Positions 1 through 52,065 of a stretch of 52,065 nt of DNA are shown here, one piece after another. Made by a program: the position numbers and the translations under genes. Positions within the stretch are counted from its first letter, which is position 1; each line of letters starts with the position of its first letter. Source of the stretch: Nitrospinae bacterium CG11_big_fil_rev_8_21_14_0_20_45_15 (GTDB lineage Bacteria; Nitrospinota; Nitrospinia; Nitrospinales; VA-1); the NCBI GenBank assembly GCA_002787235.1, contig PCWG01000037.1, forward strand, positions 1 to 52,065. Direction: 5' to 3'. The notes under the pieces were generated by a model. That model ran no database searches and was not told the DNA's origin. It saw nothing but the letters and a program-made list of their open reading frames with translations.

Positions 1-113
1 ATAAAAAAAGGGGTCAACACCCGGCGGGAGAAATAGACCAGAACCACAAAGGCCAGCAGGCATAATCCCCCGACCCACCAGACGTATTTGTGATCTGCTT
101 TTTCTGTGTTCAT
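1..113 (-). CDS. N-terminus of a probable AI-2E-family membrane permease (partial, runs off the left edge)
   Basis: Reading leftward from an ATG at 111-113, the frame stays open to the window edge and gives 37 residues. A charged N-terminus (MNTEKADHKY) is followed by one hydrophobic segment at about residues 11-28 and then SRRVLTPFF. A first membrane helix ending in a VLTPFF-like turn is typical of AI-2E/UPF0118 permeases. The start lies 25 bases after the msrAB stop on the same strand, so the two may be cotranscribed. With only the first helix visible, the family call is tentative. Confidence 0.45.
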   Translation of the reverse strand, partial: MNTEKADHKYVWWVGGLCLLAFVVLVYFSRRVLTPFF

Positions 114-138
114 TCGTTCTCAGTTCGAAAAGAAATCA

Positions 139-1260
139 TCATTTTTTAAAAAGAGATGCGTATTGACCGTAACCTTCGGCTTCAAGTTTTTCAACAGGGA
201 TAAATTTCAAAGATGCTGAATTGATACAATACCTTTTCCCCGTTGGCGGTGGACCGTCTGGGAACAAATGACCCAGATGCGAATCACCGTTCCGCGAACG
301 GACTTCCGTACGTTCCATAAAGAGGCTGGTGTCAGTTTTGGTAATGACATTCGCATCGTCCAATGCACGAGTGAAAGAGGGCCAGCCTGTGCCGGAATCA
401 AATTTATCCGTCGAACTGAACAAGGGTTCACCCGAAACAATGTCCACATAAATTCCTGATTTCTTATTGTCCCAATATTCATTACTGAAGGGCGGCTCGG
501 TACCCTCTTTCTGAGTGACCTTGAATTGCATGGGGGTCAATGTTTTTTTCAATTCTTCCTCTGATAATTTTTTGTAATTTTTATCCGAATCAATCGAGGA
601 AGATACGGGACTGTAATCACGTGCATCGCCCCAGACCTTGTCAATGTAACGGTCGCGTCCTGATCCCATGCGATAGGTTTTGTAATGCATCGTGCTTTTT
701 TTGTAAAAGTCCTGATGATATTCTTCTGCGGGATAAAAATCGCCTGCTGGAACAATAGGAGTGACAATCGATCCTTTGAATCGACCGCTCTCAGCAATTT
801 TCTTTTTGGATTTTTCGGCTATATTTTTTTGTTCGTCATTGTAGAAATATATTCCCGTCGTGTAGTGATGGCCCCGGTCTACAAACTGTCCGCCCGAGTC
901 CGTCGGATCGACATTTCTCCAAAAGACTTCAAGCAGATCGTCATAGCTGATCTTGTCGGGATCATACTGTACTTGAACCGCTTCCACATGCCCGGTTCTG
1001 CCATGCGCCACGTCTTCATAGCTGGGATTTTTTTCAGATCCCCCGGTGAATCCCGAGATCACAGCAGATACGCCCGGAAGATTTTCAAACGGAGGCTCCA
1101 TACACCAGAAACAGCCGCCGGCAAAGGTTGCCTTTGCAATATTGGATGCGGATTGATTTGTCACAGTGTTTCCTCCACTGTTAGTTTTAGAATGTGTGCT
1201 GACACCTGCCAATAAAGAAACTAAAAATATAAGTGCAAAAATCAGATATAATTTTTTCAT
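139..1260 (-). CDS. msrAB: Bifunctional peptide methionine sulfoxide reductase MsrA/MsrB
   Basis: Fusion of 373 residues that reduces both S and R epimers of methionine sulfoxide in oxidised proteins. Residues 1-25 form a signal peptide or membrane anchor, so it probably acts in the cell envelope. The MsrA domain (about 42-200) carries [11 protein letters not shown] with catalytic Cys50. The MsrB domain (about 235-365) carries TGWPSF and RYCINS with catalytic Cys345. The usual MsrB zinc cysteines are replaced ([11 protein letters not shown]), as in Neisseria PilB-type enzymes. A strong GGGGAG ribosome site stands 7 bases before the ATG. The MsrA-MsrB order and length match secreted fusions. 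Confidence 0.95.
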
Positions 1261-1570
1261 TCAACGACTCCCCAGATCAAATGATAGTGATGAGATGATC
1301 TTCTACCTGAATATAAGTCGTGATCTATCGCAATAGTTTACAGGAATAATTCAAACAATGTAGCCCTTCTTGAAAATTTCAGAAACGATTGCGTTGGAGT
1401 GGAAGCGACCCTTCTCATTGAAAGGGAAAGCCATCGTTTTCTTTCATAAAATCAGGAGAAGTGAAATGAGGTCAAAATAACGCGTCAGAGGATACAGATG
1501 GACAAAGTGAGATCAAGGACATCCCCTCCCGCCCTGCGGTAAAAAGTTAAGGAAACAATCGGACTCAATC
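1261..1570. other. Intergenic stretch between hldE and msrAB
   Basis: This 310-base gap follows the hldE stop and precedes msrAB, both on the minus strand, so it should hold the msrAB promoter and the end of the hldE transcript. The only clear signal is the msrAB ribosome site next to 1260. I found no convincing -35/-10 pair, no RNA gene and no strong hairpin with a U-tract. A weak CCCTT/AAGGG pairing near 1416-1435 is too short to call. Confidence 0.5.
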
Positions 1571-3040
1571 TCATTCCACACGATGGGATTGCAGAATTTT
1601 TTCTATCGATCCAGTCGTAGAGTGACCTTGGACAATCGGGATGAGTTCGACTCTTGCCCCGTATCCTTCTACAATTTCTCGTCCCACCACTTCAGTGATT
1701 TTGTAATCGTCTCCCTTCACTAAAATATCGGGTCGGATGCCTCGAATCAGGTTTTCAGGAGTTTTTTCGTCAAAAAGAATGATGTAGTCCACGTATTTCA
1801 GGGCGGCAAGAACTTTAGCCCGCTCCGCTTGATTTTGAATCGGTCGATTCTCTCCCTTCAAGCTGCGCACCGAGCTGTCACTGTTCAGTCCAATCACAAG
1901 GATATCTCCCAGGGCCTTGGATTTCTGCAGTAATTCAATATGCCCACCGTGCAACAAGTCGAAACAGCCGTTGGTGAAAACAACCTTCTTGCCCACACTC
2001 TTTCCCAGACTGACGACTTTTTGCAACTCGCCGAGTTCCAATAATGTACGCGACGTACGCAACAACTCATTGGTCATGAATGAGTTGATTTCACTCAATG
2101 TAACCACAGCCGTTCCGGTTTTTTCGACAACCACACCCGCCGCCATATTCGACAATACGGCGGACTCTTTATACTCGAATCCAGAAAACATCATCATTCC
2201 AAAAACGCTGACCACCGTATCGCCGGCACCCGTTACATCGGCCACTTCTCGCGCCAGCGTTTCGATCTGTACAGGCTTTTCCTTGTTGCGGTACAGCGTC
2301 ATTCCGTCTTTTCCGCGAGTGATCAAAAGGGTCTCAGCCTTGGTCAATCCCATCAAATATTCAGCCGCCCGATCCATGTCGAGTTGATTATTGATCTTGA
2401 TCGGCGTCGCCTGCTCCACTTCTTTTTGATTGGGAGTGAGTGCCGTGGCTCCTTTATAAAGACTGAAATCGGCACTTTTTGGATCAACAATGACCATTTT
2501 CTTCGACTTCTGCGCACGATGCATAACAGCACGGATGACTTTTTCGGTAAGAATGCCCTTGCGGTAATCGGAACAGATCACACCATCCATAGACGGCAGA
2601 ACATCATTTACAAATTGCACAATCTTATTTTCTGTCTCCTCCGTAATCGGACGATTGTCTTCCTTGTCTATCCTGAGAATTTGTTGATTATGCGCAATGA
2701 TTCTGATTTTAGAAGTTGTAGGGCGGTGGATAAAACGAAAGATTCCACGAGAATCGATATTACGGTTTTTGATCGCCTGCAAAAGCCGGTCGCCTTTTTC
2801 GTCCTGACCAATAGCACCGATCAGCGTCACATCACAATCCAGAGCCACAAGATTGTTGGCCACATTGGCAGCACCGCCCAATGCCATGGTTTCAGACTTC
2901 GTCTCCAATACCGGAACAGGGGCTTCAGGAGAAATCCGGTTCACACTACCCCAAATGTACTCGTCAAGTATCAAATCACCGATCACCAAAATTTTGGGGC
3001 GGACACGACCTTCAAAGAATTTTCTAAATTTTTGTTCCAT
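1571..3040 (-). CDS. hldE: Bifunctional heptose 7-phosphate kinase / heptose 1-phosphate adenylyltransferase
   Basis: Makes ADP-heptose for the LPS inner core: a kinase step on heptose 7-phosphate, then adenylyl transfer to heptose 1-phosphate. The 489 residues match the fused enzyme. The N-terminal PfkB/ribokinase domain (about 15-320) has VIGDLILDEY and the anion-hole motif DVTGAGDTVV with catalytic Asp274. The C-terminal nucleotidyltransferase (about 350-485) has TNGCFDLLHGGH at 356-367 with the HxGH signature. It lies 59 bases after gmhA, which catalyses the step before it, and ends the leftward def-fmt-gmhA run. Cytoplasmic. Confidence 0.97.
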   Translation of the reverse strand: MEQKFRKFFEGRVRPKILVIGDLILDEYIWGSVNRISPEAPVPVLETKSETMALGGAANVANNLVALDCDVTLIGAIGQDEKGDRLLQAIKNRNIDSRGIFRFIHRPTTSKIRIIAHNQQILRIDKEDNRPITEETENKIVQFVNDVLPSMDGVICSDYRKGILTEKVIRAVMHRAQKSKKMVIVDPKSADFSLYKGATALTPNQKEVEQATPIKINNQLDMDRAAEYLMGLTKAETLLITRGKDGMTLYRNKEKPVQIETLAREVADVTGAGDTVVSVFGMMMFSGFEYKESAVLSNMAAGVVVEKTGTAVVTLSEINSFMTNELLRTSRTLLELGELQKVVSLGKSVGKKVVFTNGCFDLLHGGHIELLQKSKALGDILVIGLNSDSSVRSLKGENRPIQNQAERAKVLAALKYVDYIILFDEKTPENLIRGIRPDILVKGDDYKITEVVGREIVEGYGARVELIPIVQGHSTTGSIEKILQSHRVE

Positions 3041-3099
3041 GATGGGAGAATTCTCTCGTAGAGCTGTTGATTAAGCAATAGCAGGGTGGTGGAAGGGGA

Positions 3100-3672
3100 T
3101 CATTCGTCGCCGAATAGTTCCTGTTCTATAATTTCGCAAATAATATGACCGATGGTGATGTGTACTTCCTGAATTCGGGCCGTATCACTGGAGGGAACAA
3201 TCAGGGGAATGTCCACAATATCCCGCATTCGTCCACCTTCATTACCAATAAAACCGATGGTTTGTATCCCCATTGTTCTTGCCAGTTTGAGAGCCCTGAT
3301 AACGTTTTCAGAATTTCCGCTCGTACTGATTCCCAATGCGACATCTCCCGAACGCCCCAAAGCTTCAATCTGCCGGGCAAAAATCGTTTCAAATCCGAAA
3401 TCGTTCCCAAGTGCTGTGATTGAAGAGGTATCCACCGTCAAGGCCAACGCCGCAAGAGCTTTGCGATTTTGCTTGAAACGCCCTGTCAATTCTGCGGCAA
3501 TATGTTGAGAATCTGCCGCGCTTCCGCCGTTTCCCATAAGCATCAACTTGCCACCTTGCCGAATGCTTTCCAAACACATATTTGCCGCCTTAAGAATCTC
3601 TCCAGAAAGAGACTCCGCGACTTTGTACTTCAAATCTGCACTCGCGTTTAAAAAATTTCTGACCCGCTCCAT
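3100..3672 (-). CDS. gmhA: Phosphoheptose (sedoheptulose 7-phosphate) isomerase
   Basis: SIS-domain isomerase that converts sedoheptulose 7-phosphate to heptose 7-phosphate, the first step to ADP-heptose. Numbered from the ATG at 3672 (190 residues), the phosphate-binding loop GNGGSAADSQHIAAEL lies at 47-62 and ISTSGNS at about 115-121. EVHITIGHIICE near 169-180 supplies the conserved C-terminal His. The frame is open to a TTG at 3708, but the ATG at 3672 has GAAAGGG 8 bases upstream and fits the family length, so I chose it. Located between radC and hldE in the same orientation. Confidence 0.94.
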   Translation of the reverse strand: MERVRNFLNASADLKYKVAESLSGEILKAANMCLESIRQGGKLMLMGNGGSAADSQHIAAELTGRFKQNRKALAALALTVDTSSITALGNDFGFETIFARQIEALGRSGDVALGISTSGNSENVIRALKLARTMGIQTIGFIGNEGGRMRDIVDIPLIVPSSDTARIQEVHITIGHIICEIIEQELFGDE

Positions 3673-3721
3673 TACATCTACCCTTTCAGTGGTCCCCTGA
3701 TATTGCAAAAATTCAAACCGA

Positions 3722-4420
3722 TTAGATCAGTCCTTCTTCAGCAAAGCTGTAATAATCCAAGCCACCGATTATAATATGATCTAATAACTTGATGCCAATA
3801 ATTTCTCCAGCTTTCTGCAAACGATGCGTGATTTCCAAATCGCTCTGGCTGGGTGAGGGGTCCCCACTCGGATGATTGTGAATCAAAACTAAGGATGCCG
3901 CCGATTCTTTAATCGCCGGGGCCATTACTTCGCGGGGATGAACAATACTGGAATTGAGACTGCCTTCGGAAATAGTGATGTCTTTGATCACCTGCGATTT
4001 GAGATCAAGCAACACCACCTTCACAACCTCTTTTTTCAGGTTACGAAGGAAGGGTGCGTATTGATCGGCAAAATCTCTGGCGCAGAGCATTTTTATCTTA
4101 ATGCCACCCGATTGTGCCGCCATGCGCTTGCCCACTTCAAGTGCCGCCTTGATTTGAGTGGCTTTCGCCGGCCCGATTCCCTTCACCTCGCACAATTCTG
4201 TGATTGAAGCGCGGTCAAGATTGTAAAATCCACCAAAAGATTTCAACAGATCACGACCCAGATCAACCGCACTTTTCTTCGCCTGCCGGTCACCGGAACC
4301 GATTAGAATCCCCAACAATTGTGCATCCGAAAGCGTACCGCTTCCTAATTTAATGAGCCTTTCACGTGGCCTCTCGTCCTCCGGCCAATGCTTGATTGAG
4401 GTTTCTGTTTTCTCGTTCAT
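3722..4420 (-). CDS. radC: RadC-family JAMM/MPN protein
   Basis: A 232-residue member of the RadC (UPF0758) family. The N-terminal half has a helix-hairpin-helix-like stretch (CEVKGIGPAKATQIKAALE, about 77-95). The C-terminal MPN domain carries the JAMM metal motif HNHPSGDPSPSQSD with His181, His183 and Asp194. Although named a DNA repair protein, the family's biochemical role is unsettled; roles in repair or competence-linked recombination have been suggested. It lies between the UDP-sugar gene and gmhA, 49 bases before the gmhA start, and is probably in the same transcript. Confidence 0.92.
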   Translation of the reverse strand: MNEKTETSIKHWPEDERPRERLIKLGSGTLSDAQLLGILIGSGDRQAKKSAVDLGRDLLKSFGGFYNLDRASITELCEVKGIGPAKATQIKAALEVGKRMAAQSGGIKIKMLCARDFADQYAPFLRNLKKEVVKVVLLDLKSQVIKDITISEGSLNSSIVHPREVMAPAIKESAASLVLIHNHPSGDPSPSQSDLEITHRLQKAGEIIGIKLLDHIIIGGLDYYSFAEEGLI

Positions 4421-4539
4421 CGCTTGTCGGCCCTCCCGGAGGGAACTCGGCTGTTTTTTTTAAGTACGACTCTCAAACTCTGCGTCTTTACAAACCATTG
4501 CTGTCAAAAAAACATTTTAACAGGCATAGGATCTGCGGA

Positions 4540-5478
4540 CTATTCATCACTCAATTTGGCTTTAAAATAATCCATCGTTTCTTTCAAACCATCATCCAGA
4601 CTCACTTTAGGCTCCCAGCCCAGCAAACTTCTAGCCTTGTCAATGTTTGGCTGTCTTACTTTCGGATCATCCTTTGGAAGCGGTTCGTAAATAACTTTCC
4701 CGCCACTGCCTGTCGCTTTCAAAATTTTTTCTGCCATCTCCTTGATTGTCATTTCCGACGGATTGCCAATGTTGACCGGTTCATTCGTATTCGACATCAA
4801 CAAGCTGTGCAAGCCCTCTATCAAATCCTTGTAAAAGCAAAAACTGCGGGTCTGACTGCCATCGCCATAAACAGTGAGGTCTTCTCCCGTCAACGCCTGA
4901 CGGATGAAGTTGGGAATGGCACGGCCATCACGCAACCGCATTCTGGGACCGTAAGTATTGAAAATCCGAACGATCTTCGCATCCACCCCATGTGTCCGAT
5001 GATAGGCCATTGCAATGGCTTCGGCAAAACGCTTGGCTTCGTCATAGACACCACGTGGCCCTACGGGATTGACATTGCCCCAATAAGATTCCTCTTGCGG
5101 ATGCACCAGGGGGTCTCCATAAACCTCCGAAGTCGATGCCAGTAAAAAAACCGCTCGCTTCTTTTTAGCAAGACCCAAAGTATTGTGCGTGCCCAGCGAA
5201 CCCACCTTCAAAGTCTGGATCGGTAATTCCAGATAATCAATCGGACTGGCCGGAGAAGCAAAATGCAAAATATAATCCAACTCTCCGTCAATGCGTATGT
5301 ATTCAGTGACATTGTGTTGAATGAAATGAAATTTCTTGCTGTGAATATGAGCAATATTACCCAAAGAACCCGTCGAAAGGTTGTCCATGCAAATCACTTC
5401 GTGGCCCTTGGCCAGAAAATAATCGCACAAATGAGAACCCAGAAAACCCGCACCACCTGTCACCAATGTTCTCGGCAT
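4540..5478 (-). CDS. UDP-glucuronate decarboxylase (extended SDR)
   Basis: NAD-dependent extended short-chain dehydrogenase of 312 residues, closest by eye to UDP-glucuronic acid decarboxylase (UDP-xylose synthase), which supplies pentose donors for polysaccharides. The Rossmann motif [10 protein letters not shown] is at 8-17. The active site has STSEVYGDP (115-123) and Tyr145-x3-Lys149 in VYDEAK. The segment [18 protein letters not shown] is characteristic of this subfamily. It starts 21 bases after fmt with an AAGGT ribosome site. A related nucleotide-sugar epimerase or dehydratase is less likely. Confidence 0.88.
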
Positions 5479-5499
5479 AAAATTTACCTTGTTAATTTT

Positions 5500-6453
5500 T
5501 TATAATGGATCCAGACGGGAAGTAAAAATATCGCCCACCTTAACGGCGTTGCCCGTGAGAAAACTTTTCACATCGAGACGTTTTTTACCCTCCGGTTGCA
5601 ATTCCATTATCAGAATTCGCCTGGCCCCCGTCTCGACCTCGATCCCTGCGGGAGTTACTTGCGTCACAACACCCGATTGTACCCGTTTCTCTCCCGGTCG
5701 TTCCTCGGCGTTCCAGATGCCAATGCGCCTTCCATTCAAATAAGAATACGCTCCCGGCCAAGGCTGTGTTCCCCGGATACGATTGCAGATTTCATTTGCA
5801 GGGCGAGTCCAATCGATCAAGCCATCCTCCTTGCTCAACTTGGGCGCGAAAGTCACCTTCGACTCATCCTGAACAATTGGATGAAGCTCTCCTCTTTCCA
5901 AATGCTCGATCGTTTTCAAAGTCAGATCGGCACCCAGTTTTGCCAAAGCATCATGTACCACTTGCGCCGTGTCCGCAGGCTTGATGGGCAAACGTTCAAC
6001 AAGCAGGATATCACCTGCGTCGAGCTTGGGAACCATCTTCATCGTCGTCACACCCGTCTCGGTCTCACCGTTGATGACCGCCCAATTGATGGGAGCGGCA
6101 CCGCGATACTTGGGCAGTAAGGAAGAATGAACATTCATGCAAAAATGTTTCGGGATGTCTAGCAACGCCTGCTTTAAAATCTGCCCATAGGCGACCACAA
6201 CCAGAAGATCGGGTTGCAGGTCTCGGATACTTGCAATAAATGCAGGATCACTTGCTTTCTCAGGCTGAAAAACAGGAACGTTCTGCGATAAGGCACACAC
6301 TTTGACAGGAGGAGGTGCCATCCCTCTGCCTCGGCCCTTGGGGCGATCCGGCTGAGTGACCACAGCACTCACCTTGTGTGAGGATGCAAACAGGCCTTCC
6401 AGTGCAGGAACTGCGAAGTCGGGAGACCCCATGAAAATAATATTCAGGCTCAT
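5500..6453 (-). CDS. fmt: Methionyl-tRNA formyltransferase
   Basis: Transfers a formyl group from 10-formyl-tetrahydrofolate to initiator Met-tRNA. The 317 residues match the usual length. The N-terminal catalytic domain begins MSLNIIFMGSPDFAVPALE and has NVHSSLLPKYRGAAPINWA, with active-site Asn107 and His109 and Asp145 in KLDAGD. The C-terminal OB-like tRNA-binding domain covers about 210-310. The ATG overlaps the def stop in an ATGA junction (6450-6453), so the two are translationally coupled, as expected for genes that add and remove the formyl group. Confidence 0.97.
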   Translation of the reverse strand: MSLNIIFMGSPDFAVPALEGLFASSHKVSAVVTQPDRPKGRGRGMAPPPVKVCALSQNVPVFQPEKASDPAFIASIRDLQPDLLVVVAYGQILKQALLDIPKHFCMNVHSSLLPKYRGAAPINWAVINGETETGVTTMKMVPKLDAGDILLVERLPIKPADTAQVVHDALAKLGADLTLKTIEHLERGELHPIVQDESKVTFAPKLSKEDGLIDWTRPANEICNRIRGTQPWPGAYSYLNGRRIGIWNAEERPGEKRVQSGVVTQVTPAGIEVETGARRILIMELQPEGKKRLDVKSFLTGNAVKVGDIFTSRLDPL

Positions 6454-6956
6454 TTATCCCTGAGCTTTTTTTTGAACTTTCGTTTCAGAATATCCCTTTT
6501 GGCAACACCCAGATTATCCCAGAACAAGGAACCGTTCAAATGTTCCATCTCATGCTGAATCGCACGAGATAAAAACCCGTCTGCCTCAATACGAATTTCG
6601 TTCTGGTTCAGATCGTAACCCTTCAATTCCACCAATGAATAACGTTTAACGTGAGCGAACACATCGGGAATACTCAGACAGCCCTCTTCCCCGTCCTCCA
6701 TCTCACCCGACAGCACCATCGTAGGATTGATGATGACTCTGGGATCACGTTTTTCCTTCTCGATTCCCAAATCAATCACAAAAAAGCTGGCAGGAAGACC
6801 AATCTGATTCGCCGCAAGACCCACTCCAGGAGCGTCGTACATCGTTTCGATCATATCCTGAGTCAAATCAGCCAGCTCGCCATCAATATTTTTGACAGGT
6901 TTCGCCTTCTTGCGAAGTATAGGATCCAATGCGTGATAAATTGTCAATAAGGCCAT
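6450..6956 (-). CDS. def: Peptide deformylase
   Basis: Metalloenzyme that removes the N-formyl group from nascent proteins. From the ATG at 6956 the protein has 168 residues, the normal length, and starts MALLTIYHALDPILRKKAKP. The frame is open further upstream, but that extension does not look like the family. The three motifs are present: GVGLAANQIG, EGCLSIP with the metal-binding Cys, and QHEMEHLNG with the HExxH pair. The third motif has Glu where Asp is usual (HExDH), a mild departure that leaves the metal ligands intact. Overlaps fmt by 4 bases. Confidence 0.95.
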   Translation of the reverse strand: MALLTIYHALDPILRKKAKPVKNIDGELADLTQDMIETMYDAPGVGLAANQIGLPASFFVIDLGIEKEKRDPRVIINPTMVLSGEMEDGEEGCLSIPDVFAHVKRYSLVELKGYDLNQNEIRIEADGFLSRAIQHEMEHLNGSLFWDNLGVAKRDILKRKFKKKLRDK

Positions 6957-7098
6957 GTTATCAATAGAAAAGCCACCTCGAATTTGTGGCTTGGAAGAAC
7001 GATTAAAAATAGTTTCAAATGTGGAGCTGAAATCTAACAGGCAATTATTTTCATCAAGGTCACAATGCCCTGACAGCATCCGATGAGAACAGGATGGC

Positions 7099-7437
7099 CT
7101 AGCCTTTTTTCCCCGCCAGTCTCTCCATCATTATTTTTTTTACCCTTAAGACCGCAGGATTTGTATCCGGCAAATGCATAAATGTTTCCTTGGTCAAAAT
7201 AGCGACCTCACATTCCGTAACTGCACGCACCGTTGCCGTGCGCGGCTTCTCCGAGATCAATGCCATTTCTCCAAATATATCATTCACAGTCAACTCACAA
7301 ATCTTTTTGACTTGCCCATCCACTTCCTGCGTTACCTCAACCGTGCCTTTTTTTATAATAAAGGCACTGGTCCCGTGAGTTCCCTGCCTGACAATGGCTT
7401 TGCCTTTTCTAAATTCCTTTGTGCTGAATGCGGCCAT
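7099..7437 (-). CDS. Single-domain cyclic-nucleotide-binding (Crp-like sensor) protein
   Basis: A 112-residue protein made up of one cyclic-nucleotide-binding beta-roll. The phosphate-binding cassette GEMALISEKPRTATVRA includes the Gly-Glu and Arg-Thr-Ala residues expected to contact cNMP phosphate. No DNA-binding helix-turn-helix, kinase or channel segment follows, so it must act through partners. I chose the ATG at 7437; an ATG at 7449 and a TTG at 7452 lie in the same frame. A good promoter stands just upstream (7481-7509). It lies 142 bases before def on the same strand. The ligand cannot be told from sequence. Confidence 0.85.
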   Translation of the reverse strand: MAAFSTKEFRKGKAIVRQGTHGTSAFIIKKGTVEVTQEVDGQVKKICELTVNDIFGEMALISEKPRTATVRAVTECEVAILTKETFMHLPDTNPAVLRVKKIMMERLAGKKG

Positions 7438-7480
7438 CGAAACACCCATCAAGCAAATAAATCATTGAAAATTTACAACG

Positions 7481-7509
7481 AGTGTAAAAAATTCCAGACG
7501 GATTGTCAA
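7481..7509 (-). promoter_or_regulatory. Sigma-70-type promoter for the cNMP-binding gene
   Basis: On the minus strand TTGACA (7509-7504) is separated by exactly 17 bases from TACACT (7486-7481), a full -35 match and a 4/6 -10 match. Transcription would start near 7474, about 37 bases before the ATG at 7437. It could drive the run from the cNMP-binding gene through def and fmt towards hldE. Confidence 0.6.
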
Positions 7510-7731
7510 AAGCGATTTTTCAAGCCTTTAAGAGAAAATACAAACACCCGGTTCATCCAATTCTCAGAAAATATTTTTCGCCACAGGATCTGACAGACAC
7601 CGCAGAATTTGCCACACCTCCATACACACCAAATATTGTTCCCTCATAATCACCTTGGTACAATATAATGAGTTTCATTTGGCCTGACAACATCACATGC
7701 AGGCAAACTCAAGCATTTTTTCACAGACCTC
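7510..7731. other. Divergent intergenic region between the cNMP-binding gene and the JAMM gene
   Basis: Together with the flanking promoters this forms a gap of about 315 bases (7450-7764). I see no ORF of note, RNA gene or strong hairpin. A TACAAT hexamer at 7652-7657 has TTGTTC 17 bases upstream and could be a second, weaker rightward promoter. Confidence 0.4.
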
Positions 7732-7760
7732 TTGACAAACCATTTTGAGCTCCCGATAAT
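7732..7760 (+). promoter_or_regulatory. Near-consensus promoter placed on the start of the JAMM gene
   Basis: TTGACA (7732-7737), a 17-base spacer and GATAAT (7755-7760) give a 6/6 -35 and a 5/6 -10. The expected transcription start, about 7766-7768, coincides with the ATG at 7765-7767. No ribosome-binding site precedes that ATG, so a leaderless transcript is the simplest reading. Confidence 0.6.
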
Positions 7761-7764
7761 CATC

Positions 7765-8229
7765 ATGCTACCTTTTAATAAAGAGTTGTTGAACGACGCA
7801 CACAGCCATGCAAAGGAAGAATATCCCGACGAATGTTGCGGGATAATTCTGGGAAAAACAGATAATAACGAAGAAGATGTTTTGTATCCCTGTAAAAACA
7901 TCCAAAACCGTTTGCACGAACAAGATCCAAAAAATTTTCCGAGGTCAGCAAAAACTGCTTTTTATATTGACCCCAGAGAACTCATGAATATCCTGAAAGA
8001 GGCGGAGACAAAAGGGCTGACAATCAAAACCTTTTATCACTCCCACCCCGAACACGATGCCTATTTTTCCGACGAAGATCGGAGGATGGCTTTATTTGAT
8101 AACGAACCAAGCTATCCAAACTCTTCCTATTTGGTAATTTCGATATATAATAGAGAAATTAAAGACAATGCTCTATTTAGCTGGGACCCGGAGACGGGCG
8201 ATTTTAAAAGACAAGGTTTTATACTTTAA
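7765..8229 (+). CDS. JAMM/Mov34-family metallopeptidase (M67)
   Basis: A 154-residue stand-alone JAB/MPN domain. PDECCGIILG near residue 20 supplies the catalytic Glu, and YHSHPEHDAYFSDED supplies the HxH-x(n)-D zinc site, followed by SSYLVISI. Bacterial members often trim ubiquitin-like sulfur carriers of the MoaD/ThiS/CysO type, but no such carrier is nearby. The downstream neighbours are a ferredoxin (35 bases away) and a NifU-domain protein, suggesting a sulfur or Fe-S role by context only. The frame extends to a TTG at 7732, but that codon is part of a promoter -35, so the ATG is preferred. Confidence 0.85.
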   Translation: MLPFNKELLNDAHSHAKEEYPDECCGIILGKTDNNEEDVLYPCKNIQNRLHEQDPKNFPRSAKTAFYIDPRELMNILKEAETKGLTIKTFYHSHPEHDAYFSDEDRRMALFDNEPSYPNSSYLVISIYNREIKDNALFSWDPETGDFKRQGFIL

Positions 8230-8237
8230 AACTATAA

Positions 8238-8516
<279 letters not shown>

Positions 8517-8561
8517 ATTTTCGAGAGCAGTCAAAAAACCTGTAACACCTGAGGATACAAA

Positions 8562-8783
8562 ATGAGAGAAGACGTCGAAGCGGCACTTGAAACCGTGCGC
8601 CCCATGCTGATCGCGGACGGCGGAAATGTGGAGTTGGTTGATATCGAAGACGGCGTGGTCAAAGTACGCCTCGTGGGTTCTTGCGTCTCCTGCTCCAGTT
8701 CGACAATGACACTGAAAATGGGGATCGAAAAGGCCCTCAAAAAGGCCGTCCCCATGGTGCGTTGCGTCGAAGCGGTTGAGTGA
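8562..8783 (+). CDS. NifU C-terminal (Nfu) domain Fe-S carrier
   Basis: A 73-residue stand-alone Nfu domain. It has the diagnostic VRPMLIADGGNVELVDIEDG segment and the cluster-binding GSCVSCSSS with Cys41 and Cys44. Such proteins bind a [4Fe-4S] cluster between two subunits and deliver it to targets. Being next to a ferredoxin that needs two clusters makes a delivery role plausible, but that is inference. No scaffold IscU-like domain or extra Cys is present. Confidence 0.93.
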   Translation: MREDVEAALETVRPMLIADGGNVELVDIEDGVVKVRLVGSCVSCSSSTMTLKMGIEKALKKAVPMVRCVEAVE

Positions 8784-8829
8784 TTTCGCAGGCACGGAGA
8801 AAAACAGACGAAAATTTTATTTTTAAAAA

Positions 8830-9666
8830 ATGAAAATGCCCGGACTGTTTCAAGAAGACTCCCCTTTTCTCCGTGCCGACACCCGGCAAACCCGTTGGGC
8901 CATCCCCTATCATCGTGAATGTCTCAACGCCCGCACCGAGGTGTTGCTTGTCGAGAACAAAGCCGCACTGGCAGGTAAAAGCGTTTTAGACATCGGCTCT
9001 CATATCGGAACATTTGCCTATTCAGCCCTTCAATTGGGGGCCGAAAAGGTTCACGGCATCGACACAGAAACTGAAACCACCGCCAAATGCCTCAGCCTGT
9101 TTGAAGAAACAAAAGTTGATCCCTCACGCTATCGCTTCGAAACACGCGATGCCATCGAGTACCTTGAATCCGTTGAAGAAAACAGTTTCGACACCGCCCT
9201 GTGCTTCGGCGTTTTGTATTACGTTGCCGAACCCCTCACCCTCCTGCGCCTGTTGAAACGTGCCACACGAGAAACCATCCTGCTCGACACCTTCACCGCC
9301 AGCTACGCCGCCGTGCAGGGAAAAGAGGCTCCAAACATCGCTGACAGCATCACCGACAAAACCCTCGAACAACCCATGGCCCTGTACGCCCTGACACGGG
9401 CCCGCAAAAAAGATTATGAATTGCAAAACACATTTCAGCATCGCGGCAAGCCCCTGAGCCTCACCACCTACCCCACCCAGGCCCTGTTGGAACTGTGGTT
9501 TGAATCCCTCGATTTTCAATACCGAAAAATGGACTGGAGTCACTACATCCAGCAAACCCGTCACTACAGCGACCTCATCACCTCCGACCAGAAACGCACC
9601 TCACACTGGGCCGACGTTTACGCCAGCAACATCCGCGTCGCCTACCAGCTTAAAATTCAAAAATAG
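8830..9666 (+). CDS. Class I SAM-dependent methyltransferase, unknown substrate
   Basis: A 278-residue protein with a Rossmann methyltransferase fold. Motif I is VLDIGSHIGTFAYSAL (about 57-72), followed by the acidic HGIDTE end of strand 2 and DTALCFGVLYYVAEP at motif IV/post-IV. The N-terminus (TRQTRWAIPYHRECLNAR) and a C-terminal 90 residues rich in aromatic and basic residues may bind substrate. I do not recognise a specific subfamily. It follows the NifU-domain gene by 46 bases and has only a weak ribosome site. An ATG two codons further in (8836) is possible. It converges with waaF. Confidence 0.75.
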   Translation: MKMPGLFQEDSPFLRADTRQTRWAIPYHRECLNARTEVLLVENKAALAGKSVLDIGSHIGTFAYSALQLGAEKVHGIDTETETTAKCLSLFEETKVDPSRYRFETRDAIEYLESVEENSFDTALCFGVLYYVAEPLTLLRLLKRATRETILLDTFTASYAAVQGKEAPNIADSITDKTLEQPMALYALTRARKKDYELQNTFQHRGKPLSLTTYPTQALLELWFESLDFQYRKMDWSHYIQQTRHYSDLITSDQKRTSHWADVYASNIRVAYQLKIQK

Positions 9667-9774
9667 ATTTGCAAAATACCCACATGACTGTTGGATTGCT
9701 TCATTCAAAGCAAAGTGAAGAATCTCTGCCTTTAAACAGCGCAAAAACAAGTCAAGCAACCCTAAAATCTATTT
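9661..9774. repeat. Inverted repeat spanning both stop codons of a convergent gene pair
   Basis: AAATAGATTT at 9661-9670 and its exact reverse complement AAATCTATTT at 9765-9774. The left arm contains the TAG of the methyltransferase and the right arm contains the TAG of waaF on the other strand. The 94-base spacer holds no ORF. Either mRNA reading through could fold the arms together. There is no U-tract, so terminator function is uncertain. Confidence 0.45.
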
Positions 9775-10857
9775 CCGGATGCGGGAGAGGATGCGGTCGG
9801 CGGCGTCGGAGACGTCTTTTACGGTGATGTCGTCGAGGCAGTAGGGTTTGTGTTCGGCGGACGGTTTGCACTCTTTAAAAAAATTCTGCCGACAGGGGGA
9901 GCAGGGGAAATTGAGGCTCACGATCTCTTTTTTTTCGGGGGCGATGTGGGGTCCGGTCGTCTTTGCGCTTCCGGGACCGAAGATGCCGAGCACAGGGGTG
10001 TTCATCAACGCAGAGAGGTGCATCATGCCGCTGTCGTTGCCGATGAAGAGTCCGGTCTTTTTCAAAGCTTTGGCAACTCCGCGCAGGTTGAGTTCGGGCA
10101 GTATCTGGATTTTTCCTGCAGGAGCGAATTTTTTTATCTTTTCTAACATTGGCATTTCTTTTTTGCTCCCCAGAAGCACTATTTTGAAATCGTATTGTTT
10201 GATGAGTTTCTGGCTCAGGATCGCAAAGCGTTCGTGTCGCCAGCTTCGCTCCTGCTTGGAAGCCCCGGGATGCACCATGATGAAAAACTCATCGGGCTCT
10301 ATGCCTATGCTCTTCAAGACCTCATCCGTCGGCGGGTCTTCCGGCAAAGTTTCGACGCTGATCCCTTCGCTCCGGGGTTTGTCGAGTCCAAATGGAGCGA
10401 GAACATTGAAAAAATAATCGATCCGGTTCTGTGCGCGGGTGTCTGTGGCATTGGTCTGAATGGGATGGGTCAGGAAAAGATAACGAATGCCTATGTCGTA
10501 TCCGATGCGGATCGGTGCTCCGGTTTGACTGAGCAAAAATGCGGATCGGAACGAATTGGGGAATACGGCGGATATGTCGTATTGATATTTTTTAAGTTTT
10601 CGGGTGAAACGGATCTGCCTCAGCATGCCTTCCTTACGCGGATTGGGTATGCGTATGATGGTGTCAAACAGGTTGATGCCACGAAGCAATTCATCCGCGG
10701 GTTCGCGCACTGCGGCGGTGATGCGTGCCGAGGGGTAACGTTCTCGCAGTGCGGATACACTGGGCAAAGCCAAAACGGCATCGCCTATCCAATTCGGCAT
10801 CCACAGGAGAATGCTTTTTATATTTTGTGTGTCGATTTTTGCGTTGAAGTCAGTCAT
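9769..10857 (-). CDS. waaF: Lipopolysaccharide heptosyltransferase II (GT9)
   Basis: Transfers heptose from ADP-heptose to the LPS inner core at the cytoplasmic face. The 362 residues have the GT9 two-Rossmann layout: MPNWIGDAVLALPSV near residues 19-33, VHPGASKQERSWRHERFA in the middle, and IGNDSGMMHLSALMNTPVLG followed by FGPG in the donor domain. The C-terminus CSPCRQNFFKECK...PYCLDDI is the Cys-rich tail common in this group. It lies about 75 bases after murA on the same strand. It uses the product of hldE, which is encoded 7 kb away. Another GT9 heptosyltransferase subtype is possible. Confidence 0.9.
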   Translation of the reverse strand: MTDFNAKIDTQNIKSILLWMPNWIGDAVLALPSVSALRERYPSARITAAVREPADELLRGINLFDTIIRIPNPRKEGMLRQIRFTRKLKKYQYDISAVFPNSFRSAFLLSQTGAPIRIGYDIGIRYLFLTHPIQTNATDTRAQNRIDYFFNVLAPFGLDKPRSEGISVETLPEDPPTDEVLKSIGIEPDEFFIMVHPGASKQERSWRHERFAILSQKLIKQYDFKIVLLGSKKEMPMLEKIKKFAPAGKIQILPELNLRGVAKALKKTGLFIGNDSGMMHLSALMNTPVLGIFGPGSAKTTGPHIAPEKKEIVSLNFPCSPCRQNFFKECKPSAEHKPYCLDDITVKDVSDAADRILSRIRK

Positions 10858-10932
10858 GGGTAGAATTGGGTGCCGTTCCGAGCAGGCAGAATGCCGATTG
10901 TTTTTTATCTTCTGTATTATACAGGAGGAAAT

Positions 10933-12186
10933 TTATTTGACGCGCCGAATTTTTGCTCCCAGTTGCGACAACTTCTTTTCGATCTCTTCATAACCCCGAT
11001 CGATATGATAAACACGGGAGATGACGGATTCTCCTTCTGCCGATAATGCGGCCAGCACGAGCGAGGCACTGGCGCGCAGGTCGGTGGCCATGAGCGGTGC
11101 GCCGCTCAAGCGTGCGACTCCACTCACGATAGCGGAGCGACCTTCCAATTCGATGTTGGCTCCCATGCGATTGAGTTCGGCGACGTGCATGAATCGGTTT
11201 TCAAATACGTCTTCGGTGATGATGCTTTGTCCTTCTGCCAGCGTCATCAGGGCCATGAACTGAGCCTGAAAATCGGTGGGGAATCCGGGGTGGGGTCGGG
11301 TCTTGATATTGACTCCATGCGGTCGCCTGTCACAAAAAACACGGATCGAGGTTTCATGCGTTTCAACGCTGACACCGGATGAAATGAGTTTGAGTGTCAG
11401 GGCTTCCACATGTTTCGGCTCGCAATTTTTCACCCAGACATCGCCTTGGGTCATGGCTCCGGCGATCATGTAGGTTCCGGCTTCGATACGGTCGGGTAAA
11501 ATTTTGCATTCCAGAGCTTGCAGGGAAGTCACGCCCTGAATGGTCATGATGTCGGTCCCCTGACCTTCGATTTTTGCCCCGGCCTGATTGAGCAGGTCCG
11601 CCAGAAAAACCACTTCGGGTTCTTTGGCGACGTTTTCCAGAACAGTTTCTCCGTCAGCGAGAACGGCGGCCATCATCAGATTGGCGGTCCCGGTAACGGT
11701 GACGGTATCAAAATAAAATTGCGTCCCGCGCAATTGATCCACACTCGCGTCGATGTAACCTTTTTCCAGCTTCAGTGTGGCCCCCATGGCTTCCAGTCCC
11801 TTCATGTGCAAGTCGATGGGCCGGGCTCCTATGGCGCATCCGCCAGGAAGAGATACTTTGGCGCGTCCCAAACGGGCGAGCAGGGGCCCCAGCACAAGGC
11901 AGGAAGCGCGCATGGTGGACACCAACTCGTAGGGAGCGGCGTGGTTGTTGATGTTTGTGGTATCCAAATCAATCTCACCGTCGTCGTGCCGTTCAACACG
12001 GGCTCCGAGGTCGGCGAGCAAGCGAACCATTGTATTGACGTCACGTACTTTGGGAGCGTTCGTTATTTTATTAACTCCCCGGGTCAGCAAAGTCGCCGCC
12101 AGTACGGGAAGGATGGCGTTTTTGGCACCGCTGATTTCCACTTCCCCTGTCAACCTATTGCCACCTTCTACGATGATTTTATCCAT
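10933..12186 (-). CDS. murA: UDP-N-acetylglucosamine 1-carboxyvinyltransferase
   Basis: First committed enzyme of peptidoglycan synthesis, adding enolpyruvate to UDP-GlcNAc. The 417 residues match the family. Key features are GAKNAILPVLAATLL with Lys22-Asn23, the loop GGCAIGARPIDLHMKGL carrying catalytic Cys117 (the fosfomycin target), and the inside-out alpha/beta-barrel repeats throughout. It follows prmC by 50 bases in a conserved rho-rpmE-prfA-prmC-murA order. Cytoplasmic. Confidence 0.97.
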   Translation of the reverse strand: MDKIIVEGGNRLTGEVEISGAKNAILPVLAATLLTRGVNKITNAPKVRDVNTMVRLLADLGARVERHDDGEIDLDTTNINNHAAPYELVSTMRASCLVLGPLLARLGRAKVSLPGGCAIGARPIDLHMKGLEAMGATLKLEKGYIDASVDQLRGTQFYFDTVTVTGTANLMMAAVLADGETVLENVAKEPEVVFLADLLNQAGAKIEGQGTDIMTIQGVTSLQALECKILPDRIEAGTYMIAGAMTQGDVWVKNCEPKHVEALTLKLISSGVSVETHETSIRVFCDRRPHGVNIKTRPHPGFPTDFQAQFMALMTLAEGQSIITEDVFENRFMHVAELNRMGANIELEGRSAIVSGVARLSGAPLMATDLRASASLVLAALSAEGESVISRVYHIDRGYEEIEKKLSQLGAKIRRVK

Positions 12187-12236
12187 GACCTTCCTTTACT
12201 GTGAACGGAGTGATTTACAATAGCATGTGACGGGCA

Positions 12237-13130
12237 TCATCCGACCGACTGAGCCTGCGGATTTATCAAGTTAAAAACCATGACACGATCTTTACCCGCA
12301 TAGTCTTTATAAATATCGGGCGTTTGGTAACCGCCTTGCTCGCTGGCAAACTGACGGATCGCCTCGGCCTGTGTTTCGCCGATCTCCATCATCAAAACAC
12401 CGCCGGCAAGCAATCGGGATTTTGCATTGGAAATAATTTTTCGATAAAAGTCGAGTCCATCGCACCCTCCATCCAGTGCGCCATGAGGCTCATAATCGCG
12501 GATATCGGCGGGCAGGCCGGGGATATCTTCGGAAGCAATGTATGGGGGATTGGACAAGATGAAGTGGAACCTCTCGCGTTCATAGGGTGGAAACAAATCG
12601 GCACAAACGAAACGAATGCGGTCGGCAACCTTATGAAGATTTGCATTTTCCATGGCAATGCGAAGGGCCTCGGTGGAGATATCAACGGCCGTCACTTGCA
12701 GTTGTTCGACTTCCAGTGCCGAACAAATCGCGATACAGCCCGATCCGGTTCCGATATCTAAAAGACGTATCGGTTCATCATCCGCGGGTCGGTTGCGAAC
12801 GATGTGCAAAAATTGCTCGAGCAGGATTTCTGTTTCGGGACGCGGGGAAAGGACTTGTGGCCCGACTTTAAAATCGAGCGACCAGAACTCTCGCCTGCCC
12901 AATATGTAAAAAAAGGGCTCCCCTTTTTCGCGTCGCGTGACGAGATCATTGATGCGTTCTTCTTGGTGAGCGTCCAGGCTTGTTTCAGCTTGCAGGATAA
13001 GGTCGGTATGGGTAAGGCCCAGACTTTCGGCAACAAAGGCAGTTGCTTCTAATCTTGCAGAAGCAATGCGGGCATTTTTAAGACGTTGCGTCGCAAATTG
13101 CAGAGCGTCGCGGATACGCGGTCCGTTCAT
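12237..13130 (-). CDS. prmC: Release-factor N5-glutamine methyltransferase
   Basis: Methylates the Gln of the GGQ motif in release factors RF1 and RF2. The 297 residues have an N-terminal helical release-factor-binding domain (1-85), motif I LLDIGTGSGCIAI at 122-134, and the catalytic NPPY at 184-187 in FILSNPPYIAS. It lies 23 bases after prfA, which encodes its substrate, and 50 bases before murA. Cytoplasmic. Confidence 0.96.
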   Translation of the reverse strand: MNGPRIRDALQFATQRLKNARIASARLEATAFVAESLGLTHTDLILQAETSLDAHQEERINDLVTRREKGEPFFYILGRREFWSLDFKVGPQVLSPRPETEILLEQFLHIVRNRPADDEPIRLLDIGTGSGCIAICSALEVEQLQVTAVDISTEALRIAMENANLHKVADRIRFVCADLFPPYERERFHFILSNPPYIASEDIPGLPADIRDYEPHGALDGGCDGLDFYRKIISNAKSRLLAGGVLMMEIGETQAEAIRQFASEQGGYQTPDIYKDYAGKDRVMVFNLINPQAQSVG

Positions 13131-13153
13131 GACTTAAGGCGCAAAAGTTCGTC

Positions 13154-14224
13154 TCAACTTGCGGCTTTTTTGAGGGCTTCAGTTTGGTAAAACACAGAGA
13201 GCTGTGAAATGATTTCATGCAGGTCGCCTTCCATCACCTGACTGAGCTTATGCAAGGTCAGGCCGATGCGGTGATCTGTGATACGCTCTTGAGGAAAATT
13301 GTAGGTACGAATACGACCGCTTCTATCGCCAGAACCGACTTGTTCTTTTCTTTCTTTCGCAAGTTCGTCGTGCTGTTTGCGTTGCATTTCATCGTACAAT
13401 CTGGCACGCAAAACGCGCAGACCTTTTTCTTTATTTTTATGTTGCGATTTTTCGTCCTGACAGGACACAACGAGACCGGATGGGATATGGGTGATGCGCA
13501 CAGCCGAATCGGTTGTATTGACACTTTGCCCACCAGGTCCAGAGGAACGAAAAACATCAAATTTTAAATCGTTGGGATTGATGTCCAGCTCTACGGCGGC
13601 GACTTCGGGCAAAATGGCGACCGTAACAGCAGAGGTATGAATTCGCCCCTGAGTTTCCGTCTCGGGAACACGTTGCACGCGATGGGTTCCGCTTTCATAT
13701 TTCAATTTGCTGTAGACATTGCGCCCCTGAATATTGGCGATAACTTCTTTGAGTCCGCCTTTACCGGTGACACTTTCACTGAGCACTTCCACTTTCCACT
13801 TCTGCAGTTCTGCATAACGAGTGTACATCCGAAACAGGTCGGCGGCAAACAGTGAGGCTTCTTCGCCCCCAGTGCCTGCGCGTACTTCCAAAATCACGCC
13901 TTTTTCATCGCGTGGATCTTTGGGCAAAAGCAGACGTTTCAGGTTTTCTTCGGCCTTGAGCTTGCCGGACTTGAGGGTTTCGGTTTCTTCCTCAACCATT
14001 TCAAGCATCTCAGGATCCTTCTCTGTCTCTAAAAGGACCTTGTTGCCTGCCAACTGCTCTTTGATTGACTTTAGGATTTTATATTCGGCGATGATGGGGG
14101 CCAACTCGGACTGCTCGCGGGCGTACTTCTGGTATTCCGTTTGACGAGCGATCACTTCGGGATCGCTCATCAAACGGTTGAGTCCTTCAAAACGTTTTTC
14201 GACTTCGCCTAATTGTTCGAACAT
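13154..14224 (-). CDS. prfA: Peptide chain release factor 1
   Basis: Terminates translation at UAA and UAG. The 356 residues are normal length. The stop-recognition tripeptide region reads RVPETETQG, giving Pro187-Glu-Thr189 (the PxT form that marks RF1 rather than RF2). The peptidyl-hydrolysis motif GGQ is at 231-233 in [16 protein letters not shown]. The N-terminal coiled-coil domain covers about 1-105. No frameshift site is present, as expected for RF1. It lies between rpmE and its modifying enzyme prmC. Confidence 0.97.
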
Positions 14225-14325
14225 GACCTGTGGTGTGAAGAAAGCAATGGCTTGCGTTTAATGAAAATCGGCTGCGTTGACCGCTTCATTGTGATACGAG
14301 CCTGCAGGTCCTCGGCGGCAATGGA

Positions 14326-14562
14326 TTATTGCGCAGGAGCGGCTTCCGCTTCGGTAGCCTTTTGGGTCTTGCCGTATTTGCGGTTGAATTTCTCGATTCG
14401 TCCCTGAGTGTCCATCAATTTCTGTTTTCCCGTGTAAAAAGGGTGACATGCAGAACAAATTTCCACATTCAATTCCTTGATGGTCATTCGGGTCGTCAGC
14501 TCGTTTCCGCAAGCGCAACGGATGGTTACTTCATTGTATTCTGGATGTATATCAGCTTTCAT
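14326..14562 (-). CDS. rpmE: 50S ribosomal protein L31 (zinc-binding form)
   Basis: Large-subunit protein of 78 residues. It retains all four zinc ligands (Cys16, Cys18, Cys36, Cys39), making it the C+ form, and has the family signature [20 protein letters not shown]. The tail after residue 65 is Ala- and Glu-rich. It lies 18 bases after rho and 101 before prfA on the same strand. Confidence 0.97.
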
Positions 14563-14580
14563 GGTATCTGTACGCTCTCC

Positions 14581-15843
14581 TTACGAGTTCATTGTCGAGA
14601 GGAACTCGCTGTTTGTTTTAGTTTCTTTTATTTTAGCCAAGAGAAGGTCCATCGTATCATGGATTCCCATTGGTAGTAAAACTTTTCTCAACAGCCAAAC
14701 TCTTTGCAAATCTTCTGGTGGCAAAAGCAATTCTTCTTTTCGCGTACCGGATCGGTTGATGTCGATGGACGGGAAAGTCCTCTTGTCAGCCAGTTTGCGA
14801 TCCAGAACAATTTCCATATTGCCCGTTCCTTTGAATTCTTCGAAAATAACGTCGTCCATCCGGCTTCCTGTATCGACCAATGCGGTAGCGATAATCGTCA
14901 GACTTCCTTGTTCCTCCAGATTACGAGCGGCACCAAAAAAACGTTTGGGGCGTTGCAATGCGTTGGAATCGACACCACCGGAAAGCACTTTGCCACTGGG
15001 CGGTACGATGGCGTTGTAAGCTCGTGCCAATCGAGTGATGCTGTCTAGCAAAATCACGACGTCACGTTTGTGTTCGACCAGTCGTTTGGCCTTTTCGATC
15101 ACCATTTCAGCGACTTGAACGTGTCGTTGCGCGGGTTCGTCAAAAGTAGAACTGATGGTTTCACCATTGACCGAACGCATCATGTCGGTAACTTCTTCCG
15201 GGCGTTCGTCGATGAGTAAAACAATGAGGGTCACGTCTGGATAGTTGATACTGATGCTGTTTGCAATGGATTGCAAAAGCATTGTCTTACCGGTCCTCGG
15301 TGGAGCCACAATCAAACCACGCTGACCTTTGCCGATCGGAGTCATCAAATCCATGACACGGGCACTGTAATCGGTGCTTCCGGGGACCTCCAAACGAAGT
15401 CTTTCCGAAGGATAAAGCGGTGTCAGGTTGTCGAACAGAATTTTTTCTTTGGCCTTACCGGGATTTTCAAAATTGATGGCTTCTACTTTAAGCAGGGCAA
15501 AATAGCGTTCGCTTTCTTTGGGAGGGCGAATCTGGCCGGATATTGTGTCCCCTGTACGCATATCAAATTTTCGTATCTGCGATGGCGATACATAAATATC
15601 ATCCGGACCCGGCAAATAATTATAAGCCGGAGCGCGTAGAAATCCAAAGCCATCGGGCAATATCTCTAAAACCCCCTGTCCGAACATCAAACCATCTTTT
15701 TCTGTTTTCGCTTCTAAAATCTTAAAAATCAGGTCCTGCTTACGCAGACCGCTGTGGCCTTGAATTTTGAGATCCCTGGCGATCGCGGTAAGATCCGAGA
15801 TGGTTTTTGCTTTTAACTCTTCGATGTTCATTTGATTACTCAT
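14581..15843 (-). CDS. rho: Transcription termination factor Rho
   Basis: Hexameric RNA-dependent ATPase that ends transcription. The 420 residues show the N-terminal helical/RNA-binding domain (about 5-125; [25 protein letters not shown] is the cold-shock-like part), the Walker A loop [13 protein letters not shown], Walker [16 protein letters not shown] and the Q/R-loop region. It opens the leftward rho-rpmE-prfA-prmC-murA run. The ATG at 15843 has AAGGAAG upstream; an ATG four codons in is also possible. A promoter about 185 bases upstream leaves a long leader. Confidence 0.97.
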
Positions 15844-16028
15844 TGGAGATGGTCTTCCTTCGGGGTCTGGTTAGAGGATTTGCGTCTGTGCGCAATCGGT
15901 TTGATATTTTTTTGGTAAAAGAGGGACTGTCTGGCTTGCTATTGCCTTGAGTTATTGGAATTTATCTTCGATTGATTCTTTTATGGAGTGGGCTTTTAAA
16001 GGAGCCAAAATTTTTGGAGATTGGGGAT
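15844..16028 (-). other. Long 5' leader of rho
   Basis: If the promoter at 16029-16057 is used, the rho mRNA has a leader of about 180 bases. In E. coli, rho autoregulates by terminating early in its own long leader; this one is short on G and could serve similarly, but that is inference. The whole gap 15844-16148 holds no ORF or RNA gene I can support. Confidence 0.4.
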
Positions 16029-16057
16029 ACTCTATATAAAAGTTTCCGGTTTGTCAA
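16029..16057 (-). promoter_or_regulatory. Probable rho promoter
   Basis: On the minus strand TTGACA (16057-16052), a 17-base spacer and TAGAGT (16034-16029), with an alternative TATAGA at 16036-16031. The -35 is perfect and the -10 matches at 4/6. No other clear promoter precedes rho. Confidence 0.5.
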
Positions 16058-16148
16058 CGCTTTTTAAATGAAAGCCAAACCGCACAAAATCACAAAATGG
16101 GAAACCTATGGATGGGTTCAATTTGGATTTTAGAGGAAGATAAATATT

Positions 16149-16604
16149 TCAAACCATTAAGATGGCTTCCCGATCCAGCTTGTCTTCTTCTATGAGTTCG
16201 TAGAGTGTCTCAAGATTTCTCAATGTTGCGGCGACATGGGGATGGTTGGAACCGAGGTGTGTTTGCAAAATATCCAGTGCCCTCAGATATAATTTTTCCG
16301 CCTTTGAGAAATCTCCCAATGAAGCATAGAGCAAACCCAGATTATTCAAACTGACTGCGACATTGGGATGTTTGGGACCCAACATACTTTCACGCAGAGT
16401 CAAAGCCTGCAAGGCCAGTGGAACGGCTTCGGCGAAGGCCCCTTTGTCATACAGCACCATGATTTTTTTATTCAGGACTTCGGCTTGATCTATTTGGGAT
16501 TTTTCGGCGGCCAATGCGCCAGAAACCCATAACAGCAAGACACTCGTGATGAGCAACAAAGCCGATATCCATAGCTCCTGAACTTTTATTCTATGCGAAA
16601 TCAT
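16149..16604 (-). CDS. Small secreted TPR protein
   Basis: A 151-residue protein with an N-terminal signal peptide or anchor (hydrophobic about 13-31, ending ALAAEK). Two to three kinesin-light-chain-like TPR units follow: one starting near residue 40, then LGPKHPNVAVSLNNLGLLYASL and LGSNHPHVAATLRNLETLYELI. TPRs bind partner proteins, so a periplasmic scaffold role is plausible, but the partner is unknown. It is short for this group, which usually has many more repeats. It stands alone on the minus strand with a TTAGAT-containing palindrome cluster just upstream. Confidence 0.75.
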   Translation of the reverse strand: MISHRIKVQELWISALLLITSVLLLWVSGALAAEKSQIDQAEVLNKKIMVLYDKGAFAEAVPLALQALTLRESMLGPKHPNVAVSLNNLGLLYASLGDFSKAEKLYLRALDILQTHLGSNHPHVAATLRNLETLYELIEEDKLDREAILMV

Positions 16605-16605
16605 A

Positions 16606-16650
16606 CGTTAGATTTTGCTCCAAATTTTTTATGGTTTAGATAATCTAACG
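16606..16650. promoter_or_regulatory. TTAGAT inverted-repeat cluster upstream of the TPR gene
   Basis: CGTTAGAT at 16606-16613 is the reverse complement of ATCTAACG at 16643-16650, and the inner TTAGAT-A-ATCTAA (16636-16648) is itself a perfect palindrome. All three TTAGAT copies fall within 46 bases of the TPR gene's ATG at 16604. This looks like a regulator-binding site, though no known regulator motif is recognised. Confidence 0.35.
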
Positions 16651-16841
16651 GTATGAGAAATAATAACTTTAGTATTTCTTTATCTACTGATTGCGAACGG
16701 GATAACTTGCGCTTGCTCCCATCTCTCGATAAAATGTATTTCAGGAATGTAAAAGAGTGTTCCCTCTCTATAAGTATGGGAAAATCTGGATAATCTGATT
16801 TCCATTTCTAAAAATATTATCGTTAAAATATAAAAGGACTT

Positions 16842-17318
16842 ATGACGCAACGTTTTGTAGACAATATGCAGGGAGCGATTGAAGATCGTGCGACCGGGCT
16901 GGTCTGGCAGGAGAGCTACTCTTATCCTGAAAAAGGCAAATACGTCGATTGGTATGAAGCAAACGAATACATTCAGGAACTGAATGAAAAAAAAACAGGC
17001 GGCTATGAGGACTGGCGACTTCCGCTTCGTCTGGAAATCCAAAGTTTGTATGAAATTGCCAAACCCTTTCAATCAAGAGGGAAAACTTTCTTTCTCCATC
17101 TTGATCCTGTCTTTGAACTCAGTTACGGAAGTTGTTTCTGGACCTGCGAAACCAAACTTTCAGCCGCCATGGGGTTTGAATTCGATTGTGGCGACCGGCA
17201 TTGGTACCCGCGTGGAAGTTTGTCGGGAAGTGTGCGCGCTGTACGAAAAACCTGCAACCTTCAAGTAATGATCGCTCCAGACTGGATCGAACTGATGAGC
17301 AATCCCCTTAAGGTATGA
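16842..17318 (+). CDS. DUF1566 (Lcl-like) domain protein
   Basis: A 158-residue protein that matches the DUF1566/Lcl C-terminal pattern by eye. It opens with RFVDNMQGAIEDRATGLVWQ, then WYEANEYIQELNE and GGYEDWRLPLRLEIQSL, and ends with GSLSGSVRAVR. These are the conserved blocks of a C-type-lectin-like fold. Most family members are secreted, but no signal peptide is present here. AAAGGA gives a good ribosome site. The TGA overlaps the ATG of the HNH gene (17315-17318). Function unknown. Confidence 0.8.
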   Translation: MTQRFVDNMQGAIEDRATGLVWQESYSYPEKGKYVDWYEANEYIQELNEKKTGGYEDWRLPLRLEIQSLYEIAKPFQSRGKTFFLHLDPVFELSYGSCFWTCETKLSAAMGFEFDCGDRHWYPRGSLSGSVRAVRKTCNLQVMIAPDWIELMSNPLKV

Positions 17319-17602
17319 ATAGAGACGACCCGGCTTATCGCAAGGAAAGAGAAAAAGCTCGTAAGCTCAAACAAACGCAATGGTGGCAAAATAAACGGGC
17401 ACGCGGCATTTGCGCTCATTGCGGACAAGTGTTTGAACCGTCGGAGCTGACGATGGACCACCTCATCGCTATTTCACGAGGTGGGAAAAGCACAAAAGGG
17501 AATGTCGTTCCCTCCTGCAAGTCCTGCAATAATGAGAAAAAAAACCTGACCCCTGTTGAAATCATTCTTTCGGAGCAGATGGGCAAAGACATCGATTTTT
17601 AG
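17315..17602 (+). CDS. Small HNH endonuclease
   Basis: A 95-residue protein with a basic N-terminal helix (residues 8-30) and an HNH fold. The fold has zinc-knuckle Cys33-x2-Cys36, Asp48-His49 in TMDHLIAISRGG, Asn63 in GNVVPSC, and Cys68-x2-Cys71-Asn. This is the McrA-like layout expected to cut DNA with a divalent metal. It overlaps the DUF1566 stop by 4 bases and has AAGG almost on the ATG, so its translation probably depends on the upstream gene. Its target is unknown. No modification methylase lies beside it. Confidence 0.85.
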   Translation: MNRDDPAYRKEREKARKLKQTQWWQNKRARGICAHCGQVFEPSELTMDHLIAISRGGKSTKGNVVPSCKSCNNEKKNLTPVEIILSEQMGKDIDF

Positions 17603-17629
17603 TCGAGGAATTTGAATATTCTTTGACTA
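17600..17629. terminator. Hairpin spanning both stop codons of convergent genes
   Basis: Left arm 17600-17611, loop 17612-17617, right arm 17618-17629: a 12-pair stem with two G-U pairs when read on the plus strand. The left arm begins with the TAG of the HNH gene, and the right arm ends with the TAG of the parvulin gene on the other strand. No U-tract follows on either strand. Confidence 0.5.
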
Positions 17630-18232
17630 CTTGGGTACACCAGGTATTCCGGGTACACTGGGAACTTGCGTGCCTGTAGTCTTTTTGACGCGCGGAATAT
17701 GTATTTGCGTGTCACAGATCATGATCAGATGATATCCGAAGACGGTTTTGACAGGTTCCCCAATGCCGTCTTTAGGAGCACTCATGATTGCATTGACCAA
17801 TTCCTGATTCAGTATATCTGGACTGTCAGAAACCGCTATGCCGGCATAAATCCAATCCAGACTTCCACCCAATGCCTTGCTCGGACAGGTGCTGTATTTT
17901 TTAGCCAGCCGGGAAAACAAATTTTCCAACTTCTGCAAGTCCTGGTATTCTTTTTCAGGATCGTCTGAAGCCTGCTCTGCCAACTCCTTTTGGAACTCCA
18001 GCAAGGTATCACGAAACATATTCGCGGCTTCGATACTGGTTACCAGTATGTGCCGTGCCCGACGTTCCATGGGCTTGTCCAACTTCACTTTTTTAGGGAC
18101 AAATGCCTTGCGTAATTTGAGCACAGGCTTTACCACTTGCGGAGTGGCATCGGCCGCGACAGGCTCTTTTGCGGTTTTATCCCGTTCGTAAACGGTCTTT
18201 TCAGCTTCACTGGGGAATTCTTTATCGGACAT
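17627..18232 (-). CDS. Parvulin-type peptidyl-prolyl isomerase
   Basis: A 201-residue protein with a Lys/Val-rich N-terminal extension (1-57) and a parvulin domain (about 60-182). The domain shows ARHILVTS at strand 1, LAKKYSTCPSKALGGSLDWI around the active-site Cys, and PVKTVFGYHLIMICD at the end. It catalyses cis-trans isomerisation of peptidyl-proline bonds. There is no signal peptide, so it is probably cytoplasmic, unlike SurA/PrsA relatives. An unusual insert (about 70-105) is rich in Glu, Asp and Gln. It converges on the HNH gene. Confidence 0.85.
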   Translation of the reverse strand: MSDKEFPSEAEKTVYERDKTAKEPVAADATPQVVKPVLKLRKAFVPKKVKLDKPMERRARHILVTSIEAANMFRDTLLEFQKELAEQASDDPEKEYQDLQKLENLFSRLAKKYSTCPSKALGGSLDWIYAGIAVSDSPDILNQELVNAIMSAPKDGIGEPVKTVFGYHLIMICDTQIHIPRVKKTTGTQVPSVPGIPGVPK

Positions 18233-18347
18233 AGTTTCTCTTGTTTGAGTATCGTATTGAGTTATTGTTCAACTCGATTATAGCAATCGTTCTCAGATTT
18301 TAGCAATGAGCTTTCAAAAACGGACGGTCAATTCTCTTTAGCCCTGT

Positions 18348-19598
18348 TCAGGGAACGGCTTCTACTTTTTGTTTTTCCAAAGTACCGGAAATCGCGATGA
18401 TTTTTCCTTCTCGAAAAACTTCCATCGCTACGGTTTGTCCGGGCGGCATCCCTAAAAGTTTTCTCCTGAAAATAACAAAACTGTCTATCGGGGTGCCGTT
18501 GACCGAAACAATCACATCATTTGCTTTCATTCCCGCTTTGCTGGCAGGACTTTCGGGTGCCACTTCGCGAACGATCATGCCTCCACGGATGGGCAAATTC
18601 AACAAGTTTGCCTGCGACAATGACAAGGGATGCGCCTGCGCGCCAAACCAGCCACGTTCGGTTTTCCCTAATGCAAGCATAGGCATGACTTCCTTGACGG
18701 TGTCAATAGGAATTGCAAAACCAATCAACTGGGCTTTCTGAATGATCGCAGTGTTCACACCCACCACCTCTCCATACAGATTCAATAAGGGGCCACCACT
18801 GCTTCCGGGATTGATTGCCGAATCGGTCTGCAGAAAATCGACATTCCCATGGGACATCGGGCTCACGCGTTCTTTTGCACTGATCAATCCCGACGTAACC
18901 GTGTGCTTCAACCCCAGAGGATTCCCAAGTGCCAACACCAGTTCTCCGGTTCGTAAATCATCGGAATTGCCCAATGCCAGCGGAAATAACGGTTTGCCGG
19001 CGTCAATTTTAATGAGTGCCAGATCGGTCAATCGATCAATGCCAATGATCTGCGCGGGATATTGCTCTTCGCCATCCGACAAAACCGCCTGTATCCCCAC
19101 AGCATTATTGATCACGTGTGCGTTGGTGAGAATGTAGCCCTCGGCATTGATTATAAAACCGGAACCGAGACTGACTCCTTCCTCCTCTTGGGAGAGCGGG
19201 ACTTGAAATGGCAAAATCTCTAACAGGTTGGAAACCAGAGGGATTTTTATCGGCAGTAAATCATTGGGAGATATTCCAAACCGGACTTCTCTTTCCACCA
19301 CGGTCTGTGCGTAAATATTGACCACTCCTTTGCGGGCTCTTTCAACGACATCGGCGATGCTGTAATTGTTCAATGGAACAGGTGCCCGATCGGCATCCTC
19401 TTCCGCCCTGATCCAAAACCGATCCATACTCAAATCGCCAAAAGACAAGGCACGAAACCGCTTGTCGAAAATTTCCAGATCGGTATTCATGGGCTCGCGC
19501 AATTCATGCGTCTGAGGAGACACCGTACATCGGGCAAGAGCCATGCTGACAAGAAAAATAATAATCAAACGAACGAGTGGACAAGTAAAATTTTTCAT
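18348..19598 (-). CDS. Trypsin-like serine protease with PDZ domain (DegP/HtrA-like)
   Basis: Envelope protease of the HtrA group, 416 residues from the ATG at 19598. A signal/anchor segment (about 5-23) ends MALARCTVSP; Cys24 could be lipidated, but Arg at -1 is poor for a lipobox. The chymotrypsin-fold domain (about 75-310) carries the triad His161 (TNAHVI), Asp192 (RLTDLALIKI) and Ser267 (INPGSSGGPLL). One PDZ domain (about 325-405) follows. A TTG at 19620 is in frame, but the ATG is preferred. It lies 24 bases after the SDR stop on the same strand. Confidence 0.93.
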   Translation of the reverse strand: MKNFTCPLVRLIIIFLVSMALARCTVSPQTHELREPMNTDLEIFDKRFRALSFGDLSMDRFWIRAEEDADRAPVPLNNYSIADVVERARKGVVNIYAQTVVEREVRFGISPNDLLPIKIPLVSNLLEILPFQVPLSQEEEGVSLGSGFIINAEGYILTNAHVINNAVGIQAVLSDGEEQYPAQIIGIDRLTDLALIKIDAGKPLFPLALGNSDDLRTGELVLALGNPLGLKHTVTSGLISAKERVSPMSHGNVDFLQTDSAINPGSSGGPLLNLYGEVVGVNTAIIQKAQLIGFAIPIDTVKEVMPMLALGKTERGWFGAQAHPLSLSQANLLNLPIRGGMIVREVAPESPASKAGMKANDVIVSVNGTPIDSFVIFRRKLLGMPPGQTVAMEVFREGKIIAISGTLEKQKVEAVP

Positions 19599-19622
19599 AT
19601 TATCAAACCGGCTCAGGTTCAA

Positions 19623-20417
19623 TTAAAGGTTACGAACAATACCGCCATCGACGGTGAAATTGCTTCCCGTGATCCAGGCACTTGATTGAGACGCCAAAAG
19701 CAAAACCAATCCCGATAAATCTTCGGGTTCACCCATTCGCTTGAGAGGAATCCGCTCTGCCGAACCGGCACGAAATTCTTCGCGAACCGTTTCCAGCTTT
19801 TTCCCCGTTTCTTGCGCGACGGCCAAGGCTTCATTCTCCCAGGATCGAGACCAGACTGGCCCAGGCGATATGGTATTGACACGTATGCCATCACCTGCGA
19901 GGGTTTGTGAAAGTGACGCCGTCAGGTTGGAAAGACCTGCTTTCATTGCTGAATAATGCGGGAAAACTTCTTCAGGCCGCACTGCGGCTATTGATGAGAT
20001 ATTAATGATACTCGGTGCGGAGGATTTGCGCAGTTCGGGAATAAACAGCCGAAGGACTCGTACCGCCGACAACAGGTTGATATCGAAAACTTCGCGCCAA
20101 TCCTCGTCGGTCAAGTCCAGAAAAGTTCCCATTTTTTGGATCGCCCCCACATTATTGACCAGAACGTCCAACCCGCCCCATTGTTCAAGGATCGTTGCGT
20201 GCAGGGATTCGACATCCGACACCTTCGTGAGGTCGGCTGTTTTGAAAATATGCCCCTGCCCTGACATCTCGTTCTTTAACTTATCCAATCCTGCTTGACT
20301 TCGAGCGCAAACTGCAACACGAGCCCCTTCACCGGCAAACGCAAGAGCCATCGCCCGGCCAATTCCATCAGATCCACCCGTGACCAATACTTTACAATCT
20401 TCCAGATTTAATTTCAT
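19623..20417 (-). CDS. Short-chain dehydrogenase/reductase (FabG-like)
   Basis: Classical SDR oxidoreductase of 264 residues. It has the cofactor motif TGGSDGIG (13-20), NNVG (88-91), catalytic Ser142, Tyr155 and Lys159 (YSAMK), and ISPGPVWS after strand 6. An Arg at position 39 (CARS) suggests NADP(H). The closing GSNFTVDGGIVRNL is typical of 3-oxoacyl-ACP reductase relatives, but the true substrate is unknown. It is divergent from the small membrane protein and upstream of the serine protease, with which it probably shares a transcript. Confidence 0.88.
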   Translation of the reverse strand: MKLNLEDCKVLVTGGSDGIGRAMALAFAGEGARVAVCARSQAGLDKLKNEMSGQGHIFKTADLTKVSDVESLHATILEQWGGLDVLVNNVGAIQKMGTFLDLTDEDWREVFDINLLSAVRVLRLFIPELRKSSAPSIINISSIAAVRPEEVFPHYSAMKAGLSNLTASLSQTLAGDGIRVNTISPGPVWSRSWENEALAVAQETGKKLETVREEFRAGSAERIPLKRMGEPEDLSGLVLLLASQSSAWITGSNFTVDGGIVRNL

Positions 20418-20472
20418 GATACACTGCCATTCAATAAAGACCGTTGAATAATTTTCTCATTTTCCCCATCCC

Positions 20473-20826
20473 ATGGGATCCTATATCATCAAACATATAA
20501 GCGCATCACCCTCTTTGATATGGGTGTGCCTTGCCATGGGTTTTCACATTGTGAATTTGGCATTGGGTGCCTACGCTGGTTTTTTCAAACGCAGTGCCTC
20601 TGTCATAAAAATACACCAATGGCTCTATTACGCCATTGTATTTTGTTTGGCCTATTTTTTAATCCTGAATCAGACACACGGCAAAAACACCCTTTGGGAT
20701 TATCTCGTTGGGCTTTACTTTATCACAGTCATCCCTTTGAGCAAACGTTGGGACGTGTTGGCCCATGCTTTTTTATCACTTGTCGGCCTCACATTACTCC
20801 CTTTGTTGATCATTCTTCAAATGTGA
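20473..20826 (+). CDS. Small integral membrane protein of unknown function
   Basis: A 117-residue protein with four hydrophobic segments (about 13-35, 48-64, 77-88 and 96-116) separated by short charged loops (FFKRSASVIKIHQ; NQTHGKNTLWDY; SKRWDV). No recognised family. The ATG has only a weak ribosome site. It stands divergent from the SDR gene and is followed by 260 AT-rich bases. A carrier or small-molecule role cannot be proposed from the sequence. Confidence 0.65.
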   Translation: MGSYIIKHISASPSLIWVCLAMGFHIVNLALGAYAGFFKRSASVIKIHQWLYYAIVFCLAYFLILNQTHGKNTLWDYLVGLYFITVIPLSKRWDVLAHAFLSLVGLTLLPLLIILQM

Positions 20827-20980
20827 TGCTGAAATGGAGCTGTCGCCTCATTCTGTAATAATATTTTAAGATCAATGTATTTTTCCAAAACTCGTTTTCC
20901 CTTGAAAAAACGACCTGCTTCTCAAAGTTTTCCATCTTCACGAACTTTATTTTTAAAACAAAATTTAATATTTTTTTGAA

Positions 20981-20998
20981 GCGATTCTGTGCGATTCT
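20981..20998 (+). repeat. Tandem GCGATTCT direct repeat upstream of the BON lipoprotein gene
   Basis: GCGATTCT occurs at 20981-20988 and again at 20991-20998, exactly 10 bases (one helical turn) apart and about 90 bases before the BON gene ATG. TTGAAG precedes it. The spacing suits a protein binding the same DNA face twice. Confidence 0.35.
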
Positions 20999-21088
20999 AC
21001 TAAAGGAATAGGCCTCTGCCCTTGGCATGGGTTTTCAAAATTTTTAATGCGTTTTCTCATACTTTAAATTCATTTGGAGAAACACCAC

Positions 21089-21721
21089 ATGATTCATTCA
21101 CAAACAAAGGTATCTTTTTTATCCATGATTTTTCTGGCAGGCCTTTTTTTGAACGCTTGCACATCTCTGGTCAACGAAACAGCGATGAAAGCTTTTGAGG
21201 ACCGATCCACAGAAGATCAGGTGACCGATGCTAAAATCGTAACCGGCATCCTGCAACGATTATCCGACAAGGATAAAGGTTTGCTGTTGGACGTTGGCGT
21301 GGATGTCTGGGAGAAACGCGTGATGCTGACGGGGGCTCTCGAAAATGCCTCTTTAAAAAGCGAAGTAGAAACACTGGCTCGGGAAGATTCGCGCATTAAA
21401 ACAGTATACAACGACATCCAACTCGCATCGGCACAGGACATCGAACGCCGACGCAACGCCAAGGAACAAGGAGGAGACTCCAAGGGTGGGATGGGAGAGA
21501 CGGTCAGTGATTTCTGGATAGAAACCAAAATCAAAGCACAATTGATCACAATAGAGAATGTCAGTTCTGTCAATTTCCGCTGGCGTTCTGTTCTGAATCA
21601 CATTTATGTCATCGGTCGAGCCGCTACTCCTATGGAAAAAGAATTGGTCCTTGACGTGATCAAAAAAACAGAAGGTGTATCATCAGTAACAGAATATATT
21701 GAAATCATCACTCCAAAATAA
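21089..21721 (+). CDS. Dual BON-domain outer-membrane lipoprotein
   Basis: A 210-residue lipoprotein: signal peptide to about residue 23 with LNAC lipobox, then two BON domains (about 45-115 and 130-205) in the OsmY/DolP style. BON domains bind phospholipid, and such lipoproteins maintain the outer membrane under stress. The ATG at 21089 has GGAG 9 bases upstream and is preferred over an in-frame TTG at 21074. The next gene, an SYLF lipid-binding protein, begins 49 bases later, suggesting a shared envelope role. Confidence 0.88.
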   Translation: MIHSQTKVSFLSMIFLAGLFLNACTSLVNETAMKAFEDRSTEDQVTDAKIVTGILQRLSDKDKGLLLDVGVDVWEKRVMLTGALENASLKSEVETLAREDSRIKTVYNDIQLASAQDIERRRNAKEQGGDSKGGMGETVSDFWIETKIKAQLITIENVSSVNFRWRSVLNHIYVIGRAATPMEKELVLDVIKKTEGVSSVTEYIEIITPK

Positions 21722-21770
21722 GCACAATCCGCAGTCAAACCTAGAATTATTTTACTGAAAAGAGCAACCT

Positions 21771-22343
21771 ATGATTTCTCAAATTCCCAAATATAAAGGC
21801 CCCATCTATCTCTACTTGCAGACGGTGATATTGGCATTCTGTCTGTTGGCCCCCATTCAATCCTTCGCCGGTTCGGTGTTGGAAATTGAAGTGAGTGTTG
21901 ATGCAACTTTGGAAAAGTTCAAAAAAGACATTGGCGGTGCTGAAGTTTTTCTCAAAAATGCCAAAGGTGTTCTGGTGTTCCCTAAAGTTTATAAAGCCGG
22001 TTTCGGCATCGGCGGGGAATACGGAGAAGGTGCACTGAGAATTGGTGGCAAAACGGTAGATTATTACAACACCGTGTCCGCTTCCATCGGATTTCAACTG
22101 GGGGCGCAGGCACGAACCGTGATCCTGATTTTCACCCAGGATGAGGCTTTGCAAAAATTCCGCAATAGTGAAGGCTGGAAGGCTGGCGTCGATGGATCGG
22201 TCGCTCTGGCAACTCTCGGTGTGGGCGACGCGATTGACACCAACAGTATCAAAGATCCTATCGTGGCTTTTGTGATCGATCAGGAAGGGCTGATGTACAA
22301 TCTCACTTTAGAGGGAACGAAGTTCACCAAGATCAAAAAATAA
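21771..22343 (+). CDS. Secreted SYLF/YSC84-domain protein
   Basis: A 190-residue protein with a signal peptide (hydrophobic about 16-33, cut near SFAGS) and an SYLF lipid-binding domain. The marker stretches are GVLVFPKVYKAGFGIGGEYG, the long middle strand region, and the closing VIDQEGLMYNLTLEGTKFTKI. Bacterial members are exported and bind lipid or act at the envelope, but the precise role is not known. It follows the BON lipoprotein and converges with gcvPA over a hairpin. Confidence 0.85.
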   Translation: MISQIPKYKGPIYLYLQTVILAFCLLAPIQSFAGSVLEIEVSVDATLEKFKKDIGGAEVFLKNAKGVLVFPKVYKAGFGIGGEYGEGALRIGGKTVDYYNTVSASIGFQLGAQARTVILIFTQDEALQKFRNSEGWKAGVDGSVALATLGVGDAIDTNSIKDPIVAFVIDQEGLMYNLTLEGTKFTKIKK

Positions 22344-22390
22344 TTCAATCTCTGCCACATAGTGGATCGTTGGTGTATTGGATTGCTAAA

Positions 22391-22420
22391 AGGATAAACG
22401 GGCAAATGTCCGTTTATCCT
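22391..22420. terminator. Hairpin at the convergent end of gcvPA and the SYLF gene
   Basis: Arms 22391-22401 and 22410-22420 are exact reverse complements (11 pairs), and the stem can extend by two pairs to leave a 4-base loop. On the minus strand a short TTTT follows. The right arm overlaps the gcvPA stop (22419-22421). It is suited to ending the gcv transcript and, less clearly, the SYLF transcript. Confidence 0.65.
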
Positions 22421-23759
22421 AGATGGCGGCCAATCGATCCACGAGCCGGTCTATTTCTTCCCGGCTGTTGAGCTCGGTCACGCAAAGCAGAAGGGAATCA
22501 TCGAGTTCGGGATAATATTCTCCCAATGGAAGCCCGGCAACAATGCCGTCGGTCAGCAGTGTCGCACGAACATCACCCGCCTTGCCTCGACAACGAAGAA
22601 CAAATTCATTGAAAGTGTTCGAGGAGAATCTTATTTCATAACCCTCAAGTTTGGCGAGCTGATTTTTCAGGTAATCGGCTTTTCTCAAATTCAGAATCGC
22701 CAAATCCCGCAAACCCTGTTTTCCCATTGCGGTCATATAAATCGCAACGGACAAAGCACACAGACCTTGATTGGTACAAATATTGGAAGTCGCTTTTTCG
22801 CGGCGTATGTGTTGTTCGCGCGTGGAAAGGGTCAATGCAAAAGCTCTGCGTCCTTCGCGGTCCCGGGTTTCACCACAGAGGCGGCCGGGCATCTGTCGCA
22901 GGTATTCCTTGCGCACTGCAAAAAAACCAACGTAGGGACCGCCATAAGAAACGGGCAAACCCAATGACTGCCCTTCCCCGCATACGATATCCGCGCCGCG
23001 TTCTCCGGGCGATTTGAGCAGTGCCATCGACAAAGCCGGGACGACATTGACGATCAACAAGGCACCGCATTTTTTGATGTCCTGATCGAGCCCCTCATAT
23101 TCCTCAATGGTCCCAAAAAAATTGGGGCTTTGCAGAACCACTGCGCATGTTTCGTTGTCCATCTTTTCGCGCAGAACATTCAGGTCGGTCTGTCCACTTT
23201 CCCTGTCGTAAGGAATCTCAACCCACTCGATGACATCGCCGGGACAATAGGTCTGAATCACCTGACGATACTCGGGATGGGTTGCCTGCGAAATCAAAAC
23301 CCGTTTGCGTTTGTTGATACGCCTGGCCATCAAAACCGCTTCGGCTAATGCGGAAGCTCCATCGTACATGGAGGCATTGGCAACATCCATACCTGTCAAC
23401 ATCGCAAACATGGTCTGAAATTCAAAAATTGCCTGCAGGGTGCCCTGGCTGACCTCGGGTTGATAGGGGGTATAGCTCGTTGAAAATTCACCACGCAATG
23501 CAAGCGCGCTGACAATGGCGGGAACATAATGGCGATAGGCTCCTGCACCCAGAAAAACAGAGCTCGCGCCCATATTACGTTTTTCCAATTCATCGAAATG
23601 CGCAGTTAAATCGGCTTCTGATAAAACCGTTGGCAGATTCAGCTCTCTTTTGAGACGTAAAACTTCAGGGATGCAGGCAAACAACTCATCGATGTTCTGA
23701 ACGCCGATGGATGCCAGCATCTCTTTGATATCATTTTCTGTATGAGGAACGTAGGACAT
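22419..23759 (-). CDS. gcvPA: Glycine dehydrogenase (decarboxylating) subunit 1, P-protein N-terminal half
   Basis: N-terminal half of the split P-protein, 446 residues, typical length for GcvPA. It begins YVPHTENDIKEMLASIGV and has MYDGASALAEAVLMARR, GEGQSLGLPVSYGGPYVGFF and TREQHIRREKATSNICTNQ. With GcvPB, which carries the pyridoxal-phosphate Lys, it releases CO2 from glycine. It ends the leftward gcvT-gcvH-gcvPA run, 18 bases after gcvH, and is followed by a hairpin. gcvPB is not next to it or elsewhere in this window. Confidence 0.96.
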   Translation of the reverse strand: MSYVPHTENDIKEMLASIGVQNIDELFACIPEVLRLKRELNLPTVLSEADLTAHFDELEKRNMGASSVFLGAGAYRHYVPAIVSALALRGEFSTSYTPYQPEVSQGTLQAIFEFQTMFAMLTGMDVANASMYDGASALAEAVLMARRINKRKRVLISQATHPEYRQVIQTYCPGDVIEWVEIPYDRESGQTDLNVLREKMDNETCAVVLQSPNFFGTIEEYEGLDQDIKKCGALLIVNVVPALSMALLKSPGERGADIVCGEGQSLGLPVSYGGPYVGFFAVRKEYLRQMPGRLCGETRDREGRRAFALTLSTREQHIRREKATSNICTNQGLCALSVAIYMTAMGKQGLRDLAILNLRKADYLKNQLAKLEGYEIRFSSNTFNEFVLRCRGKAGDVRATLLTDGIVAGLPLGEYYPELDDSLLLCVTELNSREEIDRLVDRLAAI

Positions 23760-23777
23760 AGTCTATGGGAAGGGCGA

Positions 23778-24167
23778 TCAATGGGCTTCGTTGGAACATT
23801 GCTCTTCATATTTCTCTGCGCTGAGCAAATGGTCTGTTTTTTCTGTGCCAGTCAACTCAACCTCGATGATCCAGCCTTCTCCATAAGGATCGGAGTTGAC
23901 CAGCTCGGGTCGCGTTTCCAGCTCTTTATTAACGGCTTTGACCGTCGCTGAGACAGGGGAATACAGATCGGAAACGGTTTTGACCGACTCGATCACGCCA
24001 AAAGCCTCATCCTGTTCCAATTTCCTTCCCACTTCAGGAAGTTCCACAAATACAACATCTCCCAGTTGATCTTGCGCGAAACTGGTCACGCCTACAAAGC
24101 CCTTATTTCCTTCAATCCGAATCCATTCGTGTTCAATGGTATACAACAGGTTTTTCGGAGTCTCCAT
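23778..24167 (-). CDS. gcvH: Glycine cleavage system H protein
   Basis: Lipoyl carrier that shuttles the aminomethyl group between P- and T-proteins. The 129 residues include the lipoylation site ESVKTVSDLYSP with Lys63, preceded by VTSFAQDQLGDVVFVELP and followed by NSDPYGEGWI. The ATG at 24167 fits the family start (TPKNLLYTIEHEW). It lies between gcvT and gcvPA. Confidence 0.97.
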   Translation of the reverse strand: METPKNLLYTIEHEWIRIEGNKGFVGVTSFAQDQLGDVVFVELPEVGRKLEQDEAFGVIESVKTVSDLYSPVSATVKAVNKELETRPELVNSDPYGEGWIIEVELTGTEKTDHLLSAEKYEEQCSNEAH

Positions 24168-24222
24168 CTTTTCCTCCCGATCTAAGATCTAAAATGATAA
24201 ATAGGTGCCCGGCAGATTCTGT

Positions 24223-25344
24223 TTATTTTTTCACAGAACTGGGGATAAACGGCAATTTGACAACTTTTGCAGGAAACGTATTGCTCCTTATTTCTATATC
24301 CAACAACTCATCGACTCGGGCAAGTGTGGTAGAAACGTAACACAATGCAATGCCTGCATTCAAGGAGGGAGAAAAAGCACCGCTGGCAACCTCGCCCACT
24401 TCAACTCCATCTTTGAGAACCCGATAATGCGATCGTGGAACTCCACGGGTCTCCAGTTTCACTCCCACCAGACGGCGTTCGAAACCTTTCGCTTTATCGG
24501 CACACAAGGCATCGCGACCAATGAAGCCACCTTCTTTGTCCAGCTTGATCACCCAGCCCAGTCCGGCAGACAAAGGGGACGCATTTGCTGAGATTTCGTT
24601 TCCATAAAGGGCATAGCCCATTTCCAGCCGCAGAGTATCGCGGGCTCCCAGTCCGATGGGTTGCAAACCGAAGGATTTGCCATCCTCCAGAATTTTGCGC
24701 GCCAGAGCCTCTGCCTTCTCTGCTTCAAGATACAATTCGAAACCATCTTCCCCTGTGTATCCGGTGCGCGAGATTATACACTCCGTGCCGTAAATATGCC
24801 CTTTTTTAAAATGATAATATTGCAGATCATCCAATGCGACATCGCTGGCAGGTTGCAGAAGAGCCTCCGCATTTTTCCCCTGAATCGCAAGTTGCGCGGT
24901 TTGGGTACTGATATCAGTGACTTTGACATCAAAAGATTTCATCTGTTCGGAAGCCCACTGAAAATCTTTTTCAATGTTGGATGCGTTGACACAAAGAAAA
25001 TAATGCTCCGGGGACCATCGGTAAATCAACAAATCGTCCACGACGCCGCCATTTTCATAACACATCAGGGAGTAAAGCACCGAGCCATCGGTCATTTTAT
25101 CAACATCATTGGTGGTCAAATTTTGCAGATAATCGCGCGCGCCAGGTCCTTTGACATCAATTTCACCCATGTGGCTCACGTCAAACATCCCGACACTCTC
25201 ACGAACGCATCGATGCTCTTCCATGACACCGGCATATTGGATCGGCATGTACCAACCCGCAAAGGGAACCATTTTCGCACCCAGTTCTTTGTGCAATTCC
25301 AGCAAAGGTGTATTTTTTAGAACTACTGCAGATTCGTCAGTCAT
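24223..25344 (-). CDS. gcvT: Aminomethyltransferase (glycine cleavage T protein)
   Basis: Transfers the methylene group from lipoyl-GcvH to tetrahydrofolate and releases ammonia. From the ATG at 25344 the protein has 373 residues, the normal size. The frame stays open 41 codons further up without family resemblance. Diagnostic blocks are LHKELGAKMVPFAGWYMPIQY, FDVSHMGEI, SRTGYTGEDGFELY and the folate-binding GARDTLRLEMGYALYGNE. It is the first gene of gcvT-gcvH-gcvPA and is divergent from a nucleotidyltransferase gene. Confidence 0.96.
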   Translation of the reverse strand: MTDESAVVLKNTPLLELHKELGAKMVPFAGWYMPIQYAGVMEEHRCVRESVGMFDVSHMGEIDVKGPGARDYLQNLTTNDVDKMTDGSVLYSLMCYENGGVVDDLLIYRWSPEHYFLCVNASNIEKDFQWASEQMKSFDVKVTDISTQTAQLAIQGKNAEALLQPASDVALDDLQYYHFKKGHIYGTECIISRTGYTGEDGFELYLEAEKAEALARKILEDGKSFGLQPIGLGARDTLRLEMGYALYGNEISANASPLSAGLGWVIKLDKEGGFIGRDALCADKAKGFERRLVGVKLETRGVPRSHYRVLKDGVEVGEVASGAFSPSLNAGIALCYVSTTLARVDELLDIEIRSNTFPAKVVKLPFIPSSVKK

Positions 25345-25530
25345 CTTGTATTTTATATTTGCGACCGATGCTTCCAGCCGATCGGTGAGTAAAAAACTTT
25401 GCATACATTCCAAGGGTACTGGTATAACCAATTTCCACCGTTGACGCAACTCGGAAACACGAGCCATCGAAAAAACACAGTGAACCGTCGAACCTCAAGG
25501 CAAATTCATTTTCTACCCATTTTCAAGAAG

Positions 25531-25545
25531 TGTTATCATATAACA
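25531..25545. promoter_or_regulatory. Operator-like palindrome between gcvT and the divergent gene
   Basis: TGTTAT-CAT-ATAACA is a perfect 6+3+6 palindrome that sits 25 bases before the nucleotidyltransferase ATG and 186 before the gcvT start. It does not match CRP or FNR consensus half-sites. It could bind a repressor of either gene. Confidence 0.3.
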
Positions 25546-25570
25546 GTTTAAAATCAACCCTTGCAAAAAT

Positions 25571-26581
25571 ATGGACATGAAAATTGATTCAACAGATCAA
25601 AGTTACGACGCGATACTTCTCGCAGGGGAAGGTGAATCCAGCTATAAAATATATCGGCAACACAAAGCCTTTCTCCCAATCCAGAACAAGGCCATCATCA
25701 GCTATGTGGCGGAGTCGTTACAAAATGTAGCCTCCATTCGTACCATTTATATTGTAGGTTTGCAGGACAAAATCAGGTCTACGCTTACAGCCGATGGAAT
25801 CGACCTGAACCATCCCAAAAAAATACAGATTCTGGATCAGAAAAGAAATTTATTTGAAAATATATGGAGTGCTTTTTTAGCTACTTTGCCCTCTGGAGGT
25901 GCTGAGGAGGAACTTGAGCGACCGGAAATCATCAACAAAGCCGTGTTGATCGTTCCTTGCGATGCCCCCCTCATCCGCCCTCATGAGGTGGAATATTTCA
26001 TTGGTCAATGCGACACAGAGCACTACGACCATATTCTGGGTTTGACTGCTGCGGATACGCTGAAACCGTTTTACCCCAAAAAGGATAAACCGGGAATCAA
26101 AATGGCTTATTTGCACCTTGAAAAAAATAGTTACCGCATCAACAATCTGCATCTGGTAAAACCTTTAAAGATAGCAAATCGGGCCTACATTCAAAAAATG
26201 TATCAATACCGTTATCAACGAAATTTCAAAAATTTCATTTTGTTTGGGATCTCGTTATTTGGTAAAGACAAATTCCAACATTATCCTTATTATATTGGAC
26301 TTGAGCTGTGCCTGCTATTCTCTGCGTTGCAACTGGATTCGCTGGTTCGTTATTTTCGAACCTGGAATGTAAAGGAGGGTTTGGAAAAATGTATTTCGAC
26401 GATCCTGAAAACTCGATTCACAGCCATAGAAGTTCCCTACCCTGGAGCCGCTCTCGACATCGACAATCAAAAAGATTATGAGGCCATGGTTCACTGCTTT
26501 GACGAGTGGCGGGAAGTTCTTAAAAATCCCATCGCAACCGTCCCTTATAATCCATCTGGCGAATTGACAACTCACACATGA
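25571..26581 (+). CDS. MobA-like nucleotidyltransferase-domain protein
   Basis: A 336-residue protein whose first half resembles MobA/GTP-transferase folds: YDAILLAGEGES and HKAFLPIQNKAIISYVAES at the nucleotide-binding end, then LIVPCDAPLIRPHEVEYFI with the metal-binding Asp. The C-terminal half has two hydrophobic segments (about 212-222 and 237-252) and ends in YPGAALDIDNQKDYEAM, which supplies a second Asp pair as in sugar-nucleotide transferases. The substrate is unknown. A second start lies at 25577. The next gene is lepA. Confidence 0.7.
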   Translation: MDMKIDSTDQSYDAILLAGEGESSYKIYRQHKAFLPIQNKAIISYVAESLQNVASIRTIYIVGLQDKIRSTLTADGIDLNHPKKIQILDQKRNLFENIWSAFLATLPSGGAEEELERPEIINKAVLIVPCDAPLIRPHEVEYFIGQCDTEHYDHILGLTAADTLKPFYPKKDKPGIKMAYLHLEKNSYRINNLHLVKPLKIANRAYIQKMYQYRYQRNFKNFILFGISLFGKDKFQHYPYYIGLELCLLFSALQLDSLVRYFRTWNVKEGLEKCISTILKTRFTAIEVPYPGAALDIDNQKDYEAMVHCFDEWREVLKNPIATVPYNPSGELTTHT

Positions 26582-26660
26582 AAGTTTAATTTCTATCCGC
26601 GCTTCACCGAACAATCACGATAGCAGATCATCCCCTTAACCAGGCCCTTTTGAATTGACA

Positions 26661-28463
26661 ATGGACAAAAAAAACGTACGAAATTTTTCAATCATCGCCC
26701 ACATTGACCACGGCAAATCCACTCTGGCCGATAAGCTGATTCTTGCCACCGGAGGACTCCAAAAACGGGAGATGAAAGAACAGGTGCTGGACAATATGGA
26801 GCTGGAACGCGAGCGCGGCATCACCATAAAAGCCCAAACAGTGCGCCTCAGCTACAAAGACGCGGCCGGAAATCCTTATATTTTTAATATGATAGACACT
26901 CCCGGCCATGTTGACTTCAGCTATGAAGTGTCCCGTTCGCTGGCCGCCTGCGAGGGTGCCTTATTGATCGTCGATGCGACACAGGGAATCCAGGCCCAGA
27001 CCATCGCTAATCTCAATCTCGCATTGAAAATCAATCTGACCATCATCCCTGTCATCAATAAAATCGATCTTCCCAGTGCCAATCCTGAAGCCATCAAGGA
27101 ACAGTTGGAGGATATTTTACAAATCGAAGCGGGTGGTGCCATCCTGACCAGTGCCAAACAAGGCATCGGAATCGATGAACTGTTGCAAGCCATCGCAGAT
27201 CAAATTCCACCTCCTGAGGGAGATTCCGAAAAACCGTTGAGTGCCTTGCTGTTTGATGCCTGGTACGATGCGTACAAGGGTGTCATTGTTCTGGTCAAGA
27301 TTGTCGAAGGAACGATGCGAGTGGGCGATCCTATTTACTTGATGGCCGCTGACAAAACGTATCAGGTAGAAGAACTGGGTGCCTTCACTCCCGCGCAAAT
27401 CAAGCTGGACGTGCTTCAGGCCGGAGACGTTGGTTATGTTGTCGCAGGGATCAAGGAACTCGGGCAAACCAAAATCGGTGACACCATTACGAATGCCAAA
27501 CGCAAGACACCGCAACCCCTGCAAGGTTACAAAGAAGTCAACCCTATGGTATTCAGCGGGTTGTATCCTATCAGCGGCGAACAGTACGAACTCTTGCGTG
27601 ACGCCCTGAAAAAACTAATGCTCAACGATGCCTCTTTCACTTATGAAGCCGAAACTTCTACGGCACTTGGGTTCGGATTCCGTTGTGGTTTTTTAGGATT
27701 GCTTCACATGGAAATCGTACGCGAACGTCTGGAAAGGGAATACCACGTTGAATTGTTGACCACGGCACCTACCGTCGTTTACAAAATCGTCACCACCGAC
27801 GGCGAGACCATCCTCATCGACAATCCTTCAAAATTGAAAGATATTAAAAACATTGAACATTTGGAAGAACCCTATGTTCGCGGAACCGTGGTCGCCCCCG
27901 AAGAATACATCGGCACCATCATGTCTTTGGCATTGGAACGACGTGGATTGCAGACCAAAATGGAGTACCTGAATCCACAGACGGTAATGCTTCAATATGA
28001 CCTGCCTTTCAATGAAATCGTGCTGGACTTCTACGACCGCCTGAAATCGGCAACGAAGGGATACGCTTCTTTTGACTACGAATTTTTAGATTTTCGTTCA
28101 TCCAGTCTGGTAAAATTGGACATTTTACTGAATGGCGAGCTGGTCGATGCGCTTTCCCTCATCATACATAAAGACAAGGCCTATTATCAGGGGCGGGCTC
28201 TCGCGAAAAGTTTGAAAGAGCAGATTCCCCAACAAATGTTTGAAGTCGCTATTCAAGCCGCGATCGGTGCTAAAGTCGTCGCCAGAGAAACTGTCAAAGC
28301 TTTGAGGAAGAACGTTCTCGCCAAGTGTTACGGCGGCGACATCACCCGAAAAAGAAAACTGCTCGAAAAACAAAAGGCTGGAAAAAAGAAAATGAAACAA
28401 ATTGGAAGCGTAGAAATCCCACAAGAAGCCTTTTTGGCAGTTTTGAGGACCGATGGAAAATAA
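26661..28463 (+). CDS. lepA: Elongation factor 4 (LepA)
   Basis: Ribosome-associated GTPase (EF4). From the ATG at 26661 it has 600 residues, the standard length; the frame reaches a TTG two codons earlier. G-motifs are AHIDHGKST (G1), the DTPGH Asp (G3) and NKID (G4). Domains II-V and the LepA-specific tail ([20 protein letters not shown]) are all present. No ribosome-binding site is visible before the ATG. It overlaps lepB by 11 bases; lepA-lepB is a common operon. Confidence 0.97.
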
Positions 28464-29124
28464 TACAACGGATCAAGCCAAACCTGTCACGACTCCAGAA
28501 CAAACAAAAAGTGTTGTCCGCGAAACCGCTGAAGCGTTTTTTATCGCACTGCTGTTGGCACTTTTCATCCGAACTTTCATCGTACAGGCCTTCAAAATCC
28601 CTTCTGAGTCGATGATGAAGACTCTTTTGGTCGGAGATCATATCCTCGTTTCCAAGTTTTCCTATGGCATCCATATTCCTAATGAAATTCCTCTTTTGGA
28701 TATCAAACTTTTTGAAGACATCGTGCTTTTTCCAGAAATCCCCAAACGCGGTGATGTGATCGTATTCAAATTTCCAAAAGATGAAAAGAAAGACTTCATC
28801 AAGCGTGTCATTGGCGTTCCCGGAGACCTGCTTGAAATTCGCGATCAAAAAGTTTTCATCAACAACAAATTACTCAACGAACCCTACATCTGGCATCAAG
28901 AGCCGGGGGCCAGTCTCCCACAACGAGACAATATCGCCCCGGTAATGATTCCGCCGGGAATGTTATTCATGATGGGTGACAACAGGGAAAACAGTCAGGA
29001 CAGCCGATTTTGGGGTTTTCTTGATGCACGGAAAGTCAAAGGAAAAGCCCAGAACATCTATTGGTCCTGGGATACGGACGCAGGTCGAGTCAGAACCGAA
29101 CGCTTTGCCATGTCTATCGAATGA
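28453..29124 (+). CDS. lepB: Signal peptidase I
   Basis: Membrane serine protease that cuts signal peptides from exported proteins. The 223 residues have one N-terminal membrane helix (about 26-43), the catalytic Ser53 in [11 protein letters not shown], the general base Lys117 in [12 protein letters not shown], and the [15 protein letters not shown] box. The catalytic domain faces the periplasm. Its ATG lies inside lepA (28453) and its TGA overlaps the next ATG, so translation is probably coupled on both sides. Confidence 0.96.
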
Positions 29125-29864
29125 ACCGAAAATCAACCAATCAATCCATGAGCCCATCACTATCGACGGAACAAATACAAAAACTGGATCAAATCTTCAA
29201 CCGCGTGGAAGCGGTGCTTTTCGACTTCGACGGCTTGCTTGTTGATTCAGAACCCTACCACTACAAAGCTTATAACACCCTGTTTCAGCAATACGGGCAC
29301 ACGCTTGATCCCGAAGAATACTGGGTCGAGTGGACCTCTAAAGGCGGGGGTATCATCGGTGAAATTGAAAGACACGACCTCAATTTACCCGTCGATCCCA
29401 AGGCATTGCGGCTGGAAAAATTCAATCTCTACTCACAATTTTGTCAAAGTGGCGAAATCAAATTTTTCCCATCCGCCCGGCGAATTGCGGAAATCCTGTC
29501 AAAAACCCGTAAATTGGCCATCGCCTCAGGTTCCTGGAAACACGATATTCAGGCCATACTCAAAAACGAAAACGCCCTTCCCCTGTTCCCTGCCATATTT
29601 GGGAAAGGGGAAGCGATCAAAGAAAAACCTTACCCTGACATTTTTCTCAATGCCGCAAGGTTCCTGAAATGTTCTCCGGAAAACTGCGTCGTGATTGAAG
29701 ATGCCTTAAAGGGGCTGACTGCGGCACACAGTGCAAATATCCCCTGCATCATCATACGCAACCCACTCAATCAAAGCATTGATTTTGAAAATGCCGATGT
29801 TGTCCTGCCCAATCTGGACGCTCTCAAAATCTATCTGGAGTCCTACGTCCAGCCGGCGAGTTAA
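29121..29864 (+). CDS. HAD-superfamily phosphatase/phosphomutase-like hydrolase
   Basis: A 247-residue HAD hydrolase of the beta-phosphoglucomutase/phosphatase type. Motif I is FDFDGLLVDSEP (Asp35, Asp37), motif II IASGSWK, motif III Lys in IKEKPYPDIF and motif IV VIEDALKGLTAA. A helical cap lies between motifs I and II. The substrate is unknown, probably a small sugar phosphate or similar metabolite. The ATG overlaps the lepB stop (29121-29124), and another ATG lies 9 codons in. Its TAA overlaps the nagZ TAA on the opposite strand (29861-29864). Confidence 0.87.
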   Translation: MNRKSTNQSMSPSLSTEQIQKLDQIFNRVEAVLFDFDGLLVDSEPYHYKAYNTLFQQYGHTLDPEEYWVEWTSKGGGIIGEIERHDLNLPVDPKALRLEKFNLYSQFCQSGEIKFFPSARRIAEILSKTRKLAIASGSWKHDIQAILKNENALPLFPAIFGKGEAIKEKPYPDIFLNAARFLKCSPENCVVIEDALKGLTAAHSANIPCIIIRNPLNQSIDFENADVVLPNLDALKIYLESYVQPAS

Positions 29865-30961
29865 TGCGATTCCGCATTCAACTCATTGACCAGTGCTCGA
29901 TGCTCCTCTGCGAGTTGTAAAACTCTCGCCGGGCCTGCCGGTGGTTCCACGATTCGCTGTTTTAATTTGAGAATTCTTGCAACCGAATGTGTCACTCGTT
30001 CTAAAGGTACTTCGCCCTCTTCCAATCCCCTCAGCAATCGATTTTGAATTCGTGTGATTTTTCCCAGATCGTGACACACAAGAAACAAGTCGATGCCCGC
30101 TAAAAAACCCAAAACGGGAACCGAATCCTCAGGGTAATTGTCATCGATTGCCTTCATGTCCAGATCGTCGGAAATAACAATGCCTTCAAATCCAAGCCGC
30201 TTGCGTAACAAATCCTGCAAGATAAAATGTGAAAATGTAGCTGGGTTGTCCTTGTCCCACGCCGAATAGATGACATGGGCGGGCATGATCGCCTCCAGCC
30301 CCTCTTCAACGGCACGTGCAAAAGGTGGAAGCTCGGTTTCCTCCAACGATTGAATCTCGCGCTGTACTTTCGGCAATTCCAGATGCGAATCTCTGTCTGT
30401 ATCGCCATGACCGGGAAAGTGTTTCCCAACAGGTATCACTTGCGCAGAGCGGACTCCCCGGGCAAAAGCACAGGCCAGCTTGCCCGCCCATTCCGGAGTA
30501 CTGCTGAATGCGCGACGACCGATGATGGGATTGTCTGGATTGCTGTCCACATCCAATACCGGAGCGTAAACCATATTCACACCCGCCGCCCGCAATTCGT
30601 TCGCCAAAGCGTTTCCAAAGCGTTGCGCCAGAGTCTCCGACCGCGTGCGATCAAGATAAGAAGGATGAGGAAATGCAGTGAAAGGAGCTCCCAGGCGCGA
30701 AACCCGCCCGCCCTCCTGATCCACAGAAATAAAAAGCGGCGCAGGCAAATTTTTTTTCGCAAACTTCTGCAAGTCCCGCGTCAATTCGAGCAATTGATCG
30801 GGCTCATCAAAATTCCGTTCAAACAATATCAAACCACCCAACTTATGACTTCCGATGAAATCCTCGGTTTGCGTGGTGAGTGCGGTGCCTTCGAAACCGG
30901 ATATCAACATCTGACCGGTTTGTTCCAAAAAATTTAATTGTGAATTCAAAAAAAACTCCAT
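29861..30961 (-). CDS. nagZ: Beta-N-acetylhexosaminidase (NagZ-type, GH3)
   Basis: Cytoplasmic glycosidase that removes GlcNAc from recycled cell-wall muropeptides. From the ATG at 30961 it has 366 residues; a TTG four codons up is in frame. GH3 signatures are present: FISVDQEGGRVSRL, the flexible loop KHFPGHGDTDRDSH (from residue 190) with the acid/base His, and VISDDLDMKAI with the nucleophile Asp. There is no signal peptide, as expected. It lies 62 bases after the hybrid kinase in the same orientation and converges, with 4 bases of overlap, on the HAD gene. Confidence 0.93.
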   Translation of the reverse strand: MEFFLNSQLNFLEQTGQMLISGFEGTALTTQTEDFIGSHKLGGLILFERNFDEPDQLLELTRDLQKFAKKNLPAPLFISVDQEGGRVSRLGAPFTAFPHPSYLDRTRSETLAQRFGNALANELRAAGVNMVYAPVLDVDSNPDNPIIGRRAFSSTPEWAGKLACAFARGVRSAQVIPVGKHFPGHGDTDRDSHLELPKVQREIQSLEETELPPFARAVEEGLEAIMPAHVIYSAWDKDNPATFSHFILQDLLRKRLGFEGIVISDDLDMKAIDDNYPEDSVPVLGFLAGIDLFLVCHDLGKITRIQNRLLRGLEEGEVPLERVTHSVARILKLKQRIVEPPAGPARVLQLAEEHRALVNELNAESH

Positions 30962-31023
30962 TCGTCCAGACAACCCATCACCGGACGAAAAAAATGAGGG
31001 GAAAATACTTGAGGGGAATCAAA

Positions 31024-32475
31024 CTAGGAAACTTTTCTCTTAAAAATCTCATCGATTTTCATCAAGAGCTGTGAAATATCGATGGGTTTGATGAGGTAAT
31101 CCTCAAAACCCAAATTCATAGCCTTTTCCTTCTCATGCTCCATAGCATTTGCGGTCAAGGCCATCACGGGAATATCTCGGGTCTCTGACAAATTTTTCAG
31201 CCGATCGAAGGCGGCCAAACCGTCCATTCCGGGAAGATTGAGATCCATGAGAATGAGGTCTGGTAATTGTGCAAGAGCAAGATCGATTCCAGAATAAGCA
31301 TCCTTCGCTTCAACCAGATCAACATTCGGACGAAACTTAAGGATATGTCGCATCAAATCCATATTTTTCTTATTATCTTCAATATAAAGCAATCTCATTC
31401 TATCTTCAGGAACGCTGTTTCCCCATAAAACAGTATCCGACGTGATCTGCCGAGTGAAAGAATGGTCTGTATCGTGAGTACGAATCAAATCAACATAAAA
31501 AGTACTGCCTTCTTCGAGAGTACTTTCAAAGCCGATGCTCCCCCCCATCAGGGCGACCAGGTCTTTGGAAATAGCCAGTCCGATACCCGTCCCCTCCACT
31601 CCCAAATGCTCGGCACCCAGCCGTTCAAAGGCAACAAAAAGGGAAGCATATTTTTCCTCTGGAATGCCAAAACCCGTGTCTTCAAAATTGACCCGGACAG
31701 AATCTCTTGTGATATCGGACAGGAAAATACGCACACTGCCTCGATCCCTGTTGTATTTGATCGAATTTGAAATCAGGTTCAGAAAGACCTGTCTCAATCG
31801 AAGGTGATCCGCAGACACAAAACAGGGTTCCCTGTTTTCTCCATCAAAATGCAGAGAGACCCTCTTTTTTGAAGCTAAAGGAACCGAAGCAGCGATCACA
31901 TTTTCCAGCAATTCATAGACATCAATGTTTTCAGTCACCAACTCCAGAGTACCGCTTTCAACTCTGGAAAGGTCGAGAACTTCATTTATCAATTGAAGAA
32001 GATGTTGACCCGATGATTGGATGTTCTCAATGCTTTGTGCCTGCGAGTCGGAGAGGGGCGATTTGGAGTCATTTAAAAGCAGGCAGGAAAATCCTAAAAT
32101 CGTGTTCATGGGAGTGCGCAATTCGTGACTCATTCGTGCCAGGAATTCCGACTTGGCTTTGTTAGCCGTTTCCGCGTCACTTTTTGCCTTTTGCAATTCG
32201 GCTGTTCGTAGTTTTACTCTTTCCTCCAATTGCCCCTGAACTTCAATCAAAGCTTCTTCAGCCAACTGCTTTTTCTGGATCTCCAGTTTAAGAGAAGCGT
32301 TTTTCCCCAACAATTCATCTGACGCCAAATCCATGGCTCGTTCCAGCATCATGTAATCGGACTCAAACTGCTCATAGGATTCTTCCACGGCGGACAAAAA
32401 TTTCAGCATCTGCGCAGATTCCAGATTGGAACCCTTTAACAACCGGTCGATTTGCTTGCGCAACAATTTATGCAT
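31024..32475 (-). CDS. Cytoplasmic hybrid histidine kinase with receiver domain
   Basis: A 483-residue sensor kinase. It has an N-terminal coiled-coil (about 55-110), a HisKA domain with phospho-acceptor His117 in RMSHELRTP, an ATPase domain (N box near [11 protein letters not shown] boxes [10 protein letters not shown] and GTGIGLAI) and a C-terminal receiver domain (361-480) with Asp411, Glu366-Asp367, Thr441 and Lys463. There is no membrane segment, so it is soluble. It starts one base after the FIST gene stop, and FIST is the likely sensory input. The output regulator is not in the window. Confidence 0.93.
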
Positions 32476-32476
32476 T

Positions 32477-33622
32477 CTAGATTTCTGAAAAAGATGTGAT
32501 CGTCATCGTTTGATTATGAAACTCGCAACTTCCAAACTGTTGAAAATGAGCAATCTCCCCATAGGAATAGAATCCAGTCAAAACGGGTGATTCCCCCACC
32601 ACCTCCCGGACCTCCTCAATCTCTTCATCAATGCGTTGTCTCATAACAATTTTCCTGCCCACACAACTGACCAGGATTGCCAGTTGCATTGAGTTATCCA
32701 AAAACCTTTCATTTGCCATGTTTGCCGCATTATGAGCCCCTTCTACCAAACGAAAATTATTCGTTTTCATCAGTCGGGCTAACGAACCTTCAGGAATATC
32801 TCCCGCAAAAGTCATTGTCTTTTCATCTTCATTGATAGCCAAAACAGTCCGAACCACCTCACGTTTCATCCCTTCGGTTCGATAGCTCAAGGGAAATAAA
32901 AACTGATTGTAGGAAAGATTTTCCGACTTTTCTGGACCCAGATAGTTTTTATACAGATCCAGTGCAGACTGGCCATCCAGTTGATACAAAACATTGCCTT
33001 CGGATTTTGTCACGTGCCGCTCAGGACCAAAAGGTACAAACCCACCTAAAGAACCATATCCGACCTTCAAACGAGTGCCATAAAACCCAAGAATAACAAC
33101 TTTGCCCACTTCAAAATCTCTATTCCCGCAAATCAACGTTTCACAAAAATCGGTACCATCTCCCGCAAGGCCCCCGGTAAGCCCAACACCCCCAGGAAGC
33201 TTACCCATAATGCCTTCCACCAACTGACTTCCATTGACAGTCAAGCCATCGGACAAAACAAAGGCGTGAACCAAACCTTCTTTAGGAAGCCCCGCAACCA
33301 GTTCGACGCCCAGTTGATACGATGTCTCAAAGTCGCTCGACGGTAGCACGCAATAATCAACGTGACTGTGTTCAAAAAGAATCGCCGTAACCACAAGAGA
33401 ATCTTCCAAAACTTGACTGTCATTGAGAATTTCACCCGAGGTCGAGCACCCCACCAAAGTAGAATTTGGAAACTCCTGCCGCAATTGAGAGTATATGTTC
33501 TGACCGCAAATAGATTTCCTGCTACCAAAAATAAAAACCAATTGCGCATTTTCCAGAAATTCTTGTGGAAAACTTCCAGACCAACCCTCATCAGCCGTCC
33601 AATGTTGATTAACAATCTTCAT
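32477..33622 (-). CDS. FIST-domain sensory protein
   Basis: A 381-residue protein with a FIST_N domain (about 30-215; [12 protein letters not shown] is the family hallmark, and [12 protein letters not shown] follows) and a FIST_C domain (about 225-365; [20 protein letters not shown] and [14 protein letters not shown]). FIST domains are proposed to bind small ligands such as amino acids and feed signal-transduction proteins. It sits directly upstream of a histidine kinase with a one-base gap, which supports a sensor-kinase pair. The leader carries a terminator-like hairpin (33698-33719). Confidence 0.92.
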
Positions 33623-34071
33623 GGAGAACCCATTGTTCTTAATGTTATTTCTTACAAAACCTGTCTCATCAGCTCCCTTTGCCCGACTATCTTAAACAAA
33701 AAAGCTGATTGGAAATCAGAAAATAATCTCTCAAGCATTAAACTATGGCGTACAGGTAGAGGAAAACCGAAATTCAAAATAATGAATTATAACTAAAAAG
33801 TCCAAAAGGCCATAAAGTATTTTTTCCAGGAACACAAAGCAACTTCATTTTCCTTGACAGACAAGCTTTGAAAATGCTTCAATTGGCCCTCATTTAATTA
33901 GAGGGGTTATTTGTAAAAGACTTGATACAATATTGAGCCTTTTGCACTTCATAAACTCACTCATTTATACTTTTCAATCTCAAATACCTGATGAGCAGTC
34001 GCAGGTCGTATCTGGTTTTATCTTTTACCGAAACCGGGTTATGAAGATTGAATTTAAATCGGGAATATTTT
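33623..34071. other. Divergent regulatory region between the FIST/kinase pair and sdhA
   Basis: A gap of about 450 AT-rich bases. It holds a minus-strand hairpin plus T-run (33698-33719), a minus-strand TATAAT (33791-33786) that could start the FIST transcript, and a plus-strand TTGACA (33854-33859) with TTCAAT 18 bases on (33878-33883) that could serve sdhA. I see no ORF or RNA gene. Confidence 0.45.
33698..33719 (-). terminator. Intrinsic-terminator-like hairpin in the leader of the FIST gene
   Basis: On the minus strand CTGATT (33719-33714), a 3-base loop and AATCAG (33710-33705) form a stem that is followed by a C and then six T (33703-33698). It lies 76-97 bases before the FIST start. 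Since the gene upstream points the other way, it would act inside the FIST leader or block stray transcription from sdhA. Confidence 0.5.
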
Positions 34072-35781
34072 GTGATCAAGCATGATGTCGTTATAGTCGG
34101 TTCAGGTTTGGCGGGAATGCGTGCCGCTCTGGAAACCTGTAAAGGTTTGGATGTCGCAATCCTCACCAAAGTGTATCCCACTCGTTCTCATTCAGGAGCC
34201 GCACAGGGCGGAATTGCCGCCTCTTTAGGTAGCACCGAATCGGACAGCTGGGAAGAACATATGTACGATACCGTAAAAGGTGGAGACTTCCTGAGCGATC
34301 AGGATGCCGTGGAAGAGTATGTGAAGGCCGCCCCAAAGGTCATTTACGAACTCGAACATCTGGGCTGTATCTTCAGCCGAACTCCGGATGGAAAGATTGC
34401 CCAGCGTCATTTTGGTGGCCATTCCAAACCGCGCGCCTGTTTTGCCGCTGACCGCACAGGACACGCCATCCTCCATGCTCTACACGAACAGATATTAAAA
34501 GAGGGTAAATCCGTAAAAATTTACTCCGAATGGTTCATGCACTCCCTCATCACCGAAGGCAACAAATGCAAAGGTGTTGTGGTCAGTGACATTCAGACCG
34601 GTGCCGTCGAGGTGATTCAGGCTAAATCAGTTATTTTCTGCACCGGTGGTTACGGTCGCGTTTGCAAAATCACCTCCAACGCTTTTGCAAGTACCGCCGA
34701 TGGCGTGATGGCGGCATTCAACGCTGGCATCCCCCTTGAAGATGCAGAATTTGTCCAGTTTCATCCATCGGGACTTTACAGACAAGGCATTTTATTCTCC
34801 GAAGCCGCACGCTCTGAAGGGGGTTACCTCGTCAACGGAAAAGGCGAACGCTTCATGGAGAAATACGCTCCGTCGCGCATGGAACTCGCACCGCGAGACA
34901 TCGTTTCTCGAGCCGAGCAAAGTGAAATTGACGAAGGCCGAGGTATCGATGGTAAAGATTACATTTATCTGGATCTTCGCCATCTGGGAGAAAAGAAGAT
35001 CAACGAACGTCTGCCCCAAATACGTCAATTAGGTCTTGATTTTATTGGCGTTGACTGCGTAACCGATCCTTTGCCAATCCAGCCCACAGCGCATTACTCG
35101 ATGGGTGGCATTCCCACAAACAAATTCGGCCAGGTCATCATTGACGATCAGGGCACGCCAATGGAAGGATTTTTTGCAGCGGGGGAATGTGCCTGTGTTT
35201 CCGTTCATGGAGCCAACCGTCTGGGAACAAATTCTCTGCTCGAAGCGGTTGTATTTGGACAAAGGGCCGGCAAAGCCGCTTTCGAATACACACAAAAAGC
35301 CAGTTTTGAAAACATCAATGAAGGTCAGGAAAAAGCTCGTATTCTTGAAACCTTTGAAGATATCTTCCAAAGAGATGGAACTGAAAGTTACAATGTGATC
35401 CGCAATGAAATGAAAGAAGTCATGACCTCTCATTGCGGTGTTTACCGTTCTGCAAAAAAGCTCGAACATTGCATTGAAACATTGAAGAAACTACAAGTCC
35501 GTTATAAAAAAGGCAAAGTAACCGACCGCGGAAAACTTTTTAATACCGAACTGTACGAGATCATAGAGTTGGGAAATATGCTGAAGATGGCTGAGATCAT
35601 CGCTACTTGTGCACTCAGCCGGGAAGAAAGCCGGGGTGGACATCACCGCACCGATTTCCCCAAACGAGACGACGATAAATTTCTGAAACATACATTGGTA
35701 TACCCAGGAAAAGACGGACTCGACATCAAGTACAAACCCGTGACACTAGGCAAACACAAACCCGTCGAAAGAACCTACTGA
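34072..35781 (+). CDS. sdhA: Succinate dehydrogenase / fumarate reductase flavoprotein subunit
   Basis: FAD-binding catalytic subunit (569 residues from a GTG at 34072). The start is preceded by GGGAA and gives the family-typical [21 protein letters not shown] beginning; a TTG at 34048 is also in frame. The covalent-FAD His40 is in [17 protein letters not shown]. Substrate residues appear in FHPSGLY and the ...[10 protein letters not shown] block. It interconverts succinate and fumarate, passing electrons to SdhB. Its TGA shares one base with the sdhB ATG (35779-35783). Confidence 0.96.
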
Positions 35782-36719
35782 TGGCCACTTTCAAGATCAA
35801 ACGATACAATCCAGAGAAACAAGCGGAGCCGTATTACGAGGAATTTCAATATGATATTCCCGCAGGTTCGACCGTGCTCGACTGCATGAACGAAATCAAA
35901 TGGCAACAGGATGGCAGTTTGACCTTCCGGATGTCCTGTCGCAGTGCGATTTGCGGTTCCTGTGCCGTCAAAGTCAACGGTCATGCAACACTTGCCTGCC
36001 AGAAGCAGGCAGAGAACATGGTGAAAAATGACACCATCGTGCTTGAACCTTTGGGAAATATGAAACCGCTCAAAGATCTGGCTGTCGATTTCACACCCTT
36101 TTGGGATAAAATAAATAAAGTAACCCCTTATTTACAGCCCCGATCCGCCCCACCGGAAAAAGAGCGACGTCAATCGCCTGCTGAATTCAAAATGATTGAT
36201 GACACCAGCACCTGCATCATGTGTGGCTCTTGTTATTCCGACTGTAATGTACTGGAAGTGGATGATAATTTTCTCGGGCCAGCGGCACTTGCCAAAGCTC
36301 AGCGTTTTGTTGGCGACTCGCGCGATTCCAAAACTCTCGAGCGCGTCAAACAACTGAGCGAATACGGTGGTATTTGGGACTGTACCCATTGCGCGGAATG
36401 CGTCGAAAGATGTCCCAAGCCCGCCGAGCCTTTTTACAGAATCAAAGAAATCATGGCGGTTGCCTTGGAAAAAGGCGTGCATGACAACGTTGGGGCGCGA
36501 CATGCCATTTCATTTGTCAACTCCGTGAAACACAGCGGAAGCCTCAATGAAAATAAGTTACCCGTCGAGTCTATGGGCTTTTTCAATATCAAAGGCCTGC
36601 TCGAACTGGTTCCCGTGGGTCTCCGCATGTTGCTCAAACGCAAAGTGCCACCCATCCTTCACAAATCAATCGAGAACGTCCAGGACGTTCGTAGAATTTT
36701 CAGGAAACTGAATCAATGA
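35781..36719 (+). CDS. sdhB: Succinate dehydrogenase iron-sulfur subunit with a predicted extra [4Fe-4S] site
   Basis: Electron-transfer subunit of 312 residues, longer than the usual ~240, mostly from a C-terminal extension after about 225. The [2Fe-2S] Cys are 53, 58, 61 and 73. The [4Fe-4S] motif is Cys145-x2-Cys148-x2-Cys151-x3-Cys155. The third motif reads Cys201-x2-Cys204-x2-Cys207-x3-Cys211-Pro: a Cys replaces the residue (Ile in E. coli) that keeps this centre [3Fe-4S], so a second [4Fe-4S] cluster is expected, as reported for archaeal-type enzymes. It overlaps the next gene by 4 bases. Confidence 0.95.
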
Positions 36720-37597
36720 AATTTGCCCTGTTTACCGGATGTGTGGCCAAAGGTGCTACCCGGGAATTGATGGTCTCCACCAAAAGAGCGGCGGAAGGCC
36801 TCGGAATAGAATTTATAGAAATGAAAAGCGCGGCCTGCTGTGGGGCCGGGGTCATCTCCGAACAAAGCCCACTCCTCGCCGATGCTCTCAATGCCCGAAC
36901 GGTTGCCATTGCCGAAGCGCAAGGCCTCGATCTGGTCACCATCTGCTCCACCTGTCAAGGGAATTTGAAAAAATCAGAGTGCAATATCGACTCCGACCCT
37001 GAATACAAGGAACAGATCAACCACATCCTCAGCGAAGGCGGTCACCAATATCTGGGTGGGAAAAGCAAAATCAAACATTTTGCCAATATCCTTGCCACCG
37101 ATGAAGGCATGGCCCTCTTGAAAGAGAAAATCAAACGTCCTTTGAAGGGACTCAAAGTCGCCGCCTTCTATGGCTGTTACGTCTTGCGCCCTTCCGGTCT
37201 GTCCGATTTCGACGATCCTGACGATCCACACGGCATGGAAGATATTTTTGCCGCACTGGGTGCAACCCCTGTCTACTACCCCAGTCGCGTCAAATGTTGT
37301 GGTTTCCCCATCATTATGATGAACAAAACCGCATCGCAGGATATGTCTGGCAATGCCCTGCTCGATGCGATTGAAAGTGGAGCCGATTGTGTCGTCACCG
37401 GCTGTCCCCTGTGCCATCTCAGCTTGGACTCTTATCAGCCTGAGATCGAAAAATTGAAGAAGAAGGGTTATTCCATCCCCATTCTCCACCTGTCGCAACT
37501 CGTGGCATTGGCTTTGGGCTACACGCCAAAAGAATTGGACATGGACAAGCATATTGTTTCAACATTGAAAATTGAAGAGCGACTCGCCCGGGGTTGA
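36716..37597 (+). CDS. sdhE: HdrB/SdhE-like CCG-domain subunit of succinate dehydrogenase
   Basis: A 293-residue protein with two complete CCG domains: Cys9, Cys41-Cys42-Gly, Cys77-x2-Cys80, then Cys154, Cys194-Cys195-Gly, Cys230-x2-Cys233. These bind unusual Fe-S clusters in heterodisulfide reductase HdrB and in the third subunit of type-E succinate:quinone oxidoreductases. No cytochrome b (SdhC/D) gene is present, so this protein probably links SdhAB to the membrane. It overlaps the sdhB stop in an ATGA junction. Here sdhE means the HdrB-like subunit, not the flavinylation factor of the same name. Confidence 0.9.
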
Positions 37598-37631
37598 ATG
37601 ACCCCGGTTTGACTCAGGAGCCGCTTCTTTT

Positions 37632-37636
37632 GGAGG
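37632..37636 (+). promoter_or_regulatory. Ribosome-binding site implying a CTG start
   Basis: GGAGG, 4 bases before a CTG at 37641. It is the only strong ribosome site near the conserved N-terminus of the transporter; the first in-frame ATG is 108 bases further on and lacks a good site. Confidence 0.45.
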
Positions 37637-37640
37637 CTTT

Positions 37641-39209
37641 CTGACGTCCTCGAATACAGATCTCCAATCCTTCAGACAACAGCGGTTTGTTTTATTACTG
37701 GGTATCGCTGTTTTCCTGATCCTGCTCTTCTTACCCGCTCCCGAGGGCATGAGCCCTTCAGCAAAACACCTCGTCGCCGTAGCCGTTCTCATGGCGATCT
37801 GGTGGATTGGCGAAGGAACCTCGCTGGCGATCACAGCTCTGCTTCCCATCATTCTGTTTCCCCTGCTCGGCATCATGCCCAGCAAGTCCGTAGCTTTCAA
37901 TTACGCCAACCACCTCATCTTTCTTTTCCTTGGCGGATTCATGATCGCCATCGCTATGGAAAAGTGGAATTTGCACAAGCGTATCGCCCTGCACATCATC
38001 CATAAAGTAGGAACCAGTCCGCAACGGATCGTCCTTGGTTTCATGACTTCCTGCGGATTTTTATCCTTGTGGATCTCCAATACCGCCGCAACCATGATGA
38101 TGCTCCCCGTCGGAATGGCAGTTGTCAATGAATTCGCCAAGCAAGCCCTCTTTAATGGAGAACGTAATCCCGAAACCGAGGCCAAAGTCTATCAAAGCCT
38201 CGGACTCGTTCTCATGCTTGGGCTGGCCTATTCTGCGAGTATCGGGGGAGTCGGCACACTCATCGGCACACCACCCAACATTGTCCTCGCGGGACTCTAC
38301 AAAGAACTTTACCCCGAATATGAAGAAATTTCGTTTTTCAAATGGATGCTGACCGCCCTTCCATTAGTCATCGTTTTTTTACCCCTGGTCTGGTTCTACC
38401 TGTGCCGATTCGTGTCCCCCTTCCCACTGTCCCAAATAGAGATGAAGGGCGGCGGCATCGAAATAATCCGCCGGGAATTGAATTCTCTAGGCCCCATGAA
38501 CCCCGCTGAAAAAGCCATCGCCGTCGTTTTTGCAAGCACCGCATTTTTGTGGATTTTCAGGCAACCCATCACACTCGGCACTTTCGAGATACCCGGATGG
38601 TCGAGCTTACTCGCCAACCCCAAATGGGTGCATGACGCCACCGTCGCCATAGCCATGGGAATTCTTTTGATGATCCTTCCAGCCAATCGCACTCAGGGAA
38701 TGGAACTCAAAGGTCAACGCGAATATTTCATACTCGACTGGGAAACCATCCAGCACAAAACCCCCTGGGGAATCCTGCTCCTTTTCGGAGGCGGCTTTGC
38801 CCTTGCCAATGGATTTTCAAAAACCGGACTCGACCACTGGATGGCCGCTCAATTTCACGCCATGAACGGTCTACCGCTCGGGTGGGCCATATTGATCTTA
38901 TGTCTGGGAGTCACCTTCCTCACGGAACTGACCTCCAACACCGCAACCGCGACCCTCATCCTGCCCGTCGTCGGAGCCGTAGCCGTGTCCGCACATTTTC
39001 ATCCTTTGGAGTTGATGGTCCCCGCCGCCCTGTCTGCATCATTCGCATTCATGTTACCCGTTGCGACACCACCCAACGCCATCGTCTTCGGAAGCGGATG
39101 GTTGAAAATCCCACAGATGACACGCGCCGGACTGGTTCTCAACCTTCTCGGAGCCATCCTCGTCACCACTCTCATGCTGACCCTGGCTAGAAGTTTGCTC
39201 ATCCATTGA
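37641..39209 (+). CDS. DASS-family dicarboxylate/anion:sodium symporter, probable non-ATG start
   Basis: Membrane symporter of the SLC13/DASS family, likely moving dicarboxylates such as succinate with Na+. It has the paired SNT motifs (ISNTAATMMMLPV and TSNTATATLILPV), GTLIGTPPNIV and VATPPNAIVFGSG. The conserved first helix (FVLLLGIAVFLILLFLPAPEG) lies upstream of the first in-frame ATG (37749), and no ATG, GTG or TTG exists in the open frame from 37602 to it. A CTG at 37641 behind GGAGG is the best start (522 residues). The next stop upstream is at 37599. It follows sdhE by 43 bases, fitting succinate use. Confidence 0.85.
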   Translation: MTSSNTDLQSFRQQRFVLLLGIAVFLILLFLPAPEGMSPSAKHLVAVAVLMAIWWIGEGTSLAITALLPIILFPLLGIMPSKSVAFNYANHLIFLFLGGFMIAIAMEKWNLHKRIALHIIHKVGTSPQRIVLGFMTSCGFLSLWISNTAATMMMLPVGMAVVNEFAKQALFNGERNPETEAKVYQSLGLVLMLGLAYSASIGGVGTLIGTPPNIVLAGLYKELYPEYEEISFFKWMLTALPLVIVFLPLVWFYLCRFVSPFPLSQIEMKGGGIEIIRRELNSLGPMNPAEKAIAVVFASTAFLWIFRQPITLGTFEIPGWSSLLANPKWVHDATVAIAMGILLMILPANRTQGMELKGQREYFILDWETIQHKTPWGILLLFGGGFALANGFSKTGLDHWMAAQFHAMNGLPLGWAILILCLGVTFLTELTSNTATATLILPVVGAVAVSAHFHPLELMVPAALSASFAFMLPVATPPNAIVFGSGWLKIPQMTRAGLVLNLLGAILVTTLMLTLARSLLIH

Positions 39210-39390
39210 TTAAAAGCAGAAGATCGCTTTCCATAAAACTTTTCAAAAGATACGATCATCTAAACCATAGAATCAGGAAGGGCGAGACAATACTCCGAGG
39301 CAACCCCCGCTTTTTCATCCATTACGTCCTTGAAACTATGTTTCCGCAAGACGTTAAAAATATTTCAAACCTGAAAAGGGAAAAAACAAA

Positions 39391-39747
39391 GTGAAAATCA
39401 AATTAGCAGAAGTAATTGGAGAGCAACTGGCCTCCATCGATGACGGAAAAAAATTATTCGATCTCTTGATGCCAGTAATGAAGGAGAAACAAAACGCCGT
39501 GCTCGACTTGAGCGGAGTGAAAACCCTGCTGACACCCTTCCTGCATGGCGGGATCGGGCCGCTCTTTGACTTTTACGACAAAGGCATGATCATGGCGCGA
39601 TTGAGCATCGCCAATGCCAGCGCAGAGCAACTCAAAAAAATCAACGAATACATCGACAACACCGACCGCAGGGACACCCAAAGCACACACCGTGAAATCA
39701 TGGAAGACCTGTTCGACGAGGACGACCTCAACGATTTGGGGATGTAA
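39391..39747 (+). CDS. STAS-like (DUF4325) domain protein
   Basis: A 118-residue protein starting at GTG with AAGGG upstream. The middle VLDLSGVKTLLTPFLHGGIGPLF resembles the strand-helix core of STAS-like DUF4325 domains, followed by IANASAEQLKKINEYID. The C-terminus is acidic. STAS domains bind partners in signalling cascades; the partner is unknown. It lies 181 bases after the transporter and converges on the acyl-CoA ligase gene. Confidence 0.7.
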   Translation: MKIKLAEVIGEQLASIDDGKKLFDLLMPVMKEKQNAVLDLSGVKTLLTPFLHGGIGPLFDFYDKGMIMARLSIANASAEQLKKINEYIDNTDRRDTQSTHREIMEDLFDEDDLNDLGM

Positions 39748-39785
39748 TTGATACAGTCATTAAGAGAAATGTTTCTGTTCTAATT

Positions 39786-41321
39786 TTATTTTCCGTCTTC
39801 GCGGAGTTGGGCTTTGACAATTTTTCCCGCCGCGTTTTTGGGCAGTTCCTCGTAAAAACAGATGCGGTCGGGAACCATGAACGCCGCCAGATGTTTTCGG
39901 CAAAATGTTTTCAAATCGCTTTCTGAAATTTCGGTGTCCGGCTTTTTAACGACGCAGGCTTTCACGCGCTCGCCGGCACGTTCGTCGGCAACACCGACCA
40001 CGGCGACTTCCATCAAATCGGGATGGTTGAGGAGGGTGTTTTCAATCGCAAGTGGGGAAATGTTTTCTCCGGCGCGAATGATGAGATCTTTCTTCCTGCC
40101 TGCGGAAATATAGAGTCGTCCTCTTTCATCCTGATGCCCCAGATCGCCCGTCTTCAGCCATCCTTCGGCGTCAATGGTTTCTGCGGTCTCTTCCGGCAAG
40201 TTCCAATATCCCTGCATAACCGTCTCGCCCTTGACGTGGATCTCGCCCACTTCTCCCTGTGGTACGGAAATGCCTGCTTCGTCGGTTATTTTGACTTGAA
40301 GATTGGGCAGAATCGGCCCCACGGAACCGGGCACGTTACCCTCGGTCAAGGTATTGACGGCAATGACAGGAGAGGTCTCTGTCAATCCATAACCTTCGAG
40401 AACGGAAACACCCATGACTTGCCTGACGCGATCCAATAACGAAGTCGGCAATGCCGCTCCGCCTGAAATGCAGAAGCGCAGACTGGAGACATCCCAACCG
40501 CCGCGTCCGTACAAATCAACCATGAAAGAATAAAGAGTCGGAGCCAATGGAAGAATCGTTGCTTTGCATTCAGAAACTTTCGTCAACAGGGTTTTCGGCG
40601 CGAACTGACGCACAAGGATGAGCGTTCCTCCGGCTTTCAACACCACCCAGGCCATCATGTTGCCGAAAGAGTGGAACAGCGGCAAAGCGACGATGACCCG
40701 ATCATTTGCAGTAAAATCCAATTGCGCGATGACCTGCTCGGCATTGCTCTCGAACTGGATCTCGTTGAGCATGACCCCTTTGGGACGTGCGGTGGTCCCG
40801 GAGGTGTACAGAATGGCATCAGGGATGCCTTCGGCGCGTTGATGTTTTTGGAAAGGAACAGGGGTTTTCCCTGCCTGTTCTAGGAATGCTTCAAAACGAA
40901 AAACACCCGCGCCGAGTGATTCGACATCGCCTGTTCCGATCAATATTTTGTGCGGAAAAGTTTGAAAAAAAGGTGCCGTTTCGGGTTTGAGGAAAATAGA
41001 ATCGACCAGCAGGACATCAATGCCCGCATCCTTCGCGATATATGCGAGAGTTTCGGGAGCCAGCATACAATTCATGGGGATGGCAGGAAGACCCACTGTC
41101 AATGCCGCGATGTAACCGATCAGGTATTCCTTTTGGTTGACACACAGAATCCCGATTTTACTGTCGGGTTGAAGATTCAGACGATTCAGCGCACTCGCAA
41201 ATCGTTCCACGCTATCCAGTAATTCTCCATAAGAAAGAGAAACATCGCCATCAATGATTGCAGGATGATTGGGATTTTTCCTGCTGACGTCTTGCAGGTG
41301 TCGGTATAAAAATTGGCTCAT
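39786..41321 (-). CDS. Long-chain acyl-CoA synthetase (AMP-forming ligase)
   Basis: ANL-superfamily adenylating enzyme of 511 residues that activates a carboxylic acid with ATP and joins it to CoA. It has the phosphate-binding loop YTSGTTARPKG (172-182), the GYGLTETSPVIA motif, KTGDLGHQDERGRLYI, the hinge GRKKDLIIRAGENI, and the catalytic Lys in NAAGKIVKAQL near the end. Fatty-acid substrate is likely, but chain length is not readable. A TATAAT-bearing promoter is next to it. Convergent with the STAS-like gene. Confidence 0.88.
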   Translation of the reverse strand: MSQFLYRHLQDVSRKNPNHPAIIDGDVSLSYGELLDSVERFASALNRLNLQPDSKIGILCVNQKEYLIGYIAALTVGLPAIPMNCMLAPETLAYIAKDAGIDVLLVDSIFLKPETAPFFQTFPHKILIGTGDVESLGAGVFRFEAFLEQAGKTPVPFQKHQRAEGIPDAILYTSGTTARPKGVMLNEIQFESNAEQVIAQLDFTANDRVIVALPLFHSFGNMMAWVVLKAGGTLILVRQFAPKTLLTKVSECKATILPLAPTLYSFMVDLYGRGGWDVSSLRFCISGGAALPTSLLDRVRQVMGVSVLEGYGLTETSPVIAVNTLTEGNVPGSVGPILPNLQVKITDEAGISVPQGEVGEIHVKGETVMQGYWNLPEETAETIDAEGWLKTGDLGHQDERGRLYISAGRKKDLIIRAGENISPLAIENTLLNHPDLMEVAVVGVADERAGERVKACVVKKPDTEISESDLKTFCRKHLAAFMVPDRICFYEELPKNAAGKIVKAQLREDGK

Positions 41322-41354
41322 TTGCAGTTACCCCAGGAAGATATTTTTTTGCTG

Positions 41355-41382
41355 ATTATATAGGAAAATGAGCCACAAAAAA
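41355..41382 (-). promoter_or_regulatory. Probable promoter of the acyl-CoA ligase gene
   Basis: On the minus strand a perfect TATAAT (41360-41355) lies about 34 bases before the ATG at 41321, with a weak T-rich -35 about 16-17 bases further up. The transcript would start near 41348. Confidence 0.4.
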
Positions 41383-41450
41383 CGAGTTTATCGGGGCATT
41401 GTCTTCACAACCCCACTCTGTTTAATTTTTGCTAAGGGTATTCTCGGGCC

Positions 41451-41484
41451 GGGCCGATAAGAAGTGGAATGATACTATCGGTCC
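41451..41484 (+). ncRNA. Leader hairpin before a secreted Cys-rich protein gene
   Basis: GGGCCGATA (41451-41459) pairs with TATCGGTCC (41476-41484), giving a 9-pair stem (one G-U) around a 16-base loop. It stands just before the GGAGG ribosome site at 41490-41494. It may regulate translation, but no known riboswitch class is recognised. Confidence 0.3.
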
Positions 41485-41504
41485 AAAAATGGGAGGTGGG
41501 AACT

Positions 41505-42080
41505 TTGCAATCAAAAATGAAATCTATCTTGACGGTGCTCAATCACTCAAAACAAAGTTTGTTTTTCGCACTGGTTCTGCTTTTGACATTTGGAGCAAAC
41601 AGTGCCCTTGCCAAAAGCTTTTCAAATGTTTCGTTAAACCATCAAAATATTCGACCCGTTGAACTGGCGCAATCCGCCCATATCAGCGGTTCTGTAGCCA
41701 GAGAGACGACATCTCATATCAGTGGCTCAGTCGATCTGTTCCGCCGGGACGAAAAAAAAGAACCTCTGTTTGGGGCCAGCGAAGAAATCAATGCGGTTCC
41801 TCAAAACCAACCGGTATCCACTGCCAAAAAAGAGAGTCCGCTTGCAAAAGCGGACCGTCAAAAGGCATCTCATCAAACCGCGAGCGCGAAAAACAAATTG
41901 CAATCGTCTCAAGACCGCACCTCGCAACGTAAAACCTGTTGGGCGCAATGCGAGACAGAATTTCGTTCCAACATTCAGGAACAATGCACAGAACAATCTG
42001 TTTCGGATCGAAAAAATTGTCGGGCAAAGTTTTTTGAAAAACGCATGATGTGCGTCCGCAAGACTTGTCAGGGAATGTAA
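41505..42080 (+). CDS. Secreted Cys-rich protein of unknown function
   Basis: A 191-residue protein from a TTG at 41505, 10 bases after a strong GGAGG; an ATG at 41517 is the conservative start. The signal peptide ends near NSALAKSF. Next come two copies of HISGSV, then a Lys/Gln/Ser-rich low-complexity stretch (about 75-140). The C-terminal domain has six Cys in the pattern Cx3Cx11Cx10Cx10Cx4C with many charged residues, suggesting a disulfide-bonded helical hairpin. No family recognised. It converges on the RlmI-like gene over a hairpin. Confidence 0.65.
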   Translation: MQSKMKSILTVLNHSKQSLFFALVLLLTFGANSALAKSFSNVSLNHQNIRPVELAQSAHISGSVARETTSHISGSVDLFRRDEKKEPLFGASEEINAVPQNQPVSTAKKESPLAKADRQKASHQTASAKNKLQSSQDRTSQRKTCWAQCETEFRSNIQEQCTEQSVSDRKNCRAKFFEKRMMCVRKTCQGM

Positions 42081-42094
42081 AATTCCCCTGACAA
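42065..42094. terminator. Hairpin over the stop codon of the Cys-rich gene
   Basis: Left arm 42065-42076 and right arm 42082-42094 pair over 12 bases with one bulged C, leaving a 5-base loop that contains the TAA (42078-42080). There is no U-tract. It lies between convergent genes. Confidence 0.5.
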
Positions 42095-42121
42095 AATGCG
42101 GCAACCGATTAAATCGTACTG

Positions 42122-43006
42122 TTAACCATTCATGACCCACCTTGCGAAAAATCCGTTCGGCAAATTCAGACCGGCTAATGACGGGATTTCCATCTCGCCG
42201 CATTCAAATGTTCCGGCAATGCCTTGCACCAGATAACGGGCGATGATGTTCTGCAACGTTAGCCCTGTGAAACCGGGCGTGTGACTCGACAACAAAAGCA
42301 GGCTCGGTTTTTCTACCAGGACTTCTTTGCAAGCCTGCATCAATTCGGACAAAGCTTCCTCAATCTTCCACACCTCGCCCTTGGGACCTCGACCGAAAGA
42401 AGGTGGATCCATAATGATGCCATCGTAAAGGTTGCCCCGATTCTTCTCACGCCGTAGAAATTTCAACGCATCGTCCACAATCCAACGCATGGGCTTCTCT
42501 TTCAGGCCGGAAGCTTCGCTGTTCGCGCGCGCCCAACTGACCGTCGCCTTGGAAGCATCCAAATGCGTGACATGGGCTCCGTGAGCCGCCGATACAATGG
42601 AGGACGCTCCGGTATAACCAAATATGTTAATGATCTTCAATTCGCGGTCAGTGCGAGACACCAACCCCTTCAACTGTTCTTCCAGCCACTTCCATTGCGC
42701 CATCTGTTCCGGAAACAAACCAAAATGCCCGAAAGGGGTGGGTTTGACGATAAAGGTCAAATCGCGGTAACGGATCGGCCAACCCTCTTCTGGAAGCGAA
42801 GCATGAAATTTCCAATCACCGCTGGCTGATTTTTTGCTGCCTTTCTGGTGCTGGAATTCGCCCGCGCAATCGCGCCAACTCTTTTCGCTCAAATTCTTAT
42901 TCCAGACCGCTTGTGGCGCAGGACGAACAAATCGGTACGGCCCCCAGCGTTCCAGTTTTTTAAAATCGCCGCAATCGAGTAATTCGTAATCCAAATCAGC
43001 TTTCAT
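42122..43006 (-). CDS. RlmI/RlmK-like class I methyltransferase
   Basis: A 294-residue SAM-dependent methyltransferase. The N-terminal region (LLDCGDFKKLERWGPYRFVR) is followed by the SAM-binding motif IFGYTGASSIVSAA (about 128-141), Asp150 at the end of strand 2, and the catalytic-type motif MDPPSFGRGPKGEVW (199-213). This layout fits RlmI/RlmK-type 23S rRNA methyltransferases, but the PUA domain is absent, so the exact RNA target is not sure. Cytoplasmic. Divergent from the RND adaptor gene. Confidence 0.85.
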   Translation of the reverse strand: MKADLDYELLDCGDFKKLERWGPYRFVRPAPQAVWNKNLSEKSWRDCAGEFQHQKGSKKSASGDWKFHASLPEEGWPIRYRDLTFIVKPTPFGHFGLFPEQMAQWKWLEEQLKGLVSRTDRELKIINIFGYTGASSIVSAAHGAHVTHLDASKATVSWARANSEASGLKEKPMRWIVDDALKFLRREKNRGNLYDGIIMDPPSFGRGPKGEVWKIEEALSELMQACKEVLVEKPSLLLLSSHTPGFTGLTLQNIIARYLVQGIAGTFECGEMEIPSLAGLNLPNGFFARWVMNG

Positions 43007-43238
43007 ATTCTATTTTTATCGTTAGCAACGTCCCGTTCAAATTTCAATTCGCCGCCCCCAACAACTTCCGGCAGGCACCCTCAAACAAAGAAAAAAAATT
43101 CAAAAAGAATTTTTTTTAAGCATAAACCAAATCCCTGAAATTATTGCTATTTAATTCATCCCACAAACTCATGAATCTGTTTGAATTAGCCGATGTGATT
43201 AAGATAAGATGCCTATATATCTAATAAATTCAATCATC

Positions 43239-43244
43239 AGGGGG
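43239..43244 (+). promoter_or_regulatory. Ribosome-binding site implying an ATC start
   Basis: AGGGGG stands 5 bases before an ATC codon at 43250, in frame with a perfect lipoprotein signal peptide. An AT-rich perfect hairpin (43091-43117) lies further up in the same divergent gap. Confidence 0.4.
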
Positions 43245-43249
43245 ATTAT

Positions 43250-44620
43250 ATCAAAAGCTGTAATCATACGACAATTTTAGCCCGAATAGGTGCAGGCATT
43301 CTCTTTTTCGCATTCATCACCGCTTGCGAAAATCCTGAAGACAAAAGTGCTGATGGAACCGGAGCAAAAAGAAAATTTGCTCTGCCTGTTCAGCTTGGAT
43401 CTGTGGTCTATAAAAATGTCGCCGATGAAGTCCGTGCGGTCGGCAATTTGCAGGCCAGTCAAAGGGTCACTCTTTCGGCAGAAGTAGCCGGTGCCGTCAC
43501 CCATATCAAGGTTGAGGAAGGGCAACAGGTCAAAGCAGGAGAACTCCTGGCCAGTGTCGATCCCAGAGGCTATTCGCTTGAGGTGAACCGTCTCGAAGCC
43601 GACCTTGCCGCGGCCAACAAGAGCATCGAAAAAGCTCAGAAGGGACTCCGCCCGGAGGAAAAAGATCAATTGACCGCTGCCGTTGCCAGTGCCCAAAGCG
43701 ATCTTGAGCTGGCGCAGAAGAACATCGCCCGAGTGAGGGATCTGGTTCAGCAAAAAGTATTGTCACAATCGGAGTTGGACCGGGAAACAAATAATCTTCG
43801 ACAGGCACAGGAAAATCTTCGCGTTCAACAGTCTGCCCTTTCTGCCAGCACACAGGCACGAGTAGAAGATATAGAAACGTTACAATTGCAGGCAGAGGCC
43901 ATCCATCAGCAATTGGGAACCGCGCGTTTGCAATTGGCCAAGGTCGATATCAAAGCACCCTTCGACGGAGTGGTGATTATGAAATCGGTCGAAAAAGGGA
44001 CTTATGTGAAATCAGGCGATCCCATTCTGGAGATGATCGGTTCTTCCACTCTCAAAGCAGTGCTGGAACTCCCTCAGGCATACAGAAACAGTCTGGGGAA
44101 ATTACGTTCTGCAAATTTTTTCGTGAAAGACCTCGGCATACACTTCAAACGCGAAAACATTACCCCCGAATGGGTTCGTGCGATTCCAGATGCGGATATT
44201 TTTTCTGGCGGAGTACAGCTTCAAATCGACCTCCCCGCAGCTCCAAAATCTTTATTTCCAGGTCTCACGCTGGAGAGCCAACTGAATTTTGGAGTGCGTA
44301 AAAATGTCCTGCATGTTCCTGCGGTCGCTCTGGTCATCACAGAAAAGGGAAAAGTCGTTTACATTCGCAAAGACGGACTTGCGCATCTGGTGCCCGTGAA
44401 AGCAGAGAAAGAAAAAGACGGCCTCGTAGAAGTTGATGATTTCACTCATCAACTGAACAGCAAGGTTGAATTGATCTTGCGTGGTTCCGGTGCTGTTTTC
44501 CCCGGTGCAAGCGTTTTCCCCATCGACCCCAATCCCAAGACTCATGTCGAAAAAGACTCTGCCAAAGAGCTCAAAGGTAAAGAGACCGACAGCAAAAAAC
44601 CCTTAAATTTGAAGTCCTGA
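43250..44620 (+). CDS. RND efflux periplasmic adaptor (lipoprotein), probable non-ATG start
   Basis: Membrane-fusion subunit of an efflux pump. The frame opens after a stop at 43205, and the first in-frame ATG/GTG/TTG is the GTG at 43403. Upstream of it lies KSCNHTTILARIGAGI, then LFFAFITAC, a full lipoprotein signal with lipobox ITAC and Cys26. ATC at 43250 behind AGGGGG is the best start (456 residues). The adaptor has a biotinyl-like VEEGQQVKAGELLASVDP, a long alpha-hairpin (about 100-210), then barrel and membrane-proximal domains. Its TGA shares one base with the permease ATG. Confidence 0.85.
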   Translation: MKSCNHTTILARIGAGILFFAFITACENPEDKSADGTGAKRKFALPVQLGSVVYKNVADEVRAVGNLQASQRVTLSAEVAGAVTHIKVEEGQQVKAGELLASVDPRGYSLEVNRLEADLAAANKSIEKAQKGLRPEEKDQLTAAVASAQSDLELAQKNIARVRDLVQQKVLSQSELDRETNNLRQAQENLRVQQSALSASTQARVEDIETLQLQAEAIHQQLGTARLQLAKVDIKAPFDGVVIMKSVEKGTYVKSGDPILEMIGSSTLKAVLELPQAYRNSLGKLRSANFFVKDLGIHFKRENITPEWVRAIPDADIFSGGVQLQIDLPAAPKSLFPGLTLESQLNFGVRKNVLHVPAVALVITEKGKVVYIRKDGLAHLVPVKAEKEKDGLVEVDDFTHQLNSKVELILRGSGAVFPGASVFPIDPNPKTHVEKDSAKELKGKETDSKKPLNLKS

Positions 44621-47600
44621 TGAAACTGATCGACCAGTCTATCCGTAATTATCATACCGTCACCGTCATGCTCATCCTGTCGAGCGTGATCGGCTACATT
44701 TGTTTTGAGAGCCTGCCCAGGCAACTCGCACCAACGGTAGACAAACCATTGATCGAAGTGAGAACGGAATACAGAGGACTTTCTCCCAATGAAGTGGAAC
44801 GCAACATCACCCGCCGACTTGAGGACCAATTGGAATCGGTGGAAGGACTGAAAAAGATGACCTCAAGCAGTCAGCATGGCTTGAGCACCATCAACCTGGA
44901 ATTTGAATGGGGGACTGATAAAAATATCGCCACCATTGATGTGAATAACAAATTGCAACAGGTCAAAAATTTGCCGATTCTCGCAGACAAACCCACATTG
45001 AAATCGGTTTCGTCTGACAATTCCAATCCCATCATGTGGATCATTTTTGACAAACCCGATCCTAAGATGCCAAACCTGAATCAGAATTATATGTTTCAGA
45101 TTGGTGAGGACATCGTGCGGCAAGCTCTTCTACGCATTGAGGGGGTTGCCGACGTCTGGCATTTTGGCGGTGAGGAACGGGAGATGCGGGTTGAGTTTGA
45201 CCCATTCGATATGGCGCGTCTGCACTTGACCTATGCTGAAGTGATCCAGAAATTATCACGCGAAAATCAAAACACCCGCGCTGGTTTTCACGATGAAGAA
45301 GGGCGCGCCTACACGGTGCGCGCTTTGGGAGAGTTCACCACCGCCGAAGAGATTCTCAATACAGTCGTCAAAAGAGATGGTGAGAAAACCATCCGTGTGC
45401 GTGATTTTGCGACGGTTGAGAATTCCTACAAACGCACGAACTCGCTGGTGCGTATCGATGGGAAATTATCCAATGCCTTTGGCATCATCCGCAAGGCCGG
45501 AGCCAATGTCGTTGAAACCTGCAACCTGTCCAGCGAAGCGGTCGAAAAACTGAATGAAGAATTACTCAATCGCGGCATCCCTCTAAAACTGGTGATCGTA
45601 TACAAGGATGTCGATTACATTGACGAAGCCATGCGTCTGGTCAAATCCAACCTGGCACTGGGTTCGGTCCTTGCCGTGATTTCACTCCTCTTATTTTTGG
45701 GCTCTCTGCGTTCGGTGTTGATTGTTTCTCTGAGTATCCCGGTCAGTTTGATTTCGGTTTTTATCATCCTCAAACTGCTGGATCGTACGATCAATATCAT
45801 CTCCCTTGCGGGCATGGCCTTTGCCGTGGGGATGGTGGTAGACAACTCCATCGTTGTGGTTGAAAATATTTACCGTCACCTGACCTTGAAAAAAGGCGTT
45901 TTCAAAGCCGCTTACGACGGTGCTTCGGAAGTATGGGGTGCCGTTTTGGCGTCTACTCTGACAACGCTGGCCGTTTTCGTTCCCATCATTTTCATTCAGG
46001 AAGAAGCGGGGCAGATGTTCAAGGACATCGCCATCACCATCAGCGCAAGTATCGCTTTGTCCTTACTGGTGTCCATCACCGTCATTCCAATGCTGACCAC
46101 CTTGCTCATTCGGTTGAAGCCGGGCGAAGAGTACCAACAGGGAATTTTACACCAAACCGTCTTCAAACCTTTGGTGATCGTGGGCACAGGGCTTTCTTCC
46201 ATGTACTCGAATTTCATGCAACGTCTGTTGGCACGTACCTTTTTTTCGGTGTTTGGGAAATTGACAATCATCGCCTTCATTGGCGGTTTGATGTGGTGGA
46301 GCCTTAAAATTCTTCCTGAGAGAGATTATCTGCCCTACGGCAACTCAAACATGGTTTTTATGATGGTCGATCCCGTTGCAGGCGTCCCCGCTCAGGAAAA
46401 CATGCGCTACCTTGCTCCTTATGAGGAAGAAGTAACGCATATGAAAGACATCAAACATATTTTTCTAGTGTTCTCTGATCGATTCAATGGCGGCGGTGCC
46501 ATCGTCGATCCTGATATATCATCGGGACAACGTGGTGAAGTCAAGATGGCTCTCAAATCAAAAGAAATGGGCGGACGCATCTTTCAAATTCCCGGCTTCC
46601 GCTTCGCCTTTGCCATGCAGAGACCGATCTTTCGGTCTGCCAGCAAAACTTTTCAGGTCGAAATCACAGGCCCTGATATTTTGAAACTGAAAAATTCAGC
46701 TCTTGAAATGATGCCAAAAATTTCAGATTTGCCCGGAGTGCATTCCGTTCGCCCTGAATTCAAATTTGGAAATCCTGAATTACGATTCATTCCAAAACGC
46801 GAATTATCGGCACGCCTCAATCTGGACATGCAGGAAATTGGCGACATACTGGAATCTCTGAATGCCGGGAAATATCTGGGTGAATTCAACGACCGCGGCG
46901 ACCCCATTGATTTTGTGCTGGTACAAAAGAAGTCCGATGCTACGTTGGGACTCAGCGAATACAAAAGCCTTCCTGTCTGGACCGCAAACGGAAAAATGAC
47001 ACACTTGGGTCAGCTCGCAGATGTTGAAATTGAAGCCGGACCGGCTCGCATTGACCATATAGAAAAAGAACGGGCTATCACTTTGCTGGTTCAGGTGCAT
47101 AAAGACTTCCCCATGCAAACCGTGATCAACAGGGTAGAAAAAGACATCCTTACCCCTGCGCGACTATCGCTCGATCGTGAGTTTGGTTTGCGGGTCGGAG
47201 GCTCGGCCGACGAACTGGCTTCCACGGAACGTTCCCTCGGCAACAGCTTTATGTACGCCGTCGGTTTTGTTTATTTATTATTGGTTTCTCTGTTTGCATC
47301 ATTCCTGAGACCCCTGGTCGTTATGCTGACAGTGGTGCTGGCGGTTACCGGATCGTTTCTGGGAATCGCCGGGAACAATTTATTACAGCAGGGAAAAATT
47401 GCAGATATTCTCCGCGAATGGAACGTTCCCAATGCTTCTGCAATGGCGAAAGACTGGAACTGGATCACTTTCGATATTTTAACGCAATTAGGAATTGTGA
47501 TTCTGGCGGGTATCGTGGTGAACAATGCCATCCTCATCGTCCATCAAATGCTGAACAATATCAAAGATGGAATGGAAGAACGCGAAGCCCTGCACGAATC

Positions 47601-47865
47601 CTGCCGGACTCGTCTGCGACCGATCATGATGACCGTGGTTTCAAGCGTTTTCGGAATGATACCTTTGGCTTTTGGAGAAGGTGCCGGGGCTGAACTGTAC
47701 CGGGGAATGGGAACCGCCCTGATAGGCGGCCTGAGCATCTCTGCGCTGTTCACACTCTTTCTTGTACCGTCATTGCTTTCCCTGCAAATGGATATCGGAT
47801 TCCATACACGAAAAAAAGATCTGGTAAAAGATTCTCTGGTGGAACAAGCACCTGTGGCGGGTTAA
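44620..47865 (+). CDS. RND efflux transporter permease (AcrB-like)
   Basis: Inner-membrane pump of 1081 residues with 12 predicted helices and two large periplasmic loops. The proton-relay helix reads GMVVDNSIVVVENIYRHL, with one Asp where AcrB has two; the helix-10 motif GIVVNNAILIVHQM has Asn where AcrB has Lys940. This combination is known in other RND subfamilies, so it is not a defect. ATG overlaps the adaptor stop by one base. Substrates are unknown: drugs, lipids or metals cannot be told apart here. No outer-membrane TolC-type gene is nearby. Confidence 0.95.
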   Translation: MKLIDQSIRNYHTVTVMLILSSVIGYICFESLPRQLAPTVDKPLIEVRTEYRGLSPNEVERNITRRLEDQLESVEGLKKMTSSSQHGLSTINLEFEWGTDKNIATIDVNNKLQQVKNLPILADKPTLKSVSSDNSNPIMWIIFDKPDPKMPNLNQNYMFQIGEDIVRQALLRIEGVADVWHFGGEEREMRVEFDPFDMARLHLTYAEVIQKLSRENQNTRAGFHDEEGRAYTVRALGEFTTAEEILNTVVKRDGEKTIRVRDFATVENSYKRTNSLVRIDGKLSNAFGIIRKAGANVVETCNLSSEAVEKLNEELLNRGIPLKLVIVYKDVDYIDEAMRLVKSNLALGSVLAVISLLLFLGSLRSVLIVSLSIPVSLISVFIILKLLDRTINIISLAGMAFAVGMVVDNSIVVVENIYRHLTLKKGVFKAAYDGASEVWGAVLASTLTTLAVFVPIIFIQEEAGQMFKDIAITISASIALSLLVSITVIPMLTTLLIRLKPGEEYQQGILHQTVFKPLVIVGTGLSSMYSNFMQRLLARTFFSVFGKLTIIAFIGGLMWWSLKILPERDYLPYGNSNMVFMMVDPVAGVPAQENMRYLAPYEEEVTHMKDIKHIFLVFSDRFNGGGAIVDPDISSGQRGEVKMALKSKEMGGRIFQIPGFRFAFAMQRPIFRSASKTFQVEITGPDILKLKNSALEMMPKISDLPGVHSVRPEFKFGNPELRFIPKRELSARLNLDMQEIGDILESLNAGKYLGEFNDRGDPIDFVLVQKKSDATLGLSEYKSLPVWTANGKMTHLGQLADVEIEAGPARIDHIEKERAITLLVQVHKDFPMQTVINRVEKDILTPARLSLDREFGLRVGGSADELASTERSLGNSFMYAVGFVYLLLVSLFASFLRPLVVMLTVVLAVTGSFLGIAGNNLLQQGKIADILREWNVPNASAMAKDWNWITFDILTQLGIVILAGIVVNNAILIVHQMLNNIKDGMEEREALHESCRTRLRPIMMTVVSSVFGMIPLAFGEGAGAELYRGMGTALIGGLSISALFTLFLVPSLLSLQMDIGFHTRKKDLVKDSLVEQAPVAG

Positions 47866-47941
47866 AAATAAACTTCAAAAAACTCTGACTGCAAAATCAG
47901 GACGTGTTTCTCTGTGCATGGACGGAAAGACAGGGACGTTG

Positions 47942-47969
47942 CGCTGGCACTCAAAAGGACGCGCCAGCG
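47942..47969. terminator. Hairpin after the RND permease gene
   Basis: CGCTGGC (47942-47948) and GCCAGCG (47963-47969) form a 7-pair GC-rich stem with a 14-base loop in the 170-base gap between the permease and the convergent Cys-rich gene. No U-tract follows. Confidence 0.35.
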
Positions 47970-48035
47970 TGTTCAAAAAACCAAGTCCCGTCTCTAAATT
48001 CCTTCCAGATATCCCCCTCTAAAAATAAATCCTGC

Positions 48036-48422
48036 CTATTTGGCGCGGGGAGTAAAACATTTCTTTGGAATTTCAGCTTTACCAACACTGCTACACTCAA
48101 CACAGGTTTTTTCCAAATCAACACTACCGATATTGGCACAAATCGACGCATCGCTTTTAACAATGGCACTGCAAAAATTCATCATGTCTCTGTCTTTTTG
48201 ATACTCCATCAAAGAACAGTAATAGCTGCTATGGTCTTTGTCTCTGTATCGATTTTCTGGATTTTTGATCGGATGCAATGCCATACAAAGATTTTTTTCA
48301 ATCGCATCGGTGATGGGCTCACACACCGAAATATCTGAGACTTCTTCGGCACCAACCGTTGATGTCTGAATAAAAAAACCAAAAAAGAACAGTAATGCCA
48401 ATACGTAAAGCGTTTTTCTCAT
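48036..48422 (-). CDS. Secreted eight-cysteine protein of unknown function
   Basis: A 128-residue protein with a clear signal peptide (cut near STVGAEE, about 25) and eight Cys at 34, 46, 69, 84, 95, 107, 110 and 122, suggesting four disulfides in the periplasm. There are no other recognised motifs. GGAG 9 bases upstream of the ATG is a good ribosome site. It is convergent with the RND permease, and a probable promoter lies at 48475-48503. Confidence 0.75.
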   Translation of the reverse strand: MRKTLYVLALLFFFGFFIQTSTVGAEEVSDISVCEPITDAIEKNLCMALHPIKNPENRYRDKDHSSYYCSLMEYQKDRDMMNFCSAIVKSDASICANIGSVDLEKTCVECSSVGKAEIPKKCFTPRAK

Positions 48423-48474
48423 AAGTTTTCTCCTTAAAATTCTGATATCCCCTTAAGACCTGATCGTAATGGAC

Positions 48475-48503
48475 ATTTAACCATAAATCCATAAAAATGG
48501 CAA
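48475..48503 (-). promoter_or_regulatory. Probable promoter of the eight-cysteine gene
   Basis: On the minus strand TTGCCA (48503-48498), a 17-base spacer and TTAAAT (48480-48475). The transcript would start near 48468, about 46 bases before the ATG. Confidence 0.4.
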
Positions 48504-48676
48504 AACCTGAACGATGGGATAATCCTTGATGAAAACGGATGAACGCGATTATTCCAAGACGCATTTCACTGCGTTGTAGCGCACGATTAAAAATAGAGGG
48601 ATTTACGATCAGCCTCAATTCGCATAGAATAGCTGGAACTCTGTAGCCGATTCACTCTCGTTTGGCGGCCTTCGAT

Positions 48677-49888
48677 TTGAAAATTCTATCTTTGCAATAT
48701 TACACCTATCCCGATGCCATCGGCGGGGCCTGGAAGGTGACTTTCGAGCTCAACCACCGTCTCGCAAAAAGGGGCCATTCGGTCAGCGTCATCACCTGCA
48801 AACCCAACGAAGATTTTCTCGATGAGGAATCGATAGAGGGTGTGGCCTTCCATCGTATTTCCTCAACGTCGGCCAAAACGTTCTGGAGTCTGGCACGCAG
48901 TCTTTGGCAAAAAATTGCATCCCTCTGCAAAGAAGGCCCCATCGACATCATTCATGTCCACAATCCCTTGACAGGTTTTATTGCCCTGTTGCATCCCGCT
49001 TTGTGGGACATCCCCGTTGCCTGTCATTTTCACAGCGCATGGTACGACGAGGAAAAAATCAATCGCTACGGCAATGAAACTTCGGGACTCTGGCAGGGCT
49101 TGCGGGACACGGTCGCCCTGCTCGCGATTCGATTGATGGAATGGTTCTGCTTTTTCAGAGCGCACCGGGTGGTGGTGTTGAGCGCATACTCTCTGCGTCG
49201 CTTTCGGCACTACTTCCCATTCTACGGCACCCAAACAAATATCATCTCAGGGGGGGTTGATACAGAAGAATTTCGTCCAGCAAAAGACCCGATGGAGCGC
49301 GAAACTCTTCGCGATAAATACGACCTGCCTCAAAACACCCCTGTGTTGCTGACCGTACGCCGTTTGCATTATCGTATGGGACTGGAAAATCTTCTGCAAG
49401 CACTGGCCATCGTTAGCAAAAAATCACCGGACGCCGAATTCCTCGTCCTCATTGCGGGGGAAGGCCCCTTGCGCGAAACGCTGTCCCGCCAGATCGGTGA
49501 GTTGCAACTGCAAAAAAAAGTACGCCTTACAGGTATGCTTTCGCAACAGAGTCTGCCGGAATATTACCGTTGTGCAAATCTTTTCATTCTGCCGACTCTG
49601 ATGATTGAAGGCTTTGGATTGTCCACCGCCGAGGCTCTGGCTACGGGTCTGCCTGTATTGGGAACGCCGGTCGGGGCCACACAAAATATTTTGGGATCGA
49701 TCAACGTTCGCATGCTCTTTGCAGGAACCGATCCTGACGCGCTCGCTAACGGCATTCTGGATTACCTGAAAAACCCGCAAAGTTTTTCAGACTTGTCAAA
49801 AATTTGCCGAGAAAGAGCGACAGCTCTTTACTCATGGGACTCCGCCGTGTTGCAGATAGAAGAACTTTTCACGCAGATGAAAAAGTAG
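48677..49888 (+). CDS. GT4-family glycosyltransferase
   Basis: A GT-B-fold glycosyltransferase of 403 residues from a TTG at 48677, which gives the classic opening MKILSLQYYTYPDAIGGAWK; the frame extends to a TTG at 48662. Donor-site signatures are ISGGVDTEEFRP, TVRRLHYRMGLENLL and the E-x7-E motif EGFGLSTAEALATGLPV. It transfers a sugar from a nucleotide donor, acceptor unknown. Two bases separate it from the next gene, a membrane GT-C/TPR protein, so the pair may act on the same glycan or glycoprotein. Confidence 0.85.
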   Translation: MKILSLQYYTYPDAIGGAWKVTFELNHRLAKRGHSVSVITCKPNEDFLDEESIEGVAFHRISSTSAKTFWSLARSLWQKIASLCKEGPIDIIHVHNPLTGFIALLHPALWDIPVACHFHSAWYDEEKINRYGNETSGLWQGLRDTVALLAIRLMEWFCFFRAHRVVVLSAYSLRRFRHYFPFYGTQTNIISGGVDTEEFRPAKDPMERETLRDKYDLPQNTPVLLTVRRLHYRMGLENLLQALAIVSKKSPDAEFLVLIAGEGPLRETLSRQIGELQLQKKVRLTGMLSQQSLPEYYRCANLFILPTLMIEGFGLSTAEALATGLPVLGTPVGATQNILGSINVRMLFAGTDPDALANGILDYLKNPQSFSDLSKICRERATALYSWDSAVLQIEELFTQMKK

Positions 49889-49890
49889 CC

Positions 49891-51927
49891 ATGAAAATCA
49901 AACCGGCATACAGCGTCCTGACATTACTCGTCGGACTGGTCTACCTCAACACCCTGCAAGTGACCTTTCACTTCGACGATATCCCGTCGATATTAGAAAA
50001 GCCCTGGATTCGCGGACTCGATAAAATCCCAAATTTTATATTCAGCATCTGGCAAAGACCACTGGTCATCCTGACATTCAATCTGAATTACGCCATCAGC
50101 CAGTTTGAAGTCTGGAGCTATCATATCTTCAATATTCTATTTCATTTGTGCGTCGTCTTTTTGATCTATCGACTCGCCTATCTCGCACTCGAAAAAATGG
50201 AGGGCGACACCCAAGCCTATCGGGCCCTGCCCTTTCTCAGTGCCGTTTTATTTGCGCTTCATCCCCTCAACACACAAACGGTAGTTTATATTTCCAGCCG
50301 ATCATCCGCACTGGCGACGCTTTTTTATCTCGCCACAATTCTGGTGTTGTTTGCTCCCAGTCAAAACGACGCTCTGGAGCTACCCATATGGAAAAGGCCG
50401 GGACGCATCATCGCCGCTGGAGTTTTGTTTTCCTGCGCATTCTTATCCAAGCAAATCGCGCTCACGTTGCCAGCCGCACTGTTTATTTTTGATTACTATT
50501 TTATCTCTCGCCAATCTTTCGGAGACTGGCTACGCCAGCGCAAGTTGTGGCTCGGCGGTGCAGTAGGTCTTTTAGGAGCGGGGATCACCTACAAAGCGAT
50601 CTGGGGCGGCGGCTGGGTATCGGCCACAAAAAATACCACGTCCTCATTGGAATATTTTTTGACACAACTGAGCGTGATCCCCCTAGAATATGTACGCAAA
50701 ATGATTCTGCCCTTCAACCTGGTGCTAGACACTTATTATCCGCCGCCAGGGAATGGATGGAATTTGCGCACCCTGTTGGGGATCGCGGTATTGACCGCAC
50801 TGCTCGGTGGCCTCATCGTCGCAACACGAAAGATTTTGCGCGGCGGGAATTTCTATCGCTGGGTAGGCTTTTCCATCGCCTGGGTTCTCATCACCCTGTC
50901 ACCCACCTCCAGCTTCATCCCCTTGCTGGATGTCATGGCCGAGCATCGAACCTATCTGCCCATGGTGGGCTATTGCATATTCGCCTCAGCCCTGTTGTGT
51001 CGCCTGAAAGAATACCTCCAGCCTTCTCCCATAGTACTTGCAAGCACTCTGTGCCTCGTGCTCCTGTTTTTCTCAACACTCACCATCGAAAGGAACCGGG
51101 TCTGGAAAAACCAGATCACCCTCTGGACCGACGTGAAAGAAAAATCACCGCTCCTTCTGCGCGCCTTCAACAATCTGGGAACCGCCTACGACAACGCCGG
51201 ACTCTACGACCAGGCCGTGGAAGAACTGCAAACCGTCTTGCAGATGAACCCCGACTACGTGCAGGCCCTGAGCAATCTCGGCAACATCTACGGCAAACGC
51301 GGCGAGATCCATCGAAGCATCCCCTACTTTAAAAAAGTATTGAAACTTGACCCGCACTACGCACCCGGATATTACAACCTCGGCAAAGCCCTGCAATTGA
51401 CCGGGCGTGGCGAAGAAGCCGCAAAACAGTATCAGAATGCTATCCGCGAAAATCCATATTTTGAAGAAGCCTATTTCAATCTGGGATTTCTCGCGTTGCA
51501 ATTGGGGCAACCCGAACGCGCGATCCAGAACTTAAATAAATTCATCGAAATGCAACCCAACAACGCGAAAGCCTATTTCGGACTCGGTAACGCCTATATT
51601 TTGAAGAATGATATCGAAAACGGACTCTCCGCCTATAAAAAATCATCCGAACTCGATCCCGACTACCTGTCGCCCAACATCAACGCCGGAAGCATCCAGA
51701 TTCAAAAAGGAAAAATCGACGACGCGCTCGAAACCTTTCAGAATCTGGCAAAACGCTACCCCCGCATAGCTGGAGTTCACAAAAATCTCGGCGTGATCTA
51801 CTATCAGCACAAAAACGATCCCGCAAAAGCCGCCCATCATTTAGCAGAATATTTAAAACTCGAACCCAACGCGGAAGACGCCGAACTCGTCCGCAATACC
51901 CTCAAAGAGATCGAAAACAAAAACTAA
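49891..51927 (+). CDS. Polytopic GT-C (TMTC-like) protein with C-terminal TPR repeats
   Basis: A 678-residue protein from the ATG at 49891. The N-terminal two thirds is membrane-embedded (about 10 helices) and carries TFHFDDIPSI (acidic pair 29-30, the usual first-loop site of GT-C enzymes), FALHPLNTQTVVYISSRSSA and EHRTYLPMVGY, as in TMTC/O-mannosyltransferase relatives. The C-terminal part (from about 423) has seven TPRs, each about 34 residues. It may glycosylate secreted proteins from a lipid-linked sugar, but this is inference from the family. It follows the GT4 gene by two bases. Confidence 0.82.
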   Translation: MKIKPAYSVLTLLVGLVYLNTLQVTFHFDDIPSILEKPWIRGLDKIPNFIFSIWQRPLVILTFNLNYAISQFEVWSYHIFNILFHLCVVFLIYRLAYLALEKMEGDTQAYRALPFLSAVLFALHPLNTQTVVYISSRSSALATLFYLATILVLFAPSQNDALELPIWKRPGRIIAAGVLFSCAFLSKQIALTLPAALFIFDYYFISRQSFGDWLRQRKLWLGGAVGLLGAGITYKAIWGGGWVSATKNTTSSLEYFLTQLSVIPLEYVRKMILPFNLVLDTYYPPPGNGWNLRTLLGIAVLTALLGGLIVATRKILRGGNFYRWVGFSIAWVLITLSPTSSFIPLLDVMAEHRTYLPMVGYCIFASALLCRLKEYLQPSPIVLASTLCLVLLFFSTLTIERNRVWKNQITLWTDVKEKSPLLLRAFNNLGTAYDNAGLYDQAVEELQTVLQMNPDYVQALSNLGNIYGKRGEIHRSIPYFKKVLKLDPHYAPGYYNLGKALQLTGRGEEAAKQYQNAIRENPYFEEAYFNLGFLALQLGQPERAIQNLNKFIEMQPNNAKAYFGLGNAYILKNDIENGLSAYKKSSELDPDYLSPNINAGSIQIQKGKIDDALETFQNLAKRYPRIAGVHKNLGVIYYQHKNDPAKAAHHLAEYLKLEPNAEDAELVRNTLKEIENKN

Positions 51928-52001
51928 TATTTATACAAATCCAAGACTTGACCTTAATTAGTGCAAGGCAAGAACTCCGCGAATTCATAGAATAAGTGCA
52001 A

Positions 52002-52064
52002 TTCCTTTGGTAAGACTAGAGGTAAGATTGATTTGCCAAAAAATCATACCCTCATCCAAAGGAA
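52002..52064. repeat. Inverted repeat at the right edge of the window
   Basis: TTCCTTTGG (52002-52010) and its reverse complement CCAAAGGAA (52056-52064) flank 45 bases that also contain two GGTAAGA copies (52009-52015, 52021-52027). The stretch from 51928 to the end has no ORF. The meaning is unclear because the window stops here. Confidence 0.3.
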
Positions 52065-52065
52065 C

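Follow-up and report, generated by a model that had tools for sequence, protein, structure and literature searches.

A near-cognate AUC codon as the probable start of an RND efflux adaptor-permease operon in Nitrospinaceae

Introduction

Translation has reportedly been initiated from all 64 codons (Hecht et al. 2017). Few bacterial genes that start at codons other than ATG, GTG and TTG have been characterised, and infC and sigR are the examples that PMC5472188 documents. The gene for initiation factor IF3, infC, opens with the near-cognate codon AUU in Escherichia coli and AUC in Streptomyces (PMC5472188). The Streptomyces gene sigR starts at GTC and was shown experimentally to be repressed by IF3, a factor that disfavours non-standard starts and, for sigR, sets both the ratio and the level of a coupled gene pair (PMC5472188).

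Here we describe an RND efflux adaptor gene that compares with both of these. Like infC, it has a proposed start that differs from AUG at the third base only, lies behind a strong Shine-Dalgarno sequence and is conserved among relatives. Unlike infC, whose product itself discriminates against such codons and so permits autoregulation, the adaptor has no known link to translation. In this respect it resembles sigR, being unrelated to translation, equipped with a non-standard start that is conserved in related species, and missed by gene callers. Moreover, sigR has an extended Shine-Dalgarno sequence and is the first gene of a pair coupled through ATGA, and the adaptor likewise precedes its partner, through TGATG. 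The two differ in the codon (ATC versus GTC) and in the products (an efflux pump versus a sigma/antisigma pair), and IF3 control would apply here by analogy. With the RND adaptor lipoproteins of TIGR01730 the gene shares protein family, lipoprotein signal and adaptor-permease order. Most of these relatives outside its own group (g1) carry GTG, ATG or TTG in the start region, whereas the genome studied here (G000), its nearest relative (G001) and one species of genus g8 have none before the ATC.

Results

The adaptor frame has no standard start ahead of its signal peptide

The window, by which we mean the whole stretch of 52,065 nucleotides that was analysed, comes from a 45-contig assembly of a Nitrospinaceae (Nitrospinota) genome, a marine bacterium of the nitrite-oxidiser type. 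Its features are collected in Table 1. The adaptor belongs to the RND periplasmic adaptor family (157.8 bits against TIGR01730, curated cut-off 94.9) and has an adjacent permease gene; the adaptor/permease overlap, TGATG or ATGA, is retained across most relatives.

Table 1 Coordinates of the features of the adaptor-permease locus and of a second non-standard start in the window.
Feature	Position	Strand	Remarks
Shine-Dalgarno GGAGG of the second non-standard start	37632..37636	+	
DASS sodium:anion symporter gene, CTG start	37641..39209	+	CTG also in G001, TTG in G002
Neighbour gene, divergent	42122-43006	-	Upstream of the adaptor-permease operon
Inferred -35 element TTGAAT	43181..43186	+	TTGAAT/TTGAAA-N16-17-[GC]ATAA[TG] equivalents in G001, G002 and g7
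Inferred -10 element GATAAG	43203..43208	+	Within a family-wide conserved upstream block
Shine-Dalgarno AGGGGG	43239..43244	+	Identical in G001; GGAGGGGG in genus g8
Proposed ATC start codon of the adaptor gene	43250..43252	+	No standard start in G000/G001; codon invariant in 20 sequences
Lipoprotein signal peptide (M)KSCNHTTILARIGAGILFFAFITA	43250..43324	+	Equivalents in most family members read
Lipobox cysteine (ITA^C)	43325..43327	+	Invariant column C26 of alignment A1
RND efflux adaptor lipoprotein, 456 aa	43250..44620	+	Stop TGA 44618-44620; TIGR01730, HlyD_3, HlyD_D23 and Biotin_lipoyl_2 matches
RND permease (ACR_tran)	44620..47865	+	656.8 bits; TGATG overlap with the adaptor stop

The adaptor frame follows an in-frame TAA (43205-43207), and its first ATG, GTG or TTG is GTG 43403; none of the three codons occurs in the 65 codons from 43208 to that GTG. 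An earlier note on this DNA had claimed as much and had placed AGGGGG 5 bases ahead of ATC 43250, and direct reading bore out both statements, with every coordinate correct. The spacer between AGGGGG and ATC is ATTAT (43245-43249). In a simple scoring scheme the Shine-Dalgarno score of ATC 43250 is 4.8, the level of good standard starts, and the same scheme finds no Shine-Dalgarno sequence at GTG 43403.

From 43250 onward the codons read IKSCNHTTILARIGAGILFFAFITAC up to the lipobox cysteine codon, and translation from the ATC would give MKSCNHTTILARIGAGILFFAFITA^C. This product has the makings of a bacterial lipoprotein, with a positive n-region, a hydrophobic core and the lipobox cysteine, as judged from its sequence. 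The frame ahead of GTG 43403 thus does encode the lipoprotein signal with its ITAC lipobox that the earlier note had described; the accompanying claim that a GTG start would delete this signal is also supported, and a check of homologues found equivalent signal peptides in most of those read. The ATC combines the properties of a near-cognate start: no standard start upstream in frame, a strong Shine-Dalgarno sequence at a spacing of 5, and a codon kept among relatives.

A separate species shares the arrangement

The nearest relative, Nitrospinaceae OFTM96 (G001), has an adaptor with 82% amino acid identity. Its gene has the same TAA and the same CAGGGGGA-N-TATATCAAAA as the window, its start region reads CAGGGGGAATATATCAAAA, and its adaptor frame contains no ATG, GTG or TTG from the TAA to beyond the lipobox. 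The mature part of the protein shows a dN/dS of 0.055 between the two species, which indicates that the adaptor gene is functional. Synonymous sites there are near saturation (pS 0.68, i.e. 68% differ), and the two are thus well separated species. The arrangement, being common to both, is thus genuine biology and no sequencing error.

Within 43239-43255, 16 of 17 bases are the same in the two species, against 26 of 45 in 43121-43165. Given the 68% synonymous difference, this match together with the shared missing start is more than chance would give. Conservation of the ATC isoleucine codon in this pair is unremarkable alone, since 12 of 18 conserved isoleucine codons are identical. Single-base indels between the two species fall at 43167, 43215 and 43235, all upstream of the ATC; the sole indel in the coding part that follows is of 6 bases and preserves the frame. 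Among the near-cognate starts common to the two species, only the ATC yields a positively charged n-region in both. Conservation of the Shine-Dalgarno sequence with the ATC, and the lack of a standard start in OFTM96 as well, support the ATC start that the earlier note had proposed.

The ATC is codon-invariant in 20 sequences of three groups

A search of the genome contigs with a single protein gave no match, and a scan with the alignment gave 34 loci. Codon conservation was assessed in 20 sequences from the groups g1 (two species, G000 and G001), g5 and g8. In all 20, the ATC and the preceding TAT are codon-invariant; among about 40 other columns conserved at the amino acid level in the same sequences, a single codon was kept in only one. 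The TAT is invariant in GTG-starting genera too, so the nucleotide constraint at that codon is not purely a start-codon constraint.

In the 12 species of genus g8, which include the single-cell genome LS_NOB, the start region consists of GGAGGGGG (with the variants GGGGAGG and GGAGGAGG) followed by ATTAT-ATC-AGA, i.e. ATTATATCAGA. A TTG five codons upstream of the ATC, with no obvious Shine-Dalgarno sequence of its own, is retained by 10 of the 12, and these species could start at that TTG rather than at the ATC. The other two have an in-frame TAG (L025) or CTG (L047) in its place, and L025 is also without a standard start upstream to the ATC. No standard-start column is common to all 12 species, and the ATC is; it is the only codon able to start all 14 sequences of g1 and g8. 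The LS_NOB adaptor (L145 / L141) has an early in-frame stop and an open frame of about 77 codons; either the gene is broken or the single-cell assembly contains a frameshift.

Elsewhere in the family, g7, g2 and the outgroup L037 have a GTG two codons before the TAT (GTG AAT TAT ATC/AAC/AGC/ACC), and in g5 an ATG or GTG precedes the TAT by three to five codons. Where the GTG start of other genera lies, the window reads GGG (43241-43243), inside AGGGGG. The adaptor tree places g8 as the sister of g5, not of g1, so that in g1 and g8 the ATC arrangement is either old or convergent. Nor is it universal within the genus: G002, a long-branched species listed in the same genus, carries AGC in place of the ATC behind AAAAAGG, and all its in-frame ATGs in this region lie at its inferred -10 element or before it. 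The G002 adaptor (L003 / L146) reads AAAAAGG-ATTATAGC-AAA-ATT, where an ATT start is possible. One contig labelled Alphaproteobacteria OFTM99 (L126, JAJFIL010000133.1) is likely mis-binned, since its adaptor falls firmly within Nitrospinaceae genus g7.

Promoter and 5' region

No promoter on the plus strand came out of a consensus scan. By comparison across relatives we infer a promoter TTGAAT-N16-GATAAG at 43181-43208, from which the mRNA would be expected to start near 43215; ATG 43209 would then sit upstream of the mRNA. An Rfam scan of 42900-43500 gave no match at E<=1, and folding of the 5' region gave structures not notably more stable than those of shuffled sequences (z 0.66, -1.09 and 0.73), which lends no support to a riboswitch-like or sequestering fold.

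Other non-standard starts in the genome

As a positive control, comparative reading recovered the ATT start of infC, which indicates that it detects such starts: infC of G000 and G001 (L076, L077) lacks any standard start, its AAGGAG being followed by ATT, and its relatives (including L071 and L053) have ATT, ATC or ATA behind a Shine-Dalgarno sequence, which is how infC is known to behave in other bacteria. The CTG at 37641 that the earlier note had listed as a companion case is real and shared with OFTM96. It lies in the open frame 37602-39209 of the symporter gene, and at this place OFTM96 too has GGAGG followed by CTG, with no standard start ahead of it. The CTG is a separate, lineage-specific TTG-to-CTG change. 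The presence of two non-standard starts in one window may be coincidence or local clustering.

Coding-potential and Shine-Dalgarno-based scans, which recovered both window cases and have limited sensitivity, found no comparable near-cognate-start gene in 400 kb (about 250 genes) of one other contig. The one gene flagged there by the coding-potential scan starts with an ordinary ATG that follows a purine-rich stretch. The Shine-Dalgarno-based scan returned five genes with a near-cognate codon behind a Shine-Dalgarno-like stretch, and in these five the coding-potential scan found no coding signal before the first ATG. The best standard starts of that contig and the window comprise 211 ATG, 39 GTG and 38 TTG. 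To judge from the 400 kb sampled on this single contig, the G000 genome seldom uses non-standard starts.

Alternative explanations

The earlier note had offered local sequence errors as one explanation. A substitution could have removed the start, or an indel could have cut ATG 43209 from the frame, and a 45-contig source assembly leaves some room for either; but OFTM96, an independent species, has the same missing start and the same Shine-Dalgarno-ATC block. The indel is contradicted further by the OFTM96 counterpart of ATG 43209, which adjoins the inferred -10 element and whose frame stops after five codons (ATG GCT TAT GCA CAA TAA). We regard such an error as extremely improbable, and we give equally little credence to GTG 43403 as the true start of a cytoplasmic or dead adaptor. 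That GTG is the first standard start and the choice expected of standard gene callers, but it lacks a Shine-Dalgarno sequence, the stretch ahead of it is coding sequence that G000 and G001 conserve, and the protein would lose a signal peptide and lipobox that most of the homologues read possess.

Re-initiation or a programmed frameshift from a short upstream frame seems only marginally less remote: short ATG frames do overlap the region in both species, yet they differ in phase, length and sequence, and none is conserved. A small chance is left for another near-cognate codon in the same frame. ATT 43274 is found in both genomes, and infC uses AUU, but this codon has no Shine-Dalgarno sequence and would give an n-region that lacks positive charge in OFTM96 (MSAQ...); ATA 43217 lacks conservation and falls where the indels at 43215 and 43235 put the two species out of frame with each other. 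About as unlikely is genome-wide relaxed start-codon use, which the earlier note had also suggested and which would add to the ATC start rather than replace it. The two cases among the 38 window genes, with infC besides, are in its favour, but the absence of comparable cases among the genes sampled on the other contig goes against it.

Discussion

The reading that we favour, with considerable confidence, is an intact, selected adaptor gene translated from the near-cognate AUC at 43250, 5 nt after a strong AGGGGG, and this weak start probably determines how much of both pump subunits is made. Initiation at the AUC, its low efficiency and the coupling are deductions, as would be any control by IF3. 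In the proposed mechanism, AGGGGG would position the 30S subunit with the AUC in the P site, where the ordinary initiator tRNA would decode it as formyl-methionine with a third-position mismatch. The position of the GTG start of related genera would, as GGG, have been absorbed into the Shine-Dalgarno sequence, with initiation shifting to the AUC three codons downstream. Synthesis of the permease is probably coupled to that of the adaptor through the TGATG overlap, and for that reason the weak AUC would probably govern the yield of both.

By analogy with infC and sigR, control of the AUC start by IF3 is plausible. A stronger proposal, that the AUC is kept as a regulatory device through which IF3 discrimination holds back the coupled production of both pump proteins and links the amount of the Nitrospinaceae efflux pump to the state of the translation machinery, in the manner of sigR in Streptomyces, is speculative, and we think it rather unlikely.

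The adaptor gene appears to be a new member of the small group of bacterial genes that start at near-cognate codons. If this is true, the conserved AUC-started efflux operon would be a case beyond translation factors and sigma factors, and near-cognate starts would be recognisable through species comparison. Gene callers restricted to the three standard starts would strip the signal peptides from such proteins. The comparison of GTG with GGG/ATC would also provide a natural example of a start codon that was lost and relocated while the gene remained functional.
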